Source: a virus
Virus record (IMG/VR): IMGVR_UViG_3300032326_002107
Span: 1 to 40,137 of that record
Strand: one strand, 5' to 3'
DNA length: 40,137 nt
Of this stretch, positions 1-40,137 are shown piece after piece. The notes below the pieces were generated by a model. The model worked only from the letters and a program-made list of their open reading frames with translations. It was not told the DNA's origin and searched no databases. The stretch's first letter is position 1. Every line of letters begins with the position of its first letter. A program made the translations under genes and the position numbers.

Positions 1-84
1 CCTGGCCAAGGATAAATGCCGGGCTGACATTAATCCGGGAGAGGCGCTGCTCTACCGAGGCACGCTTGTCGGGAGCCGGTGGGT
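1..84. other. left edge; possible 3' end of the gene cut at the right edge, then short non-coding stretch
   Basis: No complete gene lies here. Read in frame as a continuation of the gene that runs off the right end, bases 1-12 give Pro-Gly-Gln-Gly and bases 13-15 are TAA. That is what a circular or circularly permuted sequence would show, but it cannot be proved from one window. Bases 16-84 lie between that stop and the convergent stop codon of the leftward operon at 85. I see no clear terminator hairpin with a T-tract in it. Confidence 0.4.
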
Positions 85-312
85 TCAGCGGCATGAGCAC
101 TCGACCAGCCGGGCTCGGCTGATGTCCAGGTTCGCCTTGGCGATCTCCAGGCGTACGGCAAACTCCGTGTCACAGAGCTTCTGTGCTGCCCAGGTGCTGG
201 TTCCGGATGCCACGAGCCGGGCAAACTCCGTGGCCTGGGACTCCAGTGTCCGGCCGAGCTGCTCGGCAGCCTCCAGGTGTCGTTGATATTTATCCTGTAC
301 TTCTTCAGTCAT
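85..312 (-). CDS. small hypothetical protein (75 aa), last gene of the replication operon
   Basis: The ATG at 312 overlaps the stop of the upstream primase gene as ATGA and is preceded by AGGAG, so I take this start rather than a longer reading beginning at 438 that would lie inside the primase gene. The product is about 75 residues, begins MTEEVQDK, is rich in Glu, Ala, Leu and Arg, and looks largely alpha-helical, with a likely amphipathic or coiled-coil character across residues 5-60. It ends in a short Cys-containing tail. I do not recognise the family. Its position as the distal gene of the helicase-SSB-primase operon suggests an accessory role in replication, but that is context only. 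Confidence 0.6.
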   Translation of the reverse strand: MTEEVQDKYQRHLEAAEQLGRTLESQATEFARLVASGTSTWAAQKLCDTEFAVRLEIAKANLDISRARLVECSCR

Positions 313-1193
313 CGTACACTCCTCGCTGCCCGCAGCGTGGTGGCAAGCCAACGGCTGCCATCCCGGCGCTCGGCATACTTCTCGCCCACCCCAGTGGGGT
401 GCTGCAAGAACAGCTCCTCGATCTGCCCATCGCTCCACCCATACCGGGCGAGCCAGAGGCAGGCCTTGAAGGCCGTCTCCGACCTGGCGCCACGTGGCGC
501 TGGGTTAATAATAATCTCGGTCAGCCATCCCGGCAGCTTTTCTAGGGGCATCGGCTCGCCGGTATAGAGCCTCGTAGGCTGGCGCACTGCGGCCTCGGCT
601 GCCCGGATCTCGGGTGCGAAGTCGTCAATACTCCGGCGCGCCCGGCTATCAAGCATCAGCAGCCTGACCGGCAGCGGCTCGCGCTTCCAATTCGAGGTGC
701 CCGGTACCCGCAATACCCGGGGGATATCAGCAACGGCATCCCCGCCGATGGCCTTGGCGATACCCTTCATGATGGCCGTCGCAGTCGGAGATGCAATCTC
801 CTCCCGGAGCAGCCAGTAAAGATGGTAGCCATTGCCGGAGTCAACGATGACCGAGGGGGATACCCGGGCTCCGGAGATAACCCGGAAGGCCTCCTCCTTG
901 GAGGAGAAGTTCTTGGCATCAACGTCAGCCCAGATGACCCGGACTTTATCCGGGCAGTGGGCAGCGGTACCACCTCGACCGGTACGTGGTACCACCCCGT
1001 AGTACACGTCCCAGTGCTCAGCTGAGTGCCGGCCGGCAGCCTCAGAGGCGGCCAGCAGGCCGAGACCGGTATCGTTCAGCTCATGCCACGACTGCCGAAT
1101 CTCAGGCCTGCCATCCCGACCCTTGCGGATCATGCGGATCTCGCCGAAGCCGGAGCTATCGCCCCAGATCTCGGCAAAGAACGCCACCGACAT
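309..1193 (-). CDS. RepB-type primase (archaeo-eukaryotic primase fold)
   Basis: This 294-residue protein carries the signatures of the RepB/AEP primase group. These are the acidic pair D90 and D92 in the motif WADVDAK, a second conserved strand around residues 119-128 (SGNGYHLYW, with H124), and RVPGTSNWK at 162-170. In related plasmid and phage proteins the DxD aspartates bind metal and the SGxGxHxYW motif positions nucleotide. The role inferred is primer synthesis at the phage origin or at forks. It starts with ATG overlapping the TAA of the SSB gene (TAATG) and sits in one operon with SSB and a DnaB-like helicase. No fused helicase domain is visible; the C-terminal 110 residues look like a helical accessory domain. 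There is no separate DNA polymerase in the window, so host polymerase is presumably used for elongation. Confidence 0.8.
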   Translation of the reverse strand: MSVAFFAEIWGDSSGFGEIRMIRKGRDGRPEIRQSWHELNDTGLGLLAASEAAGRHSAEHWDVYYGVVPRTGRGGTAAHCPDKVRVIWADVDAKNFSSKEEAFRVISGARVSPSVIVDSGNGYHLYWLLREEIASPTATAIMKGIAKAIGGDAVADIPRVLRVPGTSNWKREPLPVRLLMLDSRARRSIDDFAPEIRAAEAAVRQPTRLYTGEPMPLEKLPGWLTEIIINPAPRGARSETAFKACLWLARYGWSDGQIEELFLQHPTGVGEKYAERRDGSRWLATTLRAARSVR

Positions 1194-1537
1194 TAGAACG
1201 GAAGGTTATCGTTACCGCCTGCCGATGCGTCGCGCTTCACCCAGGAAACAACGCCGACCTTATATGCGGTAACATTGTGATAGACCTTGCCCTGAACCTC
1301 GCGGCTCTTGATGCTGCCCTCTACTGCCACAGTGGCGCCCTTGTAGATGGCTTCCTGTACCGGCTTCTTGAGGTTCTCGTTGAACACAGCAATCTGATAC
1401 CAGGTGCTGTCGCCATCGTCGTATGAATTGCTTACGGCAATGCTGAACTCAACGATATTGTTTTCCCCGGCCTGCTTCTCGACCGGATCCTTGCCGACAC
1501 GACCGACAAGCTGAGTGAGCTTCTTCTTCTCAGGCAT
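1193..1537 (-). CDS. ssb: single-stranded DNA-binding protein
   Basis: A 114-residue OB-fold protein. The first half matches the SSB pattern, with LVGRVGKDPVEK followed by IVEFSIAVSN, then WYQIAVFNENL and KGATVAVEGSIKSREVQ. It is shorter than bacterial SSB (about 170) because the glycine-rich linker is nearly absent, but the acidic/hydrophobic tip is kept as NDNLPF. In bacterial SSB this tip recruits partner proteins. Start ATG at 1537 has AAGGAGG upstream. It overlaps the preceding nuclease gene by 8 bases and the following primase by one base, so translation is probably coupled. It would coat single-stranded DNA during replication and annealing. Confidence 0.92.
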   Translation of the reverse strand: MPEKKKLTQLVGRVGKDPVEKQAGENNIVEFSIAVSNSYDDGDSTWYQIAVFNENLKKPVQEAIYKGATVAVEGSIKSREVQGKVYHNVTAYKVGVVSWVKRDASAGGNDNLPF

Positions 1538-1868
1538 CTTCGCCCTCCTTATTTACTAGCCTGGAGAAATCCTCCAGGTCGCAGACAATCATAACCCTAG
1601 TCTGCTCGCCGGGTTTCGGATTATCAGCTACCGCAAGCAGGCGCATTACGCCTGTCTCCGGCATCTCCATAATCCAGTTCCAATAGCGGTCGCTCCAGTA
1701 CCCCGTGCCCTTCTTGCACTGGACGAGGAACCGACCTGCCGCATCTGGCTTGCCGCCAAAGTGGCCGACGCGTTGGAGCCCAAGGCGCTTCGCAATGCGG
1801 CGCTCAAACTCTATGCCCCTGCGTCGTGCCAATCGGCCGCGAGTAGATGGGCTCTGATCTTTAGCCAC
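1530..1868 (-). CDS. small PD-(D/E)XK nuclease, Holliday-junction-resolvase-like
   Basis: About 112 residues from a GTG at 1868, which overlaps the helicase stop (GTGGCTAA) and has GGAGAGGG 10-15 bases upstream. A longer reading from 1913 would start inside the helicase gene and looks less likely. The visible motif order fits the Hjc/PD-(D/E)XK fold: a basic N-terminus, E20 in a helix (GIEFERRIAKRLG), D42 in GGKPDAAG, and Q50-C-K52 in FLVQCKKG, corresponding to the E, D and (E/Q)xK metal-binding triad. Enzymes of this fold cut branched DNA or act as restriction-like nucleases. Here the neighbours (DnaB, SSB, annealing protein) favour resolving recombination or replication intermediates. The family assignment rests on motif spacing only. 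Confidence 0.65.
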   Translation of the reverse strand: MAKDQSPSTRGRLARRRGIEFERRIAKRLGLQRVGHFGGKPDAAGRFLVQCKKGTGYWSDRYWNWIMEMPETGVMRLLAVADNPKPGEQTRVMIVCDLEDFSRLVNKEGEDA

Positions 1869-3099
1869 GGAATGCCACCCTCTCCAAATCAAACCCCAGG
1901 GTGACACGACCAACGCGACCCTGCCGGTTCTTTAGGATATCAAGCTCGACTGTCTCGGTGCCGAGTTCTCGGTAGATCCCCATCACGAGGTCGGCATCCT
2001 GCTCAATCGCGCCGGACTCCCGCAAGTCGTAGAGCTTGGGGTGCTTGTCGTCGCGCAGCTCGACTGATCGGTTCAGCTGAGAGAGCGCCACAATCGGCAC
2101 ATCAAACTCGCGAGCAATGGCCTTGAGGTTCCGAGAAATTCTTGTCACCCGCTGTACCTCTGATTCCTTTGTCTCATCCTTGAGGATCTGAAGGTAGTCC
2201 ACAATAATGCCGCCGATCCCACCGGCAACCATCTTGACCTTGGCAGCAGCGCCTCGTAGCGTGGCTGTCGTACCGTGAGGGTCGTCGAGATACCAGATAT
2301 TGGAACGCTCTCGGTACCGTAGCGCCTCGTCGGCAGCTGCGGATTCCTCAAGGTTCAGCTGGCCACGCGTCACCTTCGTCGCGTCAATATTACCGACACG
2401 AGATACTTCCCGGTCGAGCAATTGATTGACGGACATCTCGAGCGAGGCGAAGAGGATCGGCTTGCTCTGTACCCTAGCCCAGTGGTCAGCGATCTGGACT
2501 GCCAGTGCTGACTTGCCCACGGAGGGGCGTGCTGCAATGACAATCATGTCGCCACCCTTGGCGGGCTGTACCAGTTTATCCAAGGCTGCCAGTCCGTACG
2601 AGAGCCCCGGCTCGCCGGTAGCACGTGCCTCTACCGCCTTCCGGTACTCGGTCACTGCCTGTGTCGGGCTCAGCAACTTGCCACCGTCGGCATCCGTAGA
2701 TAGTCGAGAGACCTCCTCGGATACCCCGGCAAGCAACTCCTCTGAGCCGCTATCGGTATTGGCCTGGCGGCTAATCCGCGCAGCCATCATGACGATCTGT
2801 CGCTTGAACCATAGGTTACGGACGATGGTGGCGTACTCCTCCACCGGTGCGGTATAGCCGGCGCCTACCTCGCGGATGGCGTCAAATAATACCTGCTGAT
2901 CTCCGCCCAGGGTAACGACATCAACGGACTTACCCTTGCGGGTCAGCTCCACCATCTGGTCGTATGCCTCGCGGAACTCCGGCACGTGGAAGTAGTCCCC
3001 ACGAAGCGTGCCCTGCAGTTGGGCAATCTTCGCCGGGTCAAGGAGCAGGCGCCCGATCAGCGCCTGCTCCGTCTCCCTGCTGTAAGGCAGGTCTGTCAT
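1861..3099 (-). CDS. dnaB: replicative DNA helicase, DnaB family
   Basis: A 412-residue hexameric-type helicase. The N-terminal helical domain (residues about 5-100, starting SRETEQALIGRLLLDP) is the usual DnaB primase-interacting domain. The RecA-like domain carries Walker A ARPSVGKSAL at about 190-199 (G195-K196-S197), the FASLEM motif near 218-222, Walker B IIVDYLQIL at 298-306 (D301), and the downstream ALSQLNR and DLRESGAIEQDADLV motifs typical of DnaB. It is slightly shorter than bacterial DnaB (about 450-470), but all core motifs are present. Its ATG overlaps the stop of the upstream gene (ATGA). It would unwind DNA ahead of the fork and partner the RepB-type primase encoded downstream. 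I saw no separate helicase loader. Confidence 0.93.
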   Translation of the reverse strand: MTDLPYSRETEQALIGRLLLDPAKIAQLQGTLRGDYFHVPEFREAYDQMVELTRKGKSVDVVTLGGDQQVLFDAIREVGAGYTAPVEEYATIVRNLWFKRQIVMMAARISRQANTDSGSEELLAGVSEEVSRLSTDADGGKLLSPTQAVTEYRKAVEARATGEPGLSYGLAALDKLVQPAKGGDMIVIAARPSVGKSALAVQIADHWARVQSKPILFASLEMSVNQLLDREVSRVGNIDATKVTRGQLNLEESAAADEALRYRERSNIWYLDDPHGTTATLRGAAAKVKMVAGGIGGIIVDYLQILKDETKESEVQRVTRISRNLKAIAREFDVPIVALSQLNRSVELRDDKHPKLYDLRESGAIEQDADLVMGIYRELGTETVELDILKNRQGRVGRVTLGFDLERVAFRG

Positions 3100-3689
3100 C
3101 AGCCTACCTTCACAACATCAACGGCCTGCTGGAATGCAGCGCCCTTGGTGTTGACTTCCGCAATGAGCTTGTCGATGTCGGCAAAGGTATACTCAGCCGA
3201 CGAGGTGCGGCCGGTAACCAGGGCAGACAATGCCTTAAGCTGCTCAGCTCCGAGGCCTGCCTCCTTGGCAATGGCAAAGAACTTCTTCTTCATCGGCTCT
3301 GTCGCTAGGCGTTCTGCGCCCTGACGCTCCGGCTCAGCAGCAACCTCGTCACCGCCACGCTTAGCAGCAACCTCATCCTCAGAGGCGATGCGCTTTGACG
3401 GCAGCCCTGCCGCAACGATAGCCCGGCCTACCGCCGAGGTCTCGCAGTTCTCGAGCTCGCTGCCGCGAGTATAGGGCGTGCTCCCTGGAATGTTCATTGC
3501 CGAGTGGCCGGTGCCGGCGGGACGAGTCTCGTCAGCTGTGCGGTAGACCTCAGCACGTACAACAACACGGCTCTCCGTGAGGTTGATGATCGAGGTCTCG
3601 ACGCGAGCCTCGGGGTACTGGCCGTAGAACGAGCGGAGTCGCTCGGCTACATCGACGTAATCCTTTAGCGCTGTCTTATCGAAAGCCAT
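3099..3689 (-). CDS. probable single-strand annealing / recombination protein
   Basis: A 196-residue protein. Residues about 10-110 match a family common in actinobacterial and related phages, with YVDVAERLRSFY near the start, a strand-rich middle containing GTGHSAMN, and the block SELENCETSAVGRAI at about 77-91. Proteins with the ENCETSAxGRAL block are usually placed with ERF/Rad52-type annealing proteins or left as hypothetical. The assignment here also rests on its position between a Cas4-like exonuclease and a helicase, the usual exonuclease-annealase pairing. Residues about 105-130 are an acidic, charged linker. The last 60 residues form a small helical domain with MKKKFFAIAKEAGLG, which resembles C-terminal domains that contact ssDNA or SSB. 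Start ATG 3689 lies one base beyond the nuclease stop and has a GAGGAGG-type site. Confidence 0.55.
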   Translation of the reverse strand: MAFDKTALKDYVDVAERLRSFYGQYPEARVETSIINLTESRVVVRAEVYRTADETRPAGTGHSAMNIPGSTPYTRGSELENCETSAVGRAIVAAGLPSKRIASEDEVAAKRGGDEVAAEPERQGAERLATEPMKKKFFAIAKEAGLGAEQLKALSALVTGRTSSAEYTFADIDKLIAEVNTKGAAFQQAVDVVKVG

Positions 3690-3690
3690 G

Positions 3691-4410
3691 TCAGTCCTCC
3701 TCTACTTCCCAGCAACGGGTCTCGAATGGGCAGTACCCACAGAGCCAGTTGCGCTTACCGCCTGATCCGGTCAGGCGTTCCGGCAGCTTGCCAGTTTCCT
3801 GGAAGCCTGCAAGTGCACCAACGCGGGACTCCACTTCGGCATCCCACGATGGATCGTACTCAAGGACGTACTCCTTAATCGCGAAGTCGTCCTTGCAAAT
3901 GTAGGCAAACCGCACAGACTTGAGCTTATCCCCAAGTGGTGGGATCACCTCGCCGTCGCGACGGACTCCGCCGTACTTACGAAGGCAATACACATAGGCC
4001 TTTGTCTGGCCAATATGGTCTTCCTTTGGGCCATCGAGCTTCTTAAAGCCCCAGGCCTTGGTGGTCTTGTACTCCAAGACCTGCGCCTCATCGGGTGACA
4101 GCATGATCACGCCGTCGACGGAACCGGTAAGGTTCAGGTCAGGCGAGTAGATCTTTACCTCGTCGTATACCGGGAGCCCTGCCGTATTGGCAACGGCCTC
4201 CTGGATAAACTCGTGGTAGATGTGTCCCTGTCGTAGGGCGCGCTTGCTCGATGGGTCTCGCTCGTCCGATGGTACGGTAGCCCGGATCTCATAGACCGCC
4301 TTGCGGTCGCAGCCGTACAGGCTGGAGGGGTGCCACTTACCGTCAGGTTCGCGCGGCGTCTCGAGCATTTCGATGTGGGCATCCATTGCCCCGGAGATGG
4401 TGAACTCCAT
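3691..4410 (-). CDS. Cas4/RecB-like PD-(D/E)XK exonuclease with probable Fe-S cluster
   Basis: A 239-residue protein starting at ATG 4410 behind AAAGGAG; an in-frame extension to 4563 would run through the divergent promoters and is rejected. Motifs in order are: C34 in LYGCDRK; H66 and E67 in GHIYHEFIQ; D99 in TGSVDGV; E113 and K115 in LEYKTTK; Q135 and Y139 in GQTKAYVY; and a C-terminal triad C224, C227, C233 in LCGYCPFETRC. This is the full Cas4/AddB-type arrangement, with one N-terminal and three C-terminal cysteines expected to hold a 4Fe-4S cluster and a D-ExK-Q core binding metal. Related phage proteins are 5'-3' exonucleases paired with annealing proteins, as here. It is the first gene of the leftward replication operon. 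Confidence 0.85.
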   Translation of the reverse strand: MEFTISGAMDAHIEMLETPREPDGKWHPSSLYGCDRKAVYEIRATVPSDERDPSSKRALRQGHIYHEFIQEAVANTAGLPVYDEVKIYSPDLNLTGSVDGVIMLSPDEAQVLEYKTTKAWGFKKLDGPKEDHIGQTKAYVYCLRKYGGVRRDGEVIPPLGDKLKSVRFAYICKDDFAIKEYVLEYDPSWDAEVESRVGALAGFQETGKLPERLTGSGGKRNWLCGYCPFETRCWEVEED

Positions 4411-4434
4411 GCGGTACTCCTTTCTTGGACGAGC

Positions 4435-4463
4435 AGCATAACAGGGTCGCAGAAAGTTTGCAC
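4435..4463 (-). promoter_or_regulatory. extended -10 promoter of the leftward replication operon
   Basis: Read on the minus strand, TATGCT (plus 4435-4440) is preceded by TGT (4441-4443), giving the extended -10 form CCCTGTTATGCT. Seventeen bases upstream is GTGCAA (4458-4463), a weak -35. Transcription would start near 4428, leaving a leader of about 18 bases carrying AAAGGAG before the ATG at 4410. The same CCCTGnTA core occurs in both rightward promoters nearby. Confidence 0.6.
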
Positions 4464-4488
4464 ACGTTTTGCAAAACCCTGGTACACT
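4460..4488 (+). promoter_or_regulatory. rightward extended -10 promoter with palindrome in its spacer
   Basis: TACACT at 4483-4488 is preceded by TGG (4480-4482), forming an extended -10. The -35 is poor (GCACAC at 4460-4465). The spacer contains the perfect 12-bp palindrome GTTTTGCAAAAC at 4466-4477. Six bases after the -10 lies G4495, the predicted start, which is also the first base of the cloverleaf RNA. A second copy of the whole unit, ACACG to the -10 with the same 21-base distance, lies at 4852-4878. Confidence 0.6.
4466..4477. repeat. 12-bp palindrome, candidate operator between divergent promoters
   Basis: GTTTTGCAAAAC is a perfect inverted repeat. It occupies the spacer of the rightward promoter and lies immediately upstream of the leftward one, so a bound dimer could control both. 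An imperfect version, GTTTTTGCAAAC, sits at 4856-4867 at the same distance from the next extended -10. No cognate regulator is identified. The small basic protein encoded at 4591 is a possible but unsupported candidate. Confidence 0.45.
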
Positions 4489-4494
4489 GCCACC

Positions 4495-4565
4495 GGGCCC
4501 GCGAAGATGGTCTCGCGCTGTTGCGGGGACGTAACGCCAGGTGCAACTCCTGGCCGGGTCCACCA
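4495..4565 (+). ncRNA. tRNA-like cloverleaf in the 5' leader, ending ACCA
   Basis: The 71 bases fold by eye into a cloverleaf. An acceptor-like stem of 7 bp pairs 4495-4501 (GGGCCCG) with 4555-4561 (CGGGTCC, one G-U), followed by unpaired A and CCA at 4562-4565. A first arm has CGA/TCG (4502-4504 with 4513-4515) and an 8-base loop containing GG; an alternative 5-bp version CGCGA/TCGCG competes with the acceptor end. A middle arm pairs 4520-4525 with 4530-4535 and is capped by GGGA, a GNRA tetraloop. The last arm is 5 bp (CCAGG/CCTGG) with the 7-base loop TGCAACT, close to the tRNA T-loop pattern. There is no 7-base anticodon loop, so it is not a decoding tRNA. The first base coincides with the predicted transcription start, so it would form the very 5' end of the mRNA. 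It may be a degenerate tRNA, a tRNA mimic or a leader control element. Confidence 0.55.
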
Positions 4566-4577
4566 GTATCTAGATAC
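4566..4577. promoter_or_regulatory. palindrome GTATCTAGATAC, candidate operator
   Basis: A perfect 12-bp inverted repeat directly after the cloverleaf and just before the Shine-Dalgarno AGGAGG of the gene at 4591. The same 12 bases recur at 37199-37210 inside an array of related sites in the other divergent control region. As RNA it would make only a very short hairpin, so a DNA-binding site is the better guess. Confidence 0.5.
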
Positions 4578-4590
4578 AGGAGGTAGTTAT

Positions 4591-4839
4591 ATGCAAGTTA
4601 CTGTAACTAGTAATCTAAGAGAGAAGCTCGACCGAGCAAAAGATCCGGCGCTACGTAAGGCGCTTAAGGCCGCCATCTACCTGGAGGTAGAGCGTGGCCT
4701 CGAGGAGAAGTTTGGCAAGGCGTTCCTGGACATGCCGTCGACTACCGTCTGGGCGAGCAAGGGTGTCCAGAGAGTAAGCGGCAGGTACGGGTACCGCCGT
4801 GACGCACGCAAGACCCGGCGCAACTACTCGCTGTGGTAG
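4591..4839 (+). CDS. small basic hypothetical protein (82 aa)
   Basis: Starts at ATG 4591 behind AGGAGG; the frame stays open upstream, but earlier starts would cross the cloverleaf. The product has an alpha-helical N-terminal half (residues about 8-48, rich in Lys, Glu, Ala and Leu) and a strongly basic C-terminus (SGRYGYRRDARKTRRNYSLW). The Arg/Tyr-rich tail suggests nucleic-acid contact. As the first gene of the rightward transcription unit, controlled by a structured leader and flanked by palindromes, it could be a regulator, but no helix-turn-helix or other named domain is visible. I do not recognise the family. Confidence 0.7.
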   Translation: MQVTVTSNLREKLDRAKDPALRKALKAAIYLEVERGLEEKFGKAFLDMPSTTVWASKGVQRVSGRYGYRRDARKTRRNYSLW

Positions 4840-4851
4840 CCGCCAAAGTCA

Positions 4852-4878
4852 ACACGTTTTTGCAAACCCTGTTATAGT
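4852..4878 (+). promoter_or_regulatory. second rightward extended -10 promoter
   Basis: TATAGT at 4873-4878 is preceded by TGT (4870-4872), and the unit ACACG...GCAAACCCTG repeats the arrangement at 4462-4482 with identical spacing. The imperfect palindrome GTTTTTGCAAAC is at 4856-4867. Start expected near 4885. The leader then holds a 5-bp hairpin CGGAC-GCTT-GTCCG at 4887-4900 before the AGGAGG of the exonuclease gene. Confidence 0.65.
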
Positions 4879-4922
4879 CTAAGCGGCGGACGCTTGTCCG
4901 TCATACAGCTAGGAGGTTCACA

Positions 4923-5705
4923 ATGTTGTGGACGCTAGATTTGGACCGCCGACTATTGTCGACGGAGGCCTCGTTCGGTGGGGCAACGGCTAAGGAGTTA
5001 GCCAAGAAACTCACCCAGGATCTCGGTACTCCGTTTACGGAAGACCAGGTTCGTAACCGGCTCAAGCGCATCAAGGCGCAGATCGATGCCCACGAGACGG
5101 CTCGTACGGTATCGCAAGATGAGCAGAAGTTTGCTCTGGCAGATCTGCCCAAGGACCGTTATGTCGGGCCGCGACTGGCATTCTTTGACATTGAGACTAC
5201 AGGTCTCAAGGCGCACGTAGGGCGCATGCTGTGGGGATCTATTGCAGATTCTTGGGGCAATGTCACAAGCTTTTCGATTGAGGATTACCCGGGGCAGAGC
5301 CCGATTGACGACAGCGAGTTGGTGAACGCCTATGCTCGCGAGCTAGAGAAGTATGACGGTGAGTGGGTCTCATGGAATGGCAAGCTCTTTGACATTCCGT
5401 TTATGAACGCCCGCCTGCTGAAGGGTGGCAAGGAGATCGTCCGTGGGGACCGAGTCCATGTCGACCTGATGTACTACTCGAAGGGTTCGTCAGCCCGTAT
5501 TGGCACGAGCCGGCTGGCAGGGGTACAGGACTTCTTCAAGACCGGCAACTCAAAGACGCCGCTTGACTTTGATACCTGGAACCTGGCAATCTCTGGTGAC
5601 CATGATGCGATCATGAATGTCGGAGAGCACTGCGAGGCAGACGTGCTAGTCCTCCGGGATGTGTACGAGCACCTCAAGCCGCTCATCCGAAACAAGCACC
5701 GCTAG
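4923..5705 (+). CDS. DEDD-family 3'-5' exonuclease, YprB/RNase H-like
   Basis: A 260-residue protein. Residues about 15-60 look like a small helical or winged-helix DNA-binding domain (ATAKELAKKL, FTEDQVRNRLKRIK). Residues about 83-255 are the RNase H-like exonuclease. Motif I is FFDIETTG with D89 and E91, motif II is WNGKLFDIPF with D157, D181 lies in HVDLMYY, and motif III is H236-C-E-A-D240. The spacing in motif III (H-x3-D) is that of the Y-x3-D of DEDDy enzymes, but with His in place of Tyr. Such enzymes degrade DNA or RNA from the 3' end using two metal ions. With no phage polymerase present, it may trim recombination ends or degrade host nucleic acid. It has its own promoter and leader; start ATG 4923 follows AGGAGG. 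Confidence 0.85.
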   Translation: MLWTLDLDRRLLSTEASFGGATAKELAKKLTQDLGTPFTEDQVRNRLKRIKAQIDAHETARTVSQDEQKFALADLPKDRYVGPRLAFFDIETTGLKAHVGRMLWGSIADSWGNVTSFSIEDYPGQSPIDDSELVNAYARELEKYDGEWVSWNGKLFDIPFMNARLLKGGKEIVRGDRVHVDLMYYSKGSSARIGTSRLAGVQDFFKTGNSKTPLDFDTWNLAISGDHDAIMNVGEHCEADVLVLRDVYEHLKPLIRNKHR

Positions 5706-5713
5706 GGGGTAGT

Positions 5714-6217
5714 ATGGGGGCGTTTAAGAATCGTGACATTGACGAAAAGAACGCCCTCCGCGAGGCCGCAAGGTCTCGTGGGGGGCAATATACCGACACC
5801 TTTGAGGGAACGTTTTCGGTTATCTATTCGGAGGCTCTCGAGCTCCTTATCAACCGGCAGCGTAAGTATGGCCCAGACAATATCCAGCAGCAAGGAATCT
5901 ATGGTGTCATTACTCGGATTGCTGACGACAAACTTGCACGTGTAAGGCAGTCGCTCAATGGTCGGCTCGAGAATGGCAAGCTCATTCTTGACCCAATCGA
6001 GACCAAGGGAAATACCGGCGAAGGGGACGATAGCTTTGAGGATGCCCTCCTTGATATCGCCAACTATGCGCTGATTGCCCTGGCCCTCCACCGTGGTGAG
6101 TGGGGCAAGCCGCTGATCGAGGACACCGACGACGAGTTTGATAAGTTCATTGACGAGTGGACGAAAGATGATGACTTTGATCTTCCGGACATCCTGAACA
6201 ATATTGGAGACTTGTAA
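5714..6217 (+). CDS. MazG/DUF1599-like nucleotide-metabolism protein
   Basis: A 167-residue acidic protein, start ATG 5714 after GGGGGT. The central part reads as the nucleotide-modification-associated (DUF1599) type related to MazG pyrophosphohydrolases. It has a helix with YSEALELLINRQRKYGPDN (about 38-56), GVITRIADDKLARV, and a second acidic helix SFEDALLDIANYALIAL at about 106-122, where E and D residues would bind Mg2+. The C-terminal 35 residues are very acidic. In phages, MazG-like proteins hydrolyse nucleoside triphosphates or alarmones, or supply modified nucleotides; the substrate here is unknown. It is followed directly by the peptidase gene (TAATG overlap). Confidence 0.65.
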   Translation: MGAFKNRDIDEKNALREAARSRGGQYTDTFEGTFSVIYSEALELLINRQRKYGPDNIQQQGIYGVITRIADDKLARVRQSLNGRLENGKLILDPIETKGNTGEGDDSFEDALLDIANYALIALALHRGEWGKPLIEDTDDEFDKFIDEWTKDDDFDLPDILNNIGDL

Positions 6218-7104
6218 TGGCCAAGCTTAAGATTGTAACCCAGACAGACAACATCGAGGGAAAGAAGACCAAGACTGTTACCGACAACTGGATGGATGAC
6301 TGCGCGTGGGCTACGCTCGCGTGTGCATCCAACCATCTTACCGGAGCTAAGTACACATCTTTCGATGGTGTGAAGTGGGGCGAGAAGGTTGGCCGCAAGG
6401 ACCGGGATGGCTTGCCTGACCCTACCTCGTTGGCCCAGTTGGCCAAGGCATCAAAGGACGCTGGCCTAAAGGCGCGTTATCCCAAGTCGTGGGCAGACGT
6501 GCTGAAGGCTCTCTCCGACGGTGCTGTGGTTGGCGTCAATGTGCAGCAGGCGAAGAATTACCCAGCAAAGGTATACATGTCGGTCTGGCATCGCAAGCGC
6601 GAGAAGGTTAAGCCGGGTCAGCCGTACGGCCATATGGTCTGCTTTGCAAAGCTCGACGATAAGGCACAGTTTGCGGACCCAACGATGTCCGGCGTAGGCG
6701 TAGAGGCATATGCTGTGCCGGTAACCCTGGATCAGTTTAAGCAGATTGCTTCGTCCAAAGGAGACGCTCCGCACAAGCGTTGCCTAATCTGGACTTCGAT
6801 TAAGCCTAGGCCACCAGAAGGCGACATCGATGTAGCGCTCACGGACTTTATGGAGAAGGCAGATCCAACGGTAACCAGCATGAGGATTAGGTCTCTCGAG
6901 GAGGCAAAGCGGTTGATTGCTGACCCTAAGCTTCCAACTAAGGTGGGGCTGCTGCCACAGCCGGTTGACGGCAAGGCAGTTAAGCGGGAGCTACAATTAC
7001 TGGTAGACCAGGTGGATGGCACGCCATGGGGCGCAGCCAGGCAAATGCTGTGGGATCGGATTGATGATCTCAAGCGTAAACTGAGAGGGGATAAAAATGT
7101 TTAA
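6217..7104 (+). CDS. C39-like cysteine peptidase, candidate endolysin
   Basis: A 295-residue protein with a papain-like/C39 triad pattern: C29 in NWMDDCAWATLA, H139 in QPYGHMVCF, and D154 in AQFADP, all within residues 20-160. The order and the F-x-DP after the histidine are typical of C39-like phage and bacterial peptidases. No signal peptide is seen. Residues about 200-290 form a second, charged helical region (LTDFMEKAD, IRSLEEAKRL, LQLLVDQVDG) that could bind cell wall or a partner. It overlaps the downstream holin-like gene by 8 bases, the classical endolysin-holin arrangement, so a peptidoglycan peptidase acting at lysis is my inference. A protease acting on a host or phage protein is the alternative. 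Confidence 0.6.
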   Translation: MAKLKIVTQTDNIEGKKTKTVTDNWMDDCAWATLACASNHLTGAKYTSFDGVKWGEKVGRKDRDGLPDPTSLAQLAKASKDAGLKARYPKSWADVLKALSDGAVVGVNVQQAKNYPAKVYMSVWHRKREKVKPGQPYGHMVCFAKLDDKAQFADPTMSGVGVEAYAVPVTLDQFKQIASSKGDAPHKRCLIWTSIKPRPPEGDIDVALTDFMEKADPTVTSMRIRSLEEAKRLIADPKLPTKVGLLPQPVDGKAVKRELQLLVDQVDGTPWGAARQMLWDRIDDLKRKLRGDKNV

Positions 7105-7318
7105 GGTATCTACAAAGGTCAAGGCTGCACTTGCGGACATTGCCCGCACGGTGGTAGCAACGGCCATCGCTGTATGGCTCGGTCTGGGCATTAGCATCTT
7201 TGATGCTGGCCCTGACGCACTCAAGGCAGTTATTGCTACGGCTGTAGCGGCAGGCCTCCAGGTTGCATTAAAGTATGTCGACCCAACGGCAACCGACTAT
7301 GGTCGGGGAGCTAAGTAA
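7097..7318 (+). CDS. holin-like small membrane protein
   Basis: 73 residues from ATG 7097 (site GAGAGGGG). After a basic N-terminus come two apolar stretches, about residues 15-35 (ARTVVATAIAVWLGLGISIF) and 42-60 (KAVIATAVAAGLQVALKYV), then a short polar tail with PTATDYGRGAK. The tail pattern (LKYVDPTATDYGRG) resembles small holins of actinobacterial phages, where a conserved NPxDxxYG-like stretch follows the last membrane segment. It would form pores in the inner membrane at lysis. It is the last gene of the rightward unit and stops just before a strong terminator. Confidence 0.7.
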   Translation: MFKVSTKVKAALADIARTVVATAIAVWLGLGISIFDAGPDALKAVIATAVAAGLQVALKYVDPTATDYGRGAK

Positions 7319-7325
7319 GTATTAA

Positions 7326-7348
7326 CTAGCCCAAGCGGTATGGGCTAG
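7326..7348 (-). terminator. hairpin closing the leftward structural operon
   Basis: CTAGCCCA (7326-7333) pairs perfectly with TGGGCTAG (7341-7348) around a 7-base loop. On the minus strand it begins at the stop codon of the HExxH gene and is followed by the T-rich TTAATACTT, so it can act as a modest intrinsic terminator for the leftward operon. It also lies downstream of the holin-like gene on the plus strand. Confidence 0.6.
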
Positions 7349-7779
7349 GGCCGGGGCCTTCGGGCTCCGGCTTCTTTCTTTTTCAGGACCTTTGCCAGGG
7401 TGAAGTCTGGCAGTGGCAACAGATTGCAAACCACATGCGACAGTGCCTCAGCAACACGCTCTGTCTCCGTATCCCAGGCCTTTTCTAGCAGCTCAAAAGT
7501 CTGGGACCCAAGGATACCCTCAAGGGAATTAATGAAGCGCTCTAGCCCAGCGTCATGGACGTGCATCAGCTCGTGGCTGAGGATGCGGCGCTGGCTTTCC
7601 GGGGTCTCCTTAAAGAAGTCATTGCTCAGCCGGATGGTAGCAATCCACAGGTTCTCACTTACCTCGACATCAGCCCAGGCGTCGTCCGGTGGTAGGTCAT
7701 CGCTAACCTTGATCGTCCACTGCTTGAGGTTGAGCAGGTGAAGGTTATCGTTACAGTACTGGGCAACCTCTCGACGCAT
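7345..7779 (-). CDS. HExxH zinc metallopeptidase-like protein
   Basis: 144 residues, ATG 7779 behind AAGGGGG. The motif LSHELMHVHD gives H69-E70-x-x-H73, and a downstream helix WDTETERVAEALSHVV provides a third acidic ligand (E107 or E111), as in small zincins. The preceding strand WIATIRLSNDFF fits the edge strand of such folds. No signal peptide is visible. It lies at the end of the structural operon next to the S74 fibre and a coiled-coil membrane protein, so it may act at lysis, in virion maturation or on a host target. The last residues (EAGARRPRP) are encoded through the convergent terminator. Confidence 0.7.
   Translation of the reverse strand: MRREVAQYCNDNLHLLNLKQWTIKVSDDLPPDDAWADVEVSENLWIATIRLSNDFFKETPESQRRILSHELMHVHDAGLERFINSLEGILGSQTFELLEKAWDTETERVAEALSHVVCNLLPLPDFTLAKVLKKKEAGARRPRP
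7350..7383 (+). terminator. strong intrinsic terminator after the holin-like gene
   Basis: A 9-bp stem (GCCGGGGCC with GGCTCCGGC, one G-U) is closed by the very stable C(TTCG)G loop and followed by TTCTTTCTTTTT. This is a textbook factor-independent terminator for the rightward unit. The convergent leftward gene encodes its last residues across the same hairpin. Confidence 0.9.
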
Positions 7780-7796
7780 GCGAATCCCCCTTAATG

Positions 7797-7982
7797 CTAC
7801 TTCCCCTGTGCGGACAACCAGGCTAGTATAGCGCCAATTCCGGAGACGCCCAGGAATGCGGCAATAGCCCGTAGGACCTTGATCCCGCCCCGGGTTTCAG
7901 CCAGCTCGATCTCAATTTTTGATAAAGACTTCTCAATCTCTTCGAGCCTATCCAAGATGAGACCAGCCTGTGTACGGGTCAT
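7797..7982 (-). CDS. small coiled-coil plus membrane protein, XhlA/holin-accessory-like
   Basis: 61 residues, starting ATG 7982 (ATGA overlap with the fibre gene). Residues 5-35 form a coiled coil (LDRLEEIEKSLSKIEIEL), and residues about 37-56 are one apolar segment (VLRAIAAFLGVSGIGAILAWL), ending in SAQGK. This layout, an N-terminal coiled coil followed by one C-terminal membrane helix, is that of the haemolysin XhlA family and similar holin partners. A lysis role is inferred from architecture and from the convergent lysis genes; spanin or anchor functions are alternatives. Confidence 0.6.
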   Translation of the reverse strand: MTRTQAGLILDRLEEIEKSLSKIEIELAETRGGIKVLRAIAAFLGVSGIGAILAWLSAQGK

Positions 7983-10108
7983 GCAACATTACCCTCGAGT
8001 GCGGCAAGACGTGTCTCTAGGTCGTCAATTCGGGACCGGAGTTTTCGCATAGCGGAATGGAGCGGAATAACAAGGCGACTGTATTGGATAGCCTCTGGCG
8101 TACCGTCTTCGTTATAAACTACGTAGGATTGGCCGTCAATATTTTCGGCCATTTCCTCGGCAAGGAATCCGTACTGCCTAGGGGACTCTTCGCCAAGTTC
8201 ATCAAACTGGATCTTGTCGTGGTATGTAATGGGAACAACATCAAGAATTGACTCAGAATCGGGAAGGTCAACAATATTTGTTTTATATCGAAGTGAAGAG
8301 GAGTCCTGGAAGAGCCTCCATTGAACGCGGTCCCCAGAAGTTGCACCGAAGAAAATTCTCACGTCGCGTGAGTTTGTAATTGTGGAGGTGGCGTAAAGGT
8401 TTGTTGCTCGAATTAGGTCAGCTGTATCATTTCCAAGGTTCACGTCATCTGTAAATGTTGCAGCACCGCTCACGCTCAGGGTCCCTGTTGAAACGCTAGT
8501 AAATGTAGGGGTAAGGTCGCCAGTTAATACAACTGATGCGCCCTCAGCGCCAGAGCCGCTAACAGCAATAAGTGAGTTTGCAGATGTAACGCCAGCGACA
8601 TAGTTGCCAGCGGTATCCGTACCAAGAGTCAAGGTCGGGATGTCTCCAGCCACAAGCCCGTAGTTTGTTGCGGAGATAGTTGTTGCCGTCATCGTTCCAG
8701 CAACCACAAGGTTTCCAGAGGTGTTGATATTCGTCGTACCGTTGCTGGAGTACAGGTTTGCGCCGCTGCCGTAACGCGGGGTTGCCGCTTTAATAAATGC
8801 AAGTTCTCCGTCGGCGACTGTTGCAAGGCTGTCCTTGCCATAGGCTGCAAGGTTGTCTCCTAGAACCAAAGATCCAGCAGCAATGTCTCCAGCATTTGTT
8901 GCGTTTCGGTAGACATACAAACCACCAGCTGCTCGGACTGCTAGTCGCTTGTAGGCTTGGATTGTCCCTGCGCTGTTGGAGGCAACCGCTGGAAGGGCTA
9001 GAAAATGCTCAACAGTAAATGATGTTGCTGTTGGTGTTGTGATGATTTGAATTGGCTTTGATGCGTCAATGGCGTTCCATGTTGCATTGACATTGTGGAA
9101 CGACACAAACTGACCCGCCCTAAGGTTATGCACCGCATCAGTAACTACCGTTGCTGGTGCGTTTGCAGCAGCTCCCGCGCTTGAGTTAAAGCCAACAGTG
9201 TCAAAGTCTCCTGTCCCATCGGAGTTTGTTACCTTTAGGGTTACAGCGCCAAAAGCCGTAGGGGGCTCAAGGATAATTGCTCCAGCTGCTGCGTCGATAC
9301 CTTGCTGCTCTGATGTAGCAGGGATAAGTGTCAAGTCCCTTGCGGTCACCGCACCGGTATTCGTTACCGTGAAGTTGCTTGAGGTAATTGCAGTGGCCGA
9401 CATAGGGGCTAGCGTTAGCTGGCCGGCAGTAATCTTATCAGCATTAAGGCTGGCAATGTTTGCATCAGTAATAGTTGCGTTAGAAATCTTTGCGCCAGTG
9501 ATAGTTGAGTCGACAATGTTTGAAGACGTAATCGTGGAGTTGGCGATCTCGGTAGCCGTAATAGTCCCGGCAACGATCTTTGCAGCAGTGATTGTATTAG
9601 CGGCGATCTCAGTAGCAGTGATAGTACCAACTGCAATTTTCGCAGCGGTCACCGCGTTAGCGTTGAGCTTGTCAGTAGTAATAGCATTGGCTGCAATCTT
9701 GTCTGCGACAATAGCATTAGCTGCAATCTTCGGACTTGTGATGGCGTCATCAGTGATTTGGGTACCTGTGATCTGACCAGTCAAGTCAACGGTGGCAACG
9801 GCCGCTGTCCATACATCCGAGTCGTTTCGGTACAGCTTGCCGTTAGTCGTAAGGTATACAACCTTCCCTTCTGGATAATCGCCGTTAGGGTCAGGAAGCG
9901 TGGGCAGTGTATCGACCTTGCCGACAAGGGTGGACCCATCGATTAGCTGGCTGTCGCCGATAACGCCGTCAGCAATCCAGCCCTCTGGACCCTGTGGGTC
10001 GTCCATGAAATCCTGCTGAAGCTCGTACGAGGTCTGGTTCGTCGGGTCCGTCTTAAAAGGATCGCGGCGCAGGTTATCAAACAGATCGTCAATATAGTTA
10101 TTGCTCAT
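7979..10108 (-). CDS. tail fibre/receptor-binding protein with S74 intramolecular chaperone
   Basis: 709 residues, ATG 10108 behind GGAGG. The N-terminal 60 residues, beginning MSNNYIDDLFDNLRR, should attach to the tail. Residues about 111-230 are twelve degenerate ten-residue repeats of the type NAITTDKLNA, giving a fibrous beta-structured shaft. The middle is strand-rich and Gly/Ala/Thr-rich, as in trimeric fibres. The last ~105 residues are a peptidase S74 chaperone: S604 and K609 in SSLRYKTNI match the Ser-Lys self-cleavage pair, followed by QYGFLAEEM and a final coiled coil (HSAMRKLRSRIDDLETRLAALE). In known fibres and endosialidases this domain trimerises the shaft and then cleaves itself off. 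The host receptor is unknown. Confidence 0.85.
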   Translation of the reverse strand: MSNNYIDDLFDNLRRDPFKTDPTNQTSYELQQDFMDDPQGPEGWIADGVIGDSQLIDGSTLVGKVDTLPTLPDPNGDYPEGKVVYLTTNGKLYRNDSDVWTAAVATVDLTGQITGTQITDDAITSPKIAANAIVADKIAANAITTDKLNANAVTAAKIAVGTITATEIAANTITAAKIVAGTITATEIANSTITSSNIVDSTITGAKISNATITDANIASLNADKITAGQLTLAPMSATAITSSNFTVTNTGAVTARDLTLIPATSEQQGIDAAAGAIILEPPTAFGAVTLKVTNSDGTGDFDTVGFNSSAGAAANAPATVVTDAVHNLRAGQFVSFHNVNATWNAIDASKPIQIITTPTATSFTVEHFLALPAVASNSAGTIQAYKRLAVRAAGGLYVYRNATNAGDIAAGSLVLGDNLAAYGKDSLATVADGELAFIKAATPRYGSGANLYSSNGTTNINTSGNLVVAGTMTATTISATNYGLVAGDIPTLTLGTDTAGNYVAGVTSANSLIAVSGSGAEGASVVLTGDLTPTFTSVSTGTLSVSGAATFTDDVNLGNDTADLIRATNLYATSTITNSRDVRIFFGATSGDRVQWRLFQDSSSLRYKTNIVDLPDSESILDVVPITYHDKIQFDELGEESPRQYGFLAEEMAENIDGQSYVVYNEDGTPEAIQYSRLVIPLHSAMRKLRSRIDDLETRLAALEGNVA
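9419..9778 (-). repeat. tandem 30-bp degenerate repeats encoding the fibre shaft
   Basis: Twelve consecutive ten-codon units in the fibre gene encode variants such as DAITSPKIAA, NAITTDKLNA, GTITATEIAA and STITGAKISN. The period is exactly ten residues through at least eleven units. It is a protein-level repeat inside one open frame, not a CRISPR array. Such tracts can change copy number by recombination and so alter shaft length. Confidence 0.8.
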
Positions 10109-11379
10109 GGCGCCTCCTGCAATAGAAGTCGGACGTTCTCCGTCTCCCTGCTCCAGATCACCTTGTACCCGGAAACGATGAGGTTGGAGTTTACGTTTGT
10201 AGATCCAAATCGGATATCGACAGGGATTGTGTCACCAATGCCGCATAGGCCAGACGACGACGCTGGCGACGGGAAACTATTGGTATGAAGTGATACTTGC
10301 ATCGAGACATCATAGCGCTTGGCACGCTTAAGTCGCAGGGCAGAGATCCGCATCATGTCTGACATGGACGGGATGTAAGAATAGTAAATCGATTCCTGCC
10401 GCAGGCCGTACTCCGATAGCTCGGCGTCACTGATGCCAGTATCAACCCATGACCCTGACCCAAAGCCACCAGTCTTACGGAATAGATTCCCACCCTCAAC
10501 CTGGTACAGCTGGTTGTCTACGTAGCCAGAAGCAGCAGGTGTTGGCAGACCGCCAGTTCCAGGGGCGATGATCGGCTGTACCCCGTTGGTTGCAATGGTC
10601 GACTCTGTGGAGTTTGGACGTGACCCGACAAAGGCAAGCTGGTTACGGAACTCAATGGGCATCCGTCGCTCGCTAAAGTTCTGTACTCGGTCATCCCCCC
10701 AGCGCAGCACTGCTTCTGGCCGGTGGGTAGCAGGAGCGCTGGTAAAGTTGAACTGGCCGTCAGGGGTAATCCAGAACCGGCAGACCTGGGTCGTATCTGA
10801 TGCACCGAGTGCCGCCAGCTCGCGCATGACAAAGAGCGCACGCTTGTAGTAGGCAGCATACTTTGGGATGGTCAGCTTGGTCGTGAAGTTGTCATCCGTA
10901 AATGGATTACTCAAGGTGCCCACAGTCGTCCAGCGCAGAGGCGAGTAGGAGTAGGCCTTGACCTGGTTATACAGCTCTTGCGCGACACCATCCTTGGCCG
11001 GGCTGGTCTCAGTCTTGATTGGGTGTACATCTTCCCACTGCTGCGGGTAGCCGGTATGCAAGGAGTAAAGGGATGAGAGGTAGCCGTAGCAATAGTAGAT
11101 GACGTCGTTGGTGTTGGCGTCCGCCTCCCCTAGCCAGCCACCCCAGACCAGCTCGTCGTCCCGGTAGATCCTTACGTGCGCTTTGTTTTCGTACGTGCGG
11201 ACAAGAAGAGCGTCAGCATCTTCCTGTGCGAGCGTGAAGAACGCTTCGGGAATATCGTTTGCATAGTCCGCATATCCAATGTTCTTGGCATTTTCCAGCG
11301 TCGCAACAAGCGTGCCAACTCCATAGCTAGCAGCAGCCCCTGTGGCAGCGTAGGCAAAAATCCGGACCTTGTACTTCAT
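10105..11379 (-). CDS. minor tail protein, ReqiPepy6 Gp37-like
   Basis: 424 residues if started at ATG 11379, which overlaps the stop of the upstream gene (ATGA); a start at 11472 would lie inside that gene. The N-terminal part has YKVRIF and VRIYRDDELVWGGWLGE (about residues 67-83), the pattern of the Gp37-like minor tail family in which an applied-position motif (displayed value - G - G) occurs near residue 70. The rest is strand-rich, with LRWGDDRVQNF and a C-terminal beta domain ending YKVIWSRETENVRLLLQ. It is likely part of the tail hub or baseplate that connects the Dit-like ring to the fibre. The family match is by eye. Confidence 0.5.
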   Translation of the reverse strand: MKYKVRIFAYAATGAAASYGVGTLVATLENAKNIGYADYANDIPEAFFTLAQEDADALLVRTYENKAHVRIYRDDELVWGGWLGEADANTNDVIYYCYGYLSSLYSLHTGYPQQWEDVHPIKTETSPAKDGVAQELYNQVKAYSYSPLRWTTVGTLSNPFTDDNFTTKLTIPKYAAYYKRALFVMRELAALGASDTTQVCRFWITPDGQFNFTSAPATHRPEAVLRWGDDRVQNFSERRMPIEFRNQLAFVGSRPNSTESTIATNGVQPIIAPGTGGLPTPAASGYVDNQLYQVEGGNLFRKTGGFGSGSWVDTGISDAELSEYGLRQESIYYSYIPSMSDMMRISALRLKRAKRYDVSMQVSLHTNSFPSPASSSGLCGIGDTIPVDIRFGSTNVNSNLIVSGYKVIWSRETENVRLLLQEAP

Positions 11380-12311
11380 ACACTGAACGCCGGATTCCAG
11401 GCTAGCGAACGAGCCGAGACACCCGTTGCCGTAACGGCCCATGACTGACCGGCGAATGCTGGGATATCCCAAAACTCTCCGCTAACATAAAGAGACCGGG
11501 TCTCTGTTCCATTTTTCTTAATCGACCCGTTTTCCATGTTGATAACATAGATATCGTTAAGCGCGGCACCGCTGAGGTTAAGTCGGAGAGTACGAGTAAC
11601 TGAAGAGCCAGTTACGCTACTTGTAATAGAGATGTCATGGGTTGCAGATCCTGCACCGCTCATGGTCAGGGTTAGGATTGGCCAGGAGCCATAGGTTGCC
11701 CCTGCCAACTCGCCGCTAGAAATAGTTCCGACAGCGGTCTTGGTCGTACCGGTATAGGCATATCGGCGTGGGTCTACCGCGAGCAGCTCCAGGCTGAACG
11801 GGACAGACGTGCCGTTGAACTGGCTATAGGTAATGGCAGGGATGCTCTTTGGTCGTACCTTGTAGAATGACCGGACCAGGTTTCCGGCTGACTTACTGGT
11901 CCCAAATACCGTGAAACTGGTAGCTGTGCCGGACGCTGAGGGGGTATAAAATTCCAGGTTCTGGGTGTACGTGGTGGGATTTTTTAGGCTGACCAGGGCG
12001 GGGTCAAAGGCGGCCACCAGGTTCTTAATTCGGTCGTTCAGGGTCTCCATATTCTCACAGCGGATAATGCCATCGATCCGGATATTGAGGTTGACCTTCT
12101 TTGCCCCATAGGCCTCGCTGCCGTCCTTTGATGGTCGGACTTCCGAGACGTAGTCATAGGCGGAGTTTACCTGGACTGAGTTAATCTCATAGATATCAAT
12201 CGGGTCTCCCTCTGCCGCACGCAGGTCAGAGTTGAGGGTGATGCTACCGTAGGTAATAGGAAGCCGGAGAGCCGGGTCGGATCCCTGTGGCTGTCCGAAT
12301 ACTCCAATCAT
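11376..12311 (-). CDS. Dit-like distal tail/hub protein
   Basis: 311 residues from ATG 12311 (ATGA overlap with the upstream gene). The first 190 residues read as a distal-tail-like domain: LRLPITYGSITLN at the start, then a conserved strand near FSLELLAVDPRRYAYTG, a phrase (L-x-A-x-DP-x-x-Y) seen in many Dit and Dit-like proteins. The remaining ~115 residues form a second beta domain with TLTMSGAGSATHDISI and SLYVSGEFWDIP. Dit rings normally cap the tail tube in long-tailed phages. With no tube or tape-measure gene nearby, it could form a hub on a short tail. It starts with translational coupling to the neck gene. Confidence 0.5.
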   Translation of the reverse strand: MIGVFGQPQGSDPALRLPITYGSITLNSDLRAAEGDPIDIYEINSVQVNSAYDYVSEVRPSKDGSEAYGAKKVNLNIRIDGIIRCENMETLNDRIKNLVAAFDPALVSLKNPTTYTQNLEFYTPSASGTATSFTVFGTSKSAGNLVRSFYKVRPKSIPAITYSQFNGTSVPFSLELLAVDPRRYAYTGTTKTAVGTISSGELAGATYGSWPILTLTMSGAGSATHDISITSSVTGSSVTRTLRLNLSGAALNDIYVINMENGSIKKNGTETRSLYVSGEFWDIPAFAGQSWAVTATGVSARSLAWNPAFSV

Positions 12312-12955
12312 CCCTGGCGCCCCGGTACAGGTGCCTGCCACGAGCGTCGCTCGCCAAGCAGCCGTCGGGCGGCAGACTCTGATTCGTTGACCATGGAGAG
12401 CAACTCGTTGACCGAGACGTTCTGTGACTGGTTGCGAGCAAGCCATGCGCTGAACCGGCCGCGCTCACCGACAACACGTCGGTATGCTTCGACACGAGAG
12501 AAGGCCAGTACGATGTTGGCCAGCTCGTCAGGAATGTAGGTGGTGGTTGCGCCAATGGTCACGCCGGTCAGTGGCCAGGCTGCGTTTCCGACAAGGCGAA
12601 GGGTTCCGCCGGCCTCTGCGATAAGTGGAGAGATATGCAGCTTGACAGTCCCAAGCTCTGGAGATCCGGTCAACGCCCAGATCGACCCGTCGATAGTGCC
12701 GTACTCGGTATCGCCGTCATAGCGCTCAATGCGCGAGATGGTCCGGATGTTTGCCGGGACGCTGTAGTATTCCGTCCCAGGTACGAGAGTAATTGTTGCG
12801 GTCGTGGGGTCTGGCTGATAGGAGAACCTTGGCCAGAGGCGAGCTACGTTCTGAGTAAGAATCTCAGTAAGCTCGGCCTCCGACCAGGTCACATAGGTAG
12901 GGTCGGATAGCGCGGTCTTTAGCGACGTCTTCAATGTTGCAAGATCGTTTGGCAT
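12308..12955 (-). CDS. probable neck/head-tail adaptor protein
   Basis: 215 residues, ATG 12955 behind GGGAAGGG. The start, LATLKTSLKTALSDPTYVTW followed by SEAELTEILTQNVARLWPRF, matches the helical N-terminus of adaptor or connector proteins that bind the portal. The middle is strand-rich (TITLVPGTEYYSVP, TLRLVGNAAWPLTG), and the C-terminal half has two helices (ELANIVLAFSRVEAYRRV). Position after the capsid and decoration genes and before the tail hub supports a head-to-tail joining role. An alternative is a tail tubular A-type protein. Confidence 0.55.
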   Translation of the reverse strand: MPNDLATLKTSLKTALSDPTYVTWSEAELTEILTQNVARLWPRFSYQPDPTTATITLVPGTEYYSVPANIRTISRIERYDGDTEYGTIDGSIWALTGSPELGTVKLHISPLIAEAGGTLRLVGNAAWPLTGVTIGATTTYIPDELANIVLAFSRVEAYRRVVGERGRFSAWLARNQSQNVSVNELLSMVNESESAARRLLGERRSWQAPVPGRQG

Positions 12956-12971
12956 GCTACCCTTCCCTTAC

Positions 12972-13442
12972 TTACGCTAGCGCCGACGGGGCGGCAACAC
13001 CGCCACCGATACCAAAGAACTGTACTTCTGGAGCTCCCGTAACCCAAGCAGCGCCACCGGCACCGGTACCGCCACGGGCAATACGGATAGCTGTCTTCCC
13101 AGTAAATGGGCCAGCCTTGAACTGGGCATGGTCGGTTGGCTCAACGCCAGCCGCATTCAATGCGCCGTTCGCCAAGAAAGTACCCTCTGCGTCGTCAGAC
13201 TGAAGGGTCAGTACATCGGTAGCAGCTGCCCAGGTCACTCCGCCATCCTTGCTGTATTCCACAACATCGATGCCGGCAGTTCCCGCAGTTCCGTTATTCT
13301 TTTGCATAATGATCACTCGCTCGTAGCCGCTGATATCATAGGCCTGGGTGTTGTTCACCGTGCCATTGAGGTCGTCGGCCGTCGCAAGCGTCACATGAGG
13401 AGTAACCGCGCAACGATTACTTCCCTTACGCGTAATAGGCAT
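12972..13442 (-). CDS. small virion protein, possible capsid decoration protein
   Basis: 156 residues, ATG 13442 behind GAGGTG. The protein is Gly, Ala and Thr rich and strand-rich, with YDISGYERVIIMQKNNGTA near 35-53 and VVEYSKDGGVTWAAAT at about 60-75, suggesting an immunoglobulin-like beta-sandwich. It follows the major capsid gene directly, separated by a long hairpin. Decoration or head-completion proteins often take this place. I cannot assign a named family. Confidence 0.55.
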   Translation of the reverse strand: MPITRKGSNRCAVTPHVTLATADDLNGTVNNTQAYDISGYERVIIMQKNNGTAGTAGIDVVEYSKDGGVTWAAATDVLTLQSDDAEGTFLANGALNAAGVEPTDHAQFKAGPFTGKTAIRIARGGTGAGGAAWVTGAPEVQFFGIGGGVAAPSALA

Positions 13443-13460
13443 GTTTCACCTCTTAACTTT

Positions 13461-13493
13461 GGGGGCCAGGAGGGCTAACCCTACCCGGCCCCC
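13461..13493 (-). promoter_or_regulatory. GC-rich hairpin between capsid and decoration genes, possible attenuator
   Basis: GGGGGCC (13461-13467) pairs with GGCCCCC (13487-13493), with an inner AGGG/CCCT pairing across the loop. On the minus strand no T-tract follows it, so full termination is doubtful. It lies immediately after the capsid stop, where partial termination, transcript protection or processing would lower the downstream expression relative to capsid. Confidence 0.5.
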
Positions 13494-13516
13494 GGTTCTT
13501 CTACTAGGCTAGGAGA

Positions 13517-14476
13517 TTAGACTGCCGAGGCAGCTGACTCCACGCGGAAGTAGTAGCTGTTCGAAAGGACGGCGCAACCGTAGTTGACCTTCCAGCCCAT
13601 CAGTTCCTCGGTGCCGAGTGGGTCCGTGTGGTCCCCACCAGGAGCAACGTGGTACGTCTGGAGCGTCTGGAGGTCGCCGCAGCCCCAGCCCTTGACATCG
13701 CCGAGGGCGATACCGAGGTGGACCGTTACCGAGCCGCTGTTCGTAGCGGTCTTCAGGCGGTTGGTCTCCATAATGCGGAAGCCCTCAAGGCGGCCAAGCT
13801 CGCCACGGAGGATCGTCTCCGGGGTGGCGTACTTGTTGACCTCAACGAAGTTCGACCCTGAGGTCGTGTCGTTGCGGAGGTCATAGCCCTGCTCAGCGCT
13901 GATGTGCAAGCGATAGAACCCGTCCCCGAAGGTTGGGATGTTCGCCTTGGTCATCTTGGCGCGGAGGAGGCGCAGGTCGTTCATCTTGAGCTTTGCCGTC
14001 GACGAGATGTCGTTGCGGGCTGCGTTGGCATCCCCGTTGGACTCCGTCGCGTAGAAGGCCGTACCACCAGCCGCGATCACGTCGCGGTTGAGGATATCGA
14101 GCACTTCGCCGGCTTCGCGGGAGAGGCGCTCGGAGGCAATCGAGACAATCTCGAGTGGCGACTTGACCTTCGCAATGTCGGTAATAGCCATGAGGCTACC
14201 GTACTGCGTGGTCGTGACGTCAACGGTCGAGATGGTCAGGGCCTTCTTGTCCGGGCGGCTGCCTTCCGTGAAGGTGAAGCTCGAAGCGGCCGAGACCGAG
14301 AGGTCAGGGACCGACACGAAGCGAAGGGTGTCAAACCCTGGGAGGAAGGTGCCACGCTCAGCGTAGGCATCGTTGTCCCAGAGGAGGACGTTTCGCAGAT
14401 TCTCAAGAATCTTCTGCTGAACCTTGAACGTAATCGCGCTCGATAGCGCGCTCGCTGCAAGCTGTGTATCTGGCAT
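13517..14476 (-). CDS. major capsid protein, N4-gp56 family
   Basis: 319 residues, ATG 14476 with AAGGA upstream. Family features in order are: an N-terminal helix with KVQQKILENLRNVLLW (about 19-34); the strand GFDTLRFVSVPDL; FTEGSRPDKKALTISTVDVT with TTQYGSLMAITD (about 70-100), the hallmark stretch of N4-gp56-type capsids; the long spine helix SERLSREAGEVLDILNRDVI; the phrase YRLHISAEQGYDLRND; and a C-terminal strand LGIALGDVKGWGCGDLQTLQ. It has an HK97-type fold and forms the icosahedral shell. A scaffold protein is encoded directly upstream. The family spans several podophages and siphophages, so it does not fix the tail type. Confidence 0.88.
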   Translation of the reverse strand: MPDTQLAASALSSAITFKVQQKILENLRNVLLWDNDAYAERGTFLPGFDTLRFVSVPDLSVSAASSFTFTEGSRPDKKALTISTVDVTTTQYGSLMAITDIAKVKSPLEIVSIASERLSREAGEVLDILNRDVIAAGGTAFYATESNGDANAARNDISSTAKLKMNDLRLLRAKMTKANIPTFGDGFYRLHISAEQGYDLRNDTTSGSNFVEVNKYATPETILRGELGRLEGFRIMETNRLKTATNSGSVTVHLGIALGDVKGWGCGDLQTLQTYHVAPGGDHTDPLGTEELMGWKVNYGCAVLSNSYYFRVESAASAV

Positions 14477-14490
14477 TTCTTATTGTTTCC

Positions 14491-15039
14491 TTACTTTGGT
14501 CGAAGAGCTCCCTTGAATGAACTGAGGATTCGTTCTGCGATATCCCCGCTCATCCCGTTGGCGTTGCCGCCAACGTCGGAGCGCATCGGATTGGTTTGGT
14601 TAATATCCGGGACATCAACATCCGGCCCTGGGGCGGTGGGTTGACTATTGCCAGCCTGGACACCACGGAGAGCCCGTAGTACCTTCAACTGGTCTTCTGC
14701 GGACTCAGCGTTCAATAGCTGCTGGAAGATTGGGAGCTCCTCACCATAGGCCTGCCCAAGCTTTACAAGCTCAAGCTCCTTGGCGAGTCGATCATTCTCT
14801 TCCTTGATCCGTGTCACTTCCAGCTGTGCCCGCTCGTCCGGAGAGAGTGAAGCGGTCTTTAGCTGAAAGAGCTCCTGATTGCGGGCCTCCAAGGCCTGAT
14901 CCTTCTCGGCGATTACTCGTTGGAGCCCCTTAAAGCGCTCCTCAAAGTCTCGTCGAACGGACTCGATGTCGGTGTTTACCTGAGCGGGTGCTTCTGCACT
15001 GGCGCCCTGCGCGACCTGACCGGCGAGTTCCTTAGTCAT
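14491..15039 (-). CDS. capsid scaffolding protein
   Basis: 182 residues, ATG 15039 behind GGAAGGGG. It is acidic and Gln/Glu-rich, with a long coiled coil (about residues 28-100, including RRDFEERFKGLQRVIAEKDQ and RIKEENDRLAKELELVK), a disordered Pro/Asn/Gly-rich stretch at about 128-165, and a basic tail ending LSSFKGALRPK. This is the usual composition of scaffolds, whose basic C-terminal helix binds the capsid protein. It lies immediately upstream of the major capsid gene. No protease motif is seen. Confidence 0.75.
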   Translation of the reverse strand: MTKELAGQVAQGASAEAPAQVNTDIESVRRDFEERFKGLQRVIAEKDQALEARNQELFQLKTASLSPDERAQLEVTRIKEENDRLAKELELVKLGQAYGEELPIFQQLLNAESAEDQLKVLRALRGVQAGNSQPTAPGPDVDVPDINQTNPMRSDVGGNANGMSGDIAERILSSFKGALRPK

Positions 15040-15064
15040 ACGGTATACCCCTTCCCTAATCCTG

Positions 15065-18000
15065 CTATGGTTGGTCTGCCGTTAATTCGTCATAGACCTC
15101 TTGCAGGATCTCTGAAGTATATCCGATACCATAGCTTGTTACAGATTCGAAGAATACTCCCGGATCTTCTGATGCGCGGTACTTCGGGAATACCCCAATT
15201 GCGCCACCGAGGTAGCGGGTCGGGCGGCCAAGGCTTGCGCCGATCTCCGAGAGGATTGGGGAGACAGGGAGGAACATTGTGGCAAGGCGCCAGGCGGCAG
15301 GGTTGTCCTCGTACATCGCCCGGTAGTCTGGGTTGTCAGCAATGGCACGGTAGTGGGCCTCGGCAAACTGTTCTGCCCTGACGACGTTGACACCGGACAG
15401 CTCGCCGTTGTGCGTCATCAGGGTCGTCATCATCCACTTGGTCGCCTTGATCATGTAGGAGGCTGGCCAGTACAGGAAGTAGTTATTGATAATCTTCTCG
15501 ATATTGGTGCGGTTCGGGTTACCGCGTACCAGGGCGAGCATGTTGTTATAGCTCTCCTGGTTCATGTCATAGAGGCGCTGAAGCATCGGTCGGAGCAACT
15601 CGCGCTCCTCGTACGTCAGGGCCTTGGCCTCGAGCTTGTTCATGGCCTCATCAAACCCAAGGGTATCAATCAGGTAGAGCTCCTCATCAAGGACCTTGGT
15701 CAGCGGCTTCTGGCGCTCTTCGGCAATCTTGCGGAGGTTGACGATATACGGATCAAGCTCGCCGTGCTCGTCGAGGGCTCGGCCGGTAGCGCGCAGGACA
15801 TCCTCGTCGGGGTCGATACCGACGGTCGCGACAACCCGGCGGGCGTTATTCTCGCGGATCTTCTCCAGTGCACGAGTGAATCGGCCAGAAAGACCACGCT
15901 GGTCTCGGGTGTCATGGAAACCACCGCCATGCTCGCCGAGCAGGGTCTCAACATCGAACTGGCCTTTTGGCGCCTTGAGGTCCTTTGCCCCGGTCGCCTG
16001 GGCTACCGCGTCGCGGATAGCCTTGCGTGGGTCGATGGCATAGAGGCGTTCGTCGATGAGGCCAGCATGCTTGAGGAAGGCCAGGTCAGGGAGCGCATCC
16101 TTTGCCCCGCCAAACCTGGTAGCCTTGAGTCCGAACTGCGACCCAAGAATAATGTCGGCCTCGAATGCGTTGAGTGCGTGCCAGCGCGGGTCGAGATAGA
16201 ATCGTAGGGTTGGGTATGCCCATCGCACCATTCGCAGTCCACCGCGAAGGAACGGAATCCGCTGCTGTGTGCGGTAGGTGGTAGCCAGAACGCGGGTGAG
16301 GAAGCCTGGATTGCGGACGGTATCAGAGTCGACCTTCTTGTAGATCTTGCTCGCGGATCGCTCGATAGCGCGGACAACGCCGGCCTCGCCACCAATATTC
16401 TTAAGGAACTGTCGTCCCTCTTCGGTCCCCTCAAATACCTCGGTGACTGCCTTGGTAATAGCGCCATAGCCCATGGACTTCAACGAGTAGGTGGCAGCAA
16501 ACGAGTGGTAGTACTGGGTACGCTTCTCGTTGAGCTTGGCAATCAACTCGTTGACCATGTCTACCGTCGCGCCCTTCGAGATCAGCTCGCGGTACAGGAA
16601 CTGGCGAGTTGCCTGGGCTTCGTTGATAGCCGTTGGCTTCTCGAGGAGCCAGCCGACGGTATTAAATAGACGGTCGATCTTGGTCTTCTCAATAACCTTG
16701 CCGATGGTGGTTGCACGCCACTTTGCACCAGACGAGACGTACTGCGAGACGCTCTCGCCGGTCGTCGGCGTGACTGCCAGCTGAGGCGCGCCAGTGATGG
16801 TGTACGGGGAATTCTCGGCATCAAGCTTGCGCTGGATTGGAGCAAGTGTTTCCAGGTAGTCAGCCGATAGGCCGTGCGTGCGTCCATCCCAGTGCGGAGG
16901 ACGGTTGCCTGGGATATTACCGGCATCGATGTCCATCTGGGCAAGTCGCTCGACAAGTTCAAGGTCGCCCGTAGCGGTTAGGTCGGCTTCGGCCCTAGTC
17001 AGTGCAGCCAAGGTGCTTGGTCCATGGGCAACACCAGCAGCCTTCTCTGCGCCGCTAGCCTCAAAGATCTTCTCAAAGACCAACGCGACATCAGGGTTAA
17101 TATCTGGAACTTGACCATCGACGCCAGCATAGATTCGCTGCATGTGCTCGCTGAGGAGCTTGAAGCTATCCTCAAGCGGCGTGCCGGCCCAGTCGCCCTT
17201 GGTGACATAGGCCTCAAACTGCTGAGCGAACTCTTCGTTTAGGCGTCCGTCGATGCGGAGCTTGTTTGCGCCGGTACGAGTACGTGCGTACTTAATCCCT
17301 AGCGCATCAGCAATATCGAATAGGGTACTGTCCGGAAGCCACCCATTATTCAACCAAGTGTGGGCCATCTCGTGGATGACCGTGGACAGGTCCGCCTTAC
17401 CCTTGAACAACTGGACAAGTGACTTGCCCTTGTCAACGTAGGTGGTCCGTCCAAGGACTTCCGCTTTGCTCGCGGTCGAGGACTTCCGGATCATGTTGAG
17501 CGTGCCGCCAGACAGGGTCGGGTCGACAATCTCAAGTGCTGCCTGATTGAATACCGACAGTACCTGTGGCTGGCCAAACTTCATTTCAAGTCGGTCAACT
17601 GCCTGCATCGCATCGTAGCCATGAGTCATTGCGTAGATTGTCGCCCATCCCTCGTCAACGGACATCTCGCGGTGCGTGGCCCTGGCGACGTATTCACCAA
17701 AATTTTCAGCAAAATTTTCAAGGCTGGTTGTATCGGAATTAAACGCACGTTGCAGGGTTTTGCCGATGACCAGGTCGGTAGGCCTGTCAATGCGATCTGA
17801 CCCAGAAGCAATTAGCCTAAAGAGGTCGCCAACAACCTCATCAAGAATCTCTGGATTGTTCATATTCTTTTCAAGGACTTCCTGAATGTCGATCATTTCA
17901 TCTTGAATGAGCCGGAATCCATCATCCCCATCATTGAGTGCGTCAATGGTCTGATTGACAACTTCGGACATCCACTTAGAAAATAGCTTGTTGAACTCTG

Positions 18001-21000
18001 GTGATCGATTGGCATCGGCAAGCGCAAGGGCTGCACTCTCCTTATACTTAAACACCCTGGCATCCGAAGCAAGTCCAGCCTGTAGAACAATACCCTTAGC
18101 CTCTTCGGTTACTGGGCTAGCATAGTCAATAACACCAGATGGCTTAAATGGCGTTACAGTCCCAAGCTCACCGGTGCTTCGCGCTAGGACTTCTGACTGC
18201 TCATTAAACGTATCGATGTTCATCTTGCCCGACTTGTACAGGTCGTAAAGTTTTGCCTGCTCTTCAGTAATTTGGCCAGCCTGCTCAGGGAATCTTCCGG
18301 CGTACGTTTCAGCAGTCTTGACCGGCGGTACCTGTTCCTTGCGAAGGAGCGGCCCAAGTGCCTGGTCCGCCTGTGGATCAGAGAGAGCCCAGTAATTTCC
18401 GTATCCAACATTTCCGAAGAACATCTTCGGCTTGCCATTGATGGCGTCAAGTCCGGCAAAGCGGGCCATCTCTTTGCTGGTATATGTCGTCGATACACCA
18501 CCGCTGCCCAAACCACGGAAGACCACCGCCCCGTAACGGTCAGGATTAAAATCTTCCGGAGCTACGCGACGTGGCAACTTACCCTTATGCAGGTAATAAA
18601 CTTCATCAATAATGTTTGCCAAAGCAATAGGTTCGGCAATGTCCATGTCTTTTGTAAGGTCATCCAGAATCTTGTCAAGAATTGGCCATGTGTCGTCAAC
18701 GTCCTTCATAGGTGCGCGAACTTCGATATCGTCGCCCATCACAAACTTCGGACCGGTCGATGGCTTGGCAACAGCCGGAAGATCCTCTGCGCCAGGTCGG
18801 ACCTTATTAAACTGCTTACCTTCTAGGCGTGGGTCCACGACGTTGACAACACCTGCATTGAACAGGAGGAGCTGGTCGCCCAGGCGTGGGTCACCGGCAG
18901 CGTCTGCCGCACGCTCGCCACCGCGAATGATGACGGCGTCAAGTCCCTCGCGGATGGCGAATGCTGTAATCATGTCGTAGTTAAACGGTCGCAGGCCAAT
19001 GCCACGCGTATCGACCTCTTCGCCAGTAACGATATCAATAGTCTTGCTGCCAGTCATTGGGAAGAGTTCAGGCATTACTTCGCCAAGCGCGAGCGGCTGT
19101 CGGGCTACTTCGGTAGGAAGCATCCCCGCAGCCTGCTCCTTTGAAAGCATTTCAAGGCCTTGCTTGTTTCTCGGTTTCCCAACGTGGGTCACAACGCCGT
19201 TAATAGTAATCTGGCCAATTTCTGTTCGTGCCGCACCACGCATATCGGAAACATCTAGAATGGCAACATTTGCGTCCTTCGAGAGGGTGGCTTTGATCAT
19301 GACGCCCTCGCGGACATCGGCTGGTTTAATCTTTAGGTCGCCCTCAGTCTGGGCATACCGGGTAGCTACCTCTTCGGCAGTTCCACGGATTGGTGTCGTG
19401 AAGTAATCAGTTGCCCAGTACCCGCGCGGGGCCGCACCGTACAGGCCGCTCCTACCCATGCCTGCTTCGTAATTTGGCTGGTCGATAAGGCTCTCGGCGA
19501 TACGTCGTGATGCGCCCTTGATGCCACCTTCCATCTCGTAGCCGCCCTTGCGCGTAACGCCACGGTACAACACAAGCTCGCCATCGGCTACGCGGGCTGC
19601 AAACTCAGCTTCGGTAATAGCGTTTCCAGTGGTTTCCGGGAATGCCTTATTCGCGTACTCAAGCAACTCTTCAACTGTTTCAGCCCTGGTAAAGAGTACG
19701 TCTGAGTAAAACAAACTACCTTGTGGGTCTTGACCAGCACGGAGGTATTCGTCAAATGGCGGGAGCCCAAGCCCTACATCATAACCTTCTTCTTGAATGG
19801 CAGCCTTGGCCTGGGCGCGACGTGTTTCTGTGCGCTGAATTTCTCGGGTCTGCGAGAAGGAGGCAAAGCCCTCAGCCTCGTCGGCTGCGGCTCGGTGAAC
19901 TGCGGTCTCCTCTGGGGCAGCCTCAGTAAAGGCCGCGACTAGCGCCCGGCGCGCTTCCCCAACTGGACCTTCCATTCCAGCTGCGTACCTGGACTCCGTC
20001 TCCGCTTTTCGGGCGGCAAAGAACTCGTCTTGGACGGCTGAGATTCTTGGGGCAAACTCGGCTGCGGACTCTTTTCCGCTTGAGGCAACGAGTCGTCGGA
20101 CACCGGATTCTGCGAAGACATCTGCACGCTTGTACTCCCTTGCATCTGGGAACTTAGCCCAGTCATTCGATACACCAGTCGTTGCCACAAGGCTCGTGCT
20201 GTGTGGCCTAATCATAGCACCATCGGTAAGATTTGACAGCGCATCTCGAGACTTCATGGCAATGAGTTCCAGCTCGTCTACCGTCAGGGCAGCCTCGGTT
20301 GGCAGGTAGAGACGCTCAAATTCGCCTAGGAACTCATCCTCGATAAGGAAGGACTTCTGGGTGGCAAATGGTCGAGCAGGAATGGACGGGATCTCTTCGC
20401 CACGGACCAGGGTGCCGGCAGCCTTGGCACGGTTAAAATCGTCAAAGTTCTTGATTGTTACGTACGAGCCATCAGCAAGGCGCTCAGCGTATCCAAAGTT
20501 GGTCATGGCGTTCTGTCCGCCAAGCTCCACAAGGGCAACCTTTCTGGCACCCTTGCTCTTGAACATCTGCATGTGCTTAATCAAGGCATTGAGCTCACCC
20601 TGCGGGCCAAACGAGTAGCCGTCTGTCAGGTGACCAAAGGTATCATGGACTGCCCGGAACAGGACATTGATCTCGTCTGAGAATGCTGGGTTGCTCGGGT
20701 AGGAGCCGAAGACAAACAGGTGCTTGTTATCCCGTAGGTCGGCCTGGGCGAGGACGCCCTTGTTGCCAGCCTGGATGTCGCCACTGCCCATGAGCTGTAC
20801 CGGTACGCCAGGGCTTCCAACGAAATCGGCACCGACATTGTACGGGTCAACTGCGTGCGCCTCGAATCGATAGCCGGCTCGGTACAGCGCGTCGTACTGC
20901 TCGCGGAGTTCGTTCAGGAACTCCTGTGCCGCAGCAGCAAACTCCGGCTCAAGGTTGGTATCTGTTCGTACGGTCCAGTTGTAATCTGTAGCAGGACCGA

Positions 21001-24000
21001 GGTTCCCCTCAATAACGCGGCCAGTATCGTAGTTCTTTGTCTCTGGCGCTCGGTAATACCGGTCAGCAAGTCGTCGGTGGAATGGGAAGTCGGGGGTCTG
21101 GTAGCTACGATGCACCGGTCGTGGCAGCCCTAGCTTGTCGGCAATCCTATTCGAGATAGAGGCAATCGGCTGAAGGTGATCGTGGACGCTGTAGTTCTCG
21201 TAGGCAATATCGTAGTTGGTCTTTGCCTGGAGGTTAAAGTTTGTATCAATGATGCGGACGTGTCCCTCGCCGTTGATCGTATCCGGTACGACAGCAAAGG
21301 CCATGCGCCGGTTATTCCCCGAGAGCAGATCATCGATCTGGAATCGGTCCATACCCTTGGCTGCATAGATCTCCCGGATCTCTTCGTCCGAGGAAAGGAC
21401 CTTGCGGATGGACTCAATGGCAGAGTCCACAGAGACCCCAGGAGGCAGCGGAATATCTACGGTAGGGCGAACATTGTAGAGGCCCTTTTTAGTCGCGTCC
21501 TCGACGCTCCTAACACCCCGTGGGAGGGATGCCCAGGCGATGGCGAAGTCCTGCTCTGCGGCAACTGCAAGGTCCCGCAGGAATGAGGTAATAGACTCTG
21601 GAGCCCCGACGACGTCCATCGTAACCGTTGGGGTAGATCCAGCCTTAGAGATGCCGATAACTGTTGGGCGTTGGGCAAACTCTTCCCCGGCAGCGGTACG
21701 CGCTGCGACGGCAACGCCATTCTCCTGGGCAAGTCGCGTGACTGCGTCAGAGTTAACCCAGGCAATCGTCCCTGCGCGAATCTGATCATCAGAGAGTCCG
21801 CTAAGATCCGGCATGAGCTTTCCTAGCGTTGGCGAGTTCTTGCTTGGGACAAGGTCAATCAGTACGCTTGCGCTGCTCCCCTCGATAGCGTCGGCAACGG
21901 TCCCGCTAAAGTCACCAATGACCTTCTTAAAGTGGTACCAGCCAAGCGCCTGAATTTCTGCTGCGGTCCAGTCGGTACGACCGAGCCAGCCCTGAGCGTT
22001 GAGGTCTCGGGTCCACTGGTTTACCTTCTCTACCGACCACTCGTACTGGAACTCATTAGCAATGATTCCCGGCTTTGTCAGCTCTGGGTTGACACCACCG
22101 CCGTATGCCGCGCTCTTTGCAACGCGCATATCAACGAAGCCGGTATTGGAGATCGTGTGGCGGTCAACCGCTACTGGCATGGAATCCACAGCGCTGTTGC
22201 CAAGGACGGTGCGAGCCTTCTTGCCCAGGAATGAGTCAGCAAAGTCAGTGATCTTCTTGGCCCCTGGCCCGTAGGCAACCGGCTGGCCGTTGAGCGCAGT
22301 GAAGATAGCCTCAGAGACTTTCTTCTTTCCGATCATGAGGGCGTACTGCTGCTTGGCCTTGAACGAGCGGGATGTGCGTAGGTACTTCGATGCATTCTCT
22401 AGGTCAGTCAGGCCGACGAGCATGGTACGATAGATAGAGGCAACTGCCGCGAACCCATTGACAACGCCCTCTGCCTGTTGCGAGTGGATGAACGCGTACA
22501 GCACAGCCTTGCCGAGTCGGTCCTTGCCGTAGAATAGCTCAATAGCCTTGCGGAAATCCTGGTACCAGTTGGCATGGCGGAAGGCCTCAACATAGGTCTC
22601 TGGCTGTCCGGCCTTGACATTGAAAGCCTGCTCGATCTGTCGCATAAAGGCTTCAGTAGATACGTCGCCGACAGCAAGCTCAAGCTTTGTTCCGCCAGGC
22701 GCATCAACCGAAAGGACACGGTAGATCTCGTTGCCCTCTCGGCGTAGTCCAAGTTGCGAGAGATCCTCGTCTGAGATCTCCCGCACTTTAATCTTAATGT
22801 TTTGCGGATCAAACTTGCCCTGCTCCATAGCAGCGGAACGCTTGAATCCGTAGACATACTCGAAGAGCTTCTCGTAGACTTTAGCCTTCTTGGTAATGTT
22901 GGCCATGTTGGCCTTGTCCCAGGCAACCTGGGCTGCCTTGACCTGCTGCTGTACCTTGCGCGTAGCCTTGGCCCCAGCAGACTTTGGTCGCGGGCCGATA
23001 TCGTTGACAACTTCTGGAATACCCTTGATGCCCTTGGCGATGAGGAACGCTGCTGCCGTCTCTGCTGGGACATGGTTAATACCGCTTGGGGCAAAGCCCT
23101 TTGCTACCATCCAGCCCTTGCCGGCAAGCGTCTTGTTGCTCTCGACAACGATCTGCTGTCGGGATACCGTTGCCTTGGCAACCGCTGGCGGCACAGGAAT
23201 GATCGTGTCGTTTGCTGCCTCGAGTGCGCCGATTGGCATTCCGGATCGGATAAAGTAATCGAGCGCGGCCTTCTGCGGAATGCGGACCTGCTTACCGCCC
23301 TTGGTGGTAATGAACTGGCCCTCTTGGCGTAGCTGTCCAGTCTTGGACTTAAGGAGCTCGCTTGTTGCTACCTGCTCAGGTGATGCGACACCCTCGGCAA
23401 TAAGATCAGATAGAACCTCATCAAGGCTTGCGACTGCCTCTGCCTCGTCCGCATTCTGTCGGACCTGGTTGAAGGCTGGATCAATAGTGATGCTCTCTTC
23501 AATCTGCTCAACCGACACGAAGTTTCGCTTGGCTACCAGGCCAGCGCGCTCTCCGGTAGAAGCAAACTGCGCGGCAAGGTCAAGCGATGCGATGGCAGAA
23601 GCAACACCAATGTCACCAGCAATCTCTGGTAGATTAACAATCTGGTTGACCACTACGTCCATCTCTGCAACGAGCGGTGAGTTCTTGTAGGCAAGGGCGC
23701 GCAGGCGTGTGCCTAGGTCGCCAAGCTCGTCAGCGATTAGCCCGATGCGGCTGGCTGGTACTGAGGTGACAACGTCTAGCCAGTTACCAATTGCGGTCTC
23801 GAGCTTTGTGGTATCGGTGACATCATCCAGGGCCTTGTTCAGGTCGGAGAATGCAGCGGCAACACTTACTGGACGATTACCTCGAGCTTGCCGAGCAACT
23901 TCCCCTTCCGTGGCTGCGGGATACGGGGTTCCTTCGGAGCGGAGGCGTTCAACCCAACCGAGTCCATTGGGGATGGTGGGGTCGACTTTGCCGGTTGTTT

Positions 24001-27000
24001 CGAGTTCTTGGGCTTCATCTAGTAATTCCTTTCTTGACGTATATCGCTTAATGTTTGCTGGCTCAACAATCTCTTCCGGAGTCATTTCGTCAAAGGCCTT
24101 GCGAAGGTCGTTAATAACCTTCTTGAAAACCTTGTCCTTAATAACCTGTTCCGGAAGAGCGTCGAAGTAAATCGTGATATTGCCGCCACGAGTATCGGAA
24201 ACAATATCAATTCCGGCAGCAGATGCGCGCTCTACGATGCGATCAAGCGTTGCCTTCTTTAGCGGGCTGAGCTTCTCTGCCGTCCTAAACGCAACCCGGG
24301 TGCCGTTAGCCTCCAGGCCCATGGATGCCATCTTCTCGCCGGTTGTGGCGACAATAGCAACCTTGGCCTTTGGGTTAGAAGCAAAGGCAATGGTTGCAAT
24401 AGCAGCAACGGTCTTTCTCTCGGCTGATTCCAAGGTCAATCGAATTAGTGGGGCGACTGCGCCACCCTTAGTAGAACCAAATCGAGTCTCGACCTTCGCA
24501 ACGGTACGGGCTAGGTCAGTCGCAACAAGTGCACGGCTCATCACATCCACGGTCTCGTTGACCTCTGGGGCTACCGTTTCTAGTCGCGCTGTCGTTGCTG
24601 GTCCATAGACTCCGACGCGCTCGAGCACGTCGTCAACAGGAGTGATGACTTCTGCTGCGCTGGTCGTCTTAGCAGATACTGCCTCGATACCAGGGACATT
24701 GTTCTTTCCGGCAGCTTCGCGGATTGCCTCGCCCTCGAAGAGTTCGTCATATGTCGGGGCCTTCGCCTTAATTGCGCGAATACGCCCAAGCAACTCCTCC
24801 TTGCTTGGTAGATCGCTACCCTTCATCATTGCACGGATAAAGAAGTTGGCCGTTGCCTCGCCGATAAGCTCAAGCTTTGTATCGATAAGCCGTGGCATCT
24901 TGGTTACGACAAGGTTGGCAATGAAAGTTCGCTTGCCGGCATCGCTAAGCTTTTCGTAGTTAGATAGATCAATAACCGCCTCAATGGCAGCAAGATTCTC
25001 CTTAACAATTGCCGAACGACGAACACCGAGCACAACGGTGCCGACGGCATTGCCATGATCAACTAGTGGGCGGTATGCCTCTTGCCAGTTAATCCATTGC
25101 TGGTGTACGCCCTGAAGTCGTCCTGGTCGAGCCACGCCACCTGAGATGATGGCAAAGTCTCCAGCGTTGTTGTTCCAGTCGGTAGCAATATCAAGGAGCA
25201 TTGCCTCGGTAATCTTACCGTCTCGTCGAAGGACCTCAGCTCGCTTTGATGCAAGTTCGCCAATCTCCTGAGCGGCAGCCTGGAGCGACAGCGATGAACC
25301 AGCCTTAATCTTAATACCATCAAGGTATGGAAGTACTAGGCCATTGAGACCATGCTTCTGTGAGCCTCGAGCAGCAACCTGGATCATGAGCATATTGATA
25401 TACTTGTCGTAGTTTTCCTTTGTCCCGAACAAGGCATAGACACGCTCGCGCTTCTGTGATCGCGACATGCCCTTTAGTTCATCTACTGGAATGTTATCGT
25501 CGGCAATCTTGACAATCAAGGATTCGTCAAGGGATACATTTAGTCCACGGCTTGGCACCTTACGCCACCAATCAAAGCCGCGAGCAACTGTTGGGATATC
25601 CAGCGCTGCGCCAATAGAGATGAGTTCGCTATTTCGGAGCGGATTGTATGCCCAAGATGAATCAATAAAACCGGCAATATCATTCGGGATAAACCCGCCC
25701 TCCTCCTCCCCCGGGAGAAGTGAGGCAAGCCCGGTACCGACATATGATCCAACCGCAGTACGGGCATAGATACGGACACCACGTGCCATGCCAGATGACT
25801 TGGATGCCATCCACCCAGCAGCGCCCTGGACCGTTAGCTCGGCAATAGCACCGCGCTCAATGGCAGCAATGGATTCCGCAACGTTGACTGTTCCCTCGGG
25901 GATAAGTCCGGCAGCTCGAAGTTCAGCCGCAGCCGTAGCGCCAACGATGCGCTGCTCTGTCTTAATAAGCTTATTAACCAGGGGCATAGCAAGTCCGCCC
26001 TTGGTCGAGAGCTTTGTCCCAGTCGTAACGGCCTTAAAGGCTGCACCTGATCCAGAGCCAACGAGGTTGACAAGTCCACCCATGCCCGCCATCATGGCCG
26101 AACCGCCACCATACTTTCCTTGACCAAACTCTCGGCGTTCGGTATCAAGACTGAGGAGGGTGCGCGGGTCGAGGTTAATAACCCCTACTTGGTCTGGTCT
26201 ATCAAGAATAAACTGAAGGTCTTCCTCGGTAAAACCGTTAAGCATGAGCTGTTCTCGAAGGTCATCGACGGTTCGGATTGGCTTGTTAAAATCAGCACCG
26301 ATCATGCCGGCGCCAACCTTGGCAATCTGCCCTAGGACACCAGACTCGTTAAGTGTGACGCCAACGTTATAAAGGTTCTGCTTTGCCTCAAGATCATCTA
26401 GGTAAGACTGCTCGTTATCAAATGGGTTGAGGGAAGCAAGACCCTGTGCCGCAAGGCCGATAGCCGAGATTGCGAGGGCAATACCACCGCCGATAGCCGC
26501 ACCAAGTGGTCCACCGGCAAGAGCACCAAGCATAACGAAGGTGGTGAGCCGGCCGATATCTGTACCCATGTCATTAAGGTTGTAACCAAGAGTTGGGTTA
26601 TCAGCGGCATCGATAAGGGCGTTGCCCTGCATCCGCCCATACTTTTTCCAGGCAGTAACAAGAGGCTCGTTTCCTAGCGCCCTGGCATATGATCCAGTAA
26701 TAATTCCTGCGCCAGGGATGCTGTCAATTGTCTTAATGGCGCTATCTAGAGCATCTTGCTTCCCTAAGGCTGTGGCTGCAATAGCGAGCGGCTTTCCCAG
26801 TACGTCCCCGGCCCCAGTATAGAGCGAGCTAACGATGTCGCGGCTTGGATCAAAATTACCTAGGTTTGTTAGAACGCCAGCTTTATCGATACTTGGGGCT
26901 GGGCCGAGCGGCTGTAGATTTACTCGCTCAGGGAAGCCGCGCTCCCGGGATGTCTGAGTATTATTGCTAGAGTTGCTTCCGCCCTGGTTGTTGTAAATAG

Positions 27001-27091
27001 GAACAACAGGCGTTACAGGGTAGACCTCCGGCTTTGGACTCCCCGAGCCAGACCCGGAGCTACTGCCGTCGGGATCAAAATCAAATGGCAT
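15065..27091 (-). CDS. giant polyvalent-type virion protein (4008 aa) with HExxH peptidase and ART-like domains
   Basis: A single open frame of 4008 residues, about 30% of the window. Visible parts in order are as follows. A disordered Ser/Asn/Pro-rich start (1-60). A Gly/Ala-rich apolar segment at about 182-220 that could cross a membrane. An unassigned block at about 1600-1720 with KITDFADSFLGKKA and AAEIQALGWYHFKK, a pattern I associate with giant phage proteins. A conserved block with HDTFGH at 2149-2154, E2166, H2173, E2189 and GGQN at 2192. An ADP-ribosyltransferase-like stretch from LYRG (R2510) to GVMIKATL. A second ART-like stretch from FRGLG (R2859). A metallopeptidase motif HEMAH at 3240-3244 with E3286/E3287 as the probable third ligand. 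The C-terminal 400 residues are helical and include NPNRTNIEKIINNYF. It lies between the portal/843-aa genes and the scaffold, so it is probably packaged in the head and ejected with DNA to protect it or act on the host. Domain identities are inferred from motifs. Confidence 0.8.
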   Translation of the reverse strand: MPFDFDPDGSSSGSGSGSPKPEVYPVTPVVPIYNNQGGSNSSNNTQTSRERGFPERVNLQPLGPAPSIDKAGVLTNLGNFDPSRDIVSSLYTGAGDVLGKPLAIAATALGKQDALDSAIKTIDSIPGAGIITGSYARALGNEPLVTAWKKYGRMQGNALIDAADNPTLGYNLNDMGTDIGRLTTFVMLGALAGGPLGAAIGGGIALAISAIGLAAQGLASLNPFDNEQSYLDDLEAKQNLYNVGVTLNESGVLGQIAKVGAGMIGADFNKPIRTVDDLREQLMLNGFTEEDLQFILDRPDQVGVINLDPRTLLSLDTERREFGQGKYGGGSAMMAGMGGLVNLVGSGSGAAFKAVTTGTKLSTKGGLAMPLVNKLIKTEQRIVGATAAAELRAAGLIPEGTVNVAESIAAIERGAIAELTVQGAAGWMASKSSGMARGVRIYARTAVGSYVGTGLASLLPGEEEGGFIPNDIAGFIDSSWAYNPLRNSELISIGAALDIPTVARGFDWWRKVPSRGLNVSLDESLIVKIADDNIPVDELKGMSRSQKRERVYALFGTKENYDKYINMLMIQVAARGSQKHGLNGLVLPYLDGIKIKAGSSLSLQAAAQEIGELASKRAEVLRRDGKITEAMLLDIATDWNNNAGDFAIISGGVARPGRLQGVHQQWINWQEAYRPLVDHGNAVGTVVLGVRRSAIVKENLAAIEAVIDLSNYEKLSDAGKRTFIANLVVTKMPRLIDTKLELIGEATANFFIRAMMKGSDLPSKEELLGRIRAIKAKAPTYDELFEGEAIREAAGKNNVPGIEAVSAKTTSAAEVITPVDDVLERVGVYGPATTARLETVAPEVNETVDVMSRALVATDLARTVAKVETRFGSTKGGAVAPLIRLTLESAERKTVAAIATIAFASNPKAKVAIVATTGEKMASMGLEANGTRVAFRTAEKLSPLKKATLDRIVERASAAGIDIVSDTRGGNITIYFDALPEQVIKDKVFKKVINDLRKAFDEMTPEEIVEPANIKRYTSRKELLDEAQELETTGKVDPTIPNGLGWVERLRSEGTPYPAATEGEVARQARGNRPVSVAAAFSDLNKALDDVTDTTKLETAIGNWLDVVTSVPASRIGLIADELGDLGTRLRALAYKNSPLVAEMDVVVNQIVNLPEIAGDIGVASAIASLDLAAQFASTGERAGLVAKRNFVSVEQIEESITIDPAFNQVRQNADEAEAVASLDEVLSDLIAEGVASPEQVATSELLKSKTGQLRQEGQFITTKGGKQVRIPQKAALDYFIRSGMPIGALEAANDTIIPVPPAVAKATVSRQQIVVESNKTLAGKGWMVAKGFAPSGINHVPAETAAAFLIAKGIKGIPEVVNDIGPRPKSAGAKATRKVQQQVKAAQVAWDKANMANITKKAKVYEKLFEYVYGFKRSAAMEQGKFDPQNIKIKVREISDEDLSQLGLRREGNEIYRVLSVDAPGGTKLELAVGDVSTEAFMRQIEQAFNVKAGQPETYVEAFRHANWYQDFRKAIELFYGKDRLGKAVLYAFIHSQQAEGVVNGFAAVASIYRTMLVGLTDLENASKYLRTSRSFKAKQQYALMIGKKKVSEAIFTALNGQPVAYGPGAKKITDFADSFLGKKARTVLGNSAVDSMPVAVDRHTISNTGFVDMRVAKSAAYGGGVNPELTKPGIIANEFQYEWSVEKVNQWTRDLNAQGWLGRTDWTAAEIQALGWYHFKKVIGDFSGTVADAIEGSSASVLIDLVPSKNSPTLGKLMPDLSGLSDDQIRAGTIAWVNSDAVTRLAQENGVAVAARTAAGEEFAQRPTVIGISKAGSTPTVTMDVVGAPESITSFLRDLAVAAEQDFAIAWASLPRGVRSVEDATKKGLYNVRPTVDIPLPPGVSVDSAIESIRKVLSSDEEIREIYAAKGMDRFQIDDLLSGNNRRMAFAVVPDTINGEGHVRIIDTNFNLQAKTNYDIAYENYSVHDHLQPIASISNRIADKLGLPRPVHRSYQTPDFPFHRRLADRYYRAPETKNYDTGRVIEGNLGPATDYNWTVRTDTNLEPEFAAAAQEFLNELREQYDALYRAGYRFEAHAVDPYNVGADFVGSPGVPVQLMGSGDIQAGNKGVLAQADLRDNKHLFVFGSYPSNPAFSDEINVLFRAVHDTFGHLTDGYSFGPQGELNALIKHMQMFKSKGARKVALVELGGQNAMTNFGYAERLADGSYVTIKNFDDFNRAKAAGTLVRGEEIPSIPARPFATQKSFLIEDEFLGEFERLYLPTEAALTVDELELIAMKSRDALSNLTDGAMIRPHSTSLVATTGVSNDWAKFPDAREYKRADVFAESGVRRLVASSGKESAAEFAPRISAVQDEFFAARKAETESRYAAGMEGPVGEARRALVAAFTEAAPEETAVHRAAADEAEGFASFSQTREIQRTETRRAQAKAAIQEEGYDVGLGLPPFDEYLRAGQDPQGSLFYSDVLFTRAETVEELLEYANKAFPETTGNAITEAEFAARVADGELVLYRGVTRKGGYEMEGGIKGASRRIAESLIDQPNYEAGMGRSGLYGAAPRGYWATDYFTTPIRGTAEEVATRYAQTEGDLKIKPADVREGVMIKATLSKDANVAILDVSDMRGAARTEIGQITINGVVTHVGKPRNKQGLEMLSKEQAAGMLPTEVARQPLALGEVMPELFPMTGSKTIDIVTGEEVDTRGIGLRPFNYDMITAFAIREGLDAVIIRGGERAADAAGDPRLGDQLLLFNAGVVNVVDPRLEGKQFNKVRPGAEDLPAVAKPSTGPKFVMGDDIEVRAPMKDVDDTWPILDKILDDLTKDMDIAEPIALANIIDEVYYLHKGKLPRRVAPEDFNPDRYGAVVFRGLGSGGVSTTYTSKEMARFAGLDAINGKPKMFFGNVGYGNYWALSDPQADQALGPLLRKEQVPPVKTAETYAGRFPEQAGQITEEQAKLYDLYKSGKMNIDTFNEQSEVLARSTGELGTVTPFKPSGVIDYASPVTEEAKGIVLQAGLASDARVFKYKESAALALADANRSPEFNKLFSKWMSEVVNQTIDALNDGDDGFRLIQDEMIDIQEVLEKNMNNPEILDEVVGDLFRLIASGSDRIDRPTDLVIGKTLQRAFNSDTTSLENFAENFGEYVARATHREMSVDEGWATIYAMTHGYDAMQAVDRLEMKFGQPQVLSVFNQAALEIVDPTLSGGTLNMIRKSSTASKAEVLGRTTYVDKGKSLVQLFKGKADLSTVIHEMAHTWLNNGWLPDSTLFDIADALGIKYARTRTGANKLRIDGRLNEEFAQQFEAYVTKGDWAGTPLEDSFKLLSEHMQRIYAGVDGQVPDINPDVALVFEKIFEASGAEKAAGVAHGPSTLAALTRAEADLTATGDLELVERLAQMDIDAGNIPGNRPPHWDGRTHGLSADYLETLAPIQRKLDAENSPYTITGAPQLAVTPTTGESVSQYVSSGAKWRATTIGKVIEKTKIDRLFNTVGWLLEKPTAINEAQATRQFLYRELISKGATVDMVNELIAKLNEKRTQYYHSFAATYSLKSMGYGAITKAVTEVFEGTEEGRQFLKNIGGEAGVVRAIERSASKIYKKVDSDTVRNPGFLTRVLATTYRTQQRIPFLRGGLRMVRWAYPTLRFYLDPRWHALNAFEADIILGSQFGLKATRFGGAKDALPDLAFLKHAGLIDERLYAIDPRKAIRDAVAQATGAKDLKAPKGQFDVETLLGEHGGGFHDTRDQRGLSGRFTRALEKIRENNARRVVATVGIDPDEDVLRATGRALDEHGELDPYIVNLRKIAEERQKPLTKVLDEELYLIDTLGFDEAMNKLEAKALTYEERELLRPMLQRLYDMNQESYNNMLALVRGNPNRTNIEKIINNYFLYWPASYMIKATKWMMTTLMTHNGELSGVNVVRAEQFAEAHYRAIADNPDYRAMYEDNPAAWRLATMFLPVSPILSEIGASLGRPTRYLGGAIGVFPKYRASEDPGVFFESVTSYGIGYTSEILQEVYDELTADQP

Positions 27092-27120
27092 ACCACCTCA
27101 TAGCTGTGAGGCAGAGTATA

Positions 27121-29652
27121 TCAGAGTTTGATTGGGCCAGCAGCCGATGGTCCCCTAGGCGGCGTAGGAGGCTTTGGACCCGTCGGAGTTGGCGTAGTCG
27201 ACGGCGGAGTCGGGGTAGGTCCAGGAGGTGTGGGCGCGGTAGGAAGTGTCTTAATGCCACGATCCCACGAATCAGCAATGCTAATCTTTGGCAAAACGTT
27301 TCGATCTCGCTCCTGCGCTGTTGCTGCGTATTCGGAAACGGCTGCTGGGCTAAACGCGTTACCAGGGACGCGTGGAGCGTAACGGAACGGCTCTTCCTCT
27401 TCAGCCCCGCCCAGGATATTAGCAATAGGGTCGTTTGCATCTGGCTTTGGAGGAAGGTTGGTATAGGCGATATAGTCCTTGTCATAGTGGAACAAGGCTT
27501 TGCCTTCGCTGGCAGCATTCCATTTTTCTGTCGTGCTCAAGCCACCCTTGGGCTTTTCGCCCGCCGGGGCCCCTGGTGCGCCAGGGCGTCGGCCACCGCC
27601 ACCGCTAAATCCTCTTGGTCCCGAGAAGCTAATTCCGTCGTACCCTTGCCACCACTGGGGCGCCTGATCGATGTCAAATTCGTCGATATCGCCATTAACA
27701 AACCCGATACCGTGACGGTTAGCCTCGGTTAGAATACCGCTAGGGTCTGGCATCTTACCCTCAAGAATGAGCCTAAAGGTTACCTGGTTATCGCCAAGAT
27801 ATACAACCGGCTCTCCTGCGAGTGCGCCGCTATTGTAGGGGGCATTGTTATCAAGGATAAGCAACCCGGTGTTTTTTAGAAGATCATTGAGCTTGGTGTC
27901 GCTCGAATTAAAGGCAGTTCCCCTATATACTTTTCCGAGCTCTGTCGTCGGGATCCACGTACCGCCAGCAAGTGTTCCGTTTGCGGATACTCCGCCACCA
28001 ACATAGGAGTACGATGTCTCGCCGATCTTTACGCTGTACACGGTGACTGCTGGCTTGAGGTACTTAGTAATGTCAGCACCTGCCGGTAGAGACTTATAGA
28101 AGTTTTTAATTGCGTCACCAGTGGTAAGCTGCTGACCAGTTTTAGGGTCGAATAGGCCCATAGGAACCCCAGTCGTTTGCAGCGATGCAAGAGCAGGAAC
28201 AAGTGTTGGCACCCCATCCACATCCATTGCAACCATCGTCCAGGCATCGGTGGTGCCATCCTCTTTTGGCTGCGGTACCGGGAGCACGGGCTCGTACTTC
28301 TTTACCGGCTTTCCGTCGACCATGGTGGTTACTTCTCGAACAGGGACGAACCCAGCGCCATCTTTGTAATCGTAAGCAAACGAGGTCGTAGGTGGCTTGG
28401 TCTTCATTCCTGCGTAGCCCTGACCATAGAACTGCATCTTCTCAAAGAGGGTGAGCGGATCTTGGTCTCCGGCCCGGCTGAATAGGCTCTTTACAATATC
28501 GTTTGTAAACGCTAGGCCAACCCAGTTGTCCTTAGAATCTGGGAACCCTGCGATGGTAGACGAGAGCAGGGCAGCACCTTGGGCGGCAGTTGTCTTGCCA
28601 TTAATAATGTCATCCATAATGGCAACCATTTTTGTACCAAGGATTTGATACTCATTGCTTGTTGCCCCGCCAGACTTATTGTCGTCAGTTGCAACAGTTT
28701 CCCCAGCCTTAATAAAGTGGGTATAAACAGCATCCCTAACCTTCTGCATCTCTCGCCTAAGGTCCGCAGGGTCCGTAATGTTAACGGCCGAGTCGCCAAG
28801 CCCAGCAAGGGCTGTTGCAAGGATACCGCCATCCGGGTCGGTAAGAATTTGCTGCTGCTGGAAATCGTTGTGGAGAGAGACGTGGTCGGCAAGGTACTTT
28901 GTTTTTAGTGCGTTGAACTGCGCCTTTGACCCAGCAGGTGCGCCATTGATTGCGGTATCCATGGCAGTAATAATTTCTGCGTCAATACCGTCAATGTATT
29001 CTGCTGTAATTGGCCCGCCGGTCGGGACGTCGTATGTAGCGGCCCCTGCAACAAGGATATCGACCTGGGCCTGAGTAAGTCCGTTGGCAGTTGACGGTGG
29101 CCAAGTATTCATGCCACCTTCATAGGCCTGGACGAGCAGGAGCTTATAGTCGGTCTCGTCATCAACAAATGACTGAATCTTTGTCAAGGTTGCTGGTGTA
29201 TTTTTTCGACCATCATTATCTGGAGTTAGCAACTTTTGCAAATCAACAATTTCGAGTTGCGCTCGTCGGTATCCGGCAGAGTTTGGGTTAAGTCCCTTGA
29301 GCTTCTTCTGGTAGTAGGCAATCAGTCCAGCAGGGTTATTAGCAAACTTAACTTTGGCCTTGCCGTCCGCGATAGCTTCCTTGTATTCGTTGTAGAGACT
29401 GGAAAAAGCATTCTTGTCTACGTCATCCATCGCCTCGTCTCGGCGCATTGCAAGTCGCTCAAGAAGTTCTGCGTCAGAAACGGTTCCCTTCTTCCAGGCC
29501 TCAATGAGGGACTCGTCCTCAGCCTGGGCGACACGCTTGGCCTCGTTCATGGCGTTATCAATCTGGGAACGTCGCTCACCAGCTGCCTGGTTGTATAGGC
29601 CAGCAAATACTGAGCTGTAGTCCGATGCACCGCCGAAGCTTGCGCGACCCAT
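27121..29652 (-). CDS. large virion-associated protein of unknown function (843 aa)
   Basis: ATG 29652 behind GGAGG. Residues about 20-130 are helical and highly charged (RRSQIDNAMNEAKRVAQAED, YYQKKLKGLNPNSAGYRRAQ). Residues about 130-640 are mixed with many short strands. The last 170 residues are low complexity: a Gly-rich run (GFSGGGGRRPGAPGAPAGE), then Pro/Thr-rich linkers (TPPGPTPTPPSTTPTPTGP). I recognise no enzyme motif. It lies between the portal and the 4008-aa gene, which suggests an internal head protein or tail-extending ejection protein acting with the giant protein. The Pro/Thr tail may be a flexible tether. The short gap of 29 bases to the giant gene suggests co-expression. Confidence 0.65.
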   Translation of the reverse strand: MGRASFGGASDYSSVFAGLYNQAAGERRSQIDNAMNEAKRVAQAEDESLIEAWKKGTVSDAELLERLAMRRDEAMDDVDKNAFSSLYNEYKEAIADGKAKVKFANNPAGLIAYYQKKLKGLNPNSAGYRRAQLEIVDLQKLLTPDNDGRKNTPATLTKIQSFVDDETDYKLLLVQAYEGGMNTWPPSTANGLTQAQVDILVAGAATYDVPTGGPITAEYIDGIDAEIITAMDTAINGAPAGSKAQFNALKTKYLADHVSLHNDFQQQQILTDPDGGILATALAGLGDSAVNITDPADLRREMQKVRDAVYTHFIKAGETVATDDNKSGGATSNEYQILGTKMVAIMDDIINGKTTAAQGAALLSSTIAGFPDSKDNWVGLAFTNDIVKSLFSRAGDQDPLTLFEKMQFYGQGYAGMKTKPPTTSFAYDYKDGAGFVPVREVTTMVDGKPVKKYEPVLPVPQPKEDGTTDAWTMVAMDVDGVPTLVPALASLQTTGVPMGLFDPKTGQQLTTGDAIKNFYKSLPAGADITKYLKPAVTVYSVKIGETSYSYVGGGVSANGTLAGGTWIPTTELGKVYRGTAFNSSDTKLNDLLKNTGLLILDNNAPYNSGALAGEPVVYLGDNQVTFRLILEGKMPDPSGILTEANRHGIGFVNGDIDEFDIDQAPQWWQGYDGISFSGPRGFSGGGGRRPGAPGAPAGEKPKGGLSTTEKWNAASEGKALFHYDKDYIAYTNLPPKPDANDPIANILGGAEEEEPFRYAPRVPGNAFSPAAVSEYAATAQERDRNVLPKISIADSWDRGIKTLPTAPTPPGPTPTPPSTTPTPTGPKPPTPPRGPSAAGPIKL

Positions 29653-29655
29653 CTA

Positions 29656-31629
29656 CTACCTCCGGATGACGGTCTGCTGGAGCGTGGTAGCTCCACCGGT
29701 TGGGGTGTTGCGGATCAGCGTCGTGTTGCTCTGGTTGCTACCAGCCGGGGCCGGACCGCCAGCAGCAGTGGCTGGCATTGCAGCGGACTCTGCGTTATCG
29801 CCCTGCTCACCCTGTGGTTGCATTGCAAACTGGTCGTTCTGGGACTGTGCAGCAGCGGCCTCAGCGGCTGCCTGCTCGCTCATGCCAGCGCCTGGCTGAC
29901 CTGGGCCTCCGGGAGGAAGCTCGGTGCCGGTGACCTGCGAGAGCTGCTGGGACATCGCCTGCTGCTGCGCCTGCATCTGCTGGATCATGGAGACCACAGC
30001 GACCCAAGCCTGTACGTCGCCTGGGAAGAGGTGGGCGTTTGATCGCTCCATTTCAATGGTCTTGAGCTCATCCTCTGGTGAGTCAACGCCGAGCTCGTCC
30101 ATCGCGGTGCGGAGCGAGATCAGCTTGGAGTTGACCTTGTTGATGGTGTTTGTGGTGTTCTCGATAACGTCTCGTGGCGTGATCTCTGGAGCGATAATCT
30201 TCCAGCGCTTGAGGTTGACAAAGATATCAGCAAGGCCAGCATAGAGGGTCTCGCCGGTCTCGGTCTCTTCGACAGGGAACTTCGGGTTAACCTTCTCAGC
30301 CATGAACGTCCAAAAGACCAGGAGCTCTCGGAGTCCCTGATACAGGCGTCGGCGCTTGGGGTCGAGCCGGTTGGCTGCGGCCTCAACCTGAACTGCAAGC
30401 GCCCGCCCGGATGTCTGCGATCCGCCCGGTGCGCCGAAGAGCACCTCGGAGAGACCGGTGACGCGGTGGAAGAGATTGAAGATTTGCTCGATCAGCTGCT
30501 GGACTGGGAACTGGTTGATGGTCTTAGCAATAGGCTCGATGCGGTTGCCTGCACCTACGGCGACAATCTCTCCTGCCTTCGGCACGATGCCGCCAGGGAT
30601 GGAGTCGGCGTTCTCGCCGGTCAGCTGCCAGCTTGGGTCGATCTCGTCAGCAACGAGCTGGGCCCAGTGGCTGACAGCGCGGTTGAGTTCGATCTGTAGA
30701 TCGTAGATTGGCTCGGCAGTACCGATGCCCTCTGGGGATGCTGGCTCGTGGTCGTTTTCGATAACGATGAACGGTACGTCAGCAAGCTCTGGGTGCTTCT
30801 TTGGACCATCGACAAGTGTACCCTCAATCAGGGTGGCGTTGTAGACTGCGCCCTTCTCGTCCTTGTACCAGTAGTCCCAGACCCGGACCTGGTTGTCCTC
30901 GTAGGCAGAAGGGACACGCTGTGATGGGGTACGGATATTATCCTTGCCATTGGTCGTGCTTGGGAATGGCTTGGTCTGAAGTGGGTCGGCGTGGTCGTAG
31001 CCCTTGACTACAGCATACGGGTTCTTTCGGTCGCCGGTCTTCTCAATCTTGACCCCCGGGAACTTCGAGGCTGCTGCCAGCGGGGAAAGGAGGTACTCGT
31101 AGATTGCCCAGTCGATCACTCGGTAGTCGCTCGAGCCGTAGCCGATGCGGAGGTTCGATGGGTTCTCGATGACCGTTACGTCTGGTCGGTTATCTTCCTT
31201 GTTCCAGAATGGCTTGAGGACTCCCTTGCCGTAGAGGCACTTAGTCTTCGCCAGGTCGGAGAGCCAGACATCCCAGCCCGACATCTCAAGGAACTGGATC
31301 ATCATCTTCTCGGCCGACTCTGCGCGTGCGCGATCCTCGAGAGCAATCGTCTCTGGGTCTAGCGAGATGCGTGGGAGGAGGGACTGAAGTCGGGAGTCCA
31401 CATCGACTGCGGCCTTGACGATGTTCACTGACATATGGATCTTGCCTGGGCGGGCGACACCGTCCTCTGGCCACTGGTCTCCGTAGAGAGGGGCATAGAG
31501 GTTGTGGGCTCGGCGGTACTTGGAGTTGAGGCGTGCCTGGTAGGAGTCAGAGGACTGATAGCGCTCTCGCGCCATAATCTGGATATCAGCTGCGTCAATC
31601 ATATCTTGCAGCTTGAGATCTTCCGCCAC
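29656..31629 (-). CDS. portal protein
   Basis: 657 residues from a GTG at 31629 with AAGGCGG upstream, directly following the terminase gene. It shows the general portal layout. The N-terminal region has YQARLNSKYRRAHNLYAPLYG and KIHMSVNIVKAAVDVDSRLQ. A long helical stem region is rich in charged residues (ELNRAVSHWAQLVADEIDPS, GLREL-like helix LYQGLRELLVFWTFMAEKVN). A Gln-rich C-terminal tail (QQMQAQQQAMSQQLSQV) is followed by an Ala/Gln/Gly-rich end that is probably disordered. The length suits a portal with a C-terminal barrel. It would form the dodecameric DNA channel and bind the terminase, whose gene is immediately upstream. Confidence 0.85.
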   Translation of the reverse strand: MAEDLKLQDMIDAADIQIMARERYQSSDSYQARLNSKYRRAHNLYAPLYGDQWPEDGVARPGKIHMSVNIVKAAVDVDSRLQSLLPRISLDPETIALEDRARAESAEKMMIQFLEMSGWDVWLSDLAKTKCLYGKGVLKPFWNKEDNRPDVTVIENPSNLRIGYGSSDYRVIDWAIYEYLLSPLAAASKFPGVKIEKTGDRKNPYAVVKGYDHADPLQTKPFPSTTNGKDNIRTPSQRVPSAYEDNQVRVWDYWYKDEKGAVYNATLIEGTLVDGPKKHPELADVPFIVIENDHEPASPEGIGTAEPIYDLQIELNRAVSHWAQLVADEIDPSWQLTGENADSIPGGIVPKAGEIVAVGAGNRIEPIAKTINQFPVQQLIEQIFNLFHRVTGLSEVLFGAPGGSQTSGRALAVQVEAAANRLDPKRRRLYQGLRELLVFWTFMAEKVNPKFPVEETETGETLYAGLADIFVNLKRWKIIAPEITPRDVIENTTNTINKVNSKLISLRTAMDELGVDSPEDELKTIEMERSNAHLFPGDVQAWVAVVSMIQQMQAQQQAMSQQLSQVTGTELPPGGPGQPGAGMSEQAAAEAAAAQSQNDQFAMQPQGEQGDNAESAAMPATAAGGPAPAGSNQSNTTLIRNTPTGGATTLQQTVIRR

Positions 31630-31631
31630 GT

Positions 31632-33101
31632 TTACCGCCTTCCAATCACAGCGACTCTACCGGATACATCGATCTTAGAACGCTGGGTTCCCCCAACGCC
31701 GCGAGAAGCCATATCACAAACACCAACAAGTGCCATCACAGAGTCCTGTGCAATCTTATCATCTTTCAGCCGATAGTTCAGAATCTCCCGCTTGAGTCGG
31801 TACCATGTCGCCGGCAAGATGATCCGTCGCTCCACCAGGGCTGCCCGTAGGTTGGTTAGCGAGGTGATCTTTGTGGTCGGCCCACCGAAGTTAATCGGTC
31901 GCTGGGGGTGTAGCCCCGACAGGGACTGGCGGACGATAGCACCGCCCATGGACGTCGAATCAAATCCGGTCGTTGCCCTGGCCCCATCGGAATTATAGAG
32001 CGCGTGCATGGCGTGGATATCTGAGATTAGCTGGGTGAATGGAGGTGGCTTTAGGTAGTGTTTAAAGTTGACCCCGCGCCAGGTCTTCTCTGTCACGTCC
32101 AGCACGATACAGGCGGTCGGGTCGGAGGAGACGCTGGGGTCCCAGAAGATCGCATAGACATGGCCGGACTTCGGCATCTCCACATCCAGCAGGTCCTCCT
32201 TGAAGGCCTTGACCATGGATTCGGTCGGGGTGAAGAAAGCTTCTGCTGGTTCGAGGAAGGCACCGCGCAGCTGCTGCTCCTTTGTGGCTGGGTCGAGGTT
32301 GGCTTCCATGCGCTCGACCTCCTCTTGCGAGATACCGTAGCCCACGTTGTCGGTCACATGGCTCCAGCAGAGCGCGGAGTCCTTGTTCTCCCAGGTCCGG
32401 TCGCCCAGCTCCTGCCCCTGCGTAGTGATCTCGGTAACAAACTCGTAGTATTCGGTCATGCCGTTAGGGGTTCCGACCATGAGGATTGGTCCGCCGGTAG
32501 AGATGAGGCGCATCATGAGCGTCTCGTAGACAACTGCCTTCAAGTGGGTCTCAAATCCTACCTCGTCGAAGGTGATGAGCGAGCAACGGTAGCCCTGGAG
32601 GGCCTGTGCCTTGTCTTCTGAGGTACGGAACTGGATGACGGCGCCATTCCACAGCTCAAGACCCTGGTAATAGGTCTCCACCTTGGTCTCTCGGGCAAAT
32701 CCCTCGGGCACTCGCACCGGTAGCTTCTGTGCGGCGTGGGTTCCCTTGATGATCATGGCAATATCCTTGAGTGGGAGGTATGCCTGCTGCTGTTTTGGGG
32801 CAACATGGATCACCAGGTAGGGGCTATTGAGCCATGCCTGGGCATCCTTGGGGTCATTCCCGATCTTGTAGTTGGCTGCCCACAGCAATAGGCCAGCAAC
32901 ACCCAGGGTTTTACCGATCTGGTTGGCTGCTACGTGAATAACGGTCTTGTAGCGCCACTGCCAGCCATCCTGGCCAGGCTTAATCAGGGACAACCAACGC
33001 CGTTGGGCATGGTTTACCCTAATCCCGAGCACCTGCTCGAAGAAAACGACTGGGTCCTTCCTCCCGTTTGCTAGGGCCTGAAGGATTTCCTCATTGCTCA
33101 A
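31632..33101 (-). CDS. terL: terminase large subunit
   Basis: 489 residues. The first codon is TTG (33101) overlapping the upstream stop, with GAGGT seven bases before; no ATG alternative fits as well. ATPase: variant Walker A AANQIGKT at 58-65, Walker B LITFDE with D179-E180, and a coupling motif VGTPNGM near 209-215. Nuclease, RNase H-like: D321 in FWDPSVSSDPTACIVLD and D381 in TGFDSTSMGG, with a later acidic residue in the LKDDKIAQDSVMAL stretch. It packages DNA into the prohead through the portal and cuts concatemers. The preceding genes include a small-terminase candidate. Confidence 0.92.
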   Translation of the reverse strand: MSNEEILQALANGRKDPVVFFEQVLGIRVNHAQRRWLSLIKPGQDGWQWRYKTVIHVAANQIGKTLGVAGLLLWAANYKIGNDPKDAQAWLNSPYLVIHVAPKQQQAYLPLKDIAMIIKGTHAAQKLPVRVPEGFARETKVETYYQGLELWNGAVIQFRTSEDKAQALQGYRCSLITFDEVGFETHLKAVVYETLMMRLISTGGPILMVGTPNGMTEYYEFVTEITTQGQELGDRTWENKDSALCWSHVTDNVGYGISQEEVERMEANLDPATKEQQLRGAFLEPAEAFFTPTESMVKAFKEDLLDVEMPKSGHVYAIFWDPSVSSDPTACIVLDVTEKTWRGVNFKHYLKPPPFTQLISDIHAMHALYNSDGARATTGFDSTSMGGAIVRQSLSGLHPQRPINFGGPTTKITSLTNLRAALVERRIILPATWYRLKREILNYRLKDDKIAQDSVMALVGVCDMASRGVGGTQRSKIDVSGRVAVIGRR

Positions 33102-33358
33102 CCAAACCTCACAGTCCCAGAGCTGCCAACCGTATACTTTTGGACGCCCTTTTGGTTACGAATCTGCTCAAGGAGGGCATAAATGTCCTCAATGTCCTTC
33201 TGGAGCTCGTACTTTTCGTTATCTGAAAGCTTTGTAGCAAAGTCATCAAGCTCTTCTGAAAACTCAATGCCCGTTTTGGCGTTGTTGGGTGGCTTCAGGA
33301 CGGATACTGGGAGCAAGAATGGCTCGGTTGGGCCAGAAAATTGACCCGTTCTAGCCAT
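33098..33358 (-). CDS. small hypothetical protein (86 aa)
   Basis: ATG 33358, eight bases inside the upstream gene, and its stop overlaps the terminase start. Residues about 32-70 (FSEELDDFATKLSDNEKYEL, then DIEDIYALLEQIRNQK) form an acidic amphipathic or coiled-coil helix, preceded by a Pro-rich stretch and followed by a short strand with Gly/Ser (GSSGTVRFG). The position between the terminase small-subunit candidate region and TerL suggests a packaging cofactor, which is context only. Confidence 0.6.
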   Translation of the reverse strand: MARTGQFSGPTEPFLLPVSVLKPPNNAKTGIEFSEELDDFATKLSDNEKYELQKDIEDIYALLEQIRNQKGVQKYTVGSSGTVRFG

Positions 33359-33707
33359 TTGACATGCCCACCATGTTGTTCCAGCGCTCCTTATGGGCCT
33401 TCGCAGCGATCTTCAGGATGCTAAAAGCAGGGTCTGGGATGCCAACAAAGTGCTTATAGTGCCGATCCTTCTCCTCGAAAGCCTCAACATAGCACGATCC
33501 TTGCGTCATGAAGGGGTTCTGGTGTGCTTCTGGTGCTGCGGTAAGCACACCGAACATCGCCCAAGGGCCTTGGCCGTTCTTTTCCGGGACCACATAGGTG
33601 ATCACGATGGTGTCATCGGGCATGCCGAGCTCTTTAACTACGCGGTCGCGTAGCTTTGCTACTCGGTCATCCGGAAGGAATGGCTCAGCCGTATTGGGCT
33701 TAGCCAT
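33351..33707 (-). CDS. hypothetical phage protein (118 aa)
   Basis: Starts at ATG 33707, immediately after the upstream stop, with AAGAAGG before it; a longer in-frame reading to 33779 would overlap that gene. The protein has an acidic helical start (DDRVAKLRDRVVKELGMPDD), a strand-turn-strand core (TIVITYVVPEKNGQGPWAMF, SCYVEAFEEKDRHYKHF) and a C-terminal helix (FSILKIAAKAHKERWNNMVG). It looks like a compact alpha/beta fold of unknown family in the packaging cluster. Confidence 0.6.
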   Translation of the reverse strand: MAKPNTAEPFLPDDRVAKLRDRVVKELGMPDDTIVITYVVPEKNGQGPWAMFGVLTAAPEAHQNPFMTQGSCYVEAFEEKDRHYKHFVGIPDPAFSILKIAAKAHKERWNNMVGMSNG

Positions 33708-33708
33708 G

Positions 33709-34059
33709 TTAGGCCTTCTTCTTGGTCTTCTGAACTTCTGGCTTAGCCTCAACAACCTCTTCGGCAGCTGGCTTAGCATCGAGGGTTACAGAACGCTTGA
33801 TATCGATCTTCGCGCCAAGCGCAGCGTTCGTTGCCTCTAGGCCGGTCTTGAACTCGGCAAGGATCTCGCCGTCAGGCGTGGCAACTGCCCAGCCAACGGT
33901 GGCCTTGATGAGTTCCTGGGTAGCCCAGTCGTCCCATGAGCTGTCCGCCTTGACAAACTGCCCGGCAACTAGGTCCTTGGTCCCAACAAAATAGCTGTGG
34001 GTGCGCTCGTCAAGGCCCTCGACCTTACGGAGTACGCGAAGCTTCAATGGTTCACTCAT
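33709..34059 (-). CDS. hypothetical phage protein with charged C-terminal tail (116 aa)
   Basis: ATG 34059 behind AGGAG. Residues 1-80 are a small alpha/beta domain (LKLRVLRKVEGLDERTHSYF, SWDDWATQELIKATVGWAVA, TPDGEILAEFKTG). The last 30 residues are Lys/Glu/Ala/Val-rich (AEEVVEAKPEVQKTKKKA) and probably flexible. It overlaps the small-terminase candidate by 8 bases. No recognised family; the acidic-basic tail may bind nucleic acid or another protein. Confidence 0.6.
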   Translation of the reverse strand: MSEPLKLRVLRKVEGLDERTHSYFVGTKDLVAGQFVKADSSWDDWATQELIKATVGWAVATPDGEILAEFKTGLEATNAALGAKIDIKRSVTLDAKPAAEEVVEAKPEVQKTKKKA

Positions 34060-34534
34060 GTTCGATCTCCTCTGCTTGACCAACGATTATCTCGCCAGTA
34101 TTTCCCGTGACCACTTTGGCCAACATTAGGAATACATTGGTCTGCTTTTCCTTCTTCTGAGAAAGGATTGTAGCAGCTTTTAGCGCATGGTCCAGAGTTA
34201 CCTCGTCCGGCGTCTGCTCGATCCGACGAAGGCCGATGTCCCTGACCGCTTCGAGGAACTGGTCCGTGGTCCCGGTCCGGATCGGGGCGACTGCTTTTGT
34301 ACGCTCAGCATAAGCAATGACCTTATCACGCGGATCAGTAGCATGGGCTTTGTGTGCATAGATCGTCTGGCGATTGAAGCGTACGCCAAACTGCTTCGCG
34401 AAATCATTGACCTGGCGAGCATTCCAACCCTTCTGTAGTCGGTCATTGATTGCATCAACCTCCGAGAAGCTACAGACTTTGCAATATCCAGGCTTTCCGT
34501 AACCGGCCCTCGATACCGGGTTTGCCTCTACCAT
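34052..34534 (-). CDS. candidate terminase small subunit / zinc-HTH DNA-binding protein
   Basis: 160 residues, ATG 34534. The N-terminal region has paired ligands C18 and C21 (YCKVC) and H61 and H64 (HKAHA), a possible zinc site enclosing the helix-turn-helix-like stretch NARQVNDFAKQFGVRFNRQT. The rest is helical (DQFLEAVRDIGLRRIEQTPD, LDHALKAATILSQKKEKQ) and ends in an acidic tail. DNA binding plus an oligomerisation helix, three genes before TerL, fits a small terminase that recognises pac or cos sites. It could instead be a transcription regulator. Confidence 0.6.
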   Translation of the reverse strand: MVEANPVSRAGYGKPGYCKVCSFSEVDAINDRLQKGWNARQVNDFAKQFGVRFNRQTIYAHKAHATDPRDKVIAYAERTKAVAPIRTGTTDQFLEAVRDIGLRRIEQTPDEVTLDHALKAATILSQKKEKQTNVFLMLAKVVTGNTGEIIVGQAEEIEHE

Positions 34535-34536
34535 GG

Positions 34537-34974
34537 TTACTTATATGCACCTTTGATATAGTCAAAGTTCAGACCAAGGACATTCTGAAGGGCTCGTGCG
34601 GTGTATTGCCCACCGCCCATAGTCTTAGGATCTTTAGTCGTGTTGCCATATCCACCCTTTGCAAGCTGGTACTTGCGCCGACCAACGACAAGTTGCGAGG
34701 CAAGGCTGTACAGCGACAACGGGTCGGTAACATTCTGAACTGCTTTTTCAAATCTTGTTGCGCTTGTAAGATTCGATGAGGTACCAAAAATAGCCCTAAA
34801 GTCTGCTGCGCCTCTCCCGGACTTTTCCTTGTTGGCGGTATCGCCCGTGAATAGAGAATACCGCTGGGTGCCAAGGAGCGAACCGAGGGCAGCGCGTGGC
34901 CGACGTAGGTTCTTGTATGGATCGTACAGGCTCTGCCCGTACTGGTACTGTGAGTCAGATCCGAAACTTGCCAC
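34537..34974 (-). CDS. hypothetical phage protein (145 aa)
   Basis: Starts at a GTG (34974) behind AAGGAG. The sequence is polar, rich in Gly, Ser, Tyr, Gln and Arg (SQYQYGQSLYDPYKNLRRPR), with one helical stretch VQNVTDPLSLYSLASQLVVG near 75-95 and a basic, glycine-rich end. It looks like a structural or DNA-associated protein with flexible ends. No family recognised. It lies between two other small structural-cluster genes. Confidence 0.6.
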   Translation of the reverse strand: MASFGSDSQYQYGQSLYDPYKNLRRPRAALGSLLGTQRYSLFTGDTANKEKSGRGAADFRAIFGTSSNLTSATRFEKAVQNVTDPLSLYSLASQLVVGRRKYQLAKGGYGNTTKDPKTMGGGQYTARALQNVLGLNFDYIKGAYK

Positions 34975-34982
34975 GGGGCTCC

Positions 34983-35582
34983 TTACAAAGCGATTCTATC
35001 GCCTCTACGCCTCTGAGTTACCTTGCCGACCTTTGACTTCGGCTTGACCTTTGATTCCGGGGTCAGCGGGACATTAAGCTTTGCCCCCACTGGCAGGAAG
35101 ATCTGGTCCTGTGGGATCAGCCCCATCTCGTACATGTCTGCGCCTTCTCCGCCGGTATCGGCGAAATCGGGGGCCTGTGCCTCTGGCCCGAAGACTGCCT
35201 GGGCCCGGTCGGCCTCGCTCCATCCACCAGTTGCTGGTGCAGGGGCAACAGGCATACCTTCCCAGTTGAAGTACTTCCATCCTGGGGGTGGGGTTGTAAT
35301 TGGGTTGCCCTTAGCATCAAAACCGAATGGCGCGAAGACCGAACCGCTTCCGGCTGGAGGCTTTGGCTGGCCAACCTTTAGCGGGCTTGCCGTTGGCGCA
35401 CCACCGCGACCAGGGATTCCCCTGACGTTTGTGTTGCTTGTGGACTGAAGATAATCTGCATCCTCAGCGTTCATTGGCCCAATCGGCGTCGATGGACCAA
35501 CCTGTGGTCCACCGGCACCAGTTGGAACGCCGGTCAGGCCGGCCAGCCCGGCCATGCCCATTGGTGGTAGTTTTGGTGCCAT
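34983..35582 (-). CDS. Pro/Gly-rich hypothetical protein (199 aa)
   Basis: ATG 35582 overlapping the upstream stop (TAATG). The first 90 residues are Pro, Gly and Ala-rich (LPPMGMAGLAGLTGVPTGAG) and probably disordered. Residues about 93-150 carry FAPFGFDAKGNPITTPPPGW and SEADRAQAVFGPEAQAP. The C-terminus is basic (KVKPKSKVGKVTQRRRGDR). This compositional pattern is common in phage internal or linker proteins. No enzymatic motif. Confidence 0.6.
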   Translation of the reverse strand: MAPKLPPMGMAGLAGLTGVPTGAGGPQVGPSTPIGPMNAEDADYLQSTSNTNVRGIPGRGGAPTASPLKVGQPKPPAGSGSVFAPFGFDAKGNPITTPPPGWKYFNWEGMPVAPAPATGGWSEADRAQAVFGPEAQAPDFADTGGEGADMYEMGLIPQDQIFLPVGAKLNVPLTPESKVKPKSKVGKVTQRRRGDRIAL

Positions 35583-35878
35583 TATCGTCCTCGGCTTGTG
35601 GGTGGCTTCCCTGCCGGCTCACGTCGTCCGCCATCGGCGACTGGGCCGGACAGGCGAGCGCCTACCCTGGGGATATTCCTTTGCGAAACTCGTACTGGCT
35701 TTGTCTTTACTTCGTCGCCAATATCAATGCCATAATCAAAAAGCATCTGTCGTCGGCGCCATTCGTGGTCGACTGGCCGCCCAGCTTGGCCCTGCTTTTC
35801 AAGCTCTTTAGAAGCCTGTTGTGCCATCTTGCCAACTGTGCGACCAATCTTTTTACTGGTATCGTGAGGATGCCCCAT
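35582..35878 (-). CDS. small basic hypothetical protein (98 aa)
   Basis: ATG 35878. A helical, Lys/Gln-rich N-terminal half (SKKIGRTVGKMAQQASKELE) is followed by an Arg/Pro/Gly-rich tail (EPAGKPPTSRGR). Very basic overall, so DNA or RNA binding is plausible; its head-gene neighbours make an internal virion protein possible. No family recognised. Confidence 0.55.
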   Translation of the reverse strand: MGHPHDTSKKIGRTVGKMAQQASKELEKQGQAGRPVDHEWRRRQMLFDYGIDIGDEVKTKPVRVSQRNIPRVGARLSGPVADGGRREPAGKPPTSRGR

Positions 35879-35883
35879 ACAGT

Positions 35884-36285
35884 TTAGCGGGTACCGCGTC
35901 GTGGCGAACCTGGCTTTGGCTTTGGCTTTGGCGGAAGCGTTCGAGTAAACGTACCTTCATAACGCTTTGGGAACGTTCCTGAACCTGGCTTTGGCCTCGG
36001 CGTTGGCTTAGGCGCTGGGCCGGCTGGTCCCATCACGTTCATGTACTTATACTTCTGGGCCTTTGCAGCCAGAGCGCCGACTTGCTTCCCTACCGACTTT
36101 GTTGCTTCCTTAAACTTTTCCTGCTTCTTTGGATCGGGCCGCATCGGCTTAGGAAGCTTTGGTGCTGGGACCTTAGGCACATCACGGCGCTTAGGATCGC
36201 CACGCTTTGGGGATGGAGTTGGCTTTGGCTGTGTCTTGTCCCTGCTTGGTCCTGGAACCTTGACTGAGTCTTTACGTGCAACCAT
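35884..36285 (-). CDS. Pro/Lys-rich basic protein (133 aa)
   Basis: ATG 36285 behind AGGAGAAA. Almost the whole chain is low complexity: repeated Pro-Lys-type units (KVPAPKLPKPMRPDPKKQEK, PPKPKPKPGSPRRG), with a single short helix (KEATKSVGKQVGALAAKAQK) near 58-77. The strong positive charge and lack of folded structure resemble DNA-condensing or internal head proteins. The call is compositional only. Confidence 0.6.
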   Translation of the reverse strand: MVARKDSVKVPGPSRDKTQPKPTPSPKRGDPKRRDVPKVPAPKLPKPMRPDPKKQEKFKEATKSVGKQVGALAAKAQKYKYMNVMGPAGPAPKPTPRPKPGSGTFPKRYEGTFTRTLPPKPKPKPGSPRRGTR

Positions 36286-36339
36286 GAAATTTCTCCTTAC
36301 AATATTTTGGCAATTGCCACACCGCGAATTGTACCTCGC

Positions 36340-36852
36340 CTATTTGCCGCTTGCAGTAATTGTCGGGTAATAACGTGAGACAACCACAGTTTGGATGCCG
36401 GTCCCCAGTTTTACCCCCAGTGCAGTAAAGGCTGCCGGTGCAAGGTCCACGATACCGCCACCAACACATCCGCAAGTGTCAACTACCCACGCGATAATCG
36501 TCCTGCCGTTCTGCTTGTTCGTCACGACAATCGGGTACGGCTCCCCGCCCCAGCGGAAAGGTGCCAGTGCCCGGAGCTTGGGACCAGCTGCCGCGTAGAA
36601 TGCGTAGGGTGCGCCATCCTGGTTGTACTTTGCTGCGTTCGGTCGGACCTTCTGCGTGTACCAGGCCCAGTTTTTTGAGGCATCGTACCAGGTAGCTTTG
36701 CCCGCAAGCGACCACTCAGCTACAGGAGTAGGGGTACTAGCGGGGACCACCTCCTGCGTCGGTGGCGGGTCGCTCGCTAGGGGGGTGCACGCCGCAGCCA
36801 GGACGATCACGATGAGGACCATGACCGCCAGGTCGCGGAGGAACGCTAGCAA
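36340..36852 (-). CDS. lipoprotein with RlpA-type double-psi beta-barrel domain
   Basis: 170 residues from a TTG (36852) overlapping the upstream stop; a start at the internal Met 11 is possible. The signal segment LAVMVLIVIVLAAAC ends in a near-lipobox (LAAAC), predicting a membrane-anchored lipoprotein. After a Pro/Thr linker, residues about 46-165 match RlpA/DPBB: GKATWYDASKN, YPIVVTNKQNGRTIIAWVVD with D in WVVDTCGC, IVDLAPAAFTALG and a final strand IQTVVVSRYYPT. RlpA proteins cleave naked glycan; the D of the VVD motif would be catalytic. In a phage this could be a wall-modifying or superinfection-exclusion protein. It is expressed first in the structural operon, which is unusual. Confidence 0.7.
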   Translation of the reverse strand: MLAFLRDLAVMVLIVIVLAAACTPLASDPPPTQEVVPASTPTPVAEWSLAGKATWYDASKNWAWYTQKVRPNAAKYNQDGAPYAFYAAAGPKLRALAPFRWGGEPYPIVVTNKQNGRTIIAWVVDTCGCVGGGIVDLAPAAFTALGVKLGTGIQTVVVSRYYPTITASGK

Positions 36853-37121
36853 CGGACGTCCATGAAGATGCGCTGGGTGACCTTTGGGTCCAGCTCGTGG
36901 AGGAGGCCGTACCTCTCGAGGGCACTAAGAAGCGCGGACTTGCTCCCGTGGGCTACCATCTCGCCATCCCGGCTCAGGTAGTACCCACCACCGTTCTTGG
37001 AGTCCAGGCCGAAGATAAACTTCTGGTCGTTCTTGAAGCAGCGGTGCCAGCACAGGCCGGATGAGGCATGACCCCCCGACTCTAGTGGGATGTTCTCCTG
37101 GTCGAGGATCTCGTCAAGCAC
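36846..37121 (-). CDS. small hypothetical protein (91 aa), first gene of the structural operon
   Basis: Starts at a GTG (37121) with AGGGGG about 10 bases upstream, in the leftward transcript from the AT-rich control region. The protein is alpha/beta, beginning DEILDQENIPLE, with C24 and H/C in SSGLCWHRCFKND, a strand-turn-strand FIFGLDSKNGGGYYLSRDGE and an amphipathic helix SALLSALERYGLLHEL. No family is recognised. Being the promoter-proximal gene, it may have a regulatory or early role. Confidence 0.6.
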   Translation of the reverse strand: MLDEILDQENIPLESGGHASSGLCWHRCFKNDQKFIFGLDSKNGGGYYLSRDGEMVAHGSKSALLSALERYGLLHELDPKVTQRIFMDVRC

Positions 37122-37135
37122 TATGGCTGCCCCCT

Positions 37136-37213
37136 GTATCTAGATTCTATCTATAGTTTAGATTATATATATACTTAGATACTGTCTAGATACTACTTGT
37201 ATCTAGATACAAG
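37136..37213. promoter_or_regulatory. AT-rich island with an array of GTATCTAGATAC-type palindromes
   Basis: Copies seen are: 37136-37147 (11 of 12 identical), half-site TAGATAC at 37176-37182, 37182-37193 (10 of 12), and a perfect copy at 37199-37210 that extends to the 18-bp palindrome CTTGTATCTAGATACAAG (37196-37213). Between them lies AT-rich DNA with ATTATATATATAC (37162-37174). The same 12 bases occur at 4566-4577. Spacing of centres is 46 and 17 bases. Possible roles are repressor operators on the structural-operon promoter, or iterons with a DNA-unwinding element of an origin. Confidence 0.55.
37162..37188 (-). promoter_or_regulatory. candidate promoter of the structural operon
   Basis: On the minus strand, TAGACA (plus 37183-37188) and TATAAT (plus 37162-37167) are separated by 15 bases. 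The -35 falls in one palindrome copy and the -10 in the AT-rich stretch. The short spacer lowers confidence; several overlapping TATA-like -10s are possible. Transcription would cover the GTG start at 37121. Confidence 0.4.
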
Positions 37214-37549
37214 AGGAATTATAACCACCTGGGCAGAATCCTGCTCACTTTTGATGACGGCAGCTGCCAGACAGGGCGATGGACACCTTTTGGGCCTGCG
37301 TCTGTGACAGGGTACCAACCACACCTGAGCGATCTGTGAGGCGAGACCCCCATCCCCCCCGAGGCAAAGATCTTGGAATTCCGGCGGCTCTTCACATAAC
37401 ACTGGTTATCGGAACCATGTGCTGACCCTGGGGCTCCAAGGATCAGGTGGTGACGACCGGGGTGCTTTGGGACATGGAGAGAGGACGGTTGATACCCCTT
37501 GAACCTGGCACCTCGAGCCCTGGTCTGGAGCCCTGTCCACCACCCCCTG
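37214..37549. other. non-coding stretch without a recognisable gene
   Basis: About 336 bases between the palindrome array and the first right-arm promoter. Open frames exist on both strands (for example the minus frame across 37219-37677) but have no gene-like composition or Shine-Dalgarno and cross promoter elements. A C-run (GACCCCCATCCCCCCCGAG, 37348-37366) is the only striking simple-sequence feature and could form a G-quadruplex on the minus strand. I see no convincing structured RNA. Confidence 0.5.
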
Positions 37550-37578
37550 TTGACAGATCGCCCGGCAACCCTTAATGT
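37550..37578 (+). promoter_or_regulatory. right-arm promoter P1
   Basis: TTGACA (37550-37555), 17 bases, then TAATGT (37573-37578). The spacer ends in CGGCAACCCT, as in the third such promoter at 39662. Start expected near 37585, giving a leader of about 80 bases with two hairpins before the ATG at 37665. Confidence 0.75.
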
Positions 37579-37587
37579 GTCCTCAGA

Positions 37588-37633
37588 CAGCGGGAGCCGC
37601 TGCTCGTCGTAGCCTCCTGGGGCAGCCCGGGAG
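37588..37633 (+). promoter_or_regulatory. two leader hairpins upstream of the first right-arm gene
   Basis: CAGCGG-GAG-CCGCTG (37588-37602) and CTCCTGGG-GCAG-CCCGGGAG (37614-37633, one G-U) both fold well. No T-tract follows, so they look like leader structures rather than terminators. Similar hairpins lie in front of the other right-arm genes. Confidence 0.5.
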
Positions 37634-37639
37634 CCGGCG

Positions 37640-37653
37640 AAAAAGTACTTTTT
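37640..37653. repeat. palindrome AAAAAGTACTTTTT before the first right-arm gene
   Basis: Perfect 14-bp inverted repeat directly in front of AGGAGG. A 13-base identical copy of the core occurs at 38593-38605, after the next gene. Candidate operator or structural element; no known binding protein. Confidence 0.45.
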
Positions 37654-37664
37654 AGGAGGGTCAG

Positions 37665-38027
37665 ATGAACGAGGCAAAGCAGGCAGAACTACTCCCGACC
37701 ATGCCGGAGAAAGACCTGGCGAAGTTGATCAAGCGTCTCGAGAGCCAGGTGGCTGACCTCGAGGGTTCAATCGCTGACTACGAGAAGAGCATCACCGTCG
37801 CCGGAGTCATGGAGCGCCGAGCCCGGATCCTGGAGGTCAACCCGGACGTCACCTTCCCTCGGACTCCGGAGCAGGAGGTCGCCGACAACCGGTACTACTA
37901 CGGCAAGACCGACCAGACCCGGAAGGCGAAGTTGATCACCAAGACCCGACGGCTCAACGCAGCCCGGGAAGAGGTGGGCAAGCGCAACCGCCAGGTCATC
38001 TTCGGCAGCCGGGAGTCACTGGCTTGA
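37665..38027 (+). CDS. coiled-coil hypothetical protein (120 aa)
   Basis: ATG 37665 behind AGGAGGG. Residues about 15-50 form a coiled coil (DLAKLIKRLESQVADLEGSI), then a polar middle with TFPRTPEQEVADNRYYYGKT, then a basic helix (TRKAKLITKTRRLNAAREEV). It is the first gene under promoter P1 and its stop overlaps promoter P2. No family recognised. Codons are G+C-richer than in the structural genes. Confidence 0.6.
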   Translation: MNEAKQAELLPTMPEKDLAKLIKRLESQVADLEGSIADYEKSITVAGVMERRARILEVNPDVTFPRTPEQEVADNRYYYGKTDQTRKAKLITKTRRLNAAREEVGKRNRQVIFGSRESLA

Positions 38028-38052
38028 CGACCGGCTCCGGAACCGTTAATGT
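38024..38052 (+). promoter_or_regulatory. right-arm promoter P2
   Basis: TTGACG (38024-38029), 17 bases, TAATGT (38047-38052). It overlaps the stop codon of the preceding gene and precedes the hairpin at 38060. Same spacing and -10 as P1. The 18 bases starting at 38023 recur at 38164 inside the next gene. Confidence 0.7.
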
Positions 38053-38059
38053 GGTCTCA

Positions 38060-38082
38060 GCCGGGGGCACTTCGCCCCTGGC
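38060..38082 (+). promoter_or_regulatory. leader hairpin H2
   Basis: GCCGGGGGC-ACTTC-GCCCCTGGC, nine pairs with one G-U, between promoter P2 and the GGAGGG of the gene at 38108. The same placement is seen at 38614 and 39698. Confidence 0.6.
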
Positions 38083-38107
38083 AGACCAGGCAGTCAAGGA
38101 GGGAACC

Positions 38108-38593
38108 ATGAGCAACAACACCGGCACCAAGTGCGAGGGGACGCAGGTCTTCCTCACCGAGATCTTGACGACCGGCTCCGGTCGAGTCAGCGCCCTGGGG
38201 GCGAGCCTCAACGGGGTGGTCGCCGACTCGTTCATCCTGGTCAAGGATGAGGTCGGTTTCCCAGACCGGGATCACCGCACCCTCACCGCTGACGCCGTCA
38301 ATGCCGGCGACACCGACCTGGCTCGAGACCTTCTTGGTGAGGTCACCTCGGACAGCGAGGAGGTCGCCTGGGGCGACATCGCCCTCGCCTACCAGGTTCA
38401 CGTCGGCTGCGACTGCTCGCCGGAGCAGCGCGGGGTTCTGCCCTCAGACCTGCCGGGTGGCTGCCCGGAGTGCGAGATGATCGGCTCCTGGTCACTGATC
38501 ACCGACGAGGTCTGGTACTGCGAGGCTTGCGGTCACCAGTCCCACGACGTCTACGACGGCGAGGAAGTGCCGGTCTCGACCGACCTGGTCTGA
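38108..38593 (+). CDS. zinc-ribbon hypothetical protein (161 aa)
   Basis: ATG 38108 after AAGGAGGGAACC; an upstream extension in frame would run through the promoter and hairpin. The N-terminal two-thirds are mixed alpha/beta (TQVFLTEILTTGSGRVSALG, FILVKDEVGFPDRDHRTLTA). The C-terminal 60 residues hold cysteine pairs CDC, CPEC and CEAC, with GHQSHD, which suggest one or two zinc ribbons. Such domains bind nucleic acid or partner proteins. Transcribed from P2. No family recognised. Confidence 0.65.
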   Translation: MSNNTGTKCEGTQVFLTEILTTGSGRVSALGASLNGVVADSFILVKDEVGFPDRDHRTLTADAVNAGDTDLARDLLGEVTSDSEEVAWGDIALAYQVHVGCDCSPEQRGVLPSDLPGGCPECEMIGSWSLITDEVWYCEACGHQSHDVYDGEEVPVSTDLV

Positions 38594-38605
38594 AAAAGTA
38601 CTTTT
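38593..38605. repeat. palindrome copy AAAAAGTACTTTT
   Basis: Second copy of the element at 37640, directly after the zinc-ribbon gene's stop (TGAAAAAGTACTTTTCA). The core AAAAGTACTTTT is a perfect palindrome. It precedes hairpin H3. Confidence 0.45.
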
Positions 38606-38613
38606 CAGCCGGA

Positions 38614-38636
38614 GCCCGGGGCGCTGTGCCCCGGGC
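38614..38636 (+). promoter_or_regulatory. leader hairpin H3
   Basis: GCCCGGGGC-GCTGT-GCCCCGGGC, nine perfect pairs, in front of AAGGAGGCAACC and the ATG at 38662. The loop GCTGT is the same as in the hairpin at 39698. No promoter of the P1-P3 kind is visible immediately before it. Confidence 0.6.
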
Positions 38637-38661
38637 AGGCAGAAGCAGCAAGGAGGCAACC

Positions 38662-39378
38662 ATGTGGAGCGACAACTGCAAGATCTCGATCAATCAGCAC
38701 ATCCCTAACTACCGGCTCGAGGGTCGCAGCACCGGTCACTGCGGCAAGCCGGCGAGCCACATCTGGACGAAGACCAAGGAGGAGACCGGCAACTCCTGGC
38801 GAGTCCGCAACACCGGGCTCACCGCTGTCGGGACGCAGGTGCCGGTCTGCAAGCGCCACGCCAGTGTCCTCACCAAGTCCCGCACCTCGCAGGACTGGCG
38901 GGTCTGGTACATGATCTGGACGCTCCGCGAGGGCGAGGCAGTCCTGGAGACCAAGGCAGTAGAGCCGGCACCAGTGCCGGAGAAGGAGGTCAAGGTGGCA
39001 GAGGTAGGGAAGAGGGCACAGCAGGAGATCGAGATCCTGGAGGCGCAACTTGCCGGGCTTAAGGCGGGCAACGAGTACAAGGCGTACGTGGCTTACGGCG
39101 ACGGGGAGGATCTCGTCTCCTACGAGGCGACCTGGCTCCAGGCGCTCAACGTCCTCACCGGGTGGCGCGACGACGAGGTCGGCAACGACTTCTACGAGTA
39201 CCACTTTGACTACCTCCAGGCTTGGAATGCCGACCGGGATAACGACGGCAAGTCGCTCCTGGACGAGATCTTCAACCTCCTGGAGAGTGACCTCATGGAT
39301 ACCCCGATGGTCGGGGCAGTCAGGATCGAGTTCATCGGCGAGGGTTCGGGTAACCGCCCCGGCTCAGCCCGACAGTAG
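38662..39378 (+). CDS. hypothetical protein with Cys/His-rich N-terminus (238 aa)
   Basis: ATG 38662 behind AAGGAGG; the frame is open further upstream, but the hairpin and ribosome site fix the start. Residues 1-85 contain C6, HCGKPASH and VPVCKRH, a possible zinc-binding set. A charged linker and coiled coil follow (AEVGKRAQQEIEILEAQLAG). The C-terminal half (FYEYHFDYLQAWNADRDNDG, SLLDEIFNLLESDLMDTP) is acidic and helical. Unknown function; it belongs to the small-gene right arm typical of early or host-takeover genes. Confidence 0.6.
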   Translation: MWSDNCKISINQHIPNYRLEGRSTGHCGKPASHIWTKTKEETGNSWRVRNTGLTAVGTQVPVCKRHASVLTKSRTSQDWRVWYMIWTLREGEAVLETKAVEPAPVPEKEVKVAEVGKRAQQEIEILEAQLAGLKAGNEYKAYVAYGDGEDLVSYEATWLQALNVLTGWRDDEVGNDFYEYHFDYLQAWNADRDNDGKSLLDEIFNLLESDLMDTPMVGAVRIEFIGEGSGNRPGSARQ

Positions 39379-39396
39379 AGAGAGAGGAGAGAGGCC

Positions 39397-39672
39397 ATGG
39401 CAATGAGCAAGAAGGACTACATCAAACTGGCAACCCTGGGCTCAGCCCGGGCAGAGGTGACGACGGCGCTTAAGGGGGCGAAGAGCCTTGGAGGGCTCAC
39501 CCTGGGCGACCGGGATCATCAACTGATCGAGGAGGTGCTTGCCAAGGTCAACGCGATCTACGCAGCCCGGCTGATGGTCATCCTCGCGACCGACAACGAG
39601 CGCTTTGACTCCTACCGGTTCTCGGTGGCTTGGGGTCAGGCATCGTTCAAGGAGGTGCCGGTTGACAAGTAA
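39397..39672 (+). CDS. small actinophage-type hypothetical protein (91 aa)
   Basis: ATG 39397 (an ATG two codons later is possible) behind GAGGAGAG. The N-terminal KKDYIKLA and the C-terminal ATDNERFDSYRFSVAWG match a short protein family common in actinobacterial phages, in which a D-N-x-R-F-D-x-x-R-F motif ends the chain. The function of that family is not known to me. The middle (LIEEVLAKVNAIYAARLMVI) is helical. The match is by memory of the pattern, without a search. Confidence 0.6.
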   Translation: MAMSKKDYIKLATLGSARAEVTTALKGAKSLGGLTLGDRDHQLIEEVLAKVNAIYAARLMVILATDNERFDSYRFSVAWGQASFKEVPVDK

Positions 39673-39690
39673 GGCGGCAACCCTTAAGAT
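39662..39690 (+). promoter_or_regulatory. right-arm promoter P3
   Basis: TTGACA (39662-39667), 17 bases, TAAGAT (39685-39690). It overlaps the end of the preceding gene. It shares CGGCAACCCTTAA with P1. Confidence 0.7.
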
Positions 39691-39697
39691 GGTCGTA

Positions 39698-39720
39698 GCA
39701 GGGGGCGCTGTGCCCCCTGC
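39698..39720 (+). promoter_or_regulatory. leader hairpin H4
   Basis: GCAGGGGGC-GCTGT-GCCCCCTGC, nine perfect pairs, between P3 and AAGGAGGACACC before ATG 39743. Loop identical to H3. Confidence 0.6.
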
Positions 39721-39742
39721 CGGCAGCAGCAAGGAGGACACC

Positions 39743-39907
39743 ATGAGCATGGAAGAGATTATGCGAGGCAGGCATTTCGCCACAGCGCTGGGCATTGATG
39801 TCGTCGTCATCGGCACATCACCGGCGACCGAGAAGGCGATCACCCAGGCCATTGAGACCGGTGCGATCACCGAGGTGGCAGCAGAGGAAGAGGAGGAGTC
39901 AAAGTGA
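39743..39907 (+). CDS. small hypothetical protein (54 aa)
   Basis: ATG 39743 after AAGGAGG. The start MSMEEIMRGRHFATALGIDV is followed by a short alpha/beta pattern (VVVIGTSPATEKAITQAIE) and a run of glutamates (EEEEE) before the end. It overlaps the next gene by four bases (GTGA). No family recognised. Confidence 0.55.
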   Translation: MSMEEIMRGRHFATALGIDVVVIGTSPATEKAITQAIETGAITEVAAEEEEESK

Positions 39908-40137
39908 GCGACGAGCAGCGAGAAATCAAGAGCAGGGATCAGATCGACCTGCGTCATGTGAGCGACCGGCTCACCCTCATCCAGGATGAGATCAAGTTCC
40001 TGGGGCAGATCGTTAAGGCGCACAACGCCGACCTGCCGGAGCATTATTTCGGTGGCGACTACTCGCACTGCGTCTTCCAGGCGCTGTACAAGGACATCGC
40101 CGACCTCGTGGTGGCTGCCGGTCGCCTTGACCGGAAG
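39904..40137 (+). CDS. hypothetical protein, runs off the right edge
   Basis: GTG start 39904 overlapping the upstream stop, with GGAGGAGT before it. Seventy-eight codons are visible, ending in a full codon at the edge. The N-terminal region is helical and charged (SRDQIDLRHVSDRLTLIQDE, then IVKAHNADLPEHYFGG); the end (FQALYKDIADLVVAAGRLDR) is also helical. If the window is joined end to end, four more residues (PGQG) precede a TAA at 13-15, giving 82 residues. No family recognised. Confidence 0.65.
   Translation, partial: MSDEQREIKSRDQIDLRHVSDRLTLIQDEIKFLGQIVKAHNADLPEHYFGGDYSHCVFQALYKDIADLVVAAGRLDRK

What the first reader, a model, noticed from the sequence alone, without database searches (positions are those of the whole stretch)
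4495..4565. tRNA-like cloverleaf forming the exact 5' end of a phage mRNA
A 71-base segment folds by hand into an acceptor-like stem of 7 bp followed by ACCA, three arms, a T-loop-like TGCAACT on a 5-bp stem, and a GNRA-capped arm instead of an anticodon loop. The extended -10 TGGTACACT places the transcription start at its first base. It sits directly before the Shine-Dalgarno of the first gene of the rightward unit. A non-decoding tRNA mimic as a leader could attract RNase P/Z, the CCA enzyme, EF-Tu or a synthetase, or protect the 5' end. I know of no described equivalent, though I could not search.
Basis: partly seen in the sequence, partly recalled or inferred. Interest (0 to 1): 0.8.

Follow-up and report, generated by a model that had tools for sequence, protein, structure and literature searches.

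The report
tRNA-like start of a phage mRNA
A phage messenger RNA appears to begin, to the base, with a compact 71-base fold whose upper half copies an alanine-type tRNA (acceptor stem, CCA end, T arm) but which has no anticodon, probably a protective 5' cap with possible tRNA mimicry; it is predicted from sequence only and occurs in just three known phage genomes.

Summary
The 71 bases are as described, directly after an extended -10 promoter and before the Shine-Dalgarno of the first rightward gene. The four-armed cloverleaf is only half supported. In the window it ties with another fold. In the one divergent relative (L003, four substitutions) two cloverleaf pairs break and a three-way fold wins by 4-7 kcal/mol under Turner 2004, keeping every pair.

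The three-way fold has the layout of a D-armless tRNA or of the tmRNA tRNA-like domain: 7-bp acceptor with G3·U70, discriminator A, CCA, T arm (loop UGCAACU), a central hairpin with no anticodon and no D stem. A search descriptor (acceptor + T arm + CCA) arose 8 times in 3,200 simulated windows; none of the 8 had G3·U70 and A73. ARAGORN and the Rfam tRNA and tmRNA models find nothing.

Other predicted transcripts of this phage also start with hairpins at +1, one of them conserved with its whole loop changed. Most likely this is a 5'-terminal protective leader built on a tRNA-like plan. Alanine charging or tmRNA mimicry is possible but untested. Only three genomes carry it, two with identical elements, so covariation cannot be tested.

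The parts
4459..4488 (+). Predicted promoter: weak -35 (4459-4464), extended -10 TGGTACACT (TG at 4480-4481, hexamer TACACT 4483-4488)
   Evidence: 4/6 at -35 with an 18-nt spacer plus an extended -10. The -10 and discriminator are identical in L003. Start site inferred, not measured.
4495..4501 (+). Acceptor-like 5' strand GGGCCCG (G3 pairs with U at 4559, the equivalent of G3.U70)
   Evidence: Pairs with 4555-4561 at P about 1.0 in both sequences for pairs 1-6; invariant in three genomes
4502..4509 (+). 8-nt unpaired segment in the place of a D arm (CGAAGATG)
   Evidence: Unpaired in the three-way fold; two of the four L003 substitutions fall here
4510..4530 (+). Central hairpin, 8 bp with a one-base bulge and loop CTGT-type (one loop base differs in L003); no anticodon loop
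   Evidence: U19-G33 becomes U19-A33 in L003 and one substitution is in the loop
4536..4554 (+). T-arm-like hairpin GCCAGG-TGCAACT-CCTGGC
   Evidence: P at least 0.98 in both sequences; invariant. The same T loop occurs in a genuine tRNA-Ala(TGC), L046:6598-6672
4555..4565 (+). Acceptor-like 3' strand CGGGTCC, discriminator A (4562), CCA (4563-4565)
   Evidence: Sequence; descriptor statistics
4566..4577 (+). Perfect 12-bp palindrome GTATCTAGATAC between the element and the Shine-Dalgarno
   Evidence: Second perfect copy at 37199-37210; conserved in the two relatives
4578..4839 (+). Shine-Dalgarno AGGAGG (4578-4583) and the 82-aa ORF 4591-4839, no recognised family
   Evidence: a 68%-identical homologue in L003
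4849..4902 (+). Second promoter (-10 TATAGT, predicted +1 at 4885) whose transcript starts with a 7-bp hairpin 4885-4902, leader of the exonuclease gene
   Evidence: L003 changes all four loop bases and one pair to a wobble, no pair broken

Best explanation
The element is a 5'-terminal structured leader. [quoted passage not shown] I think its main job is to bury the 5'-triphosphate end of this phage mRNA in a helix. That would block 5'-end-dependent decay and set a stable platform upstream of the ribosome-binding site. The tRNA-like acceptor/T half probably adds further compactness or binding by a host tRNA protein, with alanyl-tRNA synthetase the first candidate. Shown by computation: sequence, promoter motif, three-way fold favoured in the relative, acceptor/T/CCA features unlikely by chance. 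Inferred: the start site, mRNA stabilisation, any protein binding.
For: Predicted +1 equals the first base of the closing helix in two distinct sequences. All four L003 substitutions are compatible with the three-way fold: three unpaired, one U-G to U-A. Two of them break cloverleaf pairs, and the cloverleaf loses by at least 4 kcal/mol in L003 under Turner 2004. Fold z is -3.2 in L003. Acceptor+T+CCA descriptor: 8 in 3,200 simulated windows. Other predicted transcripts of this phage also begin with hairpins at +1/+2: 4885 (stem kept while all four loop bases changed), 38059 and 39697 (lowest 0.5% of genome positions). Leaders of the Cas4-like gene in related phages L006 and L008 do too. Known precedents: 5' stem-loops stabilise bacterial mRNAs (PMC7509114) and T4 gene 32 mRNA (PMC8948821).
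Against: Only two distinct sequences with four differences exist in the collections, so there is no covariation proper; random substitutions would spare all three-way pairs 16% of the time. In the window itself the cloverleaf is equally stable, and more stable under some parameter sets. Hairpins at +1 are individually weak evidence in a GC-rich genome: the 4885 hairpin is matched by 28% of random positions. The leftward promoter of the Cas4-like gene in this window has no strong 5' hairpin. The host is unknown and there are no transcript data. The stacked acceptor/T helix would be 13 bp, not the usual 12.
Confidence: 0.5

Rival explanations
1. A functional alanine-type tRNA/tmRNA mimic. The 71-nt RNA is cut from the mRNA at the CCA, charged by alanyl-tRNA synthetase through G3.U70-A73, and acts as a decoy or effector for AlaRS, EF-Tu or SmpB, for example to blunt host ribosome rescue.
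For: G1-C72, G2-C71, G3.U70, A73, CCA, T loop and a stemless D region coincide with the defining features of the tmRNA tRNA-like domain (PMC3968760). 0 of 3,200 simulated windows have the combination. The acceptor differs at one base of 14 from a genuine tRNA-Ala(TGC) that carries the identical T loop. The acceptor/T/CCA half is invariant in three genomes.
Against: The 3' end is embedded in an mRNA; no processing signal was found and RNase Z/exonuclease release is unproven. Rfam tmRNA and tRNA models do not match. G3.U70 was noticed after the fact. The stack has 13 bp instead of 12.
Confidence: 0.2
2. An ordinary GC-rich 5' stabiliser hairpin cluster whose resemblance to a tRNA is coincidental.
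For: Several other leaders of this phage group start with plain hairpins. tRNA detectors are silent. Fold z in the window is only about -2. Scanning many windows will produce some look-alikes.
Against: The specific acceptor+T-loop+CCA combination is rare (0.0025 per simulated window) and coincides to the base with a predicted start site.
Confidence: 0.2
3. A decayed tRNA gene that lost its anticodon arm and survives as a neutral or exapted leader.
For: A relative (L010) has a genuine tRNA-Arg(CCT) next to its Cas4-like gene, the neighbour of this element. The T loop and acceptor are those seen in real tRNAs.
Against: The L010 tRNA is on the same strand as the Cas4-like gene whereas this element is divergent from it, and no sequence similarity was seen by eye. 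Stable acceptor/T/CCA conservation argues against neutral decay. No intermediate is known.
Confidence: 0.07
4. An attP core: the 3' end of a host tRNA/tmRNA gene carried by an integrating phage.
For: Phages that integrate into tRNA or tmRNA genes carry their 3' halves (PMC3029335).
Against: No tyrosine or serine integrase in the window or relatives. The 3' half occurs in only one stretch of the genome collection (84,980 species) scanned with a relaxed pattern, in an unrelated tRNA-Ala.
Confidence: 0.03

Closest known systems
tRNA-like domain of bacterial tmRNA
   Same: Acceptor helix with G3.U70, discriminator A, CCA, T stem-loop, reduced D loop without a stem, helix H2 in place of the anticodon arm (PMC3968760)
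   Different: No tag reading frame, no pseudoknots, 71 nt, 13-bp acceptor/T stack, located at the 5' end of an mRNA; no match to RF00023
5'-terminal mRNA stabilising stem-loops (ompA, T4 gene 32 leader)
   Same: Structure at or near the mRNA 5' end upstream of the ribosome-binding site
   Different: Here a three-way junction with a tRNA-like acceptor/T half and CCA instead of a simple hairpin
D-armless tRNAs and leaderless tRNAs (Nanoarchaeum equitans)
   Same: Topology without a D stem (from own knowledge); transcription starting exactly at the first acceptor base (PMC10100707)
   Different: No anticodon loop; 3' end continues into an mRNA
Viral 3' tRNA-like structures of plant RNA viruses
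   Same: tRNA-mimicking viral RNA ending in CCA (own knowledge; review PMC5723415 seen as abstract only)
   Different: These sit at 3' ends of RNA genomes; this is at the 5' end of a DNA-phage transcript

Membership tests
tRNA | Recognised by tRNA gene models | tested here: not met
   ARAGORN 0 genes; RF00005 no match at E<=10. Caveat: ARAGORN and Rfam gathering also missed a tRNA-Tyr-like gene with the same T loop in L014
tRNA | Acceptor helix ending in NCCA and T arm with T loop | tested here: met
   7/7 pairs, ACCA, loop UGCAACU with U54, C56, A57, A58 and Y60 but G55
tRNA | D arm and anticodon arm with 7-nt loop | tested here: not met
   No anticodon loop in either fold; D stem not formed in L003
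tmRNA | Ala-type tRNA-like domain: G3.U70, A73, CCA, T arm, stemless D loop | tested here: met
   By sequence and predicted fold only
tmRNA | Tag reading frame, pseudoknots, 230-400 nt, match to tmRNA model | tested here: not met
   71 nt; RF00023 no match in the window; ARAGORN no tmRNA
5'-terminal mRNA stabiliser | Base-paired structure beginning at the transcript's first bases | tested here: inconclusive
   True for the predicted start; start site not measured
5'-terminal mRNA stabiliser | Increases mRNA half-life | not testable with these tools
   Needs an experiment
attP in a tRNA gene | Integrase gene in the phage | tested here: not met
   PF00589 and PF00239 absent from the window and relatives

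The most novel reading that the evidence does not exclude
A DNA phage makes a leaderless, anticodon-free, alanine-type tRNA-like RNA as the 5' end of an early mRNA, which is charged by the host alanyl-tRNA synthetase and mimics the tmRNA tRNA-like domain to interfere with ribosome rescue or to control its own gene.
Probability: 0.2. Interest if true: 0.88.

Novelty: new variant of a known kind. Interest (0 to 1): 0.55.

Why it matters
tRNA-like structures are known at the 3' ends of plant RNA viruses and in tmRNA; my limited paper searches found none described at the 5' end of a DNA-phage mRNA. If the acceptor/T half is read by AlaRS, CCA enzyme, EF-Tu or SmpB, it would be a new way for a phage to protect or regulate a message or to touch host ribosome rescue. 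The G3·U70 pair gives a single-base test. If it is only a stabiliser, it still shows a phage group that starts its messages with 5' structures.

Tried and rejected
Cloverleaf as the conserved fold: rejected on L003. tRNA gene proper: rejected. Rfam family: no match, only chance hits below threshold. attP: no integrase, no host tRNA with this 3' end. More homologues: protein, promoter, operator and element patterns over viral contigs (8 scans) and genome contigs (2 scans) gave only L002 (identical) and L003; the phage reference collection has no relative of the two early proteins or the terminase. Short T-arm matches in E. coli and Streptomyces phages were plain hairpins or tRNA-cluster sequence at chance-level E-values. 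A ribosome-binding-site hairpin 4570-4610 was considered as a switch but is weak (z -1.25). A control Rfam search on L046 used the wrong strand coordinates and covers no tRNA; ARAGORN is the valid control there.

Full report
What is there. The window is a 40.1-kb viral contig with terminase, portal, major capsid, DnaB-like helicase, a Cas4-like nuclease and an exonuclease. Between the leftward Cas4-like gene (3691-4410) and the first rightward gene (82-aa ORF, 4591-4839) lies the reported segment. Its 71 bases are exactly as described. An extended -10 TGGTACACT lies six bases before 4495, and the Shine-Dalgarno AGGAGG begins 13 bases after the final A.

Fold. At 37 C the minimum (-34.6 kcal/mol) is a three-way junction: closing helix 1-7/61-67, central hairpin 16-36, T-arm-like hairpin 42-60. 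The cloverleaf is 0.2 kcal/mol behind, and the centroid is a cloverleaf. Parameter sets split on the window sequence. Against dinucleotide shuffles the fold is only modestly unusual (z -2.0). Within this genome it is in the lowest 0.5% of 71-nt windows.

Relatives. Patterns for the 82-aa protein, exonuclease, Cas4-like protein, promoter, downstream palindrome and the element itself found only two other genomes with the element: one identical (L002) and one with four substitutions (L003). The substitutions are C8U, A10C, G26A and G33A. In the three-way fold three are unpaired and the fourth turns a U-G pair into U-A. In the cloverleaf two pairs are lost. In L003 the central hairpin of the three-way fold has probability above 0.99 under the default parameters; the cloverleaf costs at least 4 kcal/mol more under Turner 2004, and the L003 shuffle z is -3.2. 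By simulation a random draw of such substitutions spares all three-way pairs 16% of the time, so this is a lean rather than proof, but it is the only comparative evidence and it goes against the cloverleaf.

How tRNA-like is it? The three-way fold has the order of parts of a D-armless tRNA: acceptor 7 bp, 8-nt D replacement, central hairpin, 5-nt linker, T arm, discriminator A, CCA. The third acceptor pair is G3·U (position 70), and with A73 this is the alanine identity set. [quoted passage not shown] A genuine tRNA-Ala(TGC) in a Candidatus Binatia genome has the same T loop UGCAACU and an acceptor differing at one base. That tRNA was found with a pattern fixed on the 3' strand, so the likeness is partly by construction. 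In simulated windows of the same local composition the acceptor+T+CCA descriptor appears 8 times in 3,200, and never with G3·U70-A73. G3·U70 was noticed after the fact, so that last figure should be read with care. The tRNA and tmRNA covariance models and ARAGORN do not recognise the element. ARAGORN and the Rfam tRNA model also miss a tRNA-Tyr-like gene with this T loop, so their silence is not decisive.

Context. The next promoter of the same operon (predicted +1 at 4885) starts its transcript with a 7-bp hairpin. In L003 all four of its loop bases changed, one pair became a wobble and no pair broke. Predicted transcripts at 38059 and 39697 start with hairpins as stable as the lowest 0.5% of genome positions. 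The Cas4-like leaders of relatives L006 and L008 differ in sequence but keep a +1 hairpin. The rule is not universal: the leftward promoter at 4428 lacks a strong one, and the 4885 hairpin alone is not rare. A related phage, L010, carries a real tRNA-Arg(CCT) just upstream of its Cas4-like gene. The sequence from the middle of the element to codon 11 of the gene is the longest identical block between window and L003 in the region compared (96 bp, 4528-4623), although the rest of that gene is only about 63-77% identical. So the T arm, CCA, palindrome, Shine-Dalgarno and first codons are held together by some DNA- or RNA-level constraint.

Mechanism. The best-supported reading is a 5'-terminal protective structure: the first base is paired, and 5' stem-loops are known to stabilise bacterial and phage mRNAs (PMC7509114; T4 gene 32 leader, PMC8948821). 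The tRNA-like half is probably real rather than accidental, but whether any tRNA enzyme reads it is untested. RNase P would not be needed if transcription starts at the acceptor's first base, as for the leaderless tRNAs of Nanoarchaeum (PMC10100707). Charging would need release of the CCA end from the mRNA.

Limits. There are two distinct sequences, no transcript data and no host. Searches of the held open-access papers found no description of a tRNA-like 5' leader in a DNA-phage mRNA, but the library is incomplete.

Noticed in passing
window 37130-37220 and 4566-4577: Palindrome GTATCTAGATAC occurs perfectly at 4566 and 37199 (there within CTTGTATCTAGATACAAG), with one-mismatch cores at 37137 and 37183 in an AT-rich non-coding stretch: possible operator or replication-origin repeats.
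   Followed up: partly
window 37585, 38059, 38610, 39697: Repeated rightward leaders with GC-rich hairpins; three follow TTGACA/TTGACG-type promoters with TAATGT/TAAGAT and start at about +1, one (38610) follows the palindrome AAAAGTACTTTT instead.
   Followed up: partly
window 37641 and 38594: Perfect palindrome AAAAGTACTTTT just upstream of a gene and of a hairpin leader.
   Followed up: no
window 4528-4623: 96-bp block identical to L003, running from mid-element into codon 11 of a gene that otherwise diverges strongly; includes a possible hairpin 4570-4610 around the ribosome-binding site.
   Followed up: partly
L010:5993-6068: Genuine tRNA-Arg(CCT) gene directly upstream of a Cas4-like nuclease gene in a related phage.
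   Followed up: yes
L014, reverse strand about 5737-5830: tRNA-Tyr-like gene (anticodon GTA, long variable arm, T loop TGCAACT) in a 219-kb viral contig, missed by ARAGORN and by the Rfam tRNA model at gathering score.
   Followed up: partly
window 15065-27091 (-): A single 4008-codon open reading frame, about 30% of the contig, next to the capsid and portal genes.
   Followed up: no
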